Positions 1-44,251 of a stretch of 44,251 nucleotides of DNA are shown piece after piece. The translations under genes were made by a program, and so were the position numbers. Origin of the DNA: Oscillospiraceae bacterium (GTDB taxonomy: Bacteria; Bacillota; Clostridia; Oscillospirales; Oscillospiraceae); assembly GCA_009781695.1 (NCBI GenBank), contig WQVH01000013.1:1-44251 (forward strand). The letters run 5' to 3'. Within the stretch, counting starts at the first letter, position 1; every line of letters begins with the position of its first letter. Under the pieces are notes generated by a model, which was not told the DNA's origin, made no database searches, and saw only the letters and a list, made by a program, of their open reading frames with translations.

Positions 1-1
1 G

Positions 2-172
2 TCAAACTATAAAGTAAACTTCTTTTCGGAGATAAAATTCACGCTTGAAGATTACTTTATGAAATTTTATAGTCAAGCGAAGAGAGAGTCGCGACCAAGC
101 GTGCTTGGTCATGACCGAACGAGCGCAGACTTCACGAAGTTTAGAAAAGAGGGCGAATCTCATGTTAAATAA
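2..172 (+). CDS. ABC transporter ATP-binding protein, C-terminal end (partial)
   Basis: An open frame enters from the left edge and stops at TAA 170-172, about 56 codons. The residues include TLEDYFMKFY, which resembles the C-terminal tail of ATPases that pair with ABC-2 permeases; the Walker and signature motifs would lie outside the window. It overlaps the start of the permease gene by 11 bases in another frame, as expected for translationally coupled subunits of one exporter. The call rests on this tail and on the neighbour, so it is moderate. The tail would be cytoplasmic. Confidence 0.55.
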   Translation, partial: SNYKVNFFSEIKFTLEDYFMKFYSQAKRESRPSVLGHDRTSADFTKFRKEGESHVK

Positions 173-1616
173 AGCTGTTTTCAAACAAACATTAGTGCAA
201 AATTGGAAGTTGTGGCTAATCTTTACCGTTGTGGCATCAGCTATAGCCGCCGCAATTATAAATACCTTTGATCCCCATGCCATGCGTTTGGCAGTGCAAG
301 CCTTTGGTGCAGACGGGCCGCCCGCAGGAATGGGCGGTGGGCCATTTGGCACAGGAACAAGCCGCTTTGGATTGTTTACTATCCCTGATTTAATGGCAAG
401 CGGATATTATGCCATGCTTGGGCTTATCATGCCGTTAGTTTATGTGGTTGTAACGGCAAATTCGCTTGTAGCTTCACAAATTGACCGTGGTTCTATGGCA
501 TACACTCTTTCAACCCCTATAACTCGCCTGAAAGTAGTCTTTACCCAAGCCACATATCTTATTGTTGCACTGTTGGCAATGTTTGCAGTAGTGACTGCTG
601 CCGGGCTTGCTACATCACAGCTTGCACACAATGCACTTTGGGGGCAAACGCATACCGCAGATGTTGTTGCAACGTCAGACGTTTTAAGTCTAAGCCCGGA
701 AGAAGTTTCTAACAATGTGCATTTAATATTAGATAACCCGGAAGCTATGACGGCGGGCGCAGAAGCAAGAGGTGTCAGCGAAGATGTTTATCATTTATAC
801 TTAGAGTTGTTAATGATAAATACCGCTCTTGATGGCATAGCAGATGATATTGGTGTTACTCAAGCGGATATTTTGGCTAATCCAATTTTGATAAGCGAAA
901 GCCCAAATGCTCCCATGATAGTTTCTCAGACATTTGGGATTGCTTTGGAAACCGTACTTGACCATATGCACGCAATAGAAGAACTTGAAGGGCAATCAGC
1001 TCCAAGCACAACGATACTGCTTGTTATGCTAAATGGGCTTGACCACCACATGGAAGATGTTGAACCGGAAACTTTGATGGCGGGTGTATACGCCGCCGCC
1101 GAGTATCTTGATATGGAAGTTATTCAATTAATGACACAGCTAAACCTTATTGAAAATGACCCAAGTGTACTCGCAGTAGCATCGGAAGCGTCGGGCTTAG
1201 ATAAAGAAACTTTGATGGCTTTTATACAAGTGCAATTAGCAGAAGCGGAATTTGAGTTTGACCAAGGCATATACTTCAACGTCGGTCACTTTTTGAATCT
1301 CAACATTGGAATCTTTTTGCTGATGTTCGCCATAGGCGGAGTGTCCTTCATGTTCTCTTGTATATTTAACTTGTCCCGCAATTCAATGGCACTTGGCGCA
1401 GGCATACCGTTTGCTTTCTTTATACTAAACATGATGGCAAGTGTAAGCCCCGATTTTGCAAGCCTCAGATTCCTTACTCTTAACACGCTCTATAATCCGA
1501 TGGATGTCGTGGGTGGTTACGGATTTATACCGCAATTTATCGCAATGGCGGCAATCGGTTTGGCCTTGTACACCATAGGCATTACAGCATTCAAGAGAAA
1601 GGACTTACCTCTGTAA
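162..1616 (+). CDS. ABC-2 type transporter permease with large extracytoplasmic insert
   Basis: This is a membrane subunit of an ABC exporter, 484 residues from ATG 162. I chose that start because GAGGG sits about 8 bases upstream and because the longer frame from 105 only runs through the upstream gene. Hydrophobic segments occur near the N-terminus (LWLIFTVVASAIAAAII), around residues 85-155, and in a C-terminal block from about residue 385. A Gly-rich loop (GMGGGPFGTG) precedes the second segment, and IDRGSMAYTLSTPI is typical of the family. Between the membrane blocks is an unusual, roughly 220-residue, acidic, mostly helical stretch with a recurring pattern of about 25-35 residues (for example NPEAMTAGAEARGVSED and DPSVLAVASEASGLDKE). 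The substrate is unknown. The partner ATPase ends just upstream. Confidence 0.8.
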   Translation: MLNKAVFKQTLVQNWKLWLIFTVVASAIAAAIINTFDPHAMRLAVQAFGADGPPAGMGGGPFGTGTSRFGLFTIPDLMASGYYAMLGLIMPLVYVVVTANSLVASQIDRGSMAYTLSTPITRLKVVFTQATYLIVALLAMFAVVTAAGLATSQLAHNALWGQTHTADVVATSDVLSLSPEEVSNNVHLILDNPEAMTAGAEARGVSEDVYHLYLELLMINTALDGIADDIGVTQADILANPILISESPNAPMIVSQTFGIALETVLDHMHAIEELEGQSAPSTTILLVMLNGLDHHMEDVEPETLMAGVYAAAEYLDMEVIQLMTQLNLIENDPSVLAVASEASGLDKETLMAFIQVQLAEAEFEFDQGIYFNVGHFLNLNIGIFLLMFAIGGVSFMFSCIFNLSRNSMALGAGIPFAFFILNMMASVSPDFASLRFLTLNTLYNPMDVVGGYGFIPQFIAMAAIGLALYTIGITAFKRKDLPL

Positions 1617-1695
1617 GACAATAAACAATAACTTCAAAACGCCGTTTTTGCTGAAGCTGACAGTATTATGTTGTCGCTAGGCGTGCCAAAGATGA

Positions 1696-1736
1696 AACAA
1701 ATGACAACTCTTAAACTTCAAGGGTTGTCATTTGTT
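1696..1736. terminator. Hairpin between convergent genes, possible terminator
   Basis: AACAAATGACAAC (1696 onward) is complementary to GTTGTCATTTGTT (ending at 1736), a stem of at least 13 bp with a short loop. It lies between the permease stop and the convergent minus-strand operon. There is no clean T-tract, so a terminator role is only likely by position. Confidence 0.45.
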
Positions 1737-1812
1737 ATACGATAGCGTAAACAGTTGGGAATACTAGATTTCATCTAACCTAACAAGGTGCGTTTGTGTT
1801 ATAAAACGCGTA

Positions 1813-2658
1813 TTAACTTAATCCCAAAATCTGCCGAGCCTCAGCAGGTGTTGCCACTTCACAGGTGAACTCTTCGATGATGCGCTTGGCACGTGCGACA
1901 AATTGCATATTGCTATCGGCAATTTGCCCCTTGCGATAGAGTACATTATCCTCCATGCCGACACGGATATGTCCACCCATTGCGATGGTTGCATAGAGGA
2001 TTTCCATTGCCCCTTTGCCAACGCCAAATGCCGACCATGTACTACCCGGTGCGACTTCGTCCATGATGTCCTTCATAAAGACCAGATTCTTGGTAGTGGC
2101 CATAATACCACCGGGTACGCCCATGCAGAATTGGAAGTGACAGGGTTTCTTAAGGAAGCCTTTTTTAATATAATAACCTGCATTATATATCATGCCCGGA
2201 TCAAAGACTTCGATTTCGGGCTTTACATTGACTTCTTGAGTCATTGTTCCAAGCTTTTCCAAAAACTGAGGGCTGTTCTCAAATATGGCATTGTGCTGCC
2301 AGTTCATTGTGCCGCAGTCATAAGAGCACATTTCGGGCTTGAGTTCATAAAATGGGCGCAGACGGTCTGCCTCTTTGAGGTTGACCCCGCCTGATGTGGT
2401 GATATTTAAGATGATGTCGCAGTCTTTGCGCTCGCGTATGAGCCGAACGGTTTCCTCGAACTTTTCAAAGACCATTGCAGCCTTGCCATGATCGTCACGG
2501 CAATGGATATGTGCGACTGCAGCGCCTTCTTTCCAGCAGTTGTAAATTTCTTGCGCAATTTCATGCGGCTCAATCGGTACATTTGGGGTATTATCTTTGG
2601 TAGGCCATGCGCCTGTCGTGGCAACAGTGATGATTCTTTTGTTTGATAAATCTGACAT
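1813..2658 (-). CDS. BKACE/DUF849 beta-keto acid cleavage enzyme, probable triacetate acetoacetate-lyase
   Basis: The product is a 281-residue zinc-dependent enzyme of the beta-keto acid cleavage family (3-keto-5-aminohexanoate cleavage enzyme relatives). These enzymes transfer the acyl part of a beta-keto acid to acetyl-CoA's CoA and release acetoacetate. Visible family features are TTGAWPT near the N-terminus, the Zn ligands H50 and H52 in AHIHCRD, FQFCMGVPGG in the middle, and VGMEDN near the C-terminus. ATG 2658 is chosen because AAGGAG lies just upstream; the longer frame runs through a palindrome. It is the last gene of the operon with the cyclase, dehydrogenase and SDR. That context points to triacetate (3,5-dioxohexanoate) as substrate, giving acetoacetate and acetoacetyl-CoA. 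The family is certain; the substrate is inferred from the gene set. Confidence 0.85.
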   Translation of the reverse strand: MSDLSNKRIITVATTGAWPTKDNTPNVPIEPHEIAQEIYNCWKEGAAVAHIHCRDDHGKAAMVFEKFEETVRLIRERKDCDIILNITTSGGVNLKEADRLRPFYELKPEMCSYDCGTMNWQHNAIFENSPQFLEKLGTMTQEVNVKPEIEVFDPGMIYNAGYYIKKGFLKKPCHFQFCMGVPGGIMATTKNLVFMKDIMDEVAPGSTWSAFGVGKGAMEILYATIAMGGHIRVGMEDNVLYRKGQIADSNMQFVARAKRIIEEFTCEVATPAEARQILGLS

Positions 2659-2672
2659 CGTATGCTCCTTTC

Positions 2673-2694
2673 GGTGCGATGTGGACATCGCACC
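2673..2694. repeat. Dispersed palindromic repeat, copy 1
   Basis: GGTGCGATG and CATCGCACC form a perfect 9-bp inverted repeat with a 4-base loop, followed by CTACG. A near-identical copy in reverse orientation is at 43087-43113. Here it sits directly upstream of the ribosome site of the BKACE gene, inside the operon transcript. Confidence 0.75.
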
Positions 2695-2756
2695 CTACGA
2701 AAATTCTGCTCAGTTAAATGACATGACCTTGTGCGTGGGAACCTTTTTACAGCGAC

Positions 2757-3764
2757 TTACTTATTGCGATTGAATAACTTTTGTATGTATGCTATGCCGC
2801 TGGCACCACCGCCCGCTGCATCGGCATAACCGGTACCGCCGTACTGATACGTGCGTTCCGGTACATCGTTAAGCTGATCTGCGTCAATCTCTGCGACACA
2901 ACGTGCCATCGAGCCATCCCCCATATACCAACGTAATGGGAAGCAATAGAATCTGAAACGCTTGCCCGAGACCTTCGCAAGGTCACCGCCGAGATTTTCA
3001 ACGCCAACGATCCCATTGCCGAGCATGAGCTTGTGACAGGGCTCCCAAGTACCCCAATTTCCAAATGCCTCAAGATCGCCGAATTTTTTGTCATAAGCAT
3101 CTTGGCCGTAGATACGGATATATTCAAACTTATCAAACTCGGCATTGGCTTTTTCACCGAACAACTCAGTATATTCCTCATGCAGAGGCCTGCCCGAAGC
3201 ACCGAGCAGGTTCATGCGGGTCATACCGTTATTTCCCATTGCCGTGTGCAATGGATGGTCAAGCGCTTGAGAATCCATTGCGACACACTTAGGTTTGTGC
3301 TTGACAATCCATCTTCCGGCATCAATACCCACACCGGCGGCATAGTGATAATAGGCTTTGCTATCGTCATAGTACTTGTGCATTCCGGTATCAAGACACA
3401 ATACCATGCCTTCGAGTGCTTTTGGATCAAATCCAATTTTGGCACAGGCGGCATCAAGATGCTTGTCTGTAATCAAGCCCCAAGGCTCAATTTCGACCGG
3501 CAGGCAGATTGCGTCACCGGTATATGCATCGATATCCATTTCATGTGTGTAGCGGGCACGGCGGCCATCAAACTCATATTCCATGACATGGCGTGGTGCA
3601 TCGCAATGTGTACCGGTATGCATGGTTATCGTCATTTTTTGTGTTAATACACCGCCTTTGGCCATGGAATGCGGTGCATCAAGGACTGGTTTGTCAAAGT
3701 AAGGCCAGCGTGGTTGCTCGGCAGAAAATGGATGAGTCAGATCAACAAAAACTTTTTTTCCCAT
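2757..3764 (-). CDS. Cyclase-family metal hydrolase, probable dihydrophloroglucinol cyclohydrolase
   Basis: This 335-residue protein belongs to the cyclase / kynurenine-formamidase-like family (PF04199). The metal-binding signature HxGTHxDxPxH is intact at H49, G51, T52, H53, D55, P57 and H59. The protein is longer than the roughly 210-residue KynB type. Family members hydrolyse cyclic or amide C-C(=O)/C-N bonds using a divalent metal. In the Clostridium scatologenes phloroglucinol pathway, as I recall it, a Mn-dependent member opens dihydrophloroglucinol to 3-hydroxy-5-oxohexanoate, and the neighbours here match that pathway gene for gene. GGAG precedes ATG 3764. It lies 11 bases after the dehydrogenase gene in the same operon. 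Family call firm; substrate inferred from context. Confidence 0.82.
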   Translation of the reverse strand: MGKKVFVDLTHPFSAEQPRWPYFDKPVLDAPHSMAKGGVLTQKMTITMHTGTHCDAPRHVMEYEFDGRRARYTHEMDIDAYTGDAICLPVEIEPWGLITDKHLDAACAKIGFDPKALEGMVLCLDTGMHKYYDDSKAYYHYAAGVGIDAGRWIVKHKPKCVAMDSQALDHPLHTAMGNNGMTRMNLLGASGRPLHEEYTELFGEKANAEFDKFEYIRIYGQDAYDKKFGDLEAFGNWGTWEPCHKLMLGNGIVGVENLGGDLAKVSGKRFRFYCFPLRWYMGDGSMARCVAEIDADQLNDVPERTYQYGGTGYADAAGGGASGIAYIQKLFNRNK

Positions 3765-3775
3765 GATTATTCTCC

Positions 3776-4705
3776 TTATTTTTCATTTTTCTTTTGATTT
3801 TCGACAAGATACTCACGAAGCCCTGTGGTCAGTGCCTCGATTTGCTCAGGAGCCCATTGTTGCCACCCCATGCCTGATTTCATACCAAGTGTACCCTTGT
3901 CCATCATCTCTTTCAGAAGATGTGAAGGCTCGTGATTATCGGCAAGGTGCTTCAAAACATAGTTATGTATGTTATAAGTTAAGTCAATTCCAACCAAATC
4001 TGAATTTTCCATCGGGCCGAGAACCGGCCAGCGCAACCCCGGGCCGTACTTGCAAGCGTCATCAACGGTTTTGGGATCGGCAATGCCATTTTCCACCATA
4101 TATATGGCCTCGCGCCAGAGCGCATGTTGCAGTCGATTGGCGATAAACCCGGGAACATCTTTTCTGCAAAGTACCGGCTTTTTTCCGACTTCTTCAAGAA
4201 TATCCATCAAAGTTTGCGCCACTTCCGGTGCCGTTGCATCAGACATTACAACCTCAACTAAGGGAATCAAATGGGCGGGATTCCAAAAATGAGTAGCAGC
4301 AAAGCGCTTTCTGTATTTGAGGTGCTTGCTGATTTCTGATGGACTCATGACCGAGGTGTTGGTGCAAAATATGCAGTCCGGACGGCATATTTCTTCAAGC
4401 TCTGCGAAGACTTTTTGTTTGAGCTCCATATCTTCAAATACGGCCTCAATCAAGAGGTCTGATTTGGCAATGAGGTCATCGTCCATTTCCTGAGTAAAGC
4501 GGATGCGTGACAGCCGCGCTTCAACTTCCTCGGAGGTCATCACACCTTTGTACACCAACTCTTTAGTGGATTCTCGGATACTTCCGATGAGGTCTTGGGG
4601 CGCAATGTCATACACTCCGACTTTATATGCCGATGCAAAGACGAACGCACACATTTTGCCCATCATTCCTGCGCCGATTATGGCGATATGTTTGATTCCT
4701 AACAT
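3776..4705 (-). CDS. 3-hydroxyacyl-CoA dehydrogenase-like NAD enzyme, probable 3-hydroxy-5-oxohexanoate dehydrogenase
   Basis: This is a 309-residue, NAD-dependent L-3-hydroxyacyl-CoA dehydrogenase-fold protein. The Rossmann motif GAGMMG is at residues 11-16. [11 protein letters not shown] and the catalytic-His segment [16 protein letters not shown] follow, then the C-terminal helical domain ([15 protein letters not shown]). ATG 4705 is preferred over TTG 4711 because GGAGGG is 8 bases before it. The gene overlaps the end of the SDR gene by 7 bases, which implies coupling. In a phloroglucinol operon this enzyme would oxidise (S)-3-hydroxy-5-oxohexanoate to triacetate with NAD. A role with CoA esters (butyryl-CoA metabolism) cannot be excluded, but no other beta-oxidation gene is nearby. 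Confidence 0.82.
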
Positions 4706-5487
4706 GCCCAATACCCTCCGGTTGCGTCATAGTTGCCCCCGGTGAGAAAATCCGAAGCGGGGGAAGCAAGGAAGGTCGCCAGTCCGACAAAATCCTGCGG
4801 CTCGCCCAATCGGCCGATAGGCAAGCGCTTTAAGAAGTTCTGATATACAGCGCTGCCAGAGTCGAACATCCATTCAGTCAGATCAGAGCGGAACACAGTG
4901 GGGTTGATGCTGTTTACGTTTATATTGTGGGCGGTGGAAAGTTCACAAGCGAGACTTTGCACCATGAGATCAAGCCCGCCTTTGGCCGTGCAGTAACCGG
5001 TATAGCCGGCCATACCCATCTTTGAACGTGCTGAGGACACAATGATCATTTTACCGCCTTTGCCCTGACTGATCATCTGCTCTGCGGTATACTTTGCCAG
5101 AATATAGACACTCTTGCAGTCGGCATCCATGATTGCCTGCCATGCTTCGACACTTTGTTCAACGATTGGCTTGGGCGCATTATATCCATGACAGACGGTG
5201 AGTATGTTTACTTCGCCATAGGTTTTTAGAGTGAAATTTATGACATTTTTGACATCGTCAGGGATGGCAGGGTCGCCTGTAATAAAAGCACAGTCACAGC
5301 CCGCCGCAGTCATCTCGGTGCAGATGTTTTGCAGTTTGTCTTTGTTCCTTGCGGTGAGGATGACTTTGACACCCTGTAATCCATATGCTTCTGCTACGGC
5401 TTTGCCTAGCGCACCGGTAGCGCCGGTGACTATGGCAACTTTATCTTCGAGTTTGAACATATTATTTAGAAAATTATTATCAATCAC
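4699..5487 (-). CDS. SDR oxidoreductase, probable phloroglucinol reductase
   Basis: This is a 262-residue classical short-chain dehydrogenase. The cofactor motif TGATGALG is at residues 21-28. The catalytic Ser is in VSSARS (151/152), with Tyr165 and Lys169 in the YCTAK motif. The C-terminus ([16 protein letters not shown]) is of the type seen in ketoreductases. The Arg in LTARNKD after strand 2 is compatible with NADPH. It starts at GTG 5487, with GGGGGTG just upstream, and is the first gene of the operon behind a clear promoter. Phloroglucinol reductases are NADPH-dependent SDRs that convert phloroglucinol to dihydrophloroglucinol, and the next three genes encode the following steps. SDRs are functionally diverse, so the specific assignment depends on context. 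Confidence 0.8.
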
Positions 5488-5548
5488 GTTGCACCCCCAA
5501 AAATTTTAATTAAAATTTGAATTTTTACTAGCAAATCTAATGTTGAAC

Positions 5549-5577
5549 ATGATAGACTAATGGGTAGTTTATGTCAA
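5549..5577 (-). promoter_or_regulatory. Sigma-A-like promoter of the phloroglucinol operon
   Basis: On the minus strand TTGACA (5572-5577) and TATCAT (5549-5554) are separated by exactly 17 bases. The -35 box lies within a tandem repeat, ATGTCAAGG at 5571-5579 and 5581-5589. The transcript would start about 55 bases before the SDR start codon. Confidence 0.7.
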
Positions 5578-5608
5578 GGCATGTCAAGGATGGTTGAGTT
5601 GTTTTTCG

Positions 5609-5630
5609 TAGTTTGAAAGGATTCAAACTA
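5609..5630. promoter_or_regulatory. Operator-like perfect inverted repeat
   Basis: TAGTTTGAA and TTCAAACTA flank AGGA, giving a perfect 9-bp dyad of 22 bases in the divergent intergenic region. It is 31 bases upstream of the minus-strand -35 box, a position suited to an activator, and is also upstream of the plus-strand gene. No regulator gene lies beside it. Confidence 0.55.
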
Positions 5631-5678
5631 TACCAAGGGCATGTGCGATACGCTCCCCTTATGGAAACCGCAAATGAT

Positions 5679-5741
5679 GCACGAAATAACCATTCCTTAT
5701 TCATGGTTGTTTTGTGCCTGATAAAATACGAAAGGAATGGT
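5679..5741 (+). promoter_or_regulatory. Leader with two alternative hairpins before the transhydroxylase gene
   Basis: Hairpin A pairs 5679-5693 with 5703-5717, a 15-bp stem in RNA with two G-U pairs and a 9-base loop. Hairpin B pairs ACCATTCCTT (5689-5698) with AAGGAATGGT (5732-5741), which contains the Shine-Dalgarno sequence. Bases 5689-5693 are shared, so the two exclude each other, and B would hide the ribosome site. Confidence 0.5.
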
Positions 5742-5748
5742 CATTTTT

Positions 5749-8700
5749 ATGGACTATAAAGGTGTTCAGCAAGCATTTGAAAATTTTGAAAAATCGTTGC
5801 GTACAGGTGCGCTATTCGTAATTGACGAATTTTTGAATAAATTGGCCGATACTTCGCCAGAATTTTCCGCAGAGCTGACAAAACAAGACATGACAGTGCT
5901 CTTAAAATTAAGAGATTTGAGCCAAGGCAGGGTTTTGACATTTAAGGGCGGAAAAGTCACAGGAAAAGACGCTGTGGAGACCGATGCCGATGCACAGATC
6001 ATTTTTGAATCAAAACAAGTGGCACAAAAAGTGCTTTTGGGGCAAATGGCAGGGAATATGGAGGCATTTGTCATTGCCTCGAAAAATGGTTCAATTATGA
6101 TTGCCGGTCCCGACCAAAAGACGCTGTGGTTTACCTCATTGATGCTCAAAGCGTTTTCATTTGATATTTTGTATCAAAAAAATTATGGTGTTCAAATGCC
6201 CAATGGAGAAATGCGTTATGTAACCGGAACCAATGGCGGGCCGCTATTCGTATATGTAAAAGATGATAAAATCGTCCGTATCACGCCAATAGATTTTGAT
6301 GCAGATGATGCCGAGCCTTGGACTATAACAGCAAGGGGTAAACAATTCACGCCCCCCAAGCGGACAACCGTAACTCCTTATAGCATAGGATGGAAATCAT
6401 TGGTGTATTCACCCAGCCGGATATTGCATCCGCTGAGGCGTGTTGACTTTGATCCGAATGGCGATCGCAACCCGCAAAATCGGGGAATCTCAGAATATCA
6501 GCGCATATCTTGGGATGAAGCGCTTGATATCGTTGCCGATGAGATCATCCGTGTGCGGCAAACCTATGGCCCGGGTACCGTGTTTGGTGTCAATAGTTCA
6601 CACCACACTTGGGGCAATATAGGGTACTATCAAAGTGCGATGAAGAAGTTTTTTAATCTCTTGGGCGCTACAGAAATGCTTGCAAATCCGGACAGTTGGG
6701 AAGGATTTGCATGGGGTGCGGTGCATCATTATGGCGGCAGCGGGCGCAGAGGTGCCACAGAGCCGTTTTCTACAGTCGAAGACTGTATGAAAAATGCACA
6801 GATGATTGTCTTCTGGTCTGCCGATCCGGAATCCACATCGGGCAATTACGCCGGACAAGAAGGAACCATACGTCGTGAATGGGTAAAAGAGCTCGGTATC
6901 CCGGTCGTGCATATTGATCCATATCTCAACAGTACCGCCGCATTTATGGGTGGACGTTGGATTACGCCCAAGCCCGGAACAGATGTGGCTATGGCGCTCG
7001 CTATTGCCCACATATGGTTAAAGAGCGGATTGTATGATAAAGACTATGTGGAGCGATGCACCATTGGTCTGGATAAATGGCAAGATTATATTTTTGGAAA
7101 AACCGACGGTGTAGAAAAGACACCGGAGTGGCAAGAGTCAATTACCGGAGTCCCTGCAAGAATCGTCCGCGCCTTGGCAGAGGAGTGGGGGAACAAAAAG
7201 ACATACCTTGCGTGCGGTGGCATACATTCATTCGGTGGTGCAGTCAGAGGTTCTTACGGAACAGAATGGGCCAGAGCGATGGTCTGCCTTATGGCATTGC
7301 AAGGACTTGGAAATGAAGGCATCAATTTTGGCGGCTTGCAGATGGGCACACCACTTGATACACACTTTTGGTTCCCCGGATATTCAGATGGCGGATTGAG
7401 CGGGGACTATCTTGCCTCCGCTGCGGGTGTGCAGTTATACAATCGTATGCCGCAACACGCATCACAAAATTCCGAATATCAGCGAATTCCACGTCTGCGC
7501 ATACCGGAAGCGATTTTGGACGGTCATGCTGAGGCGAATAATTACAGTAATTCATCTGTTCACGGACAGTTCTTAAAAGTAAAGTATCCTGCTCCGGGAC
7601 ACGGAGAGGTCAAATTTCTCTACAAATATGGCGGTTCTTACTTTGGTACGCAGCCGGAATCAAACCGATTTGCAAAAATGTACCGCTCTGACAAATTGGA
7701 AATAGTCGTCAGCCAGTCTATATGGATGGAAGGTGAGACCCGATATGCCGATATCATCTTGCCGGCCTGCACGAATTTTGAGCGTTGGGACATCGGTGAA
7801 TTTGCGAGTTGCGGAGGGTATATTGACAGATCATACCTGCAAAACAATCACCGTGTGATACATATCGAGCATAAATGCATAGAACCACTCGGCGAATCAA
7901 AATCCGACTATGAAATATTTACAGAAATTACAAGCCGCTTGGATATGGGGCATGTGTTCACAGAAGGCGGCAGTGATTTTGATTGGGTCAGACGGTACTT
8001 CAATGCCACAGATCTTCCGGAAGCTGTATCGTGGCAAGCGTTCATGAAAAAAGGATATTATGTTGTACCCCCACTTCCGGAAAACAGGCGTGACCCATTG
8101 GCACTGAATTGGTTTGCACGCGGAGCGAAAAGAGATACTCCGGAGCAAATTCCGGCACCGTCTGAGTTTTACGGCAAGTTTGCGGAAGGATTGCAAACAC
8201 CGTCCGGAAAGTTTGAATTTGAATCACAAACGCTCAAGCGCTACAATCCCAACGATCCCGAACGTTTACCGATTTGTACTTGGATACCGTCATGGGAAGG
8301 GCCGGAATCGGAACTGTATGAAAAATACAAACTCCAGCTCATTTCTCCGCATCCCAAGTATAGTTACCACACAATGGGGGATGGCAAGGATTCGACGGTC
8401 AACGATATATCCGAACACCGCATGTTGATTGATGGTTATCGGTATTGGATATTCCGTATGAATCCGACCGATGCTCAAGTGCGTGGAGTCAGTCATGGTG
8501 ATGTGGTTGAAGTATTTAACGATCGTGGGAGTGTGCTTTTTGGACTGGAAATTACGGATCGTCTGCCGCCCGGTGTTGTGCATTCGTATGAATCTTGTTC
8601 AGACTATCAACCAATCGGTATTCCGGGTCAATCGCCGGAGGTCAATGGTTGCGTAAACATATTGACACCAAAAAGATTTATTACTAAGGATTCTCATGGG

Positions 8701-8778
8701 CTTTCGGTCAACGCTTGCCTTGTTGAAGTGAGAAAATGGGAAGGGGATATAGGCAAATGGAAAAATTGCATGTCATAG
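5749..8778 (+). CDS. Pyrogallol:phloroglucinol transhydroxylase-like molybdopterin large subunit with N-terminal SCP2-like domain
   Basis: This 1009-residue DMSO-reductase-family protein resembles the Pelobacter acidigallici transhydroxylase large subunit as I remember it: GGPLFVYVKD, FTPPKRTTVTPY, SSHHTWGN, NPDSWEG, ADIILPACTNFERWD and HSYESC all have counterparts. Like that enzyme it lacks the N-terminal Cys motif for an Fe-S cluster. Ser316 matches the Mo ligand Ser175. His285, Asp315, Tyr293 and Tyr545 match His144, Asp174, Tyr152 and Tyr404, whereas Arg153, Trp354 and Tyr400 are Tyr294, Phe495 and Trp541. Residues 20-135 form an extra SCP2 (sterol-carrier)-like domain (DADAQIIFESKQVAQKVLLG, GNMEAF). 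ATG 5749 is preferred because AAGGA directly abuts ATG 5737. It overlaps the small subunit by 22 bases. Confidence 0.85.
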   Translation: MDYKGVQQAFENFEKSLRTGALFVIDEFLNKLADTSPEFSAELTKQDMTVLLKLRDLSQGRVLTFKGGKVTGKDAVETDADAQIIFESKQVAQKVLLGQMAGNMEAFVIASKNGSIMIAGPDQKTLWFTSLMLKAFSFDILYQKNYGVQMPNGEMRYVTGTNGGPLFVYVKDDKIVRITPIDFDADDAEPWTITARGKQFTPPKRTTVTPYSIGWKSLVYSPSRILHPLRRVDFDPNGDRNPQNRGISEYQRISWDEALDIVADEIIRVRQTYGPGTVFGVNSSHHTWGNIGYYQSAMKKFFNLLGATEMLANPDSWEGFAWGAVHHYGGSGRRGATEPFSTVEDCMKNAQMIVFWSADPESTSGNYAGQEGTIRREWVKELGIPVVHIDPYLNSTAAFMGGRWITPKPGTDVAMALAIAHIWLKSGLYDKDYVERCTIGLDKWQDYIFGKTDGVEKTPEWQESITGVPARIVRALAEEWGNKKTYLACGGIHSFGGAVRGSYGTEWARAMVCLMALQGLGNEGINFGGLQMGTPLDTHFWFPGYSDGGLSGDYLASAAGVQLYNRMPQHASQNSEYQRIPRLRIPEAILDGHAEANNYSNSSVHGQFLKVKYPAPGHGEVKFLYKYGGSYFGTQPESNRFAKMYRSDKLEIVVSQSIWMEGETRYADIILPACTNFERWDIGEFASCGGYIDRSYLQNNHRVIHIEHKCIEPLGESKSDYEIFTEITSRLDMGHVFTEGGSDFDWVRRYFNATDLPEAVSWQAFMKKGYYVVPPLPENRRDPLALNWFARGAKRDTPEQIPAPSEFYGKFAEGLQTPSGKFEFESQTLKRYNPNDPERLPICTWIPSWEGPESELYEKYKLQLISPHPKYSYHTMGDGKDSTVNDISEHRMLIDGYRYWIFRMNPTDAQVRGVSHGDVVEVFNDRGSVLFGLEITDRLPPGVVHSYESCSDYQPIGIPGQSPEVNGCVNILTPKRFITKDSHGLSVNACLVEVRKWEGDIGKWKNCMS

Positions 8779-9590
8779 TCGATCTTGCAAAATGTGTAGG
8801 TTGTTTTAACTGTATGATTGCGTGTAAGGATGAACATGTGGGGAACAACTGGTATCCATATACGGCGGCACAACAAAAGCATGACCAAAAATGGATAGAG
8901 CCGGAAAAACATGAGCGCGGAGCAGCGCCGTTTACCGAGATTTGCTTTGTAACGAAACTCTGCCAGCATTGCAATAATGCGCCCTGCGAGAAGGCATCGG
9001 ATGCCATTACACGCCGGGCGGATGGTGTGGTTTTGATTGATGCGGAAAAAGCAAAAGGCGATCGTGCATTACCCAAAGCCTGTCCGTATGGAAAAATTTC
9101 GTGGAATGAAGATGCGCAAACGGCGCAAAAGTGTACGATGTGTGCGCATCTGCTTGATGACGGTTGGAAAGAGCCCCGCTGTGTACAGGCTTGTCCGTTG
9201 CGGGCGTTAAGTGTTGTATTTTGCAGTGATGACGAATTTGCAAAAATGGCGAAGGCGCAAGACCTCATGTCGCTTACAGATGGAAGCAATGACCCACGTG
9301 TGCTCTATCGCAATCTGCATAGGCTGAATACTTGTTTTATTGCGGGTGCGTTGGCCTTTCAAGATGAGGATATACAACGTGCGGCGGCAGATGCTGAGGT
9401 GCAATTGTTGCAAAATGGTGAGATCGTTGCACAGTTAAAGACCGATTTCTTCGGTGAGTTTAAAATTGATCGTATTGCTCCCAATAGTGGAACATATGAG
9501 CTTATATGTTCGCTTGATGGATATGAGCCGATTGCAACAAGTGTCACGGTAGCAGATGAGAGTCCGTGCTTGGATGTGATGTTGTTCTAA
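8757..9590 (+). CDS. Transhydroxylase-like iron-sulfur small subunit
   Basis: This 277-residue electron-transfer subunit is of the same size as the P. acidigallici transhydroxylase beta subunit. Twelve cysteines are arranged for three [4Fe-4S] clusters: C13, C16, C19, C23; C69, C72, C77, C109; C126, C129, C142, C146. VLIDAEKAKG and KCTMCAHLLDD match that subunit as I recall it. Residues 197-277 form a Cna-B/transthyretin-like beta domain (TDFFGEFKID), a feature of the transhydroxylase beta chain that most DmsB-type subunits lack. This supports the specific family. ATG 8757 follows AAGGGG and lies inside the end of the large-subunit gene, so the two are translationally coupled. No signal peptide is visible, consistent with a cytoplasmic enzyme. 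Confidence 0.88.
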   Translation: MEKLHVIVDLAKCVGCFNCMIACKDEHVGNNWYPYTAAQQKHDQKWIEPEKHERGAAPFTEICFVTKLCQHCNNAPCEKASDAITRRADGVVLIDAEKAKGDRALPKACPYGKISWNEDAQTAQKCTMCAHLLDDGWKEPRCVQACPLRALSVVFCSDDEFAKMAKAQDLMSLTDGSNDPRVLYRNLHRLNTCFIAGALAFQDEDIQRAAADAEVQLLQNGEIVAQLKTDFFGEFKIDRIAPNSGTYELICSLDGYEPIATSVTVADESPCLDVMLF

Positions 9591-9614
9591 ATTGTATGCC
9601 GATAACTCAAAAGC

Positions 9615-9656
9615 AAAAAAAGCACTGAAAACGGATATCCGTCTCAGTGCTTTTTT
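9615..9656. terminator. Bidirectional intrinsic terminator
   Basis: GCACTGA (9622-9628) pairs with TCAGTGC (9644-9650), with an A-run before and six Ts after. The inner ACGGATATCCGT is itself palindromic. It sits between the convergent transhydroxylase and URO-D-like genes. Confidence 0.85.
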
Positions 9657-9683
9657 AAAACTTAAATCACATGTAATGGTGGT

Positions 9684-10922
9684 TTAGTAATGACCGTACT
9701 TATGCACTGTGTCAAACATTGCATGAAGATTTTCTTTCGGGCATCTGTCAACCGGGATGGAAACGTCCATCATGAAGCCGCCGCCGGGTGCACAGATATC
9801 CAGAAGTTTCTTGGTTTCGTCGGCGATTTTGTCCGGAGTGCTGTACATGAGTGTCGCAGTAGGAAGGTTGCCGCAAATACATGCCACTTGACCAACGGTC
9901 TCTTTGGCTCTCTTCATGTCTACTTTTTCAAACATGTAGACTACTTTGCCCGGAGGAACATCGCAAAGTTGCTCAAGTCTTGTGTTGTAGTTACCCTCAG
10001 TAAATACATATGGTGTGATGCCGTTGTCTATGCAAGCCATAATCAGCGCCTTTAGACCCGGCCAGTAGAATTTCGCATAGTTCTCAGGGCTCATAAACTC
10101 ATCAACGCCCATATGCAACGGAATGAGGAAGAATTCCTTCTTCATAGCAATCGCTGCGCCGAGTGCATTTCTGAGCATGATGCCTTGCATGGTGTTGACT
10201 GCTGCAAGCAGTTCGTCCGGACATTCATGGATATCCATGATGGCAGGGATCATGCCGCGGAATGTATCAGCCAGCATATCAAATGGGCATGTTGTTCCGA
10301 CCTGTGGGCCGAGTACAAATCCTGCATCTTCGATGACTTGTGCGCAAGCTCCGCCGCCCATCAGCCAATCGAGAGAATGCTTGCCTGATAGTGCAAGTGC
10401 TTCAAAAGCTTGTTTGACTTCCGGATCGCAGAAAGGCACAGTCGAAGCATATAGTCCAAACTCTATGGGATTTTGCAGATTGACTTTAGCAAGACCGGCA
10501 AGGTTTTTGTTTCTGCGCGGCAGCCATTTAGACAGAATAAAATGTGTCGGGTCAAATACAAATTCTTCGTATTCGTCTGATGACATATATTCGCCATCGA
10601 GAATCTGGAAGCTGTCATTGAGGGGGATACCGTCTTCATATCCCGGGAACTTAATGAACTCTGAACCTAATGCTTTGGCGGCCAAAGAGGGATATACAGC
10701 AGGAGGCCATACGATGTCCGGATCAAATTCTTCCAAATAAGCTTGAATACCGGGGATCGAGTTTTTGACATCAGTCAAAGAGGCATAGCTGGGGATTCCA
10801 TAGGCGGAGCCATAAAAGAAACCAAGTTTTGGGGCGAGTGGAACGCGATCAGGCACTTTGAGCGCCTTTACGTCATCTACGCGTTTTCTACGTGCATTAT
10901 AAAGTTCTTGTTTTGTTGGCAT
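9684..10922 (-). CDS. Uroporphyrinogen decarboxylase (URO-D)-like family protein of unknown substrate
   Basis: This 412-residue protein is related to the URO-D/MtaA superfamily, which contains heme-pathway decarboxylases and corrinoid-dependent methyltransferases. Features include an N-terminal PDRVPLAPKLGF segment, TEGNYNTRLEQL in place of the HxC zinc motif of MtaA-type enzymes, then CGNLPTATLMYSTPDKI and a C-terminal GGGFMMDVSIPVD. The TEGxYxxRLExL subgroup is, to my knowledge, uncharacterised and common in catabolic clusters. There is no corrinoid protein or heme gene nearby, so neither heme synthesis nor a complete methyltransferase system can be claimed. It faces the transhydroxylase genes across a terminator. 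O-demethylation of methoxylated aromatics, which would supply pyrogallol-type substrates, is one possible role. The start at 10922 has only a weak AGG upstream. Confidence 0.75.
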   Translation of the reverse strand: MPTKQELYNARRKRVDDVKALKVPDRVPLAPKLGFFYGSAYGIPSYASLTDVKNSIPGIQAYLEEFDPDIVWPPAVYPSLAAKALGSEFIKFPGYEDGIPLNDSFQILDGEYMSSDEYEEFVFDPTHFILSKWLPRRNKNLAGLAKVNLQNPIEFGLYASTVPFCDPEVKQAFEALALSGKHSLDWLMGGGACAQVIEDAGFVLGPQVGTTCPFDMLADTFRGMIPAIMDIHECPDELLAAVNTMQGIMLRNALGAAIAMKKEFFLIPLHMGVDEFMSPENYAKFYWPGLKALIMACIDNGITPYVFTEGNYNTRLEQLCDVPPGKVVYMFEKVDMKRAKETVGQVACICGNLPTATLMYSTPDKIADETKKLLDICAPGGGFMMDVSIPVDRCPKENLHAMFDTVHKYGHY

Positions 10923-11068
10923 AGAAGATAGTACCTACTTTCTTAATAATATATGGAAATATACTTGCAGTGCGTCTGACTCTTTTACCAAACACATTAT
11001 ATAATCCTCTTAGGATCATGTCAATCTTGAGTTTGCACATTTTTCATCAAATTATGCAGATATATTTC

Positions 11069-11124
11069 AAAAAAACAACCTCATAGGCGATCAGGAGATA
11101 GCTCCTTGCTCATGAGGTTGTTTT
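11069..11124. terminator. Intrinsic terminator after the CD1247-type gene
   Basis: AAAACAACCTCAT pairs with ATGAGGTTGTTTT, with an inner GGAG/CTCC stem. A-rich and T-rich flanks make it usable in both directions. It follows the minus-strand gene ending at 11157. The rest of 10923-11156 shows nothing else clear. Confidence 0.8.
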
Positions 11125-11156
11125 ATACTTATAAAATTCTTTGGTAAAACAATAAA

Positions 11157-11660
11157 TTATTTTGCTTTGTCTTCTACTTCATCGACTTCGATTTCAACTT
11201 CGATATCATCATCGTCGTCGTCAAAATCAAAATCATCTTCATCGAATTCGAATTCCAAAACTTCATTGCACTTGGGGCAATTGATGGAATCCAGAGCCAA
11301 ATCGGATTCATCAAGCTCAACTTCTGCACCGCAAGCAGGACAGGCAACCTCGTATGAGAAACCGCCGCCGCCGCAGAATCCGCAGCCGCATCCGTCTTCA
11401 TCATTGTCAAAATCGAAGTCATCATAATCATCGTCTTCATCGCCAAACAGAAACTCTTCGACTTCCTCCAGGTCGTCTGAAATTGCATCTAATTCGTCGC
11501 CAATGTCCAGTGCGTTTTGGTTGAGGGCTTCGATCTCATCGGCCATTTCATCAAGCGTGTCGATAATGACATCGATGAGTTTTTCGGTTTTTACATCAGA
11601 ATCAAGTCCCAGCCCCTCAGCTAGTCCTTTAATATATGCGACCTTCTCTTTGATTGACAT
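11157..11660 (-). CDS. CD1247 N-terminal domain-type acidic zinc-ribbon protein
   Basis: This 167-residue protein has three parts. An N-terminal helical domain (MSIKEKVAYIKGLAEGLGL) is typical of a conserved clostridial family of unknown function. A very acidic Asp/Glu-rich middle contains a Gly/Cys patch (CGCGFCGGGG). A zinc ribbon follows, with two CPxC knuckles (CPACG and CPKCN), and the tail is again Asp-rich. ATG 11660 is preferred over the upstream start because GGAGGT lies 7 bases before it. It follows efp by 35 bases and is probably co-transcribed with it. The acidic composition could suit binding to basic partners, but no function can be stated. Confidence 0.8.
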   Translation of the reverse strand: MSIKEKVAYIKGLAEGLGLDSDVKTEKLIDVIIDTLDEMADEIEALNQNALDIGDELDAISDDLEEVEEFLFGDEDDDYDDFDFDNDEDGCGCGFCGGGGFSYEVACPACGAEVELDESDLALDSINCPKCNEVLEFEFDEDDFDFDDDDDDIEVEIEVDEVEDKAK

Positions 11661-11695
11661 AATAATTACCTCCATAATGATTTCACTGATTTCAT

Positions 11696-12259
11696 TTAGC
11701 CTTTAGCGCGCTCCATATATTCGCCGGTTCTTGTGTCGATGCGTATCTTCTCACCCTCTTCGATGAACAAAGGAACCTTAACTTCGGCGCCTGTTTCAAC
11801 AATCGCAGGCTTGAGCACATTTGTTGCGGTGTCGCCCTTAAATCCGGGATCCGTTTCAGTGACCACAAGCTCAACAAAATTCGGCGGATCTACGTTAAAC
11901 ACCTTGCCCTTGTATGAGTGCACATTGCAGAGCATGTTTTCTTTAACGAACTTAAAATTATCACCCAGAAGTGACTGATCAATAGGTTCAAGTTCATATG
12001 TTTCTTGATCCATAAAGTAAAACAAGTTGCCATCACTATAGCTATACTCCATGTCTCTGCGTTCTACAAAGGCATTTTCGAACTTATCAGATGGGCTAAA
12101 AGATGTTTCAATTACACCGCCCGTAATGACGTTTTTGAGTTTGGTGCGTACAAATGCAGCGCCTTTTCCGGGTTTTACATGCTGAAATTCAATGATTTGC
12201 ATGACCTTCCCATCCCATTCAAAGGTGATCCCATTTCTAAAATCGCCAGCAGAAATCAT
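11696..12259 (-). CDS. efp: Elongation factor P
   Basis: The 187-residue translation factor relieves ribosome stalling at consecutive prolines by binding between the P and E sites. The three beta-barrel layout is intact. The conserved loop KPGKG has Lys32 at its tip, the residue modified or required in many bacteria. The C-terminal segment [19 protein letters not shown] is canonical. GGAGG precedes ATG 12259. No modification-enzyme gene (ymfI, epmA or earP type) is seen nearby. The upstream neighbour is the Xaa-Pro peptidase, a common arrangement in Firmicutes. Confidence 0.97.
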
Positions 12260-12395
12260 TCTATCGTCCTCCTTAATTTTACAGCTTTATTGTATCCCAA
12301 CTTTGTACATATTGCAAGGTAAATAGTTTCAAGTTGCCCAAAACTATATTCTTGTTTACATAATATAGGTCAGCGAAAAGGATATGCGCAATGGT

Positions 12396-13460
12396 CTAAA
12401 TGATCATGAGGTTCTTCGGGAGTTTTGTGATGTTCTCACAGCCATTTTCGGTGATATATACGGTGTCTTCAATTCTGACACCGAAACGACCAGGCAAATA
12501 TATCCCCGGTTCAACGGTCAAGACCGCACCGATCGGAAAGACATCTTTAGACAATTGTGATGCTCTCGGCCATTCGTGTACCTCAAGACCGATACAGTGA
12601 CCGAGTCCGTGACCGAAATAGTCGCCATATCCGGCATTTTCAATCACATCGCGTGCCGCCGTGTCCACATCTTTACAAGACACACCGCCGCGGATGGCCT
12701 TGATTCCTGCCTCCTGTGCGGAAAGGACGGTTTCATAAACTTTGACCATTTCATCAGTTGGCTGACCGATGCAAAGTGTACGCGTACAGTCACTGATCCA
12801 TCCATCGCACTTTACACCAAAGTCTATGGTCAAAAATCCATCGGCGATTTTTTCGTCAGTCGGCACACCGTGCGGCAGACTTGATCTGGGACCGGATACG
12901 ATGATTGGATCAAATCCTTTATCGTCTGCGCCATTTTTCATCATGCGATACACCAGTTCGGTGGCGAGTTCTTTTTCGGTGATGTTGCGGCTGATCAGCG
13001 GCAGGATTTCTTCAAAAGCTTTTTCTGCAATACGCTGGGATCGCGTCATGCCGTCAAGATCCTTGCGTGTCTTTACTGCGCGCAGCTCGGTCATCAAACT
13101 TTGCGCCGGTTCGAGTGTGACGTTAAACTGATCTGCCCACTCTTTGTAACCGGCATATGTAATATACCCATCTTCAAAGCCTACAGAGGGTACGCCCAGT
13201 TCATTTAGTTTCTCTCCGATCATCTTGGGGAAAGTAGTATCTTTATGTACAAGCAAAATCTCAGCGTCTGCGATTTTGTTTTTGGCCATCTCAAAATAGC
13301 GTGGATCAACGAAAAACCATGCGTCGGATTGCGTGATCAAAAATGCGCCTGCACTTGAATTAAATCCGCCGGTGAAGAGTCTACTGGCTTGGCCGGTGAT
13401 GAGCATGGCTGCATAGGGCTTATCTTTTAGTGCTTGTTTTATTTTCCCAATGTTGTTCAT
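12396..13460 (-). CDS. Xaa-Pro peptidase, M24 family
   Basis: This 354-residue pita-bread metallopeptidase removes an N-terminal residue before proline or splits Xaa-Pro dipeptides. The N-terminal creatinase-like domain occupies about residues 1-130. The catalytic domain shows the two-metal ligands: Asp in TIDFGVKCDGW, Asp in SDCTRT, His in GHGLGHCIGLEVHE, Glu in LTVEPGIYL and Glu in RIEDTVYI. GGAG precedes ATG 13460. It lies upstream of efp, with 136 bases between, so it may share transcription. Whether it is an aminopeptidase (PepP-like) or a dipeptidase (PepQ-like) cannot be decided from sequence. Confidence 0.93.
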   Translation of the reverse strand: MNNIGKIKQALKDKPYAAMLITGQASRLFTGGFNSSAGAFLITQSDAWFFVDPRYFEMAKNKIADAEILLVHKDTTFPKMIGEKLNELGVPSVGFEDGYITYAGYKEWADQFNVTLEPAQSLMTELRAVKTRKDLDGMTRSQRIAEKAFEEILPLISRNITEKELATELVYRMMKNGADDKGFDPIIVSGPRSSLPHGVPTDEKIADGFLTIDFGVKCDGWISDCTRTLCIGQPTDEMVKVYETVLSAQEAGIKAIRGGVSCKDVDTAARDVIENAGYGDYFGHGLGHCIGLEVHEWPRASQLSKDVFPIGAVLTVEPGIYLPGRFGVRIEDTVYITENGCENITKLPKNLMII

Positions 13461-13505
13461 TTTTCGTGCTCCAAATTAAAAATATTTTGAATCTTAGGTA
13501 AGCGA

Positions 13506-13549
13506 TGATTAATTCCACCCTCACAAAGACAGGGTGTGTGAATTGATCA
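13506..13549. other. Long imperfect hairpin between yqeG and the peptidase gene
   Basis: TGATTAATTCCACCCT (13506-13521) pairs with 13531-13549 over about 16 bp, with one 3-base bulge and one G-U pair. No T-run follows on the minus strand, so it is a transcript hairpin rather than an obvious terminator. Confidence 0.5.
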
Positions 13550-13565
13550 GCGGTTACTTAGCGTT

Positions 13566-14072
13566 TTAATCCAATGCTTTGTGGTTTCGGCCGCGTGCCC
13601 GAAAGGGTGCTTCGAAGAGATATCTGAGTGCCAGTAGTGGATTGGTCAGCTTCTTGGGTGTGACGATGATGGACAGCACCCCGGCGCGATTGGCGGCCAG
13701 TGTATCTGTAAAGATCTGATCTCCTATAAAAGCTGAATGATCCGGAGTGTGATGAGCCTCTGCCATGGCCACAAAAACGCCGTTCGGTGATGGCTTTCGT
13801 GCGTTGAGCACTGCGCCAATCTCCAGCGCATTGGCAAATGCGCCGACACGCTTCTTTCGGAGGCTGTTGGAAACAATAAACATGTCGATATTTTTTGCCT
13901 TGACATGTTCCACCCAACTGATGATCTCTTGTGTTGGGGTTTTCTCATCATATGCGGCAATGGTGTTGTCAAGGTCAAGCATCAGAAATTTTATGCCCTG
14001 TTTTAAGAGAAAATCAGGGTTTATATCGGTTAGATGTGTAAAAGAATAATCCGGAAGTGGGGAAAAACTCAT
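13566..14072 (-). CDS. yqeG: YqeG-family HAD IIIA-type phosphatase
   Basis: This 168-residue member of the HAD superfamily has motif I DLDNT (D33 and D35), motif II Ser in VSNS, the motif III Lys in ARKPSP and the motif IV acidic pair in GDQIFTD. The length and the C-terminal tail (LFEAPFRARGRNHKALD) suit the YqeG/PGP-like group conserved in Firmicutes. The physiological substrate is not established to my knowledge; related eukaryotic proteins dephosphorylate phosphatidylglycerophosphate. GGCGG lies before ATG 14072. It lies between glyA and the peptidase gene on the same strand. Confidence 0.9.
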   Translation of the reverse strand: MSFSPLPDYSFTHLTDINPDFLLKQGIKFLMLDLDNTIAAYDEKTPTQEIISWVEHVKAKNIDMFIVSNSLRKKRVGAFANALEIGAVLNARKPSPNGVFVAMAEAHHTPDHSAFIGDQIFTDTLAANRAGVLSIIVTPKKLTNPLLALRYLFEAPFRARGRNHKALD

Positions 14073-14147
14073 TATTTCCGCCTTTCGCAGGCTTTTGATA
14101 AAAGCCCGAATCGCTTGCTTTAAATGGGGATAGTTGTGCTCTGTGCT

Positions 14148-15395
14148 TTAACTGTATAGAGGATATTTGTCACAGAGTTTGTCAACTTCTGCGCGTATTG
14201 TGCCGGATTTTAATTCGTAATCAGTAGCTGTGAGATGAATGAGTTCGGCAATTTTCTTCATATCGTCTTCGCGAAATCCTCTGCTGGTCACCGCGGGTGT
14301 GCCTAATCTGATGCCACTGGTGACTGATGCGGGATTAGGGTCATTAGGGACTTTGTTTTTGTTGACGGTGATGTGTACGCTATCAAGCAAATTGCACATT
14401 TTTTGCCCTGTGATATCAAATTTGCTTAGGTCAAGGAGCAAAAGATGGTTATCTGTACCTCCTGAAACGAGTTCGAATCCATATTTCATCAGGCCTTCGG
14501 CCAGCGCGTTGGCGTTTGAGCGGACTTGTCGCTGATATTGCTTGAATTCCGGTTGAAGCGCCTCTCCAAAGGCAACGGCTTTTGCAGCAATGATGTGCAT
14601 GAGCGGGCCGCCTTGAGCGCCGGGGAAGACTGCGGAGTCGATTTTTTTTGCCAGTTGTTCATCATTGGTCAGTATAAAACCGCCGCGTGGGCCGCGCAGT
14701 GTCTTGTGTGTGGTGCTGGTGACAACATCGGCATATGGGAAGGGGCTGGGGTGCTCTCCGGCAGCGATGAGTCCGGCAATATGTGCCATGTCAACAAACA
14801 GGTAGGCATCAACTGATTGAGCAATTGACGAGAATCTTTCAAAGTCAATGATTCTGGGGTATGCCGAAGCGCCTGCGATAATCATTTTTGGTTTGTGTTT
14901 TTGCGCCAGTTCTGAGACTTGGTCGTAATCAATGAGGTTGGTGTCAGAGGTGACGCCATAGGGGATGATGTTGTAGTATTTTCCGGAGAAGTTGGCATGT
15001 GCACCGTGCGTTAGGTGTCCTCCGTCTTCAAGATCCATGCCTAAGACGGTGTCGCCGGGATTACATAGTGCCATATATACTGCATAGTTTGCCGAGGCGC
15101 CGGAGTGCGGCTGAACGTTGGCAAATTCTGTGCCGAATAGTGTTTTTGCTCTGTCAATAGCGAGTGTCTCGGCTCTGTCTACTTCTTCACATCCGCCATA
15201 GAATCTATGGCCGGGGTATCCTTCGGCGTATTTGTTGGTGAGGATTGTGCCTGCGGTCAAAAGTACCGCTTCACTGACGCAGTTTTCTGAGGCGATCAGC
15301 TCGATATTCCTGCGTTGTCGAGAGAACTCGCGTTTGATTGCGTCTCCTATTTCGGGGTCGTTTTTTGCAATGTATGCCATCATTTCTCTGATCAT
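14148..15395 (-). CDS. glyA: Serine hydroxymethyltransferase
   Basis: The 415-residue PLP enzyme interconverts serine and glycine while charging tetrahydrofolate with a C1 unit. Visible features are the N-terminal [23 protein letters not shown], the PLP lysine in [14 protein letters not shown], and the C-terminal [13 protein letters not shown] 15395 is preferred: GGAGAG is 8 bases upstream, and the family starts with a helix like [16 protein letters not shown]. The longer frame to 15521 would include the promoter. Product methylene-THF links to the folate operon at 20-24 kb. Confidence 0.97.
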
Positions 15396-15492
15396 AACAT
15401 TTACTCTCCGTTTCATAGCAAAAGTTATATGGGTGTCTTTGAGGGCGCAGTGACCTGGTGGGTTTGTGCGCTTTAAGACTTGTCTGTTTATT

Positions 15493-15521
15493 ATTATATA
15501 GGAGCTTGGTGGAAAATTCAA
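15493..15521 (-). promoter_or_regulatory. glyA promoter
   Basis: On the minus strand TTGAAT (15516-15521) and TATAAT (15493-15498) are spaced by 17 bases. This gives a leader of about 90 bases before ATG 15395, in which GCGCA/TGCGC can pair. Confidence 0.7.
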
Positions 15522-15637
15522 CCCAATTAAATGCGCGTTTTTATGAGTTGTATGCTCCGGTGTTCTATTATGTGCAAAAGTGTGTTAAGATGAAAAACAT
15601 ATCATGAATCTAAAGTTTCATGAAAGGAGCATGTGTG

Positions 15638-16267
15638 ATGTTAACTAAAAAAACGATATTGGAAATAATACGATTGCTCAAGGCGTGTTATCCGGAGCCT
15701 ATTTGTGCACTTGAGTATGAAAAGGATTATGAATTGCTTTTTGCGACAAGGCTTGCAGCGCAATGCACTGATGCGCGAGTGAATACAATTACACCTGTTT
15801 TGTACAAAAGATATCCGTCGCTTGAGGCGCTGGCGGATGCGGATATTCTTGAGTTGGAGCGTATCATTCATTCTTGTGGGTTTTACAGAACAAAGGCGCG
15901 TGATATTGTGGCGGCTTCGGCTATGCTTATTGGTGAGTTTGGTGGGAAAGTGCCTGATACTATGGAGGATTTGTTGCGGCTTCCGGGGGTGGGGAGGAAA
16001 ACGGCTAATCTTATTTTGGGTGATATTTTTAATAAGCCGGCAGTGGTTGTGGATACGCATTGTATCAGGCTTTCCAATCGGATTGGTTTAGTCAGTACTA
16101 AGGATCCTGTCAAAATAGAGGCTGTGCTTCGTGATGTGTTGCCGCCTGCGGAGTCGAGTGATTTTTGTCATCGTTTGGTGTTGCATGGGCGTGCTGTGTG
16201 TACTGCGCGTAGTCCGGTGTGCGGGGTTTGTTGTATTGCGGGGATTTGCTTGAAGATAATGTCTTAA
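15638..16267 (+). CDS. nth: Endonuclease III
   Basis: This 209-residue base-excision repair enzyme acts as a DNA glycosylase and AP lyase for oxidised pyrimidines. The helix-hairpin-helix LPGVGRKTAN carries catalytic Lys121. Asp139 lies in VVDTHC. The C-terminal [4Fe-4S] loop has C188, C195, C198 and C204 in the canonical C-x6-C-x2-C-x5-C spacing. ATG 15638 is selected because AAAGGAG lies 8 bases before it; ATG 15620 precedes that site. It is divergent from glyA and appears monocistronic. Confidence 0.97.
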   Translation: MLTKKTILEIIRLLKACYPEPICALEYEKDYELLFATRLAAQCTDARVNTITPVLYKRYPSLEALADADILELERIIHSCGFYRTKARDIVAASAMLIGEFGGKVPDTMEDLLRLPGVGRKTANLILGDIFNKPAVVVDTHCIRLSNRIGLVSTKDPVKIEAVLRDVLPPAESSDFCHRLVLHGRAVCTARSPVCGVCCIAGICLKIMS

Positions 16268-16295
16268 TTGACATGAGACTATATGGATATTTTTG

Positions 16296-16324
16296 TTGAG
16301 ATAAAAAAAAAGATATGATACAAT
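16296..16324 (+). promoter_or_regulatory. Promoter of the small Cys-rich gene
   Basis: TTGAGA (16296-16301) and TACAAT (16319-16324) are 17 bases apart, with an A-rich spacer. Transcription would start about 25 bases before ATG 16355. Confidence 0.6.
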
Positions 16325-16354
16325 CTATTTAAATATGCAATCAGAGGTACTGTC

Positions 16355-16576
16355 ATGTTGTTTGATCCTAACATTGAGCCAAGTTGTTCATATTGCCGCT
16401 ATGGTTCTCATATGGGCAATGATGAGTTTGTTTGTTCTAAAAGAGGCATCATGTCCGGGGTGGGTTCGTGCGGTTCTTTTTGTTATGAGCCTACAAAAAG
16501 GCAGCCTGAAGCCCGCCAAATTCTGCGAGATTCAGGCTTCACTGAAGAGGATTTTTCGATCAGTGGTGAGTCATGA
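16355..16576 (+). CDS. Small conserved cysteine-rich protein
   Basis: This 73-residue protein has five cysteines followed by a basic/polar tail. The pattern is CSYCRYG, VCSKRGIM, GSCGSFCYEPTKRQP. It resembles a short clostridial family with C-x2-C, C-K-x-G and C-x-x-F-x-Y-[DE]-P-x-K-R motifs, probably a zinc knuckle; I know of no assigned function. AGAGGT is about 7 bases before ATG 16355 and the gene has its own promoter, which supports it as real. A different-frame reading of the same stretch (16335-16589) has no such family resemblance. Confidence 0.75.
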   Translation: MLFDPNIEPSCSYCRYGSHMGNDEFVCSKRGIMSGVGSCGSFCYEPTKRQPEARQILRDSGFTEEDFSISGES

Positions 16577-16598
16577 GCCATTCAATTAAAACCCAAAA

Positions 16599-16616
16599 GC
16601 AGTGGTTTACCGCTGC
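16599..16616 (-). terminator. Short hairpin between convergent genes
   Basis: GCAGTGG pairs with CCGCTGC (one G-U pair) around TTTA. On the minus strand it is followed by TTTTGGGTTTT, so it may end the phosphodiesterase transcript. Confidence 0.45.
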
Positions 16617-16618
16617 GG

Positions 16619-17083
16619 TTACAACACTTTTTTGATTGTACATGTCATGATGCCGTCCTTGATTTCGAGGGCGGCATATGTGTGTTCGGGATAGCCGATG
16701 CTGCCCGGATTGATGATGGTAAGGTCATCTGAAGTGTCGTGATGCGCAATATGCGTGTGTCCGAAAATCAGCAGGTCTACCTCACGGAGAAGTGCGTCAT
16801 TTACAATGGATTTCAGCCCCATTTTTACGTTATGCAGGTGTCCGTGGGTCATATAGATTCTTTTGCCGGAGATGATAAATTCATCTTCTCTTTCTTCTTT
16901 TGAGAAAGTATCACAATTGCCGGAAACGATGCGTAATGGTATGTTAGGATATACTGCGGCGACGGCATCACAGTCTTTTGCATTATCGCCGCAATGTAGG
17001 ATCATATTCGGAGATTCCCTGTCTATTGCGACAAGCATAGGGGAGACATTTCCGTGAGAGTCAGAAAAAATAAGCACTTTCAT
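16619..17083 (-). CDS. YfcE/MJ0936-type metallophosphodiesterase
   Basis: This 154-residue calcineurin-like phosphoesterase hydrolyses phosphodiesters using two metals. All ligand motifs are present: SDSHGN near the N-terminus, HCGDNAKD, VSGNCDT, THGHLHNV and FGHTHIAH. The length suits the minimal YfcE group. The in vivo substrate is unknown. It lies convergent to the small Cys-rich gene and 29 bases after the membrane protein gene on the same strand, so it may be the last gene of a unit with the MraY-like gene. Confidence 0.92.
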   Translation of the reverse strand: MKVLIFSDSHGNVSPMLVAIDRESPNMILHCGDNAKDCDAVAAVYPNIPLRIVSGNCDTFSKEEREDEFIISGKRIYMTHGHLHNVKMGLKSIVNDALLREVDLLIFGHTHIAHHDTSDDLTIINPGSIGYPEHTYAALEIKDGIMTCTIKKVL

Positions 17084-17112
17084 AAATATAAATCCTGCAC
17101 TTTCTAAAAATT

Positions 17113-17871
17113 CTAAGTGATGATAGAGCCATCAGGCAAGACAAATGCATCGTACGCGATTTCTCCTATGAGGGTTGTGTCGGCACGCATTCTGTAGATG
17201 AGCGCACCGGCTCCGTCATGTTCATCAACGGCGATGACCAGACCGTCTTCTATAGAGATATAATATTTTCTTGAGTTGCCAAAGAAAGGGGACGAGTATA
17301 GGGCAAAAACGCAAACATTGCCTTCGAATTCCGTGAGCCCGGCATCAAGTATATCATTTCTATTCAAGTCAAGGATGTTTTCGAAAGTGAACAGCATCTG
17401 CCACTGGTCTGCAATGGTGTGTCCGGCATGGATTTGATCCGGTGTGCCGATGTAAGGGGTTTGATCACCTGCGTTCCAAATAAAAAGCTGTGTGGGCGTA
17501 ACAATGATCCTTCGGTATTGACCGGTCGGAGGTTCAATGCGAATAGAGGTCAGCTCGCCGCTGACGGAGACGGTGATGTAGAAAGTGGCTTGTCCATTTT
17601 CCCAAAAATTCTCAACGATAATATTTCTGGTGAATACATCAGGGCGTACTATTGTTGAAATGACTGATTGAATATTGTCTCTATTGACATCAATGCGGGT
17701 GAGTGCACCGGTTGCTGAGCCGTTCGGTCTTTCGGCGATCGGCGGGGTTTCCGGAAGTTCAATCGCTGCGCTTTCGCGTCTAAAGGTCGAAGAAAGCAGC
17801 ATCACAACAAGTGCACCTGCAATGAGGAGCAATCCAAAAATTGTAATGCCTAAAATCTTCTTTGTGCTCAT
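17113..17871 (-). CDS. Single-pass membrane protein of unknown function
   Basis: The 252-residue protein has an N-terminal anchor (ILGITIFGLLLIAGALVVMLL) after a short basic stretch. It continues with a Pro/Glu linker and an extracytoplasmic, beta-rich domain with paired aromatic strands. I do not recognise a family. ATG 17871 overlaps the stop of the MraY-like gene as ATGA, which decides the start over TTG 17880 and indicates translational coupling. Context suggests an envelope-related role, but nothing more can be said. Confidence 0.75.
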   Translation of the reverse strand: MSTKKILGITIFGLLLIAGALVVMLLSSTFRRESAAIELPETPPIAERPNGSATGALTRIDVNRDNIQSVISTIVRPDVFTRNIIVENFWENGQATFYITVSVSGELTSIRIEPPTGQYRRIIVTPTQLFIWNAGDQTPYIGTPDQIHAGHTIADQWQMLFTFENILDLNRNDILDAGLTEFEGNVCVFALYSSPFFGNSRKYYISIEDGLVIAVDEHDGAGALIYRMRADTTLIGEIAYDAFVLPDGSIIT

Positions 17872-18908
17872 TTCTTCCAAGTTCCTTTAAATATGAAAAA
17901 GACAACTACGGCGGCGACCAATACCGCAAATAGTAAGATCAGCGCACGCACCAAATCACTGGTGGTGATCACCACAGCGAGTAGACCCAACAATCCGCTG
18001 ACGGCATATAATACAGCAACGGCTTGCTTGTGCGTAAGGCCCATATCAATCAGGCGGTGATGAAAATGACCGCGGTCGGCAACCATTGGGTTTTGTCCTT
18101 TGAGTAGTCTGCGGATAAAAGCAAATGCCGTGTCAAAAAGCGGTACAGCCAGTACAAGCAGCGGCGCAGCGAATGAAACCACTGCGTAGAATTTGAAAAG
18201 TCCGATGATAGACACTGTTGCCAGCAGGTATCCAAGCAAAAGTGCGCCTGTGTCACCCATAAATATTTTCGCCGGATTAAAGTTATGCGGCAAAAAGCCG
18301 ATACAGGCTCCGGCGAGCGCAGCCATGATGATGGCGACATTGGGGTAGGAAACCATGAGTGCAATAATCAGCATGACTACAGCGGATATCGTTGAAACAC
18401 CAACAGCCAGTCCGTCAAGCCCATCAATAAGATTGACGGAGTTGGTGATGCCGACAATCCAGATGATGGTTATGGGAATGGCCAAGTAGCCAAGGTATAC
18501 AAATTCGGAGCCATTGCCGCTAAATGCGAAGGGGTTAGAAAAGATTTCAATCATCACATCGTGGTAAATGGCGATGACCGCAGCGACAATTTGTATGAAG
18601 AATTTGATGTATGCTTTGAGTGTAAATATGTCATCAAGAACCCCAAGGATGACGATGATGACAGCGCCAATCAGTACGCCGCGAACCTGTATGTCTATTT
18701 CAGCAAAAAAAAGAACACTGAGCATAAATCCAACAAAAATAGCAAGACCGCCAAGTCTGGGAATAGGACTCTTATGTACTCTTCGAGCATCTTTAGGTAT
18801 GTCTATGGCGCCGACCTTGTGGGCAAACCACTTCACAACAGGGGTCGTAGCAAAACTTACGGCAAAAGCCACGACTACAGCGACAATTATTGTCAGATAC
18901 AAATGCAT
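17868..18908 (-). CDS. MraY/WecA-family glycosyl-1-phosphate transferase
   Basis: The 346-residue polytopic protein transfers a sugar-1-phosphate from a UDP-sugar to undecaprenyl phosphate at the inner face of the membrane. Typical features are PIPRLGGLAIFVGF, the catalytic acidic cluster in GVLDDIF, NLIDGLDGLAVGVS, FNPAKIFMGDTGALLLGY and the GHFHHRL loop near the C-terminus. The last (HFHHRLI) fits WecA/TagO-type polyprenyl-phosphate N-acetylhexosamine-1-phosphate transferases better than MraY itself. It likely starts teichoic acid or other envelope polymer synthesis. GAGGTG precedes ATG 18908. Confidence 0.92.
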   Translation of the reverse strand: MHLYLTIIVAVVVAFAVSFATTPVVKWFAHKVGAIDIPKDARRVHKSPIPRLGGLAIFVGFMLSVLFFAEIDIQVRGVLIGAVIIVILGVLDDIFTLKAYIKFFIQIVAAVIAIYHDVMIEIFSNPFAFSGNGSEFVYLGYLAIPITIIWIVGITNSVNLIDGLDGLAVGVSTISAVVMLIIALMVSYPNVAIIMAALAGACIGFLPHNFNPAKIFMGDTGALLLGYLLATVSIIGLFKFYAVVSFAAPLLVLAVPLFDTAFAFIRRLLKGQNPMVADRGHFHHRLIDMGLTHKQAVAVLYAVSGLLGLLAVVITTSDLVRALILLFAVLVAAVVVFFIFKGTWKK

Positions 18909-18965
18909 GTATTACACCTCGTTGGCGATTATTAAAGCATGATGGCCAAAATGAAAATTTAATGC

Positions 18966-18986
18966 CTTGAGCCGGTGAGGCTCAAG
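18966..18986 (-). terminator. Probable trpS terminator
   Basis: CTTGAGCC and GGCTCAAG form a perfect 8-bp stem around GGTGA. On the minus strand it is followed by T-rich GCATTAAATTTTCATTTT. Confidence 0.6.
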
Positions 18987-19011
18987 TGAAGTCAGCCTAT
19001 GCAAAAATGGA

Positions 19012-20010
19012 TCAAGGCTCAATGAATCCGATTTTTTTGTAGACCTTTCTGAGCGTTTTGTTTGCGGTGCGTGATGCTTTTTCAGCGCCTTGCTTGTAGG
19101 CGCTTTCGAGATGGGCTTTGTCCGCAATGAGTCTATGCGCTTCTTCGCGAATGGGGCGTAGTGTTTCGACTACGGCCTCGCCCACGCTTTTTTTGAAGTC
19201 ACCATATCCCTTTGTGGAAAATTCGGATTCTATCTCTTGAAAAGTATTGCCGGTGCATGCGGAGTAAATCTGAATAAGATTGGAAATGCCGGGCTTGTTT
19301 TTGAGATCGTACCGTACCGATGTCTCACTATCGGTTACCGCTCTTTTGAATGCGCGCATAATGTCTTCCGGCTTATCTAAGATAAGCACACAACCGCCAT
19401 CGTCAATGGCGGATTTGGACATTTTGTTTTCGGGTGCTTGGAGATCCATGATACGCGCCCCAATTTTGGGGATATACGGCTCAGGAAGCTTAAATACATC
19501 GCCGTAAATACCATTAAAGCGCACGGCGATGTCCCTTGTGAGTTCGATATGTTGTTTTTGGTCATCGCCGACCGGTACATAGTCTGCTTGATATAGCAGG
19601 ATGTCCGCAGCTTGAAGCGCAGGGTAGGTAAATAGGCCTGCGTTTATGTTTTCGGCATTTCTTGCTGATTTTTCTTTAAATTGGGTCATGCGGGACAGCT
19701 CGCCGAACATCGTGTAGCAGTTAAGTACCCAGCCCAGTTGTGCATGAGCGGGAACGTGGCTTTGGATGAATAATGTGTTCTTTTCCGGATCGAGTCCGCA
19801 AGCGATGTATGTAGCCAGTTGTGTGAGTTGTGTCTTGCGCAGCTCCGCCGGGATTTGTCTGGCGGTTATGGCGTGCATGTCCACAATCATGTAATAGCAG
19901 TCGAATTCATCTGCCATAGTAGCCCAATTTTTCAGTGCTCCGAGATATGTGCCCAAAGTCATTGCGCCGCTGGGCTGTATTCCGGATAAGATGACTTTTT
20001 TGTTTTCCAT
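19012..20010 (-). CDS. trpS: Tryptophan--tRNA ligase
   Basis: This 332-residue class I aminoacyl-tRNA synthetase has the HIGH-like region PSGAMTLGTYLGAL near the N-terminus, the dimer-interface and Trp-binding segments YPALQAADILLYQADYVPVGDDQKQHIELTRDIA, and the KMSKS loop ENKMSKS. The length is normal for the bacterial enzyme. GAGG precedes ATG 20010. Its leader is only about 75 bases and shows no T-box fold, so regulation by tRNA is not evident. Confidence 0.97.
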   Translation of the reverse strand: MENKKVILSGIQPSGAMTLGTYLGALKNWATMADEFDCYYMIVDMHAITARQIPAELRKTQLTQLATYIACGLDPEKNTLFIQSHVPAHAQLGWVLNCYTMFGELSRMTQFKEKSARNAENINAGLFTYPALQAADILLYQADYVPVGDDQKQHIELTRDIAVRFNGIYGDVFKLPEPYIPKIGARIMDLQAPENKMSKSAIDDGGCVLILDKPEDIMRAFKRAVTDSETSVRYDLKNKPGISNLIQIYSACTGNTFQEIESEFSTKGYGDFKKSVGEAVVETLRPIREEAHRLIADKAHLESAYKQGAEKASRTANKTLRKVYKKIGFIEP

Positions 20011-20090
20011 AGTTGAACCTCGAATGTGTAAAATGTTGATGTTTATTCAAAATGTATATATAATTTATGCTATTGATGCATCGAATTTGT

Positions 20091-20119
20091 ATTTTACACG
20101 TTTTTTTTGTCTTTGTCCA
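20091..20119 (-). promoter_or_regulatory. trpS promoter
   Basis: On the minus strand TGGACA (20114-20119) and TAAAAT (20091-20096) are spaced by 17 bases. Confidence 0.6.
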
Positions 20120-20159
20120 GTGAAAAGTCGGACAATGATTTGGTAATGAAAAGTAAGGC

Positions 20160-20187
20160 TTGCTATTCAGTGGCGGTATGTTATAAT
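20160..20187 (+). promoter_or_regulatory. Promoter of the folate operon
   Basis: TTGCTA (20160-20165) and TATAAT (20182-20187) are 16 bases apart. A second TATAAT at 20263-20268 with TTGTCT at 20238-20243 has a long 19-base spacer but is closer to folE; either could be used. Confidence 0.6.
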
Positions 20188-20317
20188 GTATCCGAAAAAA
20201 TACGCTATTTGAGGTGCTCATATTGTATGGAAATGGCTTGTCTGATTCCGTCGGGGAAGTAGTATAATTTTCTGCTATGATATGAGATTTTGTTTTTACG
20301 CAAAGGGGAACTGCCAG

Positions 20318-20875
20318 ATGTTTGACAAAGAAAAGGTGATGGATGCGGTCAAGCTCCTTTTGGAAGGAATCGGTGAAGATCCGACCAGAGAGGGGCTTAT
20401 TGAAACGCCGGAGCGCGTTGCGCGCATGTGCGAGGATATTTTTGGCGGAATGAATGAAGATCCGAAAGTGCATCTTTCCAAGCAGTTTCCGGCTCCGAAT
20501 AGTGAACTTGTGATTGAAAAGGATATTATTTTCTATTCGATGTGTGAGCATCATTTGCTTCCGTTTTTTGGAAAAGCTCATGTGGCTTATATACCTAATG
20601 GAAAAGTTGTCGGACTGAGTAAAATTCCGCGGACTGTTGAGGTTTTTGCAAGAAGACCGCAACTGCAAGAACAGATGACTGTACAAATTGCCGATGCCGT
20701 TGAAGCAAACCTTGAGGCGAAGGGCGTTATGGTGATGATTGAGGCGGAGCACACATGCATGACCATGCGTGGGGTCAAAAAGCCGGGCGTGAAAACAATC
20801 ACCACGGCCACCAGAGGATTGTTTGTAGATAACCCTGATCGTCAGCGCATGTTCTTAGATGCGGTTAGGAATTAG
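20318..20875 (+). CDS. folE: GTP cyclohydrolase I
   Basis: This 185-residue enzyme converts GTP to 7,8-dihydroneopterin triphosphate, the first step of folate synthesis. Zinc ligands are in [10 protein letters not shown] and in [15 protein letters not shown]. The substrate-binding [11 protein letters not shown] and the C-terminal helix are canonical. ATG 20318 is chosen because AAGGGG lies 10 bases upstream and the protein then has the family's usual N-terminal helix. It heads the operon folE, HD gene, folP, folB-folK, folC. Confidence 0.96.
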
Positions 20876-20891
20876 AGGGTTCATTAACTCC

Positions 20892-21383
20892 ATGGAAAGA
20901 GTAAACGCAATTGTGCGGCATCCGATTTTTGTCGCTGAACTTGAGCAGCTCGGTAAGCTGGAAGCGGATAGAGTATTTTGCAGACATGATGCAGCGCACC
21001 TGCTTTCCGTTGCGCGCATTGCATATATCTTCTATTTAGAGTCAAAGTCAAGCTTTGCGGATGCTGAAAGTCAAATGAAAGAGCTGATTTATGCCACTGC
21101 ATATTTGCATGATATTGGCAGGGCGAGACAGTATATTGATGGGACACCCCATGAGCAGGGCAGTGCGTGTATTGCTTCGGTAATATTGCCTGAATGCGGA
21201 TTTAGCGAAGGGGAGTCGGAGCTGATTTTAGATGCGATATTATCACATAGGACTTCGGGCGGAGAGAAGCCGGGATTTGCGGGGATTATATTTCGCGCAG
21301 ACAAGCTTTCCCGCCATTGTTTTGACTGCGCGGCTATAACGCAGTGTGATTGGGAAATTAAAAATATGGACGTACAGTATTAG
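20892..21383 (+). CDS. HD-domain phosphohydrolase in the folate operon
   Basis: This 163-residue HD-superfamily protein has the metal-site order H (RHDAAHLLSVARIAY), HD (YLHDIGR), H (PHEQGSACIAS) and H (ILSHR). Such proteins hydrolyse nucleotide or other phosphoesters with divalent metals. It lies 16 bases after folE and ahead of folP. One step between FolE and FolB, removal of phosphates from dihydroneopterin triphosphate, has no other candidate gene here, so that role is a reasonable hypothesis. ATG 20892 is preferred to 20859, which overlaps folE. Substrate is not established. Confidence 0.85.
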   Translation: MERVNAIVRHPIFVAELEQLGKLEADRVFCRHDAAHLLSVARIAYIFYLESKSSFADAESQMKELIYATAYLHDIGRARQYIDGTPHEQGSACIASVILPECGFSEGESELILDAILSHRTSGGEKPGFAGIIFRADKLSRHCFDCAAITQCDWEIKNMDVQY

Positions 21384-21406
21384 TACAGCATTTCCGTGCC
21401 GCTACA

Positions 21407-21574
21407 CTAGTACTCCATTGTCAAAATAAGCTTACAAATTTTGCGGCATCTTTGTTCCGTCTGACTTCGTTAAAAAACTTTGAAAGACCAGTGGTATTCC
21501 CGCAGTTTTTTGCCTTGCCAGACGAAAAAACCTACCACAATCTTTGCAAACTTATTTCAAGAATGAAGTACTAG
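21407..21574. mobile_element. MITE-like palindromic element
   Basis: The 168-base element begins CTAGTACTCCATT and ends with the inverse AATGAAGTACTAG. The terminal inverted repeats match at most of about 37 positions, and similarity continues inward (TCCGTCTGAC against CGTCTGGC), so the single strand would fold into one long hairpin. It has no coding capacity and separates the HD gene from folP. Confidence 0.65.
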
Positions 21575-21631
21575 CGCATGACGGTTGTGAGATTAATGGT
21601 GCGCAAGTTTGAGGTCGTAGGGGGCAGATAT

Positions 21632-22438
21632 ATGATTATTGGGAAGCGGACGTTTGATTTGACCCATGGATGTTATATCATGGGCATTTTAAATGTGACA
21701 CCCGATTCATTTTCGGACGGTGGAAAATGGCATACATTGGATAAAGCTCTGTATCATGTCGAAGCAATGATTGATGAAGGTGCGGATATAATTGATGTGG
21801 GTGGAGAGTCAACGAGACCCGGATATGAGCACATATCCGTACAAGATGAAATAGACAGGACTTTGCCGGTCATATCGGCGCTGAGCAGCCGTTTTGATGT
21901 TCCGATTTCAATTGATACAAGTAAAAGTGCGGTTGTGGAAGCTGCGCTCAGTGCGGGCGTTCATCTGGTCAATGATATCTGGGGTTTAAAAAGTGATCCG
22001 GACATGGCCGGGGTTATCGCCCGCGCAGGTGTGCCATGCTGTCTGATGCATAATAGAGAGGATATGGATTATACGGACTTTATGCGCGATCTCATCTCGG
22101 ATATTGAGGCGTCGCTTGACTTAGCAAAAACGGCAGGGATTGCTGCGGACAATATAATGATTGATCCCGGGATTGGATTTGCTAAGACGCATGAAATGAA
22201 TCTGGAGGCCATCAATAAACTGGATAGACTCAAGGCGCTGGGATATCCTGTGCTTTTAGGTGCTTCGCGAAAGCGGGTAGTGGGTTTGACTTTAGATCTT
22301 CCGGTGGAAGCGCGGGTAGAGGGTTCTATTGCGGCGGCGATCGTTGGCCTGATGCGAGGTGCAGCTTTTGTCCGTGTTCATGATGTAAAAGAGACGTACA
22401 GGGCGATTAAAATGACGCAGGCGATCATTCAAACATAA
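21632..22438 (+). CDS. folP: Dihydropteroate synthase
   Basis: This 268-residue TIM-barrel enzyme joins 6-hydroxymethyl-dihydropterin pyrophosphate to p-aminobenzoate; it is the sulfonamide target. Visible signatures are GILNVTPDSFSDGG, IDVGGESTRPG, SIDTSKSAV, NDIWGLK, LMHNRED, DPGIGFAKT, LLGASRKR and a C-terminal VRVHDVKET. ATG 21632 is preferred over 21578 because AGGGGG lies upstream; the earlier frame starts at the very edge of the MITE-like element. Confidence 0.96.
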   Translation: MIIGKRTFDLTHGCYIMGILNVTPDSFSDGGKWHTLDKALYHVEAMIDEGADIIDVGGESTRPGYEHISVQDEIDRTLPVISALSSRFDVPISIDTSKSAVVEAALSAGVHLVNDIWGLKSDPDMAGVIARAGVPCCLMHNREDMDYTDFMRDLISDIEASLDLAKTAGIAADNIMIDPGIGFAKTHEMNLEAINKLDRLKALGYPVLLGASRKRVVGLTLDLPVEARVEGSIAAAIVGLMRGAAFVRVHDVKETYRAIKMTQAIIQT

Positions 22439-22461
22439 AGTGTTTAGAGTTGAGGTAAGTG

Positions 22462-23283
22462 ATGGACAAAATCAATATAAAAAATCTTGAAGTTTATGCC
22501 TATCATGGAGTGTACCCTGAGGAGAAAAAACGTGGTCAGGTGTTCGTCATATCTGCGGTGCTATACACTGATCTTTCCGCTGCCGGGAAAACAGATGATC
22601 TGACAAAAACTCTGGATTATGGAGAGATAAGCAGGCAGATCAAGTCCTTTGTTATGGAAAGTCAGTTTGATCTGATTGAGACGGTTGCGCAGCAATTGGC
22701 GGAAAGGTTGCTTTTGCAATATCCTACGCTTGACAAGGTTTGGTTAGAGATCAAAAAGCCGAATGCGCCGCTGGAGCTGAGTTTGGAAACAGTGTCAGTA
22801 GAGGTTGAGCGATGTTGGCATATGGCGTATATAGGGCTTGGCTCAAATCTTGGAGATCGGGCGGAGCATCTGCGTTTTGCTGTACATGAACTTGACAAAA
22901 TTGCGGCATGTACCGTGTTGAAAGTTTCGAGTTTAATTAGCACGCCTCCTTATGGATATGAAGCGCAGGGAGATTTTTTGAATGGTTGTCTTATTTTGAA
23001 GACACTGCTCAGCCCCGATGAGCTGCTGGATACGTTGCTTGCTATTGAAAATAAAGCCGGGCGTATCAGGGATGTGCGTTGGGGACCGAGGACGTTGGAT
23101 TTGGATATCATCATGTATGATGATCTGATTGTTTCGAGTGAGCGATTGAATTTACCGCATATTGAGATGCACAAAAGAGATTTCGTGCTGCGGCCGCTTT
23201 GCGAGATTGCGCCCAATGCCGTGCATCCGATTTTAAGAAAGACGGTGGCGGGGATGCTTGGGGAATTGAGAATTGAGAATTGA
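22462..23283 (+). CDS. folBK: Bifunctional dihydroneopterin aldolase / HPPK
   Basis: The 273-residue fusion has FolB at about residues 1-118 (INIKNLEVYAYHGVYPEEKKRGQ, LDYGEI, LIETVAQQLAE, EIKKPNAP) and FolK from about 122 onward (AYIGLGSNLGDRAEHL, SLISTPPYG, GPRTLDLDIIMYDD, LPHIEMHKRDFVLRPL). It makes 6-hydroxymethyl-dihydropterin and pyrophosphorylates it. ATG 22462 is 6 bases after GAGGT; a GTG one codon earlier is also open. The last codons (RIEN) and the stop lie inside a short AATTGAG tandem repeat. Confidence 0.95.
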   Translation: MDKINIKNLEVYAYHGVYPEEKKRGQVFVISAVLYTDLSAAGKTDDLTKTLDYGEISRQIKSFVMESQFDLIETVAQQLAERLLLQYPTLDKVWLEIKKPNAPLELSLETVSVEVERCWHMAYIGLGSNLGDRAEHLRFAVHELDKIAACTVLKVSSLISTPPYGYEAQGDFLNGCLILKTLLSPDELLDTLLAIENKAGRIRDVRWGPRTLDLDIIMYDDLIVSSERLNLPHIEMHKRDFVLRPLCEIAPNAVHPILRKTVAGMLGELRIEN

Positions 23284-23305
23284 GCGTTGAAAGATGAGCG
23301 TTGAG
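23263..23305. repeat. Short AATTGAG-type tandem repeat
   Basis: Units like GAATTGAGAATTGAG and GCGTTGAAAGATGAGCGTTGAG run across the end of the folB-folK gene and contain its stop codon. Low-complexity expansion is likely. Confidence 0.6.
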
Positions 23306-23348
23306 AGACGTTAAATGGGTATAAATTTTTTAGGAGGCAATTTATTAA

Positions 23349-24629
23349 ATGGGTATAAAAGAGACTTTAGCATATATACATAATGTGAAGTGGCAGGGGC
23401 TCAAGCCCGGACTTGAGCGTACGAGGGCGTTGTTGGCGGCGCTGGGTAATCCGGAAAAGGATTTGAAATTTGTCCATATCGCCGGGACTAATGGTAAGGG
23501 CTCGACAGCGGCATGTATTGCTGCGGTGTTGCAGCAAGCAGGGTATAGAACAGGGTTGTATACATCTCCTTACATCATCCGATTCAATGAACGTATGCAG
23601 GTAAATGGTGAGCAGATATCTGATGAGGAGCTGGAGTGCCTGACTGATGAGATACGTCCATTTGCAGATGCTATGGATGAGTCTCCAACTGAATTTGAGC
23701 TGATCACAGCGCTGGCTATGAAGCACTTTAAAAATAAAGACTGCGATATTGTTGTCCTTGAGGTAGGTATGGGCGGGGCGCTTGACTCAACAAATGTAAT
23801 TGATACACCGGAAGTGGCGGTGATTGCCTCTATTGGATATGATCATGTTCAGGAGTTGGGACCAACTATTGTGGATATCGCTGGTGCAAAGGCCGGGATC
23901 ATCAAGAACGATTCGGATGTGGTTGTTTACAGAGGGTTGCCGGAAGTTGAGGAAGTATTTGAGCAGGTTGCGGCAAAACACAATGCTAAGCTGCGCAAGG
24001 TGGATTTTTCCAGAATCAGCAAACAGGAATTTACCCTTGATGGGATAAAGCTAAAAATTGAGCCTTATTCGGAGACATTGCTTCAACTTAACGGTGTATA
24101 TCAACCGAAGAATGCGACGCTGGCTGTTTCTGCGCTTGAGATATTGCGTGAAAAAGGTTATACAATTGCTGATGACGATATAGTCAAGGGGCTTGCGAAG
24201 GCAAGTTGGCCGGGAAGATTTGAAGTGCTGGGGCGCAATCCTACATTCATACTGGATGGAGCGCACAATCCTCAAGGTGTCGAAGCAACGGCTGAGAGTC
24301 TCAAAGCAAATTTTGCAGAGCAGAAAATCATATTCGTTGTTGGCGTTATGGCAGATAAAGATGTAGATTCGATGATAAAATATATCGCGCCGCTGGCAAA
24401 AGTGTTTATTGCGGTGCGTCCAAATTATCCAAGAGCTATGGATGCCGCTTTGCTTGCGGAGAAACTATCTCATTATGCAGTTCCGGCTCAGGCTGCCGGG
24501 AGCGTGGAAGATGGTGTGGCAGAGGCACTGCACATGGCAGGGGACGATGGTGTGGTCTGTGCTTTGGGTTCGCTGTATTTTTCGGCGGACATCAGAAATG
24601 CGTATATCAGTACATCAAGTTCAAAATGA
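23349..24629 (+). CDS. folC: Folylpolyglutamate synthase / dihydrofolate synthase
   Basis: This 426-residue Mur-ligase-family enzyme adds glutamate to dihydropteroate and polyglutamates to folates. The P-loop is HIAGTNGKGSTAA. Further motifs are GLYTSPYI, ALAMKHF, DIVVLEVGMGGALDSTNVI, ASIGYDHVQELG, KAGIIK, LDGAHNPQG and a C-terminal ALGSLYF. AGGAGG lies 11 bases before ATG 23349. The first 15 bases around the start (TTAAATGGGTATAAA) are exactly repeated 34 bases upstream, creating a short overlapping reading frame. Confidence 0.96.
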   Translation: MGIKETLAYIHNVKWQGLKPGLERTRALLAALGNPEKDLKFVHIAGTNGKGSTAACIAAVLQQAGYRTGLYTSPYIIRFNERMQVNGEQISDEELECLTDEIRPFADAMDESPTEFELITALAMKHFKNKDCDIVVLEVGMGGALDSTNVIDTPEVAVIASIGYDHVQELGPTIVDIAGAKAGIIKNDSDVVVYRGLPEVEEVFEQVAAKHNAKLRKVDFSRISKQEFTLDGIKLKIEPYSETLLQLNGVYQPKNATLAVSALEILREKGYTIADDDIVKGLAKASWPGRFEVLGRNPTFILDGAHNPQGVEATAESLKANFAEQKIIFVVGVMADKDVDSMIKYIAPLAKVFIAVRPNYPRAMDAALLAEKLSHYAVPAQAAGSVEDGVAEALHMAGDDGVVCALGSLYFSADIRNAYISTSSSK

Positions 24630-24763
24630 TGACGCTAATGTATAGTGCAGCTATTTCTGAATTGCTACACTGGGGGGGCGGTTCGCCACCATAATGATAT
24701 TTTTAAAGTCCAAGGCATTTTGATATGGTATCCGATGAGGTGATTTAGATTCTATCCATACAA

Positions 24764-25657
24764 TTGACGCTCCTGCTGACTATTGTGTTGGGCTATGGCG
24801 TGACCAAGGGCAAGATACTTTCCGCAAAAACAAGAGGAGAGCTAACGAATTTTGTAATTTATATCGTCTTGCCTTGCAATATCTTTGCGGCATTTCTTGG
24901 GGGCGTTACACCGGAAATGTTGAGATACAGCGCAGTGATCTTATTGTGCGCATTTGGATTGCAGTTGTTGGTATTTATACTCAATAAATTCATTTACATC
25001 AAGGTGCCGCCGGAAAAGTGCATCATCTTAAAATACACAACCATAACCAACAACTCCGCATTTATGGGCTTGCCCATACTCGGAGCTGTGTTCGGGGATA
25101 TTGGTGTGTTATATGGGTCGATATTTTTGATTCCTATGAGGATTCTGATGTGGACATCAGGTCTGTCGTTATTTACAAGCCTTGATGGCAAAAATCAAGT
25201 GAAAAACCTTGTGACACATCCATGTATGGTGGCTGTTTTTCTGGGTTTTGCATATGTTTTTATTCCTTTGACATTGCCGATGTTCTTATCGGACGCGCTC
25301 AGATGGGTCGGTGAAATGACACGTGTACTGCCCATGATTATTGTAGGTTCGATATTGAGTGAGGTGAAGCTAAACGCCGTATTTGACAAATATTGCTTCT
25401 ATTTTTCATTTTTCAGGCTCATTGTCATCCCTGCGATTGTATTTGTGGTGCTCAATAGTCTGGCGCTTGATCCTGTGGTTATCGGCGTATCTGTACTTAT
25501 GGCGGCGATGCCCTCGGCAATTGTCACTGCGATCCTGTCAGAAAAGTATGGTAAAGACTCAGCTTTTGCCTCAAAAACGGTATTTGTCTCGACCATGCTC
25601 TCAATTGCTACCCTGCCGCTTATTGCCATGGTGCTCGCTCGGCTTATTCCGATATAG
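24764..25657 (+). CDS. AEC (auxin efflux carrier)-family transporter
   Basis: The protein is predicted to have about ten membrane segments and to export or exchange small organic acids or similar substrates, as AEC/BART members do. Typical features are GYGVTKGKILSAKTRGELTNFVIYIVLPC at the N-terminus, NNSAFMGLPI in the middle and MPSAIVTAILSEKYG near the end. TTG 24764 gives 297 residues but lacks a ribosome site at normal distance. The frame continues in-phase up to ATT 24749, which is 5-6 bases after GAGGTGA and would add LSIQ, the usual family N-terminus. The true start may therefore be this rare ATT codon. The substrate is unknown. Confidence 0.85.
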   Translation: MTLLLTIVLGYGVTKGKILSAKTRGELTNFVIYIVLPCNIFAAFLGGVTPEMLRYSAVILLCAFGLQLLVFILNKFIYIKVPPEKCIILKYTTITNNSAFMGLPILGAVFGDIGVLYGSIFLIPMRILMWTSGLSLFTSLDGKNQVKNLVTHPCMVAVFLGFAYVFIPLTLPMFLSDALRWVGEMTRVLPMIIVGSILSEVKLNAVFDKYCFYFSFFRLIVIPAIVFVVLNSLALDPVVIGVSVLMAAMPSAIVTAILSEKYGKDSAFASKTVFVSTMLSIATLPLIAMVLARLIPI

Positions 25658-25692
25658 CGATACGGTCTCAGCTATGCTTGACTATATGGAGT

Positions 25693-26397
25693 TTATGTAT
25701 TACTATTACTATCAAGTTGTGCATACATATCGGGGCGGCGGATGCGTGTTCTTTCCAAGGCTTGCTCATGTCTCCATTTTTTGATGTTTTCATGATGACC
25801 GGAGCGCAAAATGTCCGGTACCGGTCTTTCATCCCAAATGTCCGGTCTGGTATATTGAGGATACTCAAGCAGACCGTCCCAATGGCTCTCATCGACAAAG
25901 CATTCTTCGTCCGGCAAAACACCCGGGATGAGTCTGCAAACTGCGTCAGCTATAGCCATTGCGGGGATTTCGCCCCCGGTCAATACAAAGTCGCCGATGG
26001 ACAGCTCTTCGTCTACACATGCGTCTATAAAGCGCTCGTCAATGCCCTCATAACGCCCGCATACGATGATGAGCCTTTGGTGCTCTTTTGACAGACGCTT
26101 GGCATCTTCTTGCTTGAATAGATTACCGCAAGGGGTCACGAATATAGTATGTACGCGATAACCCGCTTCATTGCAGATATGTTTCCAGCAGTCATATAGG
26201 GGTTGTGCAAGCATCACACAGCCGCGTCCGCCTCCGTAGGGATAATCATCAACTTGCCTTTGTTTGTTTGTAGTAAAGTCTCTGATTTGGTGGCATTCTA
26301 TACGAATATATCCGCGCTCTTGGGCACGCCCCAATATACTTTCGCACAGCATATCTCCAACGACGTCAGGGAATAAAGTCATAATATCTATTCTCAT
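25693..26397 (-). CDS. trmD: tRNA (guanine-37-N1)-methyltransferase
   Basis: This 234-residue SAM-dependent SPOUT enzyme forms m1G37 in tRNAs to prevent frameshifting. The N-terminal MRIDIMTLFPDVV, YGGGRGCVM, the trefoil-knot segments IVCGRYEGIDERFID and LSIGDFVLTGGE, and GLLEYPQYTRP are all diagnostic. GGGAG precedes ATG 26397. The gene normally follows rimM; here an oppositely oriented lipoprotein gene lies between them. It is convergent with the AEC gene, with 35 bases between. Confidence 0.97.
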   Translation of the reverse strand: MRIDIMTLFPDVVGDMLCESILGRAQERGYIRIECHQIRDFTTNKQRQVDDYPYGGGRGCVMLAQPLYDCWKHICNEAGYRVHTIFVTPCGNLFKQEDAKRLSKEHQRLIIVCGRYEGIDERFIDACVDEELSIGDFVLTGGEIPAMAIADAVCRLIPGVLPDEECFVDESHWDGLLEYPQYTRPDIWDERPVPDILRSGHHENIKKWRHEQALERTRIRRPDMYAQLDSNSNT

Positions 26398-26479
26398 AGG
26401 TGCGTATCTCCCGAAAATTGGATTTTAAGTCATTAAGTCATCAGTTATATACAAGTCTCATACAAATATGTGCTATATG

Positions 26480-26488
26480 TGGTATACT
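26480..26488 (+). promoter_or_regulatory. Extended -10 promoter of the lipoprotein gene
   Basis: TGG followed directly by TATACT is an extended -10 element. No good -35 is seen. Start of transcription would be about 45 bases before ATG 26537. Confidence 0.5.
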
Positions 26489-26536
26489 TTCGATCATAAG
26501 GATTGAATATTTTAATTGAAAAGTAGGGTTAATAAA

Positions 26537-27733
26537 ATGAATGGTTTTAATTGCTATGCTCCTCAAGACGTCAGGAAACGGTTGATCACATTGGCCATTT
26601 TCGTTCTTTGCGCTGTGTTTGTTGTTGCGTGTACAGCACCGAGTGCCGAAGTCGAAAATGAAGAAGAAAATGGGCAAGAAATAGTAGATAGCAACGGCGG
26701 AGCTTATACACCTGACTTGTCGGGCGAAGATTCACCTGAGGTGCTTACGGCTCAGGCAGTTACAGACGATAATATCGCCGAGTTTGTTACGCTGGGTCAA
26801 TACACAGGACTTGAGTTTACCAGAGTACCGGTTTTGGATGTGACGGATGAGGATGTGCTGAATTTTATTAACAGTCACCTGAGTCAAGCGGCTGAAATGG
26901 TCAATATCACCGATAGGGCAGTAGAAAATGGTGATATAGTGGTAATCGACTTTGAGGGATTCCATGATGGCGTTGCATTTGAAGGCGGTACAGCACACGG
27001 GTTTGAGCTGACGATTGGTTCAGGTATGTTTATACCGGGTTTTGAGCCGCAAATCATCGGGCATGAGATTGGGGATGAGTTTGATATTCATGTATCTTTC
27101 CCTCCGGACTATTTTGTGCCTGAATTGGCAGGAGAGCCGGTAGTTTTCAGAATAAAGATCCACGAAATCATCTCAGAGGTTGTTCCGGAACTCACAGATG
27201 AAATGGTTCAAGAATATTTGGGTATAGATTCTGTGGAAGAGTATAAGGCGTCGGTTCGTGAGCAGATGGAAGCGGAAAGAGAACATGCTGCGGCCAGCCA
27301 AGAGCGCGGGCAAATTTGGGAGCAGATCATGGATGGTGCAACGATCCATAAGTATCCGGAAAATGAGATCAATTTTAGGCTGGATATGGCGATGCAGGAA
27401 TTTGAATTATATGCGATGATGTATGGAATGGAAGTGGATGATCTTATGGAGATGTTCGTAGGCATGCCACTTGAAGAGTTCATTGAAACCAGTGTAAGAC
27501 CGAGTATTTTGGTTGAAGTGGGACAGGATTTGGTTCTGCGGGCAGTGGCTGTGCAAGAGGGTCTAAGCATCACAGATGAGGAGTTCCAAGAGGGCTTGGA
27601 GCAATTTGTAGAGGATTTTGGATTTGAGAGTGAAGATGAGTTCTTAGAGATGCATGGTGCGCTGGCTATAGAGCTTTCTTTGCTGGCCAATAAAGTCATA
27701 GAGCGGATTATGGAGCATTCTGTTGTCCTATAG
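26537..27733 (+). CDS. Trigger-factor-like peptidyl-prolyl isomerase lipoprotein
   Basis: The 398-residue protein has a basic N-terminus, a hydrophobic stretch and a lipobox (VVAC, Cys32), so it should be a surface lipoprotein. After an acidic linker comes a segment (LGQYTGLEFTRV) and then an FKBP-type PPIase domain as in trigger factor (GDIVVIDFEGFHDG, IPGFEPQIIGHEIGDEF, VVFRIKIHEI). A long helical C-terminal region resembles the trigger-factor chaperone arms (TDEMVQEYLG, EEYKASVREQME). The ribosome-binding domain is absent. It may fold exported proteins, in the manner of PrsA. ATG 26537 is chosen over TTG 26516; its ribosome site is weak. It is inserted between rimM and trmD on the opposite strand. 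Confidence 0.88.
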   Translation: MNGFNCYAPQDVRKRLITLAIFVLCAVFVVACTAPSAEVENEEENGQEIVDSNGGAYTPDLSGEDSPEVLTAQAVTDDNIAEFVTLGQYTGLEFTRVPVLDVTDEDVLNFINSHLSQAAEMVNITDRAVENGDIVVIDFEGFHDGVAFEGGTAHGFELTIGSGMFIPGFEPQIIGHEIGDEFDIHVSFPPDYFVPELAGEPVVFRIKIHEIISEVVPELTDEMVQEYLGIDSVEEYKASVREQMEAEREHAAASQERGQIWEQIMDGATIHKYPENEINFRLDMAMQEFELYAMMYGMEVDDLMEMFVGMPLEEFIETSVRPSILVEVGQDLVLRAVAVQEGLSITDEEFQEGLEQFVEDFGFESEDEFLEMHGALAIELSLLANKVIERIMEHSVVL

Positions 27734-27756
27734 GTAAAAGGATAAGATGAAAATCC

Positions 27757-27784
27757 GAGCCCCCTTTTGGGGGCTTGCTTTTTG
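27757..27784 (+). terminator. Intrinsic terminator of the lipoprotein gene
   Basis: GAGCCCCC and GGGGGCTT pair around TTTT, followed by GCTTTTTG. The stem is strong and also lies between convergent genes. Confidence 0.85.
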
Positions 27785-27807
27785 CACTCTGTAACTGCTT
27801 TTCACTT

Positions 27808-28296
27808 TTACATTCCTTCTATGAGCGTGAGTTTTATTATTCCGGATTCCATATCTATTTCTGACACAAATTCAGGTACAGCAGGAACCAATATTTCACG
27901 TTCCCCTTTGATGAGATAGACATTATTGGATGGCAGCGACATGACATCTTTTAAGATTCCAAGTGTGCTGCCGGTTTTTGCATCAATTGCTGTGAGTCCT
28001 ACCAAATCAGCGATAAAATGCTGACCTTCTTCCAGCTCGACTTCATCTCTATCGATAAATACGATTCGATTCTTGAGTCTGATGGCGCTTTCGATATCTG
28101 ATACGCCTTCAAGGGTTGCGATGACGCAACCCTTGTGTGCTCTTGAACTCAATATCTTCACCGGAGCATTGTCTATAAATACGTGCTCAAACCCCATCAA
28201 AAATTCCGGGGAATCAGCCCATGGCATGATTTTTACTTCGCCGCGCATACCGTGCGTATTGACTATCTTTCCGGCTTCAAGAAGATTCTTTTTCAT
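27808..28296 (-). CDS. rimM: Ribosome maturation factor RimM
   Basis: This 162-residue protein binds S19 and helps 30S head maturation. The N-terminal barrel has AGKIVNTHGMRGEVKIMPWADSPE and the C-terminal PRC-barrel has DLVGLTAIDAKTGSTLGILKDV and ILVPAVPEFV. ATG 28296 lies 7 bases after the khpA stop, so I chose it over the longer frame that overlaps khpA. It follows rpsP and khpA in the usual order. Confidence 0.96.
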   Translation of the reverse strand: MKKNLLEAGKIVNTHGMRGEVKIMPWADSPEFLMGFEHVFIDNAPVKILSSRAHKGCVIATLEGVSDIESAIRLKNRIVFIDRDEVELEEGQHFIADLVGLTAIDAKTGSTLGILKDVMSLPSNNVYLIKGEREILVPAVPEFVSEIDMESGIIKLTLIEGM

Positions 28297-28303
28297 GGCG
28301 CTC

Positions 28304-28534
28304 TTAGTCAAGTATATCGACACTGATGCGCTTGCCCTGTCTTTGGGCTACGCTGCGCAAAAGGATGCGTATGTCTTTAGCAATCCGGCCTTGACGACCG
28401 ATAACTTTCCCCATATCTGAAGGGTTTACACGCAGTTCGTAGACTGTTTCGGAATCTGTTTCACGTTCAGTCACACTGACCTCTTCCGGATGGTCAACGA
28501 GGTTTTGTGCTATATATATGAGCAGTTCTTTCAT
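28304..28534 (-). CDS. khpA: KH-domain RNA-binding protein KhpA
   Basis: This 76-residue single KH domain has an intact GxxG loop (GKVIGRQGRIA). KhpA proteins bind RNA with KhpB and affect cell size and small-RNA function in Firmicutes. The protein sits between rpsP and rimM, its conserved location. AGAGG is before ATG 28534. Confidence 0.95.
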   Translation of the reverse strand: MKELLIYIAQNLVDHPEEVSVTERETDSETVYELRVNPSDMGKVIGRQGRIAKDIRILLRSVAQRQGKRISVDILD

Positions 28535-28583
28535 GATGTAACCTCTAATAATCTTATCTGATTAAACAGTCAGATATTCGTTT

Positions 28584-28868
28584 CTATTGAGCTGCTTCTG
28601 TTGCTTGGATCGGGGTCTCGGTTGTTTGGGCTTGGTTTTGGGCTTTTTTGATGAGTGCTCTAACTGTATCGGTGGGTTGTGCGCCATTTTTAATCCAATA
28701 TTCAGCCCGTTCGGTGTCCATCTTGATTAGTGATGGGGTCGCGAGTGGGTCATATGTTCCGATTTCTTCAATACATCTACCGTCACGCGGTGACTTTGAG
28801 TCTGCTACTACGATTCTGTAAAAGGGATTTTTCTTTGCGCCCATTCTGCGCAGTCTGATCTTTACCAT
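28584..28868 (-). CDS. rpsP: 30S ribosomal protein S16
   Basis: The 94-residue protein starts with [30 protein letters not shown], which is diagnostic. [11 protein letters not shown]-type sequence (here [15 protein letters not shown]) and a Gln/Thr/Ala-rich tail follow. AGGA precedes ATG 28868. It is 25 bases after ffh in the same operon. Confidence 0.97.
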
Positions 28869-28893
28869 TTTTGTGTTCCTCCGAATTTAATTT

Positions 28894-30246
28894 TTATATT
28901 CCAAACATGCCTTTTCGGCCGCGTCCACCGCCGCCGAACATAGCAGGAAGTTTGCCTTTTGAGATTTGCTTTGTCATCGCTTGCATTGCGTCAAATTGTT
29001 TGAGCAGCCTATTGATATCGACCACTGCGGTGCCGCTGCCTGCTGCAATACGTTTCTTGCGGCTGCTGTTGAGCACCGAGGGATTGTCGCGTTCGTGCGG
29101 GGTCATGGATAAAATGATTGCTTCTGTTTTAGCCAGTGCATCATTATCAATGGATGCGCCTGCTAATGCTTTAGTATCTACGCCTGGGAGCATACCGGCG
29201 ATATCGGACATGCTGCCCATGGATTTTATATGTGTGAGTTGGTCGTAATAGTCGGCAAGGGTGAATTTGTTTTTGAGCAGCTTTTCTGTCATTTCTTTAG
29301 TCTTTTGCTCATCAAAAGCTTGCTCGGCTTTTTCAATCAGTGTAAGGACATCGCCCATTCCGAGGATGCGCGAGGCCATTCTATCCGGGTGAAATGGCTC
29401 GATTTGATCGAGTTTTTCGCCGGTGCCGACAAATTTTATGGGTTTGCCTGTAATGGCTCTGACAGATAGTGCTGCACCGCCACGGGCATCGCCGTCAAGT
29501 TTGGTAAGGATCACACCGTCAATGGACAGCGCTTCATCAAATGCGGATGCGGCGTTTACCGCGTCTTGTCCGGTCATTGAGTCGATCACCAAGAGGATTT
29601 CGGTTGGATTTACTGCGGCTTTGACCGCCTTGAGTTCGCCGATGAGGTTGTCGTCAATATGCAGTCTGCCGGCGGTGTCTAAAAACACCATGTCGTGGCC
29701 GTTTTTGTTTGCAAATTCGATGGATTTTTTTGCAATTTGTACTGGATCAGCCGTACCCATCTCGAAAACAGGAACGTCCAGTTGCTTACCCACGGTTTGC
29801 AGTTGCAAAATTGCAGCGGGACGGTAGATGTCGCAAGCGACGAGCAAGGGGTTTTTGCCATGCTTTTTCTTCATGTATGCTGCAAGCTTTGCTCCATTGG
29901 TGGTTTTACCTGCACCTTGAAGTCCGATGAGCATAACGACAGTAGGGGGTGTTGAGGAAATGGTGATCTTTGCATTTTCTCCGCCCATGAGGGTGCAGAG
30001 TTCTTCGTTGACGATTTTTATGACCATCTGAGCAGGAGTCAGGCTCTCGAGGACGTCGGCGCCGGAGCATCTTTCGCTGACTGTTTTGATGAAGTCGCGC
30101 ACGACTTTGTATCCGACGTCGGCCTCAAGCAAAGCCAGACGTACCTCGCGCATTGCTTCTTTGATGTCGGCCTCTTTGAGTCGGCCTTTTCCGCGCAGCT
30201 TCTTAAATGCTGCGTTTAGTTTTTCTGATAAGCTTTCAAATGACAT
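28894..30246 (-). CDS. ffh: Signal recognition particle protein Ffh
   Basis: This 450-residue SRP54 GTPase binds 4.5S RNA and signal sequences and docks with FtsY. The N domain covers about 1-90. The G domain has GLQGAGKTTNGAKLA, DTAGRLHID and TKLDGDARGG. The Met-containing M domain has LADYYDQLTHIKSMGS and ends with Gly-rich GGGGRGRKGMFGI. ATG 30246 is chosen because GGGAGG precedes it. It is immediately downstream of ylxM, its usual regulator partner. Confidence 0.97.
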   Translation of the reverse strand: MSFESLSEKLNAAFKKLRGKGRLKEADIKEAMREVRLALLEADVGYKVVRDFIKTVSERCSGADVLESLTPAQMVIKIVNEELCTLMGGENAKITISSTPPTVVMLIGLQGAGKTTNGAKLAAYMKKKHGKNPLLVACDIYRPAAILQLQTVGKQLDVPVFEMGTADPVQIAKKSIEFANKNGHDMVFLDTAGRLHIDDNLIGELKAVKAAVNPTEILLVIDSMTGQDAVNAASAFDEALSIDGVILTKLDGDARGGAALSVRAITGKPIKFVGTGEKLDQIEPFHPDRMASRILGMGDVLTLIEKAEQAFDEQKTKEMTEKLLKNKFTLADYYDQLTHIKSMGSMSDIAGMLPGVDTKALAGASIDNDALAKTEAIILSMTPHERDNPSVLNSSRKKRIAAGSGTAVVDINRLLKQFDAMQAMTKQISKGKLPAMFGGGGRGRKGMFGI

Positions 30247-30324
30247 GATATTTCCTCCCATGTTGGGTACAGGGGTTGTTGGTTATGGGCGCTTTCTTAA
30301 AACTATTGCGAGTTATTTTGAATC

Positions 30325-30687
30325 TTAGTGTTTTGCGCGTATTGAATTTAATTTTATGACCAGTTCGGATGCAATTTGCTTACATGTCTGGTTGTCGTCG
30401 GATTGTTCTTGTAATTTTAAAGCCAGTGCATGGGCACTTCCGAGTTCTGCTTGGGTTTCGTTCCATCTGTGGACGATACCGGTTTTGCTTTCCAATTCGG
30501 TGAGTATGTGTTCTGCCCGGCTGATGATGTCATAGACGCCCTGCCGGGAGATGTTGGCTATTTCGGCAATTTCTGCTAGAGATAGGTCTTCGTTGTGGTA
30601 CAGATCAAAGTAGTTTCGCTGCTTTTCTGTCAATAAGTCTCCGAAGAAATCAAAAAGCATAGCCATTTGAAGTGCGTTGTTGTCCAT
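30325..30687 (-). CDS. ylxM: YlxM-family HTH protein
   Basis: The 120-residue UPF0122 protein has a sigma-70 region-4-like helix-turn-helix (LSLAEIAEIANISRQGVYDIISRAE) and a C-terminal helical tail. Homologues accompany ffh and modulate SRP function in Gram-positive bacteria. ATG 30687 follows GGAG by 6 bases; a TTG two codons earlier is less likely. It is the first gene of the operon ylxM, ffh, rpsP, khpA, rimM. Confidence 0.93.
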   Translation of the reverse strand: MDNNALQMAMLFDFFGDLLTEKQRNYFDLYHNEDLSLAEIAEIANISRQGVYDIISRAEHILTELESKTGIVHRWNETQAELGSAHALALKLQEQSDDNQTCKQIASELVIKLNSIRAKH

Positions 30688-30726
30688 AGGCAACTCCGTA
30701 AAGTGTTATTACTTGACACTTGTGGT

Positions 30727-30755
30727 ATGTTAACCTATTTTACTTGACATGTCAA
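30727..30755 (-). promoter_or_regulatory. Promoter of the ylxM-ffh operon with palindrome over -35
   Basis: On the minus strand TTGACA (30750-30755) and TAACAT (30727-30732) are 17 bases apart. The -35 lies within the perfect 16-base palindrome ACTTGACATGTCAAGT (30742-30757), and ACTTGACA recurs at 30711-30718. Confidence 0.6.
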
Positions 30756-30785
30756 GTGTTGATTTTGGGGAGGTGGAGTGTGGAG

Positions 30786-30867
30786 GTATTGCTGATGATT
30801 TTCTGTTTTGCTCGGAACGGGTCTCGTCGCTCTACACTTCGCAAAACAAAAAAACCATCAGCAACAC
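30786..30867. repeat. Large imperfect inverted repeat
   Basis: The left arm GGTATTGCTGATG...TTTTGC (30786-30811) is matched by GCAAAAC...CATCAGCAACACC (30841-30867), about 26 bp with few mismatches. A further small dyad ATTCTGC/GCAGAAT is near 30931-30955. The rest of 30760-31020 shows no gene; it looks like repeat-derived spacer. Confidence 0.6.
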
Positions 30868-31030
30868 CCTGTAAGCCTGGAATGCCGAGGTCTGCCCAAT
30901 GATTTTCAACAAAAACCCTCGTCACACGTCATTCTGCACGCCAGTCGCAGAATCATGATACCGAACCTTTATGCGCAAGCAACGTCCGTAAGATGTTTTT
31001 AGATTAATATTTATAGATGGGAGTTATGAT

Positions 31031-31192
31031 ATGGGGATTTGGGGAATTGCGGGATTGTTTAATATTCTGAATATCTTGTTGCTGGTTGCCGGGCTTACGG
31101 TGACGGTGATATTGGTCATCATGCTGATTAAAGTGTTGATCAAGTTAAATAAGGTGCTTGATATTTGGTTGGAGCAAAATAGAAAAAAATAA
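31031..31192 (+). CDS. Small single-pass membrane protein
   Basis: This 53-residue reading frame has a GGAG ribosome site about 8 bases upstream. The sequence starts MGIWGIAGLFNILNILLLV, forms one long hydrophobic helix up to about residue 36, and ends with a basic, Trp-containing tail (KLNKVLDIWLEQNRKK). No family recognised. The good ribosome site, helix-plus-basic-tail design and following hairpin support a real gene. Confidence 0.6.
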   Translation: MGIWGIAGLFNILNILLLVAGLTVTVILVIMLIKVLIKLNKVLDIWLEQNRKK

Positions 31193-31203
31193 ATACCATT
31201 GCA

Positions 31204-31244
31204 AATATGCCCGCCACCCCATAAAGAGCACGTGCGGGCATATT
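31204..31244. terminator. Hairpin between convergent genes
   Basis: AATATGCCCGC (31204-31214) pairs with GCGGGCATATT (31234-31244), an 11-bp perfect stem with a 19-base loop. It lies between the small membrane gene and ahcY and could end both transcripts. Confidence 0.55.
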
Positions 31245-31299
31245 ATATAAACGCTTAAGTTTCCAAGTGGAAGATGTGGAAAATAATGTCCACCCGATT

Positions 31300-32601
31300 C
31301 TAATGCATTTCCCAACTGGATAAATATTTGTGTTGCTCCTGTGTCAATTTGTCAATATCCAGTCCGCAGGCTTTGAGTTTTTTCCAGGCCACATCGAGAT
31401 CAATCTCTTCCGGAACAGGGATCACGCCCGGAGAGAGCGTTTTGTGATGAGTTGCAAGAAAATGCGCAGACATCGCTTGAATGGCAAAGCTCATATCCAT
31501 GATTTCGACCGGGTGGCCATCTCCGGAAGCAAGGTTTACCAATCTACCCTCAGCGATTACAAATATCGTATTGGTATTGCTCAACTCATATCCCATGATG
31601 TTGGGCTTATGCTCACGGCTTTTTGTGTTCTTGTCGAGCCAAGCCACATCAATTTCAACATTGAAGTGACCGGCATTGCAAAGGATAGCCCCATCTTTAA
31701 GCGATCCAAAATGGCGCTCAGTGATGATGTCTGTACAACCTGTTGCTGTGATGAATAAATCTCCGTGCGCTACGGCATCATCCATAGTCATCACTGCAAA
31801 GCCATCCATCATCGCCTCAAGTGCTTTGATTGGATCGATTTCTGTTATGATTACGTTGGCACCAAAGCCTTTGGCTCTCATAGCGATACCTTTGCCGCAC
31901 CAGCCGTAACCTGCAATGACAACAGTCTTCCCGGCGACGATTAAATTAGTTGTTCGATTGATGCCGTCCCATACGGACTGACCTGTGCCATATCTGTTGT
32001 CAAATAGATATTTGCAATGTGCATCATTGACGGCAATCATTGGGAATTTGAGTGATCCTTCGGCTGCCATGGAGTACAGGCGTTTTATGCCCGTGGTTGT
32101 TTCTTCACAGCCACCATAGACATTAGGGATGAGATGTTGGAGTTTGGTGTGCACTATATTGATTAGATCACCACCGTCATCAACAATGATGTTAGGGCCT
32201 GATTCAAGTGCCATGGTCAAATGGCGTTCATACTCATCCGATGATACGCCATGGACGGCATATACTGCCATGCCGCTTGCAGCAAGGGCTGCGGCAACAT
32301 CGTCCTGTGTAGATAGGGGGTTGCAGCCGGTGGCATACATTTCAGCACCGCCTGCTTCCAAAGTTCTGCACAGACAAGCGGTTTTTGCTTCCATGTGGAC
32401 AGAAAGTGTTACTTTCATGCCTTTAAATGGCTTTGTTTTTTCAAATTCCTCTTTTATTGCCTGTAAGAGTGGCATGTTGCGCCATGCCCATGCAATTTTA
32501 AGTTCGCCCGATGGTGCGAGCGATAAGTCTTTGACAACGCTGGGATGTCTTGTTGTTTTGTTTGCCTGTGCGCTTGTAGCGCTCATGTTATCTGATTTCA
32601 T
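31300..32601 (-). CDS. ahcY: S-adenosylhomocysteinase, short form (possibly S-inosylhomocysteine hydrolase)
   Basis: This 433-residue NAD-containing hydrolase splits S-adenosylhomocysteine (or its deaminated form) into homocysteine and nucleoside. Diagnostic features are WAWRNMPLL, TLSVHMEAKTACL, the NAD-domain GYGWCGKGIAMRAKG, NAGHFNVEID, and the LSSWEMH C-terminus, which lacks the extended KPDHYRY-type tail of eukaryotic enzymes. The protein is of the shorter archaeal/Thermotoga type. ATG 32601 overlaps the stop of the SAH-deaminase gene as ATGA, so both are made together. This raises the possibility that it uses S-inosylhomocysteine, as described for a methanogen enzyme. Confidence 0.92.
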   Translation of the reverse strand: MKSDNMSATSAQANKTTRHPSVVKDLSLAPSGELKIAWAWRNMPLLQAIKEEFEKTKPFKGMKVTLSVHMEAKTACLCRTLEAGGAEMYATGCNPLSTQDDVAAALAASGMAVYAVHGVSSDEYERHLTMALESGPNIIVDDGGDLINIVHTKLQHLIPNVYGGCEETTTGIKRLYSMAAEGSLKFPMIAVNDAHCKYLFDNRYGTGQSVWDGINRTTNLIVAGKTVVIAGYGWCGKGIAMRAKGFGANVIITEIDPIKALEAMMDGFAVMTMDDAVAHGDLFITATGCTDIITERHFGSLKDGAILCNAGHFNVEIDVAWLDKNTKSREHKPNIMGYELSNTNTIFVIAEGRLVNLASGDGHPVEIMDMSFAIQAMSAHFLATHHKTLSPGVIPVPEEIDLDVAWKKLKACGLDIDKLTQEQHKYLSSWEMH

Positions 32602-33875
32602 TTTGTTCCAATCCTTTCACATATCTTTGTGACTTCGCTGATGACCTTTTCGGCATCTATGGTCAGAAATTCTTTGTTTTCCATCAATATGCAGCCATTC
32701 ACTATAACGGTTTCAACCTCACTTCCATTGGCTGAGTAGGCAAGTGCGGATACTGGGTTGTTGATGGGTTGCATATTAGGGTGGTCAAGGCTCAAAATGG
32801 CAAGGTCGGCAGTATTTCCGGGCGTTATCTCGCCGAGGTCGGAGCGTCCGATTGCCAAGGCTCCGTTTTTGGTTGCAATCATGAGTCCTTCGTGGGCGCT
32901 TATGGCTGTTGCGTCATGATTTACACCTTTGTGAATCAGGGTGAGCATGGCCAGTTCGCGGAACATATTAAGGGTATTATTGCTGGCGGCTCCATCGGTG
33001 CCGAGCGCTACTTTTACACCTGCTTTGAGCATCTTCGGAACCGGAGCGATGCCGTTGGCTAATTTGAGATTGCTCACCGGATTGGTTACGACGCAGATGC
33101 CTGTTCTGGCAAGTATTTTTATATCATTGTCCGTCAAGTGGACGCAGTGTGCGGCAAGTGTATTTTCGCTAAGTAGTCCGGTTTGCTCATAAAGCTCAAC
33201 CGGGGTGCAGTGATACTTTTCTCGGATTGTTTCGATTTCTGCCAGACTTTCCGCTAAGTGGGTGTTTATGGCTAAGTTTTGCCGTTTTGCCTCTTGTGCG
33301 ATTTCTCGCTGAAATCCTTCATCGCAAGTGTAGGGGGCATGTGGCGCAAACATAAAGCTCAGCGTATCGCGCCCTTTCCAATTGGTGATGGAATCAAGGG
33401 CTTCTTTGATTCGTGCGTCTCCTGCGGCTTTGTCTTCGCTGCTTCCGATAAGTCCTCTGGATAAGACGGCGCGTATGCCTGTTTCGCAGGTGGCCTCAGC
33501 GAGTGCATCCATGAAATAGTACATATCGACGAAGGCTGTTGTTCCGCATCGGAGCATTTCCATAACGGCGAGTTTCATGGCCCAATAGCAATCTTCGGCG
33601 GTGAGCTTTTCTTCAAGTGGCATAATTCTTCCGAATAGCCAGTCGTTAAAGAGTAAGTCGTCAGCGCAGTTGCGTAGAACGGTCATGGATGCGTGGGTGT
33701 GGGCGTTGACGAGGCCGGGTATGAGCATTTTTCCATTGCCTTCAATGGTCTTATCCGGTTTGAATCCTTCCGGTTCGGTTGTGGTTGAGGCGATTTTGTC
33801 ATCGCAGATGTATACTGAACATGTTTCGACACCTTCGGGCAAAAGGGCGAGGATGTCCCTTATGAGGATATTCAT
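32598..33875 (-). CDS. mtaD: MTA/SAH deaminase-type amidohydrolase
   Basis: This 425-residue amidohydrolase-superfamily enzyme converts S-adenosylhomocysteine or methylthioadenosine to the inosyl compounds and ammonia. Metal and catalytic residues are in NAHTHASMTVLR, FAPHAPYTC, INTHLAES, AHCVHL and GTDGAASNN. GAGGA precedes ATG 33875. A clear promoter lies upstream and ahcY overlaps downstream, making a two-gene operon. Family members vary in adenosine, SAH or MTA preference; the neighbour favours SAH. Confidence 0.9.
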   Translation of the reverse strand: MNILIRDILALLPEGVETCSVYICDDKIASTTTEPEGFKPDKTIEGNGKMLIPGLVNAHTHASMTVLRNCADDLLFNDWLFGRIMPLEEKLTAEDCYWAMKLAVMEMLRCGTTAFVDMYYFMDALAEATCETGIRAVLSRGLIGSSEDKAAGDARIKEALDSITNWKGRDTLSFMFAPHAPYTCDEGFQREIAQEAKRQNLAINTHLAESLAEIETIREKYHCTPVELYEQTGLLSENTLAAHCVHLTDNDIKILARTGICVVTNPVSNLKLANGIAPVPKMLKAGVKVALGTDGAASNNTLNMFRELAMLTLIHKGVNHDATAISAHEGLMIATKNGALAIGRSDLGEITPGNTADLAILSLDHPNMQPINNPVSALAYSANGSEVETVIVNGCILMENKEFLTIDAEKVISEVTKICERIGTK

Positions 33876-33906
33876 GTATGTTCCTCACTTTCATTTTTGT
33901 GTGGAT

Positions 33907-33935
33907 ATAATACCAGTAAAGGTGGAATAAATCAA
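33907..33935 (-). promoter_or_regulatory. mtaD-ahcY promoter
   Basis: On the minus strand TTGATT (33930-33935) and TATTAT (33907-33912) are separated by 17 bases. Confidence 0.65.
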
Positions 33936-33988
33936 GGCAGTTGCGACTTTGAGTTTGCTACTGTGTAAAGTCAAACAAAGCGTTGTGG

Positions 33989-34017
33989 TTGACATTTGAT
34001 AACAAATCTGCTAGAGT
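33989..34017 (+). promoter_or_regulatory. Promoter of the cobalamin operon
   Basis: TTGACA (33989-33994) and TAGAGT (34012-34017) have a 17-base spacer and lie just upstream of the cobalamin riboswitch. Confidence 0.6.
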
Positions 34018-34074
34018 CAATACACAAAAACGCTGCGAGCAAATGGTTGGCGGGCGGTTTTAGAGTGAATTTAA

Positions 34075-34222
34075 AAGATGAAGGTGCGTCGGCAGATGAT
34101 TGGAGAATCGCTTCAATTATTTTGAATATGCCGACGAGAATAGGGAATCAGGTTAGAATCCTGAACAGTCCTGCTGCCGTGTAGACATGTTCATTGTCTG
34201 AGTCGGAAGACCTGCCTCATTT
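34075..34222 (+). promoter_or_regulatory. Cobalamin riboswitch
   Basis: The core of a B12 riboswitch is visible. P3 is closed by CGTCGGC (34087-34093) and GCCGACG (34130-34136). GAGAATAGGGAATC and the GGTTAGAATCC B12-box-like section follow, then CTGCTGCCGT and the 3' core GAGTCGGAAGACCTGCC. It precedes a terminator and the cobT operon, so B12 should switch transcription off. Confidence 0.88.
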
Positions 34223-34303
34223 TGGCGGCTTACGCCGTATCCGTAATACCTCTGCAGTGAATGGAGTGATTATGAGTACTTAGGGCTTTTTTGCTCAAAA
34301 CGT

Positions 34304-34325
34304 AAGCGGCAATGCCGCTTTTTTT
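34304..34325 (+). terminator. Riboswitch-controlled terminator
   Basis: GCGGC and GCCGC pair around AAT, followed by seven Ts, immediately upstream of cobT. It is the likely expression platform of the cobalamin riboswitch. Some sequence between (GGCGGCTTACGCCG) could take part in the alternative fold. Confidence 0.8.
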
Positions 34326-34363
34326 AATGGTATGGACATATGTCTGGATTTGAGGAATATACA

Positions 34364-35461
34364 GTGTCAATAAAACTTATCAGTGAGTATGCATCAAAGA
34401 TAGTGCCTTTGGATATTGAAGCGATGGAGCGGGCAAGGCTTCGACAGTCTGAGCTGGTAAAGCCGCCCGGCAGCTTGGGTAAACTTGAGGAAATTTCAGT
34501 AAGGTTGGCGGGGATCAGCGGTGATGTGTTTTACAATACAGATAAGCGCTGCGTTATTATTATGTCTGCGGATAATGGTGTTTATGAAGAAGGTGTGGCG
34601 GCTACGCCTCAGTCGGTAACTTATGCTCAGACGCTAAATTTTGTGCGCGGAATCAATGGGGTGGCGACTATTGCAAAGCATTTTAACACCGATTTGATTG
34701 TTGTGGATGTTGGGATCAATGCGGATATAGGCCATCCGCAGATTATAGATCGAAAAATAAGGAAATCCACTTGGAATATTGCTAAAGGCCCTGCAATGAC
34801 TTATGATGAGGCGGTTTCAGCGATTTTGATTGGTATTGAAATTGCGGTAGAGGCTGTTGAATCCGGGTATAAGTTACTGGGGGCAGGTGAGATGGGTATT
34901 GCCAATACGACGACCTCTGCGGCGGTGCTTAGTGCACTCACAGGGCTTTCGGCAGACAAGGCGGCAGGTAAGGGCGCCGGGCTTACGGATGGGGCTTATG
35001 AACATAAGATAAATGTGGTAAAGACTGCTATCGAAAATAATAAGCCAAATGTTGCCGATGCTATTGATGTGCTTGCGAAAGTTGGCGGCTTTGATTTGGC
35101 GGCTTTGGCCGGTGTATTTATTGGTGGTGCGATGATGAGGGTTCCGGTGGTGATTGATGGTTTTATATCGATCGTTGCGGCTTTGGCGGCCACGAGGATT
35201 GCTCCGCTTTCAAGGGAGTATATGATTGCCTCTCATGTTTCTTTTGAACATGGCTTTGCTTGTGCTGCGGAGGTGTTGGGTTTAGAGCCTTGTTTGCATT
35301 TGGACATGAGATTGGGTGAGGGAAGTGGTTGTCCGATTATGTTTTCTGTGATTGATGCGGCTTGTGCAGTTACGGCACATATGGGAACTTTTGCAGAGGC
35401 TGAGATAAATGATGAGTATCTTGAGGAGATTAGAGCCGGGGATAAGTTTAGTGTGTCTTAA
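34364..35461 (+). CDS. cobT: Nicotinate-nucleotide--dimethylbenzimidazole phosphoribosyltransferase
   Basis: This 365-residue enzyme activates the lower-ligand base of cobamides to alpha-ribazole phosphate. Signatures include LVKPPGSLGKLEEI, MSADNGVYEEGVAATPQSVT, GAGEMGIANTTTSAA and the catalytic Glu in LGEGSGCP. I prefer GTG 34364: TGAGGA lies 7 bases upstream and the family N-terminus fits. ATG 34340 is open but lacks a good ribosome site and sits close to the terminator. First gene of the riboswitch-controlled operon. Confidence 0.95.
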   Translation: MSIKLISEYASKIVPLDIEAMERARLRQSELVKPPGSLGKLEEISVRLAGISGDVFYNTDKRCVIIMSADNGVYEEGVAATPQSVTYAQTLNFVRGINGVATIAKHFNTDLIVVDVGINADIGHPQIIDRKIRKSTWNIAKGPAMTYDEAVSAILIGIEIAVEAVESGYKLLGAGEMGIANTTTSAAVLSALTGLSADKAAGKGAGLTDGAYEHKINVVKTAIENNKPNVADAIDVLAKVGGFDLAALAGVFIGGAMMRVPVVIDGFISIVAALAATRIAPLSREYMIASHVSFEHGFACAAEVLGLEPCLHLDMRLGEGSGCPIMFSVIDAACAVTAHMGTFAEAEINDEYLEEIRAGDKFSVS

Positions 35462-35557
35462 GCTGGCGGGAGTAAAGCCCCATCGCTTACCGACAGCTCT
35501 TTATAGATGCTTTTCACTCCGTGTAACTTGCTTTGCAATATAAATTTGGGAGTATGT

Positions 35558-36130
35558 ATGAAGGTATTCGTTTCGGGTGGGTGTAAAAATGGTAAGTCGT
35601 TTTATGCCCAGAGACTGGCAAAAGATGCGGCTCATATAGACGGAGGCATATCATTGCCGCTTTATTACATTGCCACCATGCGGCCAGTTGATTCTGAGGA
35701 TGATGCGCGCATCGCACGGCATATTGATGAGCGTGACGGTTGGGGCTTTGCGACGGTCGAGCAGTATGAGCGGATTGAGGAGATTTTGTTAAAGTGCGAC
35801 TGCGGTGGTTCTTTTTTGCTAGATAGTCTTACGGCACTTTTGGCAGAGGAGATGTTTCGCCCTGATGGGCGTGTGGATGAGCAGGCGGCGGTGCGGATTG
35901 TGCAAGGGCTGACTGAGATTTTGGATTCAGTTTCAAATATTGTGATTGTATCTGATTATATTTACAGTGATGCGGCTGTATTTGATCCGCTTACGGAATT
36001 GTATAGAAAGTCGTTGGCGATGATTGATCGAGTGGCCGCTGAGATGTGTGATGTGGTTCTTGAAGTTGCTTATGCGGGTGTGACTGTACATAAGGGTAAG
36101 GATGTGTTTAGGCATGAAGCGTGTGTTTAA
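35558..36130 (+). CDS. cobU: Adenosylcobinamide kinase / guanylyltransferase
   Basis: This 190-residue enzyme phosphorylates and then guanylylates adenosylcobinamide. The P-loop is SGGCKNGKS, then YYIATMRPVDSEDDARIARHIDERDGWGF with the guanylylated-His region, and FLLDSLTALLAEEMF. ATG 35558 follows GGGAG; the longer frame has no better site. It overlaps cobS by 17 bases. Confidence 0.93.
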   Translation: MKVFVSGGCKNGKSFYAQRLAKDAAHIDGGISLPLYYIATMRPVDSEDDARIARHIDERDGWGFATVEQYERIEEILLKCDCGGSFLLDSLTALLAEEMFRPDGRVDEQAAVRIVQGLTEILDSVSNIVIVSDYIYSDAAVFDPLTELYRKSLAMIDRVAAEMCDVVLEVAYAGVTVHKGKDVFRHEACV

Positions 36131-36959
36131 GGGGCTAATCATGGCGTTTGGCATGTTTACGACAATCCCGATGCCTAAGGTGTGGGATGATCGCGGGGCT
36201 AAATATGTGATGACTTGGTTTCCTATCGTTGGATTGGTGATTGGGTTGATTTGGTGGGTTTCGGCGGAGTTGCTGGTATACTTACAGTGGCCGTCATTAC
36301 AGAATCCTCCATTTCCTTTTTTTTCTATGCCTTCACCCATGGTGGCGGGCATTCAATTGATCATGTGTTTCATTTTTGTAGGCTTGATCCATCTTGATGG
36401 ATTCATGGACACCTGCGATGCTATTTTATCACGCCGCTCTGTCGAAGATAAGCTTCGCATTCTGGGCGACTCAAATGTCGGAGCGTTTTCTGTAATCATG
36501 ATTGTATTTTTATTAATTATGCAGTTTGCTGCGCTGGAATCAATCATGCGTGGAAATGTTTCCACGTTCTTCTCAATAAGTATATTTCAGCATCCATTTA
36601 ATAGTATGTTAGGGCTTTTAATAGTTATTCCTATTGTGTCTCGTACTTTTTCTGCGATGGCTATGCTTTGTATCAGGCCGATGAAAGCAGATGGTTATGT
36701 GGGTGTTTTCAGGCCAATCAACGCAATGCCGCATAGAATCATTATCCCAATTCCGGCACTGATATCACTTTTTCTTGCATGGATGGGTGTCGGTTGGGTT
36801 GGTGTAGTAGTCGTACTGGCGGTGGCCATAGGGTATTGTGTTTCAATGCTTATCGCACTTAAAAGTTTTGAATTCAAGGGTGTTTCAGGTGATTTGGCCG
36901 GTTTTTCATTGGTGATCAGTGAGCTTTGTGGTCTGTTTGCCTTGGCGATAGTTTCATAG
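36114..36959 (+). CDS. cobS: Adenosylcobinamide-GDP ribazoletransferase
   Basis: The 281-residue integral membrane cobalamin synthase joins alpha-ribazole (phosphate) to adenosylcobinamide-GDP. MAFGMFTTIPMP near the start, FVGLIHLDGFMDTCDAILSRRSVEDKLRILGDSNVGAF and several hydrophobic helices are diagnostic. ATG 36114 gives the family-like MKRVFKGLIMAF start. The gene completes the cobinamide-salvage set with cobT and cobU. Confidence 0.94.
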   Translation: MKRVFKGLIMAFGMFTTIPMPKVWDDRGAKYVMTWFPIVGLVIGLIWWVSAELLVYLQWPSLQNPPFPFFSMPSPMVAGIQLIMCFIFVGLIHLDGFMDTCDAILSRRSVEDKLRILGDSNVGAFSVIMIVFLLIMQFAALESIMRGNVSTFFSISIFQHPFNSMLGLLIVIPIVSRTFSAMAMLCIRPMKADGYVGVFRPINAMPHRIIIPIPALISLFLAWMGVGWVGVVVVLAVAIGYCVSMLIALKSFEFKGVSGDLAGFSLVISELCGLFALAIVS

Positions 36960-36972
36960 TGGAGGTAGCGAT

Positions 36973-37383
36973 TTGATTTTAATATTTGGTGGGGCGTATC
37001 AGGGGAAACTTGATTATGCTGTGGAGCGATTTAGGTTGTCGGAAGAGGACATATACCATTGTAGTGAGGATGATGCGCAAATGCCGACAGGGAAGAAACT
37101 TATATATGAACTCGACAAGTGGATTTTGGCAATGCTTAAAGCGGATGCATGTACAGCCAGTGCGGTCAAGCGGCTCATCGAGGACAATAAGGATGTAATT
37201 ATCGTCTGCAATGACGTTTCTTGCGGCATAGTTCCCATTGATCCGGTGATGAGAGCATGGCGAGAAGCTGTGGGCAGGGCGTTGGCGGCTATAGCTGGTG
37301 AGGCGTGTGCAGTGGTGCGGCTTTTTTGCGGCGTTGCGACAGTGATAAAAAGTGACGGAGGACTGATTACTGATGAATGTTAG
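36973..37383 (+). CDS. Shortened CobU-like protein
   Basis: This 136-residue protein starts at TTG 36973, placed correctly after GGAGGT. GGAYQGKLDYA resembles the CobU P-loop but has Leu in place of the Ser/Thr after GK. The C-terminal CNDVSCGIVPIDPVMRAWREAVGRALAAIAGEA matches the CobU C-terminal section. The middle part with the guanylylation His is missing. It may be a regulatory or partly active CobU paralogue; similar GGAYQGK proteins occur in clostridial cob operons to my knowledge. It overlaps the substrate-binding protein gene by 11 bases. Confidence 0.75.
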   Translation: MILIFGGAYQGKLDYAVERFRLSEEDIYHCSEDDAQMPTGKKLIYELDKWILAMLKADACTASAVKRLIEDNKDVIIVCNDVSCGIVPIDPVMRAWREAVGRALAAIAGEACAVVRLFCGVATVIKSDGGLITDEC

Positions 37384-38389
37384 GACGAAGCTTATGAAGC
37401 TTATGGTCGTGGCCTTAATGGTTGTGCTTGTTATAGGTGTTGTTGCATGTGGTGCGGACAATGCGCTGATTGGGTCAGAAAACGGTGGCATACAAGGGGA
37501 CTTGTTGGAATCACCTGAATCAAATGGACAAGATGATGCGTTGGCATCAAGGCCGGTGATTACAGAAGATCGAGATGGGAATCCGATAACGCTTCCCGAC
37601 GCTATTGATACCATCATATCTATGGGGCCTGCGAATACGGAAATCATTGTTGCACTGGGGTTTGGGGATAAGATTATTGCAATGGATGGTTTTTCTGATA
37701 ATATCCCCGGAGTCAATCCGGATATTCCAAAATTTGATATGATCGCTCCTGATGGGGAGCAGATTATTAGTCTGATGCCTGATGTGATATTTGTACCCGG
37801 AATGAGTATGCAAGGCGGCACAGAAGATCCGTTTTGGCTTGTATCGCAAGCCGGTATTACGGTCATTTATATCCCATCAAGTACGGATATTAATGGAATT
37901 ATAGAGGATATACGTTTTGTTGGTGCAGTTTTGGGCGCAGATGAGCGTGCCGAAGTGATTGTTTCAGAGATGCAAAGCGAAATTGATAGGATCAGGGTGA
38001 TTGGTGCATCAGTGACCGATGCCAGAACCGTGTATTTTGAGGTTTCACCTGCGCCGCATATGGTGAGTTTTGGCAGTGGGACGTTTTTGAATGAGATGAT
38101 TGAGATTATTGGGGCAGTAAATGTTCTGGCGGCAGATGTTTATAGTTGGGCATCTATATCTGATGAGGTGATTTTGTCCCTTGATCCGGATGTAATTCTG
38201 ACCAGTACAAATTTTATTGATGATCCGATTGGTGAGATAGCGTCCAGACCCGGATGGGGCGGCATTTCGGCGGTCAGAGATGGTTCAGTGTATTTTATTG
38301 ATACTGATGCGAGCAATAGGCCGAGTCACAATATTGTGCGGGCGCTTCTTGAAATGGCGTATGCGATCTATCCGGAAACGTCTTGGTAA
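37373..38389 (+). CDS. Cobalamin/corrinoid ABC transporter substrate-binding lipoprotein
   Basis: This 338-residue lipoprotein has an N-terminal signal with lipobox IGVVAC. A Gly/Asp-rich linker and a type III (BtuF/FhuD-fold) binding domain follow, with ITLPDAIDTIISMGPANTEIIVALGFGDKIIAMDG, LMPDVIFVPG, and a C-terminal ISDEVILSLDPDVIL. The long backbone helix between the lobes is present. Context within the B12 operon suggests cobalamin or cobinamide as ligand rather than siderophore. GGAGGA is 11 bases before ATG 37373. Confidence 0.88.
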   Translation: MNVRTKLMKLMVVALMVVLVIGVVACGADNALIGSENGGIQGDLLESPESNGQDDALASRPVITEDRDGNPITLPDAIDTIISMGPANTEIIVALGFGDKIIAMDGFSDNIPGVNPDIPKFDMIAPDGEQIISLMPDVIFVPGMSMQGGTEDPFWLVSQAGITVIYIPSSTDINGIIEDIRFVGAVLGADERAEVIVSEMQSEIDRIRVIGASVTDARTVYFEVSPAPHMVSFGSGTFLNEMIEIIGAVNVLAADVYSWASISDEVILSLDPDVILTSTNFIDDPIGEIASRPGWGGISAVRDGSVYFIDTDASNRPSHNIVRALLEMAYAIYPETSW

Positions 38390-38540
38390 ATGCTGATTAA
38401 ATCCACCGGAAGTAATTGCGAGGGAGCATGAATTAATTCAGTGCTTATCTCGTTTACTTCGGGGAAATTAAAGTTATTAATGAGTTTACTGTGCAGTAAT
38501 GCGCATGGCACAGAATAAAGTGTATAGAGTGAAAAATGCA

Positions 38541-39557
38541 ATGAAAACAAAAGTTATTATTACGGTAGTATTGGCGTTGGTTGTGATATTGTTGGGTGTG
38601 GGTCTGGGCAGTGTTTGGGTGCCTCCGGGAGAAATTTGGGCAGTTATCCGGCATCGTGTGGCAGGAGCGACATTGCCCGAATATATAAGTCAAGCAGCGG
38701 TGTCGATCGTTTGGACATTGAGACTTCCGCGCACATTGCTTGCATTTATTGTCGGGGCTGCGCTTTCGGTGAGCGGTGCGGTGATGCAATCTGTATTGCG
38801 CAATCCGTTGGCATCATCATATACTTTGGGCGTTTCGTCCGGAGCATCACTTGCTGCGGGTATTGTGATTCTTTATGGAATAACGATTCCGCTTTTGGGG
38901 GTCATGTCCTTACCGCTTATGGGATTTGTATTTGGACTGGGTACTATCGTTTTGGTTATTGCGTTTGCGTCTCGGATAGATGGACGCATGGAAAACAACA
39001 CGATTATTTTGACTGGTATGGTTTTTTCGCTTTTTGTAAATGCGGTGACAACGCTGATGTCAGCAGTCCGAAGAGAGCATTTGCAGCGGCTCATTTTTTG
39101 GCAGATGGGTAGTTTTTCGATGAGGGATTGGTCTACTATACTCATTCTTGCTCCCATTGCTCTTGTGGGTATTATCTATATAATACATTTTAATCGAGAG
39201 CTTGATATGATGACTTTTGGTGAGGAACAAGCAAAGACGATGGGGGTTAATCTCAAAAGAGTTAAATGGATACTACTGGTGACAGCGGCGGCTTTGACCG
39301 GGAGTTCTATTGCGTTTGTGGGTGTAATTGGTTTTGTTGATTTGGTTGCACCGCACATTGTCCGGCGGGTGTTTGGTGTCTCACATAGATATGTTATTCC
39401 TTTATCGGCGGTTTTTGGCGGAACATTTATGGTTTTGTGTGATCTTGTGGCGAGGACTGTAGTTTCGCCGTCGGAGCTTCCGGTGGGCGCTGTTTCTGCG
39501 CTTGTGGGTGCGCCGTTTTTTGCATATATTTATTTTGGTAAGCGGGCAAGGGTTTAG
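38541..39557 (+). CDS. BtuC/FecCD-type ABC importer permease
   Basis: This 338-residue polytopic permease of type II ABC importers has the diagnostic WTLRLPRTLLAFIVGAALSVSGAVMQSVLRNPLASSYTLGVSSGASLAA. It also has GFVDLVAPHIVRRVFGVSHRYVIP, the ATPase-coupling region, and the C-terminal ELPVGAVSALVGAPFFAYI. ATG 38541 is preferred because it directly precedes the first membrane helix and GAGTG lies about 10 bases before; ATG 38499 is in-frame. The 150 bases before it hold no clear feature. Confidence 0.92.
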   Translation: MKTKVIITVVLALVVILLGVGLGSVWVPPGEIWAVIRHRVAGATLPEYISQAAVSIVWTLRLPRTLLAFIVGAALSVSGAVMQSVLRNPLASSYTLGVSSGASLAAGIVILYGITIPLLGVMSLPLMGFVFGLGTIVLVIAFASRIDGRMENNTIILTGMVFSLFVNAVTTLMSAVRREHLQRLIFWQMGSFSMRDWSTILILAPIALVGIIYIIHFNRELDMMTFGEEQAKTMGVNLKRVKWILLVTAAALTGSSIAFVGVIGFVDLVAPHIVRRVFGVSHRYVIPLSAVFGGTFMVLCDLVARTVVSPSELPVGAVSALVGAPFFAYIYFGKRARV

Positions 39558-39570
39558 GAGTTGTGGCATT

Positions 39571-40341
39571 ATGTTAACGATTAGGGATCTTTCAACCGGA
39601 TATGGTGGGGTTGATGTTGTAAAGAATATTTCTTTTCATGTGGGAGACAATGAAAATTTGTCTATAATTGGACCGAATGGTTGCGGTAAGACCACGCTGC
39701 TTCGGGCGATTGCCAATATTCTCCCATATAGAGGTGAAGTTGAAATAGATGGGAAATTGCTTGCGGATATGAAGCACAAGGATATTTCCAGAAAAATCGC
39801 TATGCTGAGTCAGATGTCGGGTGTTTACTTTCAATATAGCGTATATGACACGGTGATGATGGGCAGGTATTTGCATATTAAGGACAAGATTCTTGGGTTG
39901 CCATCGCAGGAGGATCGGGATTATGTAATGAGCTGTCTTGAGGCTGTTGACCTTATGAAGGTGCGCAATAAGGCCATAACTGAGCTTTCGGGCGGGCAGT
40001 TACAGAGGGTCTTTTTGGCGCGTACTTTAGCGCAGTCACCTGATATTATTTTGCTTGATGAGCCAACGAATCACCTTGATTTGAAGTATCAGATTGAGCT
40101 TGTGGATTATTTGAAGAGATGGGCGGTTGAAAACAAGCGTACGGTAATTGGTGTAATGCATGATATCAACCTGGCCATCAAGCTCAGTGATCATGTTTTG
40201 GTGATGAAAAATGGCGAGATTCGGGGTATAGGAAAAACCAACGAGGTGATTTCTGATGCGCTTCTTGAAGCGGTATATGAAATCGACGTCGCCGGTTATA
40301 TGAGGAAGTCACTTAAACGGTGGGAAACGGTGCGGGGTTGA
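39571..40341 (+). CDS. BtuD/FecE-type ABC importer ATPase
   Basis: The 256-residue ATPase has Walker A GPNGCGKTT, Q-loop in AMLSQMSG, signature LSGGQLQRVFLARTL, Walker B DIILLDEPTNHLD and switch His in VMHDINLA. ATG 39571 follows GGAG by 10 bases; the longer frame overlaps the permease. Last gene of the corrinoid operon; it is 9 bases from a convergent gene. Confidence 0.94.
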   Translation: MLTIRDLSTGYGGVDVVKNISFHVGDNENLSIIGPNGCGKTTLLRAIANILPYRGEVEIDGKLLADMKHKDISRKIAMLSQMSGVYFQYSVYDTVMMGRYLHIKDKILGLPSQEDRDYVMSCLEAVDLMKVRNKAITELSGGQLQRVFLARTLAQSPDIILLDEPTNHLDLKYQIELVDYLKRWAVENKRTVIGVMHDINLAIKLSDHVLVMKNGEIRGIGKTNEVISDALLEAVYEIDVAGYMRKSLKRWETVRG

Positions 40342-40350
40342 GATAATAGG

Positions 40351-41238
40351 TTACTTTGCTTTTTTTCCAAGCAAAAATGCGATGATAAACCCTACAGCGC
40401 ACAAAATTGCACCGATGATGATTGCAGGAGCTGATGTTCCGCTTTGGTAGACTATTGGATTTTGGAAAAGTGTTACAAGCGAAGCGACGATGAGTCCGAG
40501 GATCACCGCATAGACTGACTTGTGATAATCACGCAAGAGTTTTTCCATAATACGTGCCATGAACAATACGCCGATGAGTGCGCCAATGCCAAAAGGCGCT
40601 AAGATGACTGCGATTTCAAATAGTAAGTCCAAATTGCGCGGGTCAACCAGATATGAGCCAATATTTGAAACAGTGGAGACGATAAGCGGGTATAATCCCA
40701 TTATAAGGAGTATGAATGCACCGCTGAGGCCCGGTATAACCAAAGAGGCACCGTTGATGACACCTGCGACAAGAAGGAAGACAATTACCATAGTATTTAT
40801 TGAGCCATAAGTGCCTGTAGGATTGATATCCGGTGTGGAAAAGCCGGTTGATAGAAGATATAACAAGGCCATGGCGGCAATAGCGAGGACGACCTCTCTC
40901 GGTGCGATTTTTTTGGCACCGCCTTTTGCATATGTGTATGTTAAGGGGATTATGCCTGCTAAAAGTCCTGCAAAAAATAGCATTGTGGGCAGTGAGAAGC
41001 TGTTTATGAAAAATGTGATTAATCGGCTGAATAATACTGTGCCTACAGCGATTCCGATAAGAAAGAGGATCAAATATCTGGCATTTTGGCGTTTGTTTTC
41101 TTTGAAATGGTTCATCGTGTGGAGTAGTTCGTCGTAAAATCCTAAGATGATGGCCAGTATGGTTGCACTGACACCCGGAATTACGAGTGTCATTCCGTAG
41201 ACTGAGCCGTTGAAAAGATTCTTGATGTCTTTGAACAT
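40351..41238 (-). CDS. DUF368 membrane protein (PopT-type)
   Basis: This 295-residue polytopic protein has the duplicated signature GMTLVIPGVSATILAIILGFYDELL near the start and GASLVIPGLSGAFILLIMGLYPLIV in the second half. Family members were reported to recycle undecaprenyl phosphate across the membrane. AGGT precedes ATG 41238; the longer frame has no ribosome site. It is convergent with the btuD-like gene. It links functionally with the MraY/WecA-like gene at 18 kb, though not in position. Confidence 0.9.
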   Translation of the reverse strand: MFKDIKNLFNGSVYGMTLVIPGVSATILAIILGFYDELLHTMNHFKENKRQNARYLILFLIGIAVGTVLFSRLITFFINSFSLPTMLFFAGLLAGIIPLTYTYAKGGAKKIAPREVVLAIAAMALLYLLSTGFSTPDINPTGTYGSINTMVIVFLLVAGVINGASLVIPGLSGAFILLIMGLYPLIVSTVSNIGSYLVDPRNLDLLFEIAVILAPFGIGALIGVLFMARIMEKLLRDYHKSVYAVILGLIVASLVTLFQNPIVYQSGTSAPAIIIGAILCAVGFIIAFLLGKKAK

Positions 41239-41334
41239 GTTGTACCTGCTTTTTATGTATTTGGTCGGGGTCTGTTGCAAATTGTCATTTGAGAAAGTGT
41301 GAAACGGTTGGGAGATCTTGCTTTTGTGCGGATA

Positions 41335-41874
41335 TTATTTTACAAGTTTCGTTATTTCTTTGCGGTGGGGGTGGTCGGCACGCATCATCATTTCGAATAA
41401 AGCGGATTCTGCGGTTGTGATGATGGCTCCTGCTTGTTCCATTCGTCTTATGGCATATTGAAAATCTGTTTCGAAGCGTGTGCCGATGCAGTCCGCCAAC
41501 ACGTAGACATCGCAGTCTTCTTCAAGCAAGTCAAGAACGGTTTGTTGTACACAGATGTGCGCTTCAACGCCAAGGATAAAGACAGCATCTCTATCGTGGT
41601 TTTCGAAGTGGTTTACAAATGCCTCTGATCCCCAACAGCTAAATGACAACTTTTCAATAGGCTTAAAGTCAAATAGAGCTTGTTTTATTTCAGGGACTGT
41701 TTCACCGAGTCCTTTGGTGTACTGTTGTGTAGTTATGATCGGAACGCCAAGTAAGCGGCATCCTTCGATAAAAATTGCGGATTTTTTTATTATTTTGTCT
41801 TGGTTTTGGATCACCGGCATCATTTTTTCTTGAAAGTCGATGACTACGGCTATTGCGTTATCGGTTTGTATCAT
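41335..41874 (-). CDS. Isochorismatase-family cysteine hydrolase
   Basis: This 179-residue hydrolase has the catalytic triad Asp13 (VVIDFQEKM), Lys in KLSFSCWGS and Cys in GVEAHICVQQT, with the non-proline cis-peptide region GVEAH. It resembles YcaC-type hydrolases of unknown physiological substrate rather than EntB. GGAGG lies before ATG 41874 and a promoter lies upstream. Confidence 0.9.
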   Translation of the reverse strand: MIQTDNAIAVVIDFQEKMMPVIQNQDKIIKKSAIFIEGCRLLGVPIITTQQYTKGLGETVPEIKQALFDFKPIEKLSFSCWGSEAFVNHFENHDRDAVFILGVEAHICVQQTVLDLLEEDCDVYVLADCIGTRFETDFQYAIRRMEQAGAIITTAESALFEMMMRADHPHRKEITKLVK

Positions 41875-41909
41875 GTTGTTTCCTCCTAGGATGTATTCAG
41901 TTTTAAGCT

Positions 41910-41938
41910 ATTTTACCACAGTGAGATGTAGGTGTCAT
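41910..41938 (-). promoter_or_regulatory. Promoter of the isochorismatase-like gene
   Basis: On the minus strand ATGACA (41933-41938) and TAAAAT (41910-41915) are 17 bases apart, back-to-back with the ribU promoter. Confidence 0.6.
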
Positions 41939-41947
41939 ATTTTTTAT

Positions 41948-41976
41948 TTGACAAGTATACTTTTTGCATGTTAAAA
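41948..41976 (+). promoter_or_regulatory. ribU promoter
   Basis: TTGACA (41948-41953) and TTAAAA (41971-41976) have a 17-base spacer and precede the FMN riboswitch by about 25 bases. Confidence 0.65.
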
Positions 41977-41997
41977 TCTCGGTGTAATTGAATAGTT

Positions 41998-42110
41998 GCG
42001 TCTTCGGGGCAGGGTGAAATCCCCTACCGGCGGTTATAGTCCGCGAGCGAGTATTTGCTGAATTGGTGAAATTCCAATACCGACAGTTATAGTCTGGATG
42101 GGAGAAGATG
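41998..42110 (+). promoter_or_regulatory. FMN riboswitch (RFN element)
   Basis: The sequence follows the RFN consensus closely: TCTTCGGGGCAGGGTGAAAT, CCCTACCGGCGGT, AGTCCGCGAGC, GGTGAAATTCC, ATACCGACAGT, AGTCTGGATGGGAGAAGA. The outer stem TCTTC/GAAGA closes it. It lies in the leader of ribU, so FMN should repress riboflavin uptake. Confidence 0.97.
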
Positions 42111-42196
42111 AGATATTGTGTTTGCACATTATCTATGCTTTGTACGACTGAAGGGCGCTGGCTTTTCGGTTGTATTTTATTTTGGAGGTATGAAAA

Positions 42197-42871
42197 ATGC
42201 AAACTCTGTCTCACTCAAGGTCACAGGAACTGACGAAAAAAATCGCGGTACTCGCAATGCTCTCTGCTGTAGCGTTCATTTTCTCACTCATAAGAATTCC
42301 TACTGTTGCTTTTTTGCGGTATGAACCTAAAGATGTGATCATGGTAATTGGTGGCTTTTTGTATGGGCCGATGGCTGTGATACCGATGTCTATAGTCGTG
42401 TCGTTTGTGGAAATGTTAACGGTCAGCGATACGGGGCCTATAGGGATGATCATGAATATCATCGCAACGTGTTCATATGCATGTACGGCATCGTTTATAT
42501 ATAAAAGATGGAGGACATTCCAAGGTGCGGCTGTGGGTCTCATTCTTGGTATTGTTGTGAATGTTCCGGTTATGCTGTTGTGGAATTATTTTGTAACGCC
42601 TTTCCATATGGGTGTCGCACGTGAAGTGGTCGTGCAGATGCTTGTGCCTGTTTTTCTGCCGTTTAATGTGGTGAAGGGGAGTCTGACTGCTGCAATGACA
42701 ATGATTCTGTATAAGCCTATCCGTAGTGCTTTGGTTAAGTCAAGGCTCATGCCTGTTTCGGCATCGTCGGTTGCGCGGTCGTCGAAGGTCAGTTTTGGGG
42801 TTGTGCTTGTTTCGGCATTTGTGATTATTACTTGTGCGGTGGTTGTGCTTTCGTGGCAGGGGGTTATATAA
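42197..42871 (+). CDS. ribU: Riboflavin ECF transporter S component RibU
   Basis: This 224-residue membrane protein binds riboflavin and works with a shared energy-coupling module (not in the window). Six hydrophobic segments are visible, with FLRYEPKDVIMVIGGFLYGP, the family hallmark, and a NxxVPVMLLWNYFVTPFHMG-type middle. The C-terminal 30 residues after a basic linker form one more hydrophobic helix, longer than usual. GGAGGT is 9 bases before ATG 42197, and the FMN riboswitch confirms the assignment. Confidence 0.96.
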   Translation: MQTLSHSRSQELTKKIAVLAMLSAVAFIFSLIRIPTVAFLRYEPKDVIMVIGGFLYGPMAVIPMSIVVSFVEMLTVSDTGPIGMIMNIIATCSYACTASFIYKRWRTFQGAAVGLILGIVVNVPVMLLWNYFVTPFHMGVAREVVVQMLVPVFLPFNVVKGSLTAAMTMILYKPIRSALVKSRLMPVSASSVARSSKVSFGVVLVSAFVIITCAVVVLSWQGVI

Positions 42872-42931
42872 GGGGTTGTTCTTGCTCTTGTTTGTGATGT
42901 GAAATTTGGAAAAAGGGGACGGCCTGCGGCG

Positions 42932-43180
42932 TATTACTTTTCTGTTTGTGCAGAAAAGTAATCAAAAGACACACTTAGAGGACTCTGTCCTCTAAGAACT
43001 CCCGAGGACGGGGCTCACAAACTCGCTGCGGCTCGAACAAATTGTTCGCCCAGGGACGAGAGACGAAGGACGAGGGGTTTTACGCTGTAGGGTGCGATGT
43101 CCTTCATCGCACCGCCATTTTTCACCAGATCCCTCGCGAGGGATCTGTCAGCGTAGCTGACTGAGGGAGTTAAACTCTGA
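42932..43180. repeat. Cluster of intergenic palindromes
   Basis: Several perfect dyads are stacked here: ATTACTTTTCTG/CAGAAAAGTAAT near 42933-42962, CTTAGAGGAC/GTCCTCTAAG near 42976, GGTGCGATG/CATCGCACC at 43091-43113 (copy 2 of the repeat at 2673), AGATCCCTCGCGAGGGATCT near 43130, and GTCAGC/GCTGAC beside it. No coding sequence is seen between 42872 and 43400. Confidence 0.65.
43087..43113. repeat. Dispersed palindromic repeat, copy 2
   Basis: GTAG then GGTGCGATG and CATCGCACC around a 5-base loop. The reverse complement matches the copy at 2673-2698 except in the loop. Confidence 0.75.
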
Positions 43181-43434
43181 AGCGGTAAACGGCCTGCTGT
43201 GATACGCTCTTCTTTTTCTTAGCGCAATGTTGCATGCTTTTCATTTGATGCTTGTATTATGATATCTTCTTGTTCTTGCTGGGTGGGGATTTTTCTCGAT
43301 CATTGGGGGATTTTTATATTGACATTAACACAATTGGACAGGCTTCGATGAATTGTTGAAAGTATTTCCGTTAGCTCAACCTCGCATCTATGTAAATGTT
43401 TATAGCTGACAATTTCGATGAAACTACTTGTGAA

Positions 43435-43507
43435 GAGCCGTGTGCGTTAGTTGCGCAAGCACGGATTCTGTGAGGGGCAGTTGCTGTGAAGTGGCTACCT
43501 ACTCGAC
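43435..43507 (+). mobile_element. Group II intron 3' end (domains V and VI), degenerate
   Basis: Domain V starts GAGCCGTGTGCG at 43435 and ends GCACGGATTC at 43468, with the catalytic AGC at 43436-43438 and one extra A in the basal stem. Domain VI follows and folds with a bulged A at 43501, seven bases from the 3' end CTCGAC (43502-43507). No reverse transcriptase or other domains are found upstream, so this is a remnant. Confidence 0.7.
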
Positions 43508-43508
43508 C

Positions 43509-43910
43509 GTTTTTTGGTGTGTTATAACACTTTTGCTTATTGGCAACGTCTTTCAGTTTTTATGGAACAACTCATGGTTGTTTGCAGATGCGGTTCCAGA
43601 TGAAGAAATGGCAGTAGTCATTGCTGATACTGTTTTGATAGCAATGGGAGAAAATGGAATTTTAAGTCCAATCCCTTTATCAACTGGAAGATTTTGCACA
43701 ATTGCTCGGGATGTTATAGATTTAGACCCTTCAGAAGTCACATATTTCAGCTATGTTATAGATGCAACTTTTAGTAGATTAAGGCGAGCATGGATTATTA
43801 GAGGAGAATTTCCAGACCCTCCGGAAGGTTATGCCGCTATTATGGGATGGGTTCCAGAAGTTACCATTAGAATGCGAGACGCAAGAATTATAAGCGTCAG
43901 ATTCCGATGA
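43509..43910 (+). pseudogene. NTF2-fold immunity-type protein, 5' end lost
   Basis: About 133 codons are open after the intron 3' end. A hydrophobic helix (VFWCVITLLLIGNVFQFLW) is followed by VPDEEMAVVIADTVLIAMGENGIL, WIIRGEFPDPPEGY and WVPEVTIRMRDARIISVRF. This order (PDEE, IA, GE, WIIxG, PEV/I, DxRI) resembles the Imm-NTF2 immunity family associated with polymorphic toxins. The frame stays open upstream only because it runs through the intron RNA sequence, and no start codon with a ribosome site is evident. The 5' exon was probably lost. The nearby toxin is not seen. Confidence 0.55.
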
Positions 43911-44251
43911 GCATGAAGCTTTCTGAGGAATTAGAGTAATGGTTGCAGCAATGGAAACATTGACGAGAGAGCGCCATTTACTAAAAGGTGTTATGCGGAT
44001 TGCGGACACGCCGAGTGGTTGGTAAAATAAAAGCCAAAGGGGTGAGACTAAATGGGAAAACGAAAAGACATGACCCAGTGCTGCAAAAAGTATAATCATG
44101 CCTATGTTTTGCTTGTGTGAACAGCGTATATCTCGACTTTGACACATGCCGAAAAAAAAAGGAGTCTGCGAATGTTGCGTTGCAACGAATTGCGGACTTT
44201 TCGAGTTGAATAAAAGTTGTAGTAATATTTAAGCATTTTTGACAGCGGCAA
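43911..44251. other. Right-end region without a recognisable gene
   Basis: Only one short frame has a ribosome-site-like sequence: ATG 44052 to TGA 44120 (22 codons) after AAAGGGGTGAG. It could be the broken start of a transposase or a chance frame. I see no RNA gene or clear repeat before the window ends. Confidence 0.35.

Follow-up and report, generated by a model that had tools for sequence, protein, structure and literature searches.

The locus lies at positions 1,813 to 9,590 of a 44,251-nt stretch (contig WQVH01000013.1, hereafter the window) of an Oscillospiraceae bacterium, the source genome of which (GCA_009781695.1) is a draft in 106 contigs, 98% complete and with a contamination estimate of 2.2%. 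The ORF list and Pfam confirm six intact ORFs between these positions, in two sets that diverge from a 249-bp gap, and the families are those named in a first, sequence-only reading of this DNA, the layout of which is thereby upheld. Neither the additional N-terminal domain of the large subunit nor the adjoining URO-D-family gene, both included below, had been mentioned in that reading.

1813-2688, minus strand: TAL (triacetate acetoacetate-lyase), BKACE family (Pfam BKACE, E 1.3e-103)
2757-3764, minus strand: DPGC (dihydrophloroglucinol cyclohydrolase), cyclase family (Pfam Cyclase)
3776-4711, minus strand: TfD ((S)-3-hydroxy-5-oxohexanoate dehydrogenase), 3-hydroxyacyl-CoA dehydrogenase family (Pfam 3HCDH; alignment to 4kug)
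4699-5487, minus strand: PGR (phloroglucinol reductase), SDR family, first gene of the operon (match to 5g4k)
5488-5736, no strand: divergent intergenic region of 249 bp between PGR and the large subunit, with a palindrome and a promoter-like match
5737-8778, plus strand: Mo-enzyme large subunit, pyrogallol hydroxytransferase family (Molybdopterin/AhtL-like; match to 4v4c_A), with an N-terminal SCP2-fold domain at about residues 1-155
5749-6201, plus strand: SCP2-like N-terminal domain of the large subunit (AF2 model, Foldseek)
8736-9590, plus strand: small (Fe-S) subunit, Fer4 (match to 4v4c_B, E 1.2e-57)
9684-10922, minus strand: URO-D-family methyltransferase-like gene, candidate O-demethylase component and possible, convergent associate of the locus (Pfam URO-D, E 2.2e-15)

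The minus-strand operon runs from PGR to TfD, which overlaps the end of PGR, and continues after ~12 bases with DPGC and after ~70 more with TAL, whose ORF would give a shorter protein if an internal start were used. On the other strand, the small-subunit ORF and the large-subunit gene share 43 nt, and a slightly later ATG is possible for the small subunit.

The identity of the four minus-strand enzymes can be assessed both by homology and by diagnostic residues. PGR and 5g4k have 62% identity over 259 aa (phmmer E 2e-106), and the T-A-R-N of the former aligns with T-G-R-N in the latter, an entry that we take to represent the phloroglucinol reductase of Clostridium sp. ATCC BAA-442. Passages of PMC10470551 name the reductase structure from this strain and give residue marks that set the Clostridium scatologenes pathway enzymes apart from their relatives: Trp20 and Tyr22 in CsDPGC, loss of the CoA-contact residues Lys56 and Asn221 with retention of the catalytic Ser/His/Asn in CsTfD, and a Trp in place of Kce Glu14 in TAL. 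All of these marks recur in the window. Trp20 and Tyr22 of DPGC, a protein for which a search for a close solved structure returned none, are invariant in the 12 sequences, the window's included, that were aligned after a whole-protein search; they are also present in 80/80 named loci, a count that is biased and partly built in, because WPYFDKP, one of the two search peptides, contains both residues. The alignment of TfD to 4kug, read by eye, places Val and Gly at the Lys56 and Asn221 positions and shows the Ser/His/Asn set retained. Finally, TAL is 41% identical to the Kce structure 2y7d and carries Trp at the Glu14 position, as do 57 of the 59 scored TAL-like matches (Ile in the other two). 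Homology and published diagnostic residues thus support the assignment of the four genes to the known anaerobic phloroglucinol pathway, and the half of the sequence-only reading that leads from phloroglucinol to acetoacetate stands for every gene. In this pathway, PGR would convert phloroglucinol into dihydrophloroglucinol, DPGC would open its ring to give 3-hydroxy-5-oxohexanoate, TfD would oxidise the latter to triacetate, and TAL would combine triacetate with acetyl-CoA to yield acetoacetyl-CoA and acetoacetate. When compared with the Clostridium scatologenes cluster, as presented in passages of PMC10470551, the window has the same four enzyme families, likewise encoded by clustered genes and with the published pocket residues; it differs in the added divergent pair of the Mo hydroxytransferase family and in the lack of a transporter or regulator gene among these ORFs, as judged by eye.

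The association of the four genes is not confined to this genome. A DPGC relative is encoded in 240 stretches of the genome contig collection, and near DPGC in the best 80 of these, many of them cut by contig ends, matches to PGR (74/80), TfD (63/80) and TAL (60/80) recur at E up to 1e-15, counts that include some weak SDR and HADH matches of 26-37% identity. This recurrence argues against a chance association. The DPGC gene itself is patchily distributed, with 2/19 genomes of the window's genus (its own included), 11/99 in the whole set of relatives and 9/394 genomes drawn from the order.

The plus-strand pair belongs, by its sequence, to the broad pyrogallol hydroxytransferase family, as indicated by an AhtL-like domain 1 (PF21423, E 1.3e-30) in the large subunit and by the matching small subunit. 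Both subunits align along almost all of the solved chains of 4v4c, which we take to be the pyrogallol hydroxytransferase of Pelobacter acidigallici; in the window's large subunit, the match to 4v4c_A spans residues 159-1004, at 50% identity (E 2.8e-294). A selenocysteine in AthL relatives, considered on account of reported in-frame stops, was rejected, since among 10 proteins checked a stop lay within the aligned part in only three, each time at the usual C-terminus, and the remaining seven lacked one. In contrast to 4v4c_A, the window protein carries an N-terminal extension, and nothing in the solved chain corresponds to its first 155 residues. The model of this domain (AF2, mean pLDDT 84.3) finds the UbiJ-SCP2 structure 6h6o as its top Foldseek match (E 1e-5), together with other SCP2 domains, at TM values of ~0.5-0.65, so that an SCP2 fold is predicted; the Pfam SCP2 match stays below the gathering score (14.5 bits vs 21.3, E 0.048). 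The domain thus resembles UbiJ-type SCP2 domains in predicted fold, and differs from them in its fusion to a Mo enzyme and in its Pfam match under the cut-off. Searches turned up the fusion in 17 large subunits, which come from 14 genomes, namely the window's own, G015, G016 (two), G034, G045, G446, G447, G459, G501, G541, G594, G797, G1018 and G1070 (three), where G, C and L numbers are our handles for genomes, contigs and loci, respectively. Few of the sampled genomes have it: 7/400 of the family and 4/398 of the phylum, the window's own being counted in both.

Phylogeny separates these fused proteins from the characterised enzyme. Of 49 AthL-type proteins listed, 38 were placed with 4v4c_A in a first tree, 11 having been left out by hand for thinning, and a second tree had 10 more sequences; both were built by a quick method with SH-aLRT as the only support value, and columns filled in fewer than 60% of rows were dropped, so that the trees do not draw on the added domain. 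A branch of support 100 nevertheless separates the fused proteins from the rest, both in the 39-row tree (8/8) and in the 49-row tree (17/17), and the window large subunit accordingly falls outside the clade of the Pelobacter enzyme. The latter groups (support 98) with copies from G016, G446, G447 and G449 and with a second copy from the window's own genome, on contig C63, which is 63% identical to 4v4c_A, as against 50% for the window copy. Owing to the draft state of the genome, C63 could be mis-binned.

The same separation is visible at positions that presumably line the substrate pocket of the Pelobacter enzyme. The window protein retains His144, Tyr152, Asp174, Ser175, Trp176, Tyr404 and Tyr560, and the first six of these are kept in all 17 fused proteins, with Tyr560 in 16 of them. 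Two other positions are changed. Arg153, conserved in 10/10 sequences of the Pelobacter clade and its sister clade and present as Arg or Lys in 19/21 more distant family members, is replaced in all 17 fused proteins by Tyr, Trp, Phe or, once, His; Trp354, found in 6/6 members of the Pelobacter clade and in 1/4 of the sister group, gives way to Phe, Leu or Val in all 17. By sequence, then, the operon is an already known one, and the Mo enzyme that adjoins it is a cousin rather than a copy of the known enzyme that makes phloroglucinol from pyrogallol.

The reading that we favour, and to which we give a somewhat better than even chance, is that the SCP2-fused pair with its changed pocket supplies the divergent phloroglucinol operon by acting on some polyphenol that is not free pyrogallol. 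The fused enzyme would probably supply the pathway, converting such a polyphenol to phloroglucinol or a close relative, and the cell's ordinary conversion of pyrogallol would be better attributed to the C63 copy than to the window pair. The window enzyme may still act on pyrogallol, because its catalytic residues are retained. The foremost alternative, which we consider possible and yet doubtful, is that the pair is a diverged but plain pyrogallol-phloroglucinol transhydroxylase and the locus, as the sequence-only reading had it, a complete pyrogallol-to-acetoacetate cluster. Pyrogallol hydroxytransferase is indeed the top solved match for both subunits, Ser175 and the His144/Asp174/Tyr404 positions are kept, the pair divergently adjoins the operon, and other AthLS types occur near DPGC in L070 (an actinobacterium) and L115 (Dehalococcoidia). 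Against it stand the separate clade, the replacement of Arg153 and of Trp354 in every fused protein, and the C63 copy in the same genome, which is nearer to the characterised enzyme. The family assignment of the earlier reading has therefore survived, whereas the transhydroxylase function that it had attached to this particular pair is called into question.

In some genomes, the surroundings of the fused pairs suggest electron transfer. Downstream of the pair, 6/17 fused loci (G016:C7, G034, G045, G446, G459 and G501) have matches to a polyprenyl synthetase, HdrC, HdrB, HdrA, MvhD and further Fe-S proteins, neighbour families that were determined by Pfam in L154 only and by similarity to L154 in the other loci. 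The polyprenyl-synthetase match, preceded by a small gene, also occurs, in the absence of Hdr, in G015 (cut by the contig end) and in G594, in which ETF alpha and an ETF-QO-like protein are encoded near the fused pair, and the pair of L212 (G1070) is followed by a glycyl-radical enzyme and its activase. A tentative generalisation, more probably wrong than right, is that these loci represent a class of aromatic-ring Mo enzymes that has so far gone unrecognised. Its pyrogallol-hydroxytransferase large subunit would carry SCP2 as a small-molecule-binding domain; in the full form, a polyprenyl-synthetase-like protein and HdrABC-MvhD, as an electron module, would work with it to remove or move ring hydroxyls on a lipid-linked or otherwise hydrophobic phenol, and the window would hold a reduced form, re-wired to phloroglucinol breakdown. 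A narrower alternative, which we regard as unlikely, makes the fused enzyme an electron-accepting dehydroxylase that works via HdrABC-MvhD or ETF, for instance from tetrahydroxybenzene to phloroglucinol. The Hdr-MvhD and ETF neighbours speak for it; the known reaction of the family, by contrast, is net redox-neutral, and no Hdr-type genes lie beside the window pair. In the window genome, an HdrA query returned only a 62-residue Fe-S-type stretch (E 1.9e-6) and a search with PF02662 (MvhD) no match, so that an Hdr-driven reaction was rejected for this genome. In open-access literature, as far as passages of some matches allow a judgement, neither the SCP2 fusion nor an Hdr linkage came up; PMC3971608 and PMC7327174 name both enzymes, with no link between them in the passages. 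Pyrogallol hydroxytransferase appears in passages of a 2020 paper (PMC7028382) as the only bis-MGD enzyme that modifies the aromatic ring of its substrate, besides the catechol dehydroxylases described there. Bis-MGD aromatic-ring chemistry would be broader if it included a clade to which a ligand-binding domain has been added and near which electron-transfer genes recur. A supply of the operon by such an enzyme would moreover connect plant or lignin phenols with fermentation products in guts, those of insects among them, by a route that can be tested.

How closely the fused pairs are tied to phloroglucinol genes bears directly on the favoured reading, that the window pair feeds the operon. 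TAL- or DPGC-like matches of at least 33% occur in 6/17 fused stretches (the window, G446, three in G1070, and G797), that of G045 has nothing beyond a cyclase match of 27% and an HADH match of 35%, and a DPGC, TfD or TAL match is absent from the fetched stretch in 10/17, some of which end at contig ends. In G446, the fused pair is ~7-8 kb from TfD (46%) and DPGC (75%) matches, with a TAL match (77%) beyond and an SDR only 31% identical to PGR. The divergent gap of the window contains a perfect palindrome with 9-bp arms at 5609-5630, the pattern of which occurs once in the window (0.02 expected, at up to 3 mismatches), as well as a near-consensus minus-strand promoter-like match at 5577-5549, such matches being overall at chance level (17 found vs 17.2 expected); both elements are sequence matches only. 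Exact copies of the palindrome were found in 2/216 loci, L001 and L198, both of which are the window's own stretch. An operator shared with C63 was discarded, as no copy is present on that contig at up to 3 mismatches. That operon and Mo pair are neighbours by accident, the Mo enzyme belonging to another pathway, is in our view very improbable: an AthL match (E up to 1e-15) is found in only 4 of the best 80 DPGC loci, one at just 23%, with L067 adding AthL matches of 22-27% at E 1e-8, and the same-genus G016 has its phloroglucinol operon and fused pairs on different contigs, but the two sets share a divergent gap whose palindrome was seen nowhere else looked at, and G446 provides a second genome with a fused pair near a phloroglucinol-type cluster.

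As for the compounds that would enter the route upstream, gallate decarboxylase is linked to UbiD, and gallate decarboxylation of this kind is known from lactobacilli. The window's own genome (98% complete) has no UbiD-family match in a search that was positive in 9/14 control genomes, in keeping with the earlier remark that no gallate decarboxylase is seen. Gallate, proposed in the same reading as a possible source, is for this reason unlikely as a direct substrate, and was set aside. Methoxylated phenols are another candidate. URO-D proteins can be parts of O-demethylases, and the window's URO-D gene gives weak matches to MtaA-type NCBIfam models, far under the cut-off. In G016, a 64% relative of it lies directly downstream of TAL, on an 18-kb stretch with no TfD match. 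Other URO-D genes are found by the C63 pair and ~5-8 kb from the fused pairs in L154 (barely over the cut-off) and L208, and the C23 pair is adjoined by a 31% relative of the window's gene, a protein with no Pfam match. A PF02607 search of the genome found a single corrinoid protein, on C12, which has as neighbours a pterin-binding methyltransferase and a FolD-like gene named by eye. As a lead from gene content, methoxylated phenols may thus be demethylated to feed the phloroglucinol pathway, and in L090 a corrinoid protein, a RACo-type activator and a 41% match to the window URO-D protein are encoded close to DPGC and TfD matches.

Five large subunits of the AthL type (pyrogallol-hydroxytransferase family) are encoded in the genome to which the window belongs, namely the one in the window and those on contigs C63, C1, C5 and C23 (loci L042-L045), and the gene setting differs for every one of them:

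C63: URO-D and SnoaL
C1: thiolase-like gene (by eye) and SDR
C5: cyclase
C23: URO-D-like gene and transporter-like gene (the latter by eye)

AthL can also carry an N-terminal SCP2-fold domain, and downstream of such fused SCP2-AthL/AthS pairs polyprenyl-synthetase-family, HdrC, HdrB, HdrA, MvhD and Fe-S protein matches are found in six loci (L154, L156, L157, L187, L209 and L210), the families having been checked with Pfam in L154 only. Judged from sequence, the fused pair and this predicted set form a recurring module. Another fused pair, in genome G1070, and two further loci have the following neighbourhoods:

L212:6512-14046, glycyl-radical enzyme and radical-SAM activase beside the fused pair
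L090:3109-13260, corrinoid protein, RACo-type activator and URO-D match close to DPGC and TfD
L076:10001-13766, two adjoining DPGC matches (75% and 61%), Deferrisomatales genome

The first, in which SDR, HADH and BKACE-type genes come next, looks like another kind of anaerobic ring pathway, and the second is possibly a combined O-demethylation and phloroglucinol cluster. The phloroglucinol operon of the same-genus genome G016 (L026) contains PGR, DPGC, TAL and URO-D, with no TfD match within the fetched 18 kb.

Within the window itself, one palindrome and three Rfam RNA matches were located:

5609-5630, perfect palindrome TAGTTTGAA-AGGA-TTCAAACTA in the divergent gap between the PGR and large-subunit genes
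34071-34233, cobalamin riboswitch (Rfam gathering match)
41996-42113, FMN riboswitch (Rfam gathering match)
43433-43507, group II intron match close to the contig end (Rfam, 42 bits, barely above the threshold of 40)

The palindrome is a candidate operator on sequence grounds, exact copies among the 216 loci searched being confined to the window's own stretches (L001 and L198). By eye, the ORFs downstream of the two riboswitches resemble cobamide-synthesis and vitamin-uptake genes.
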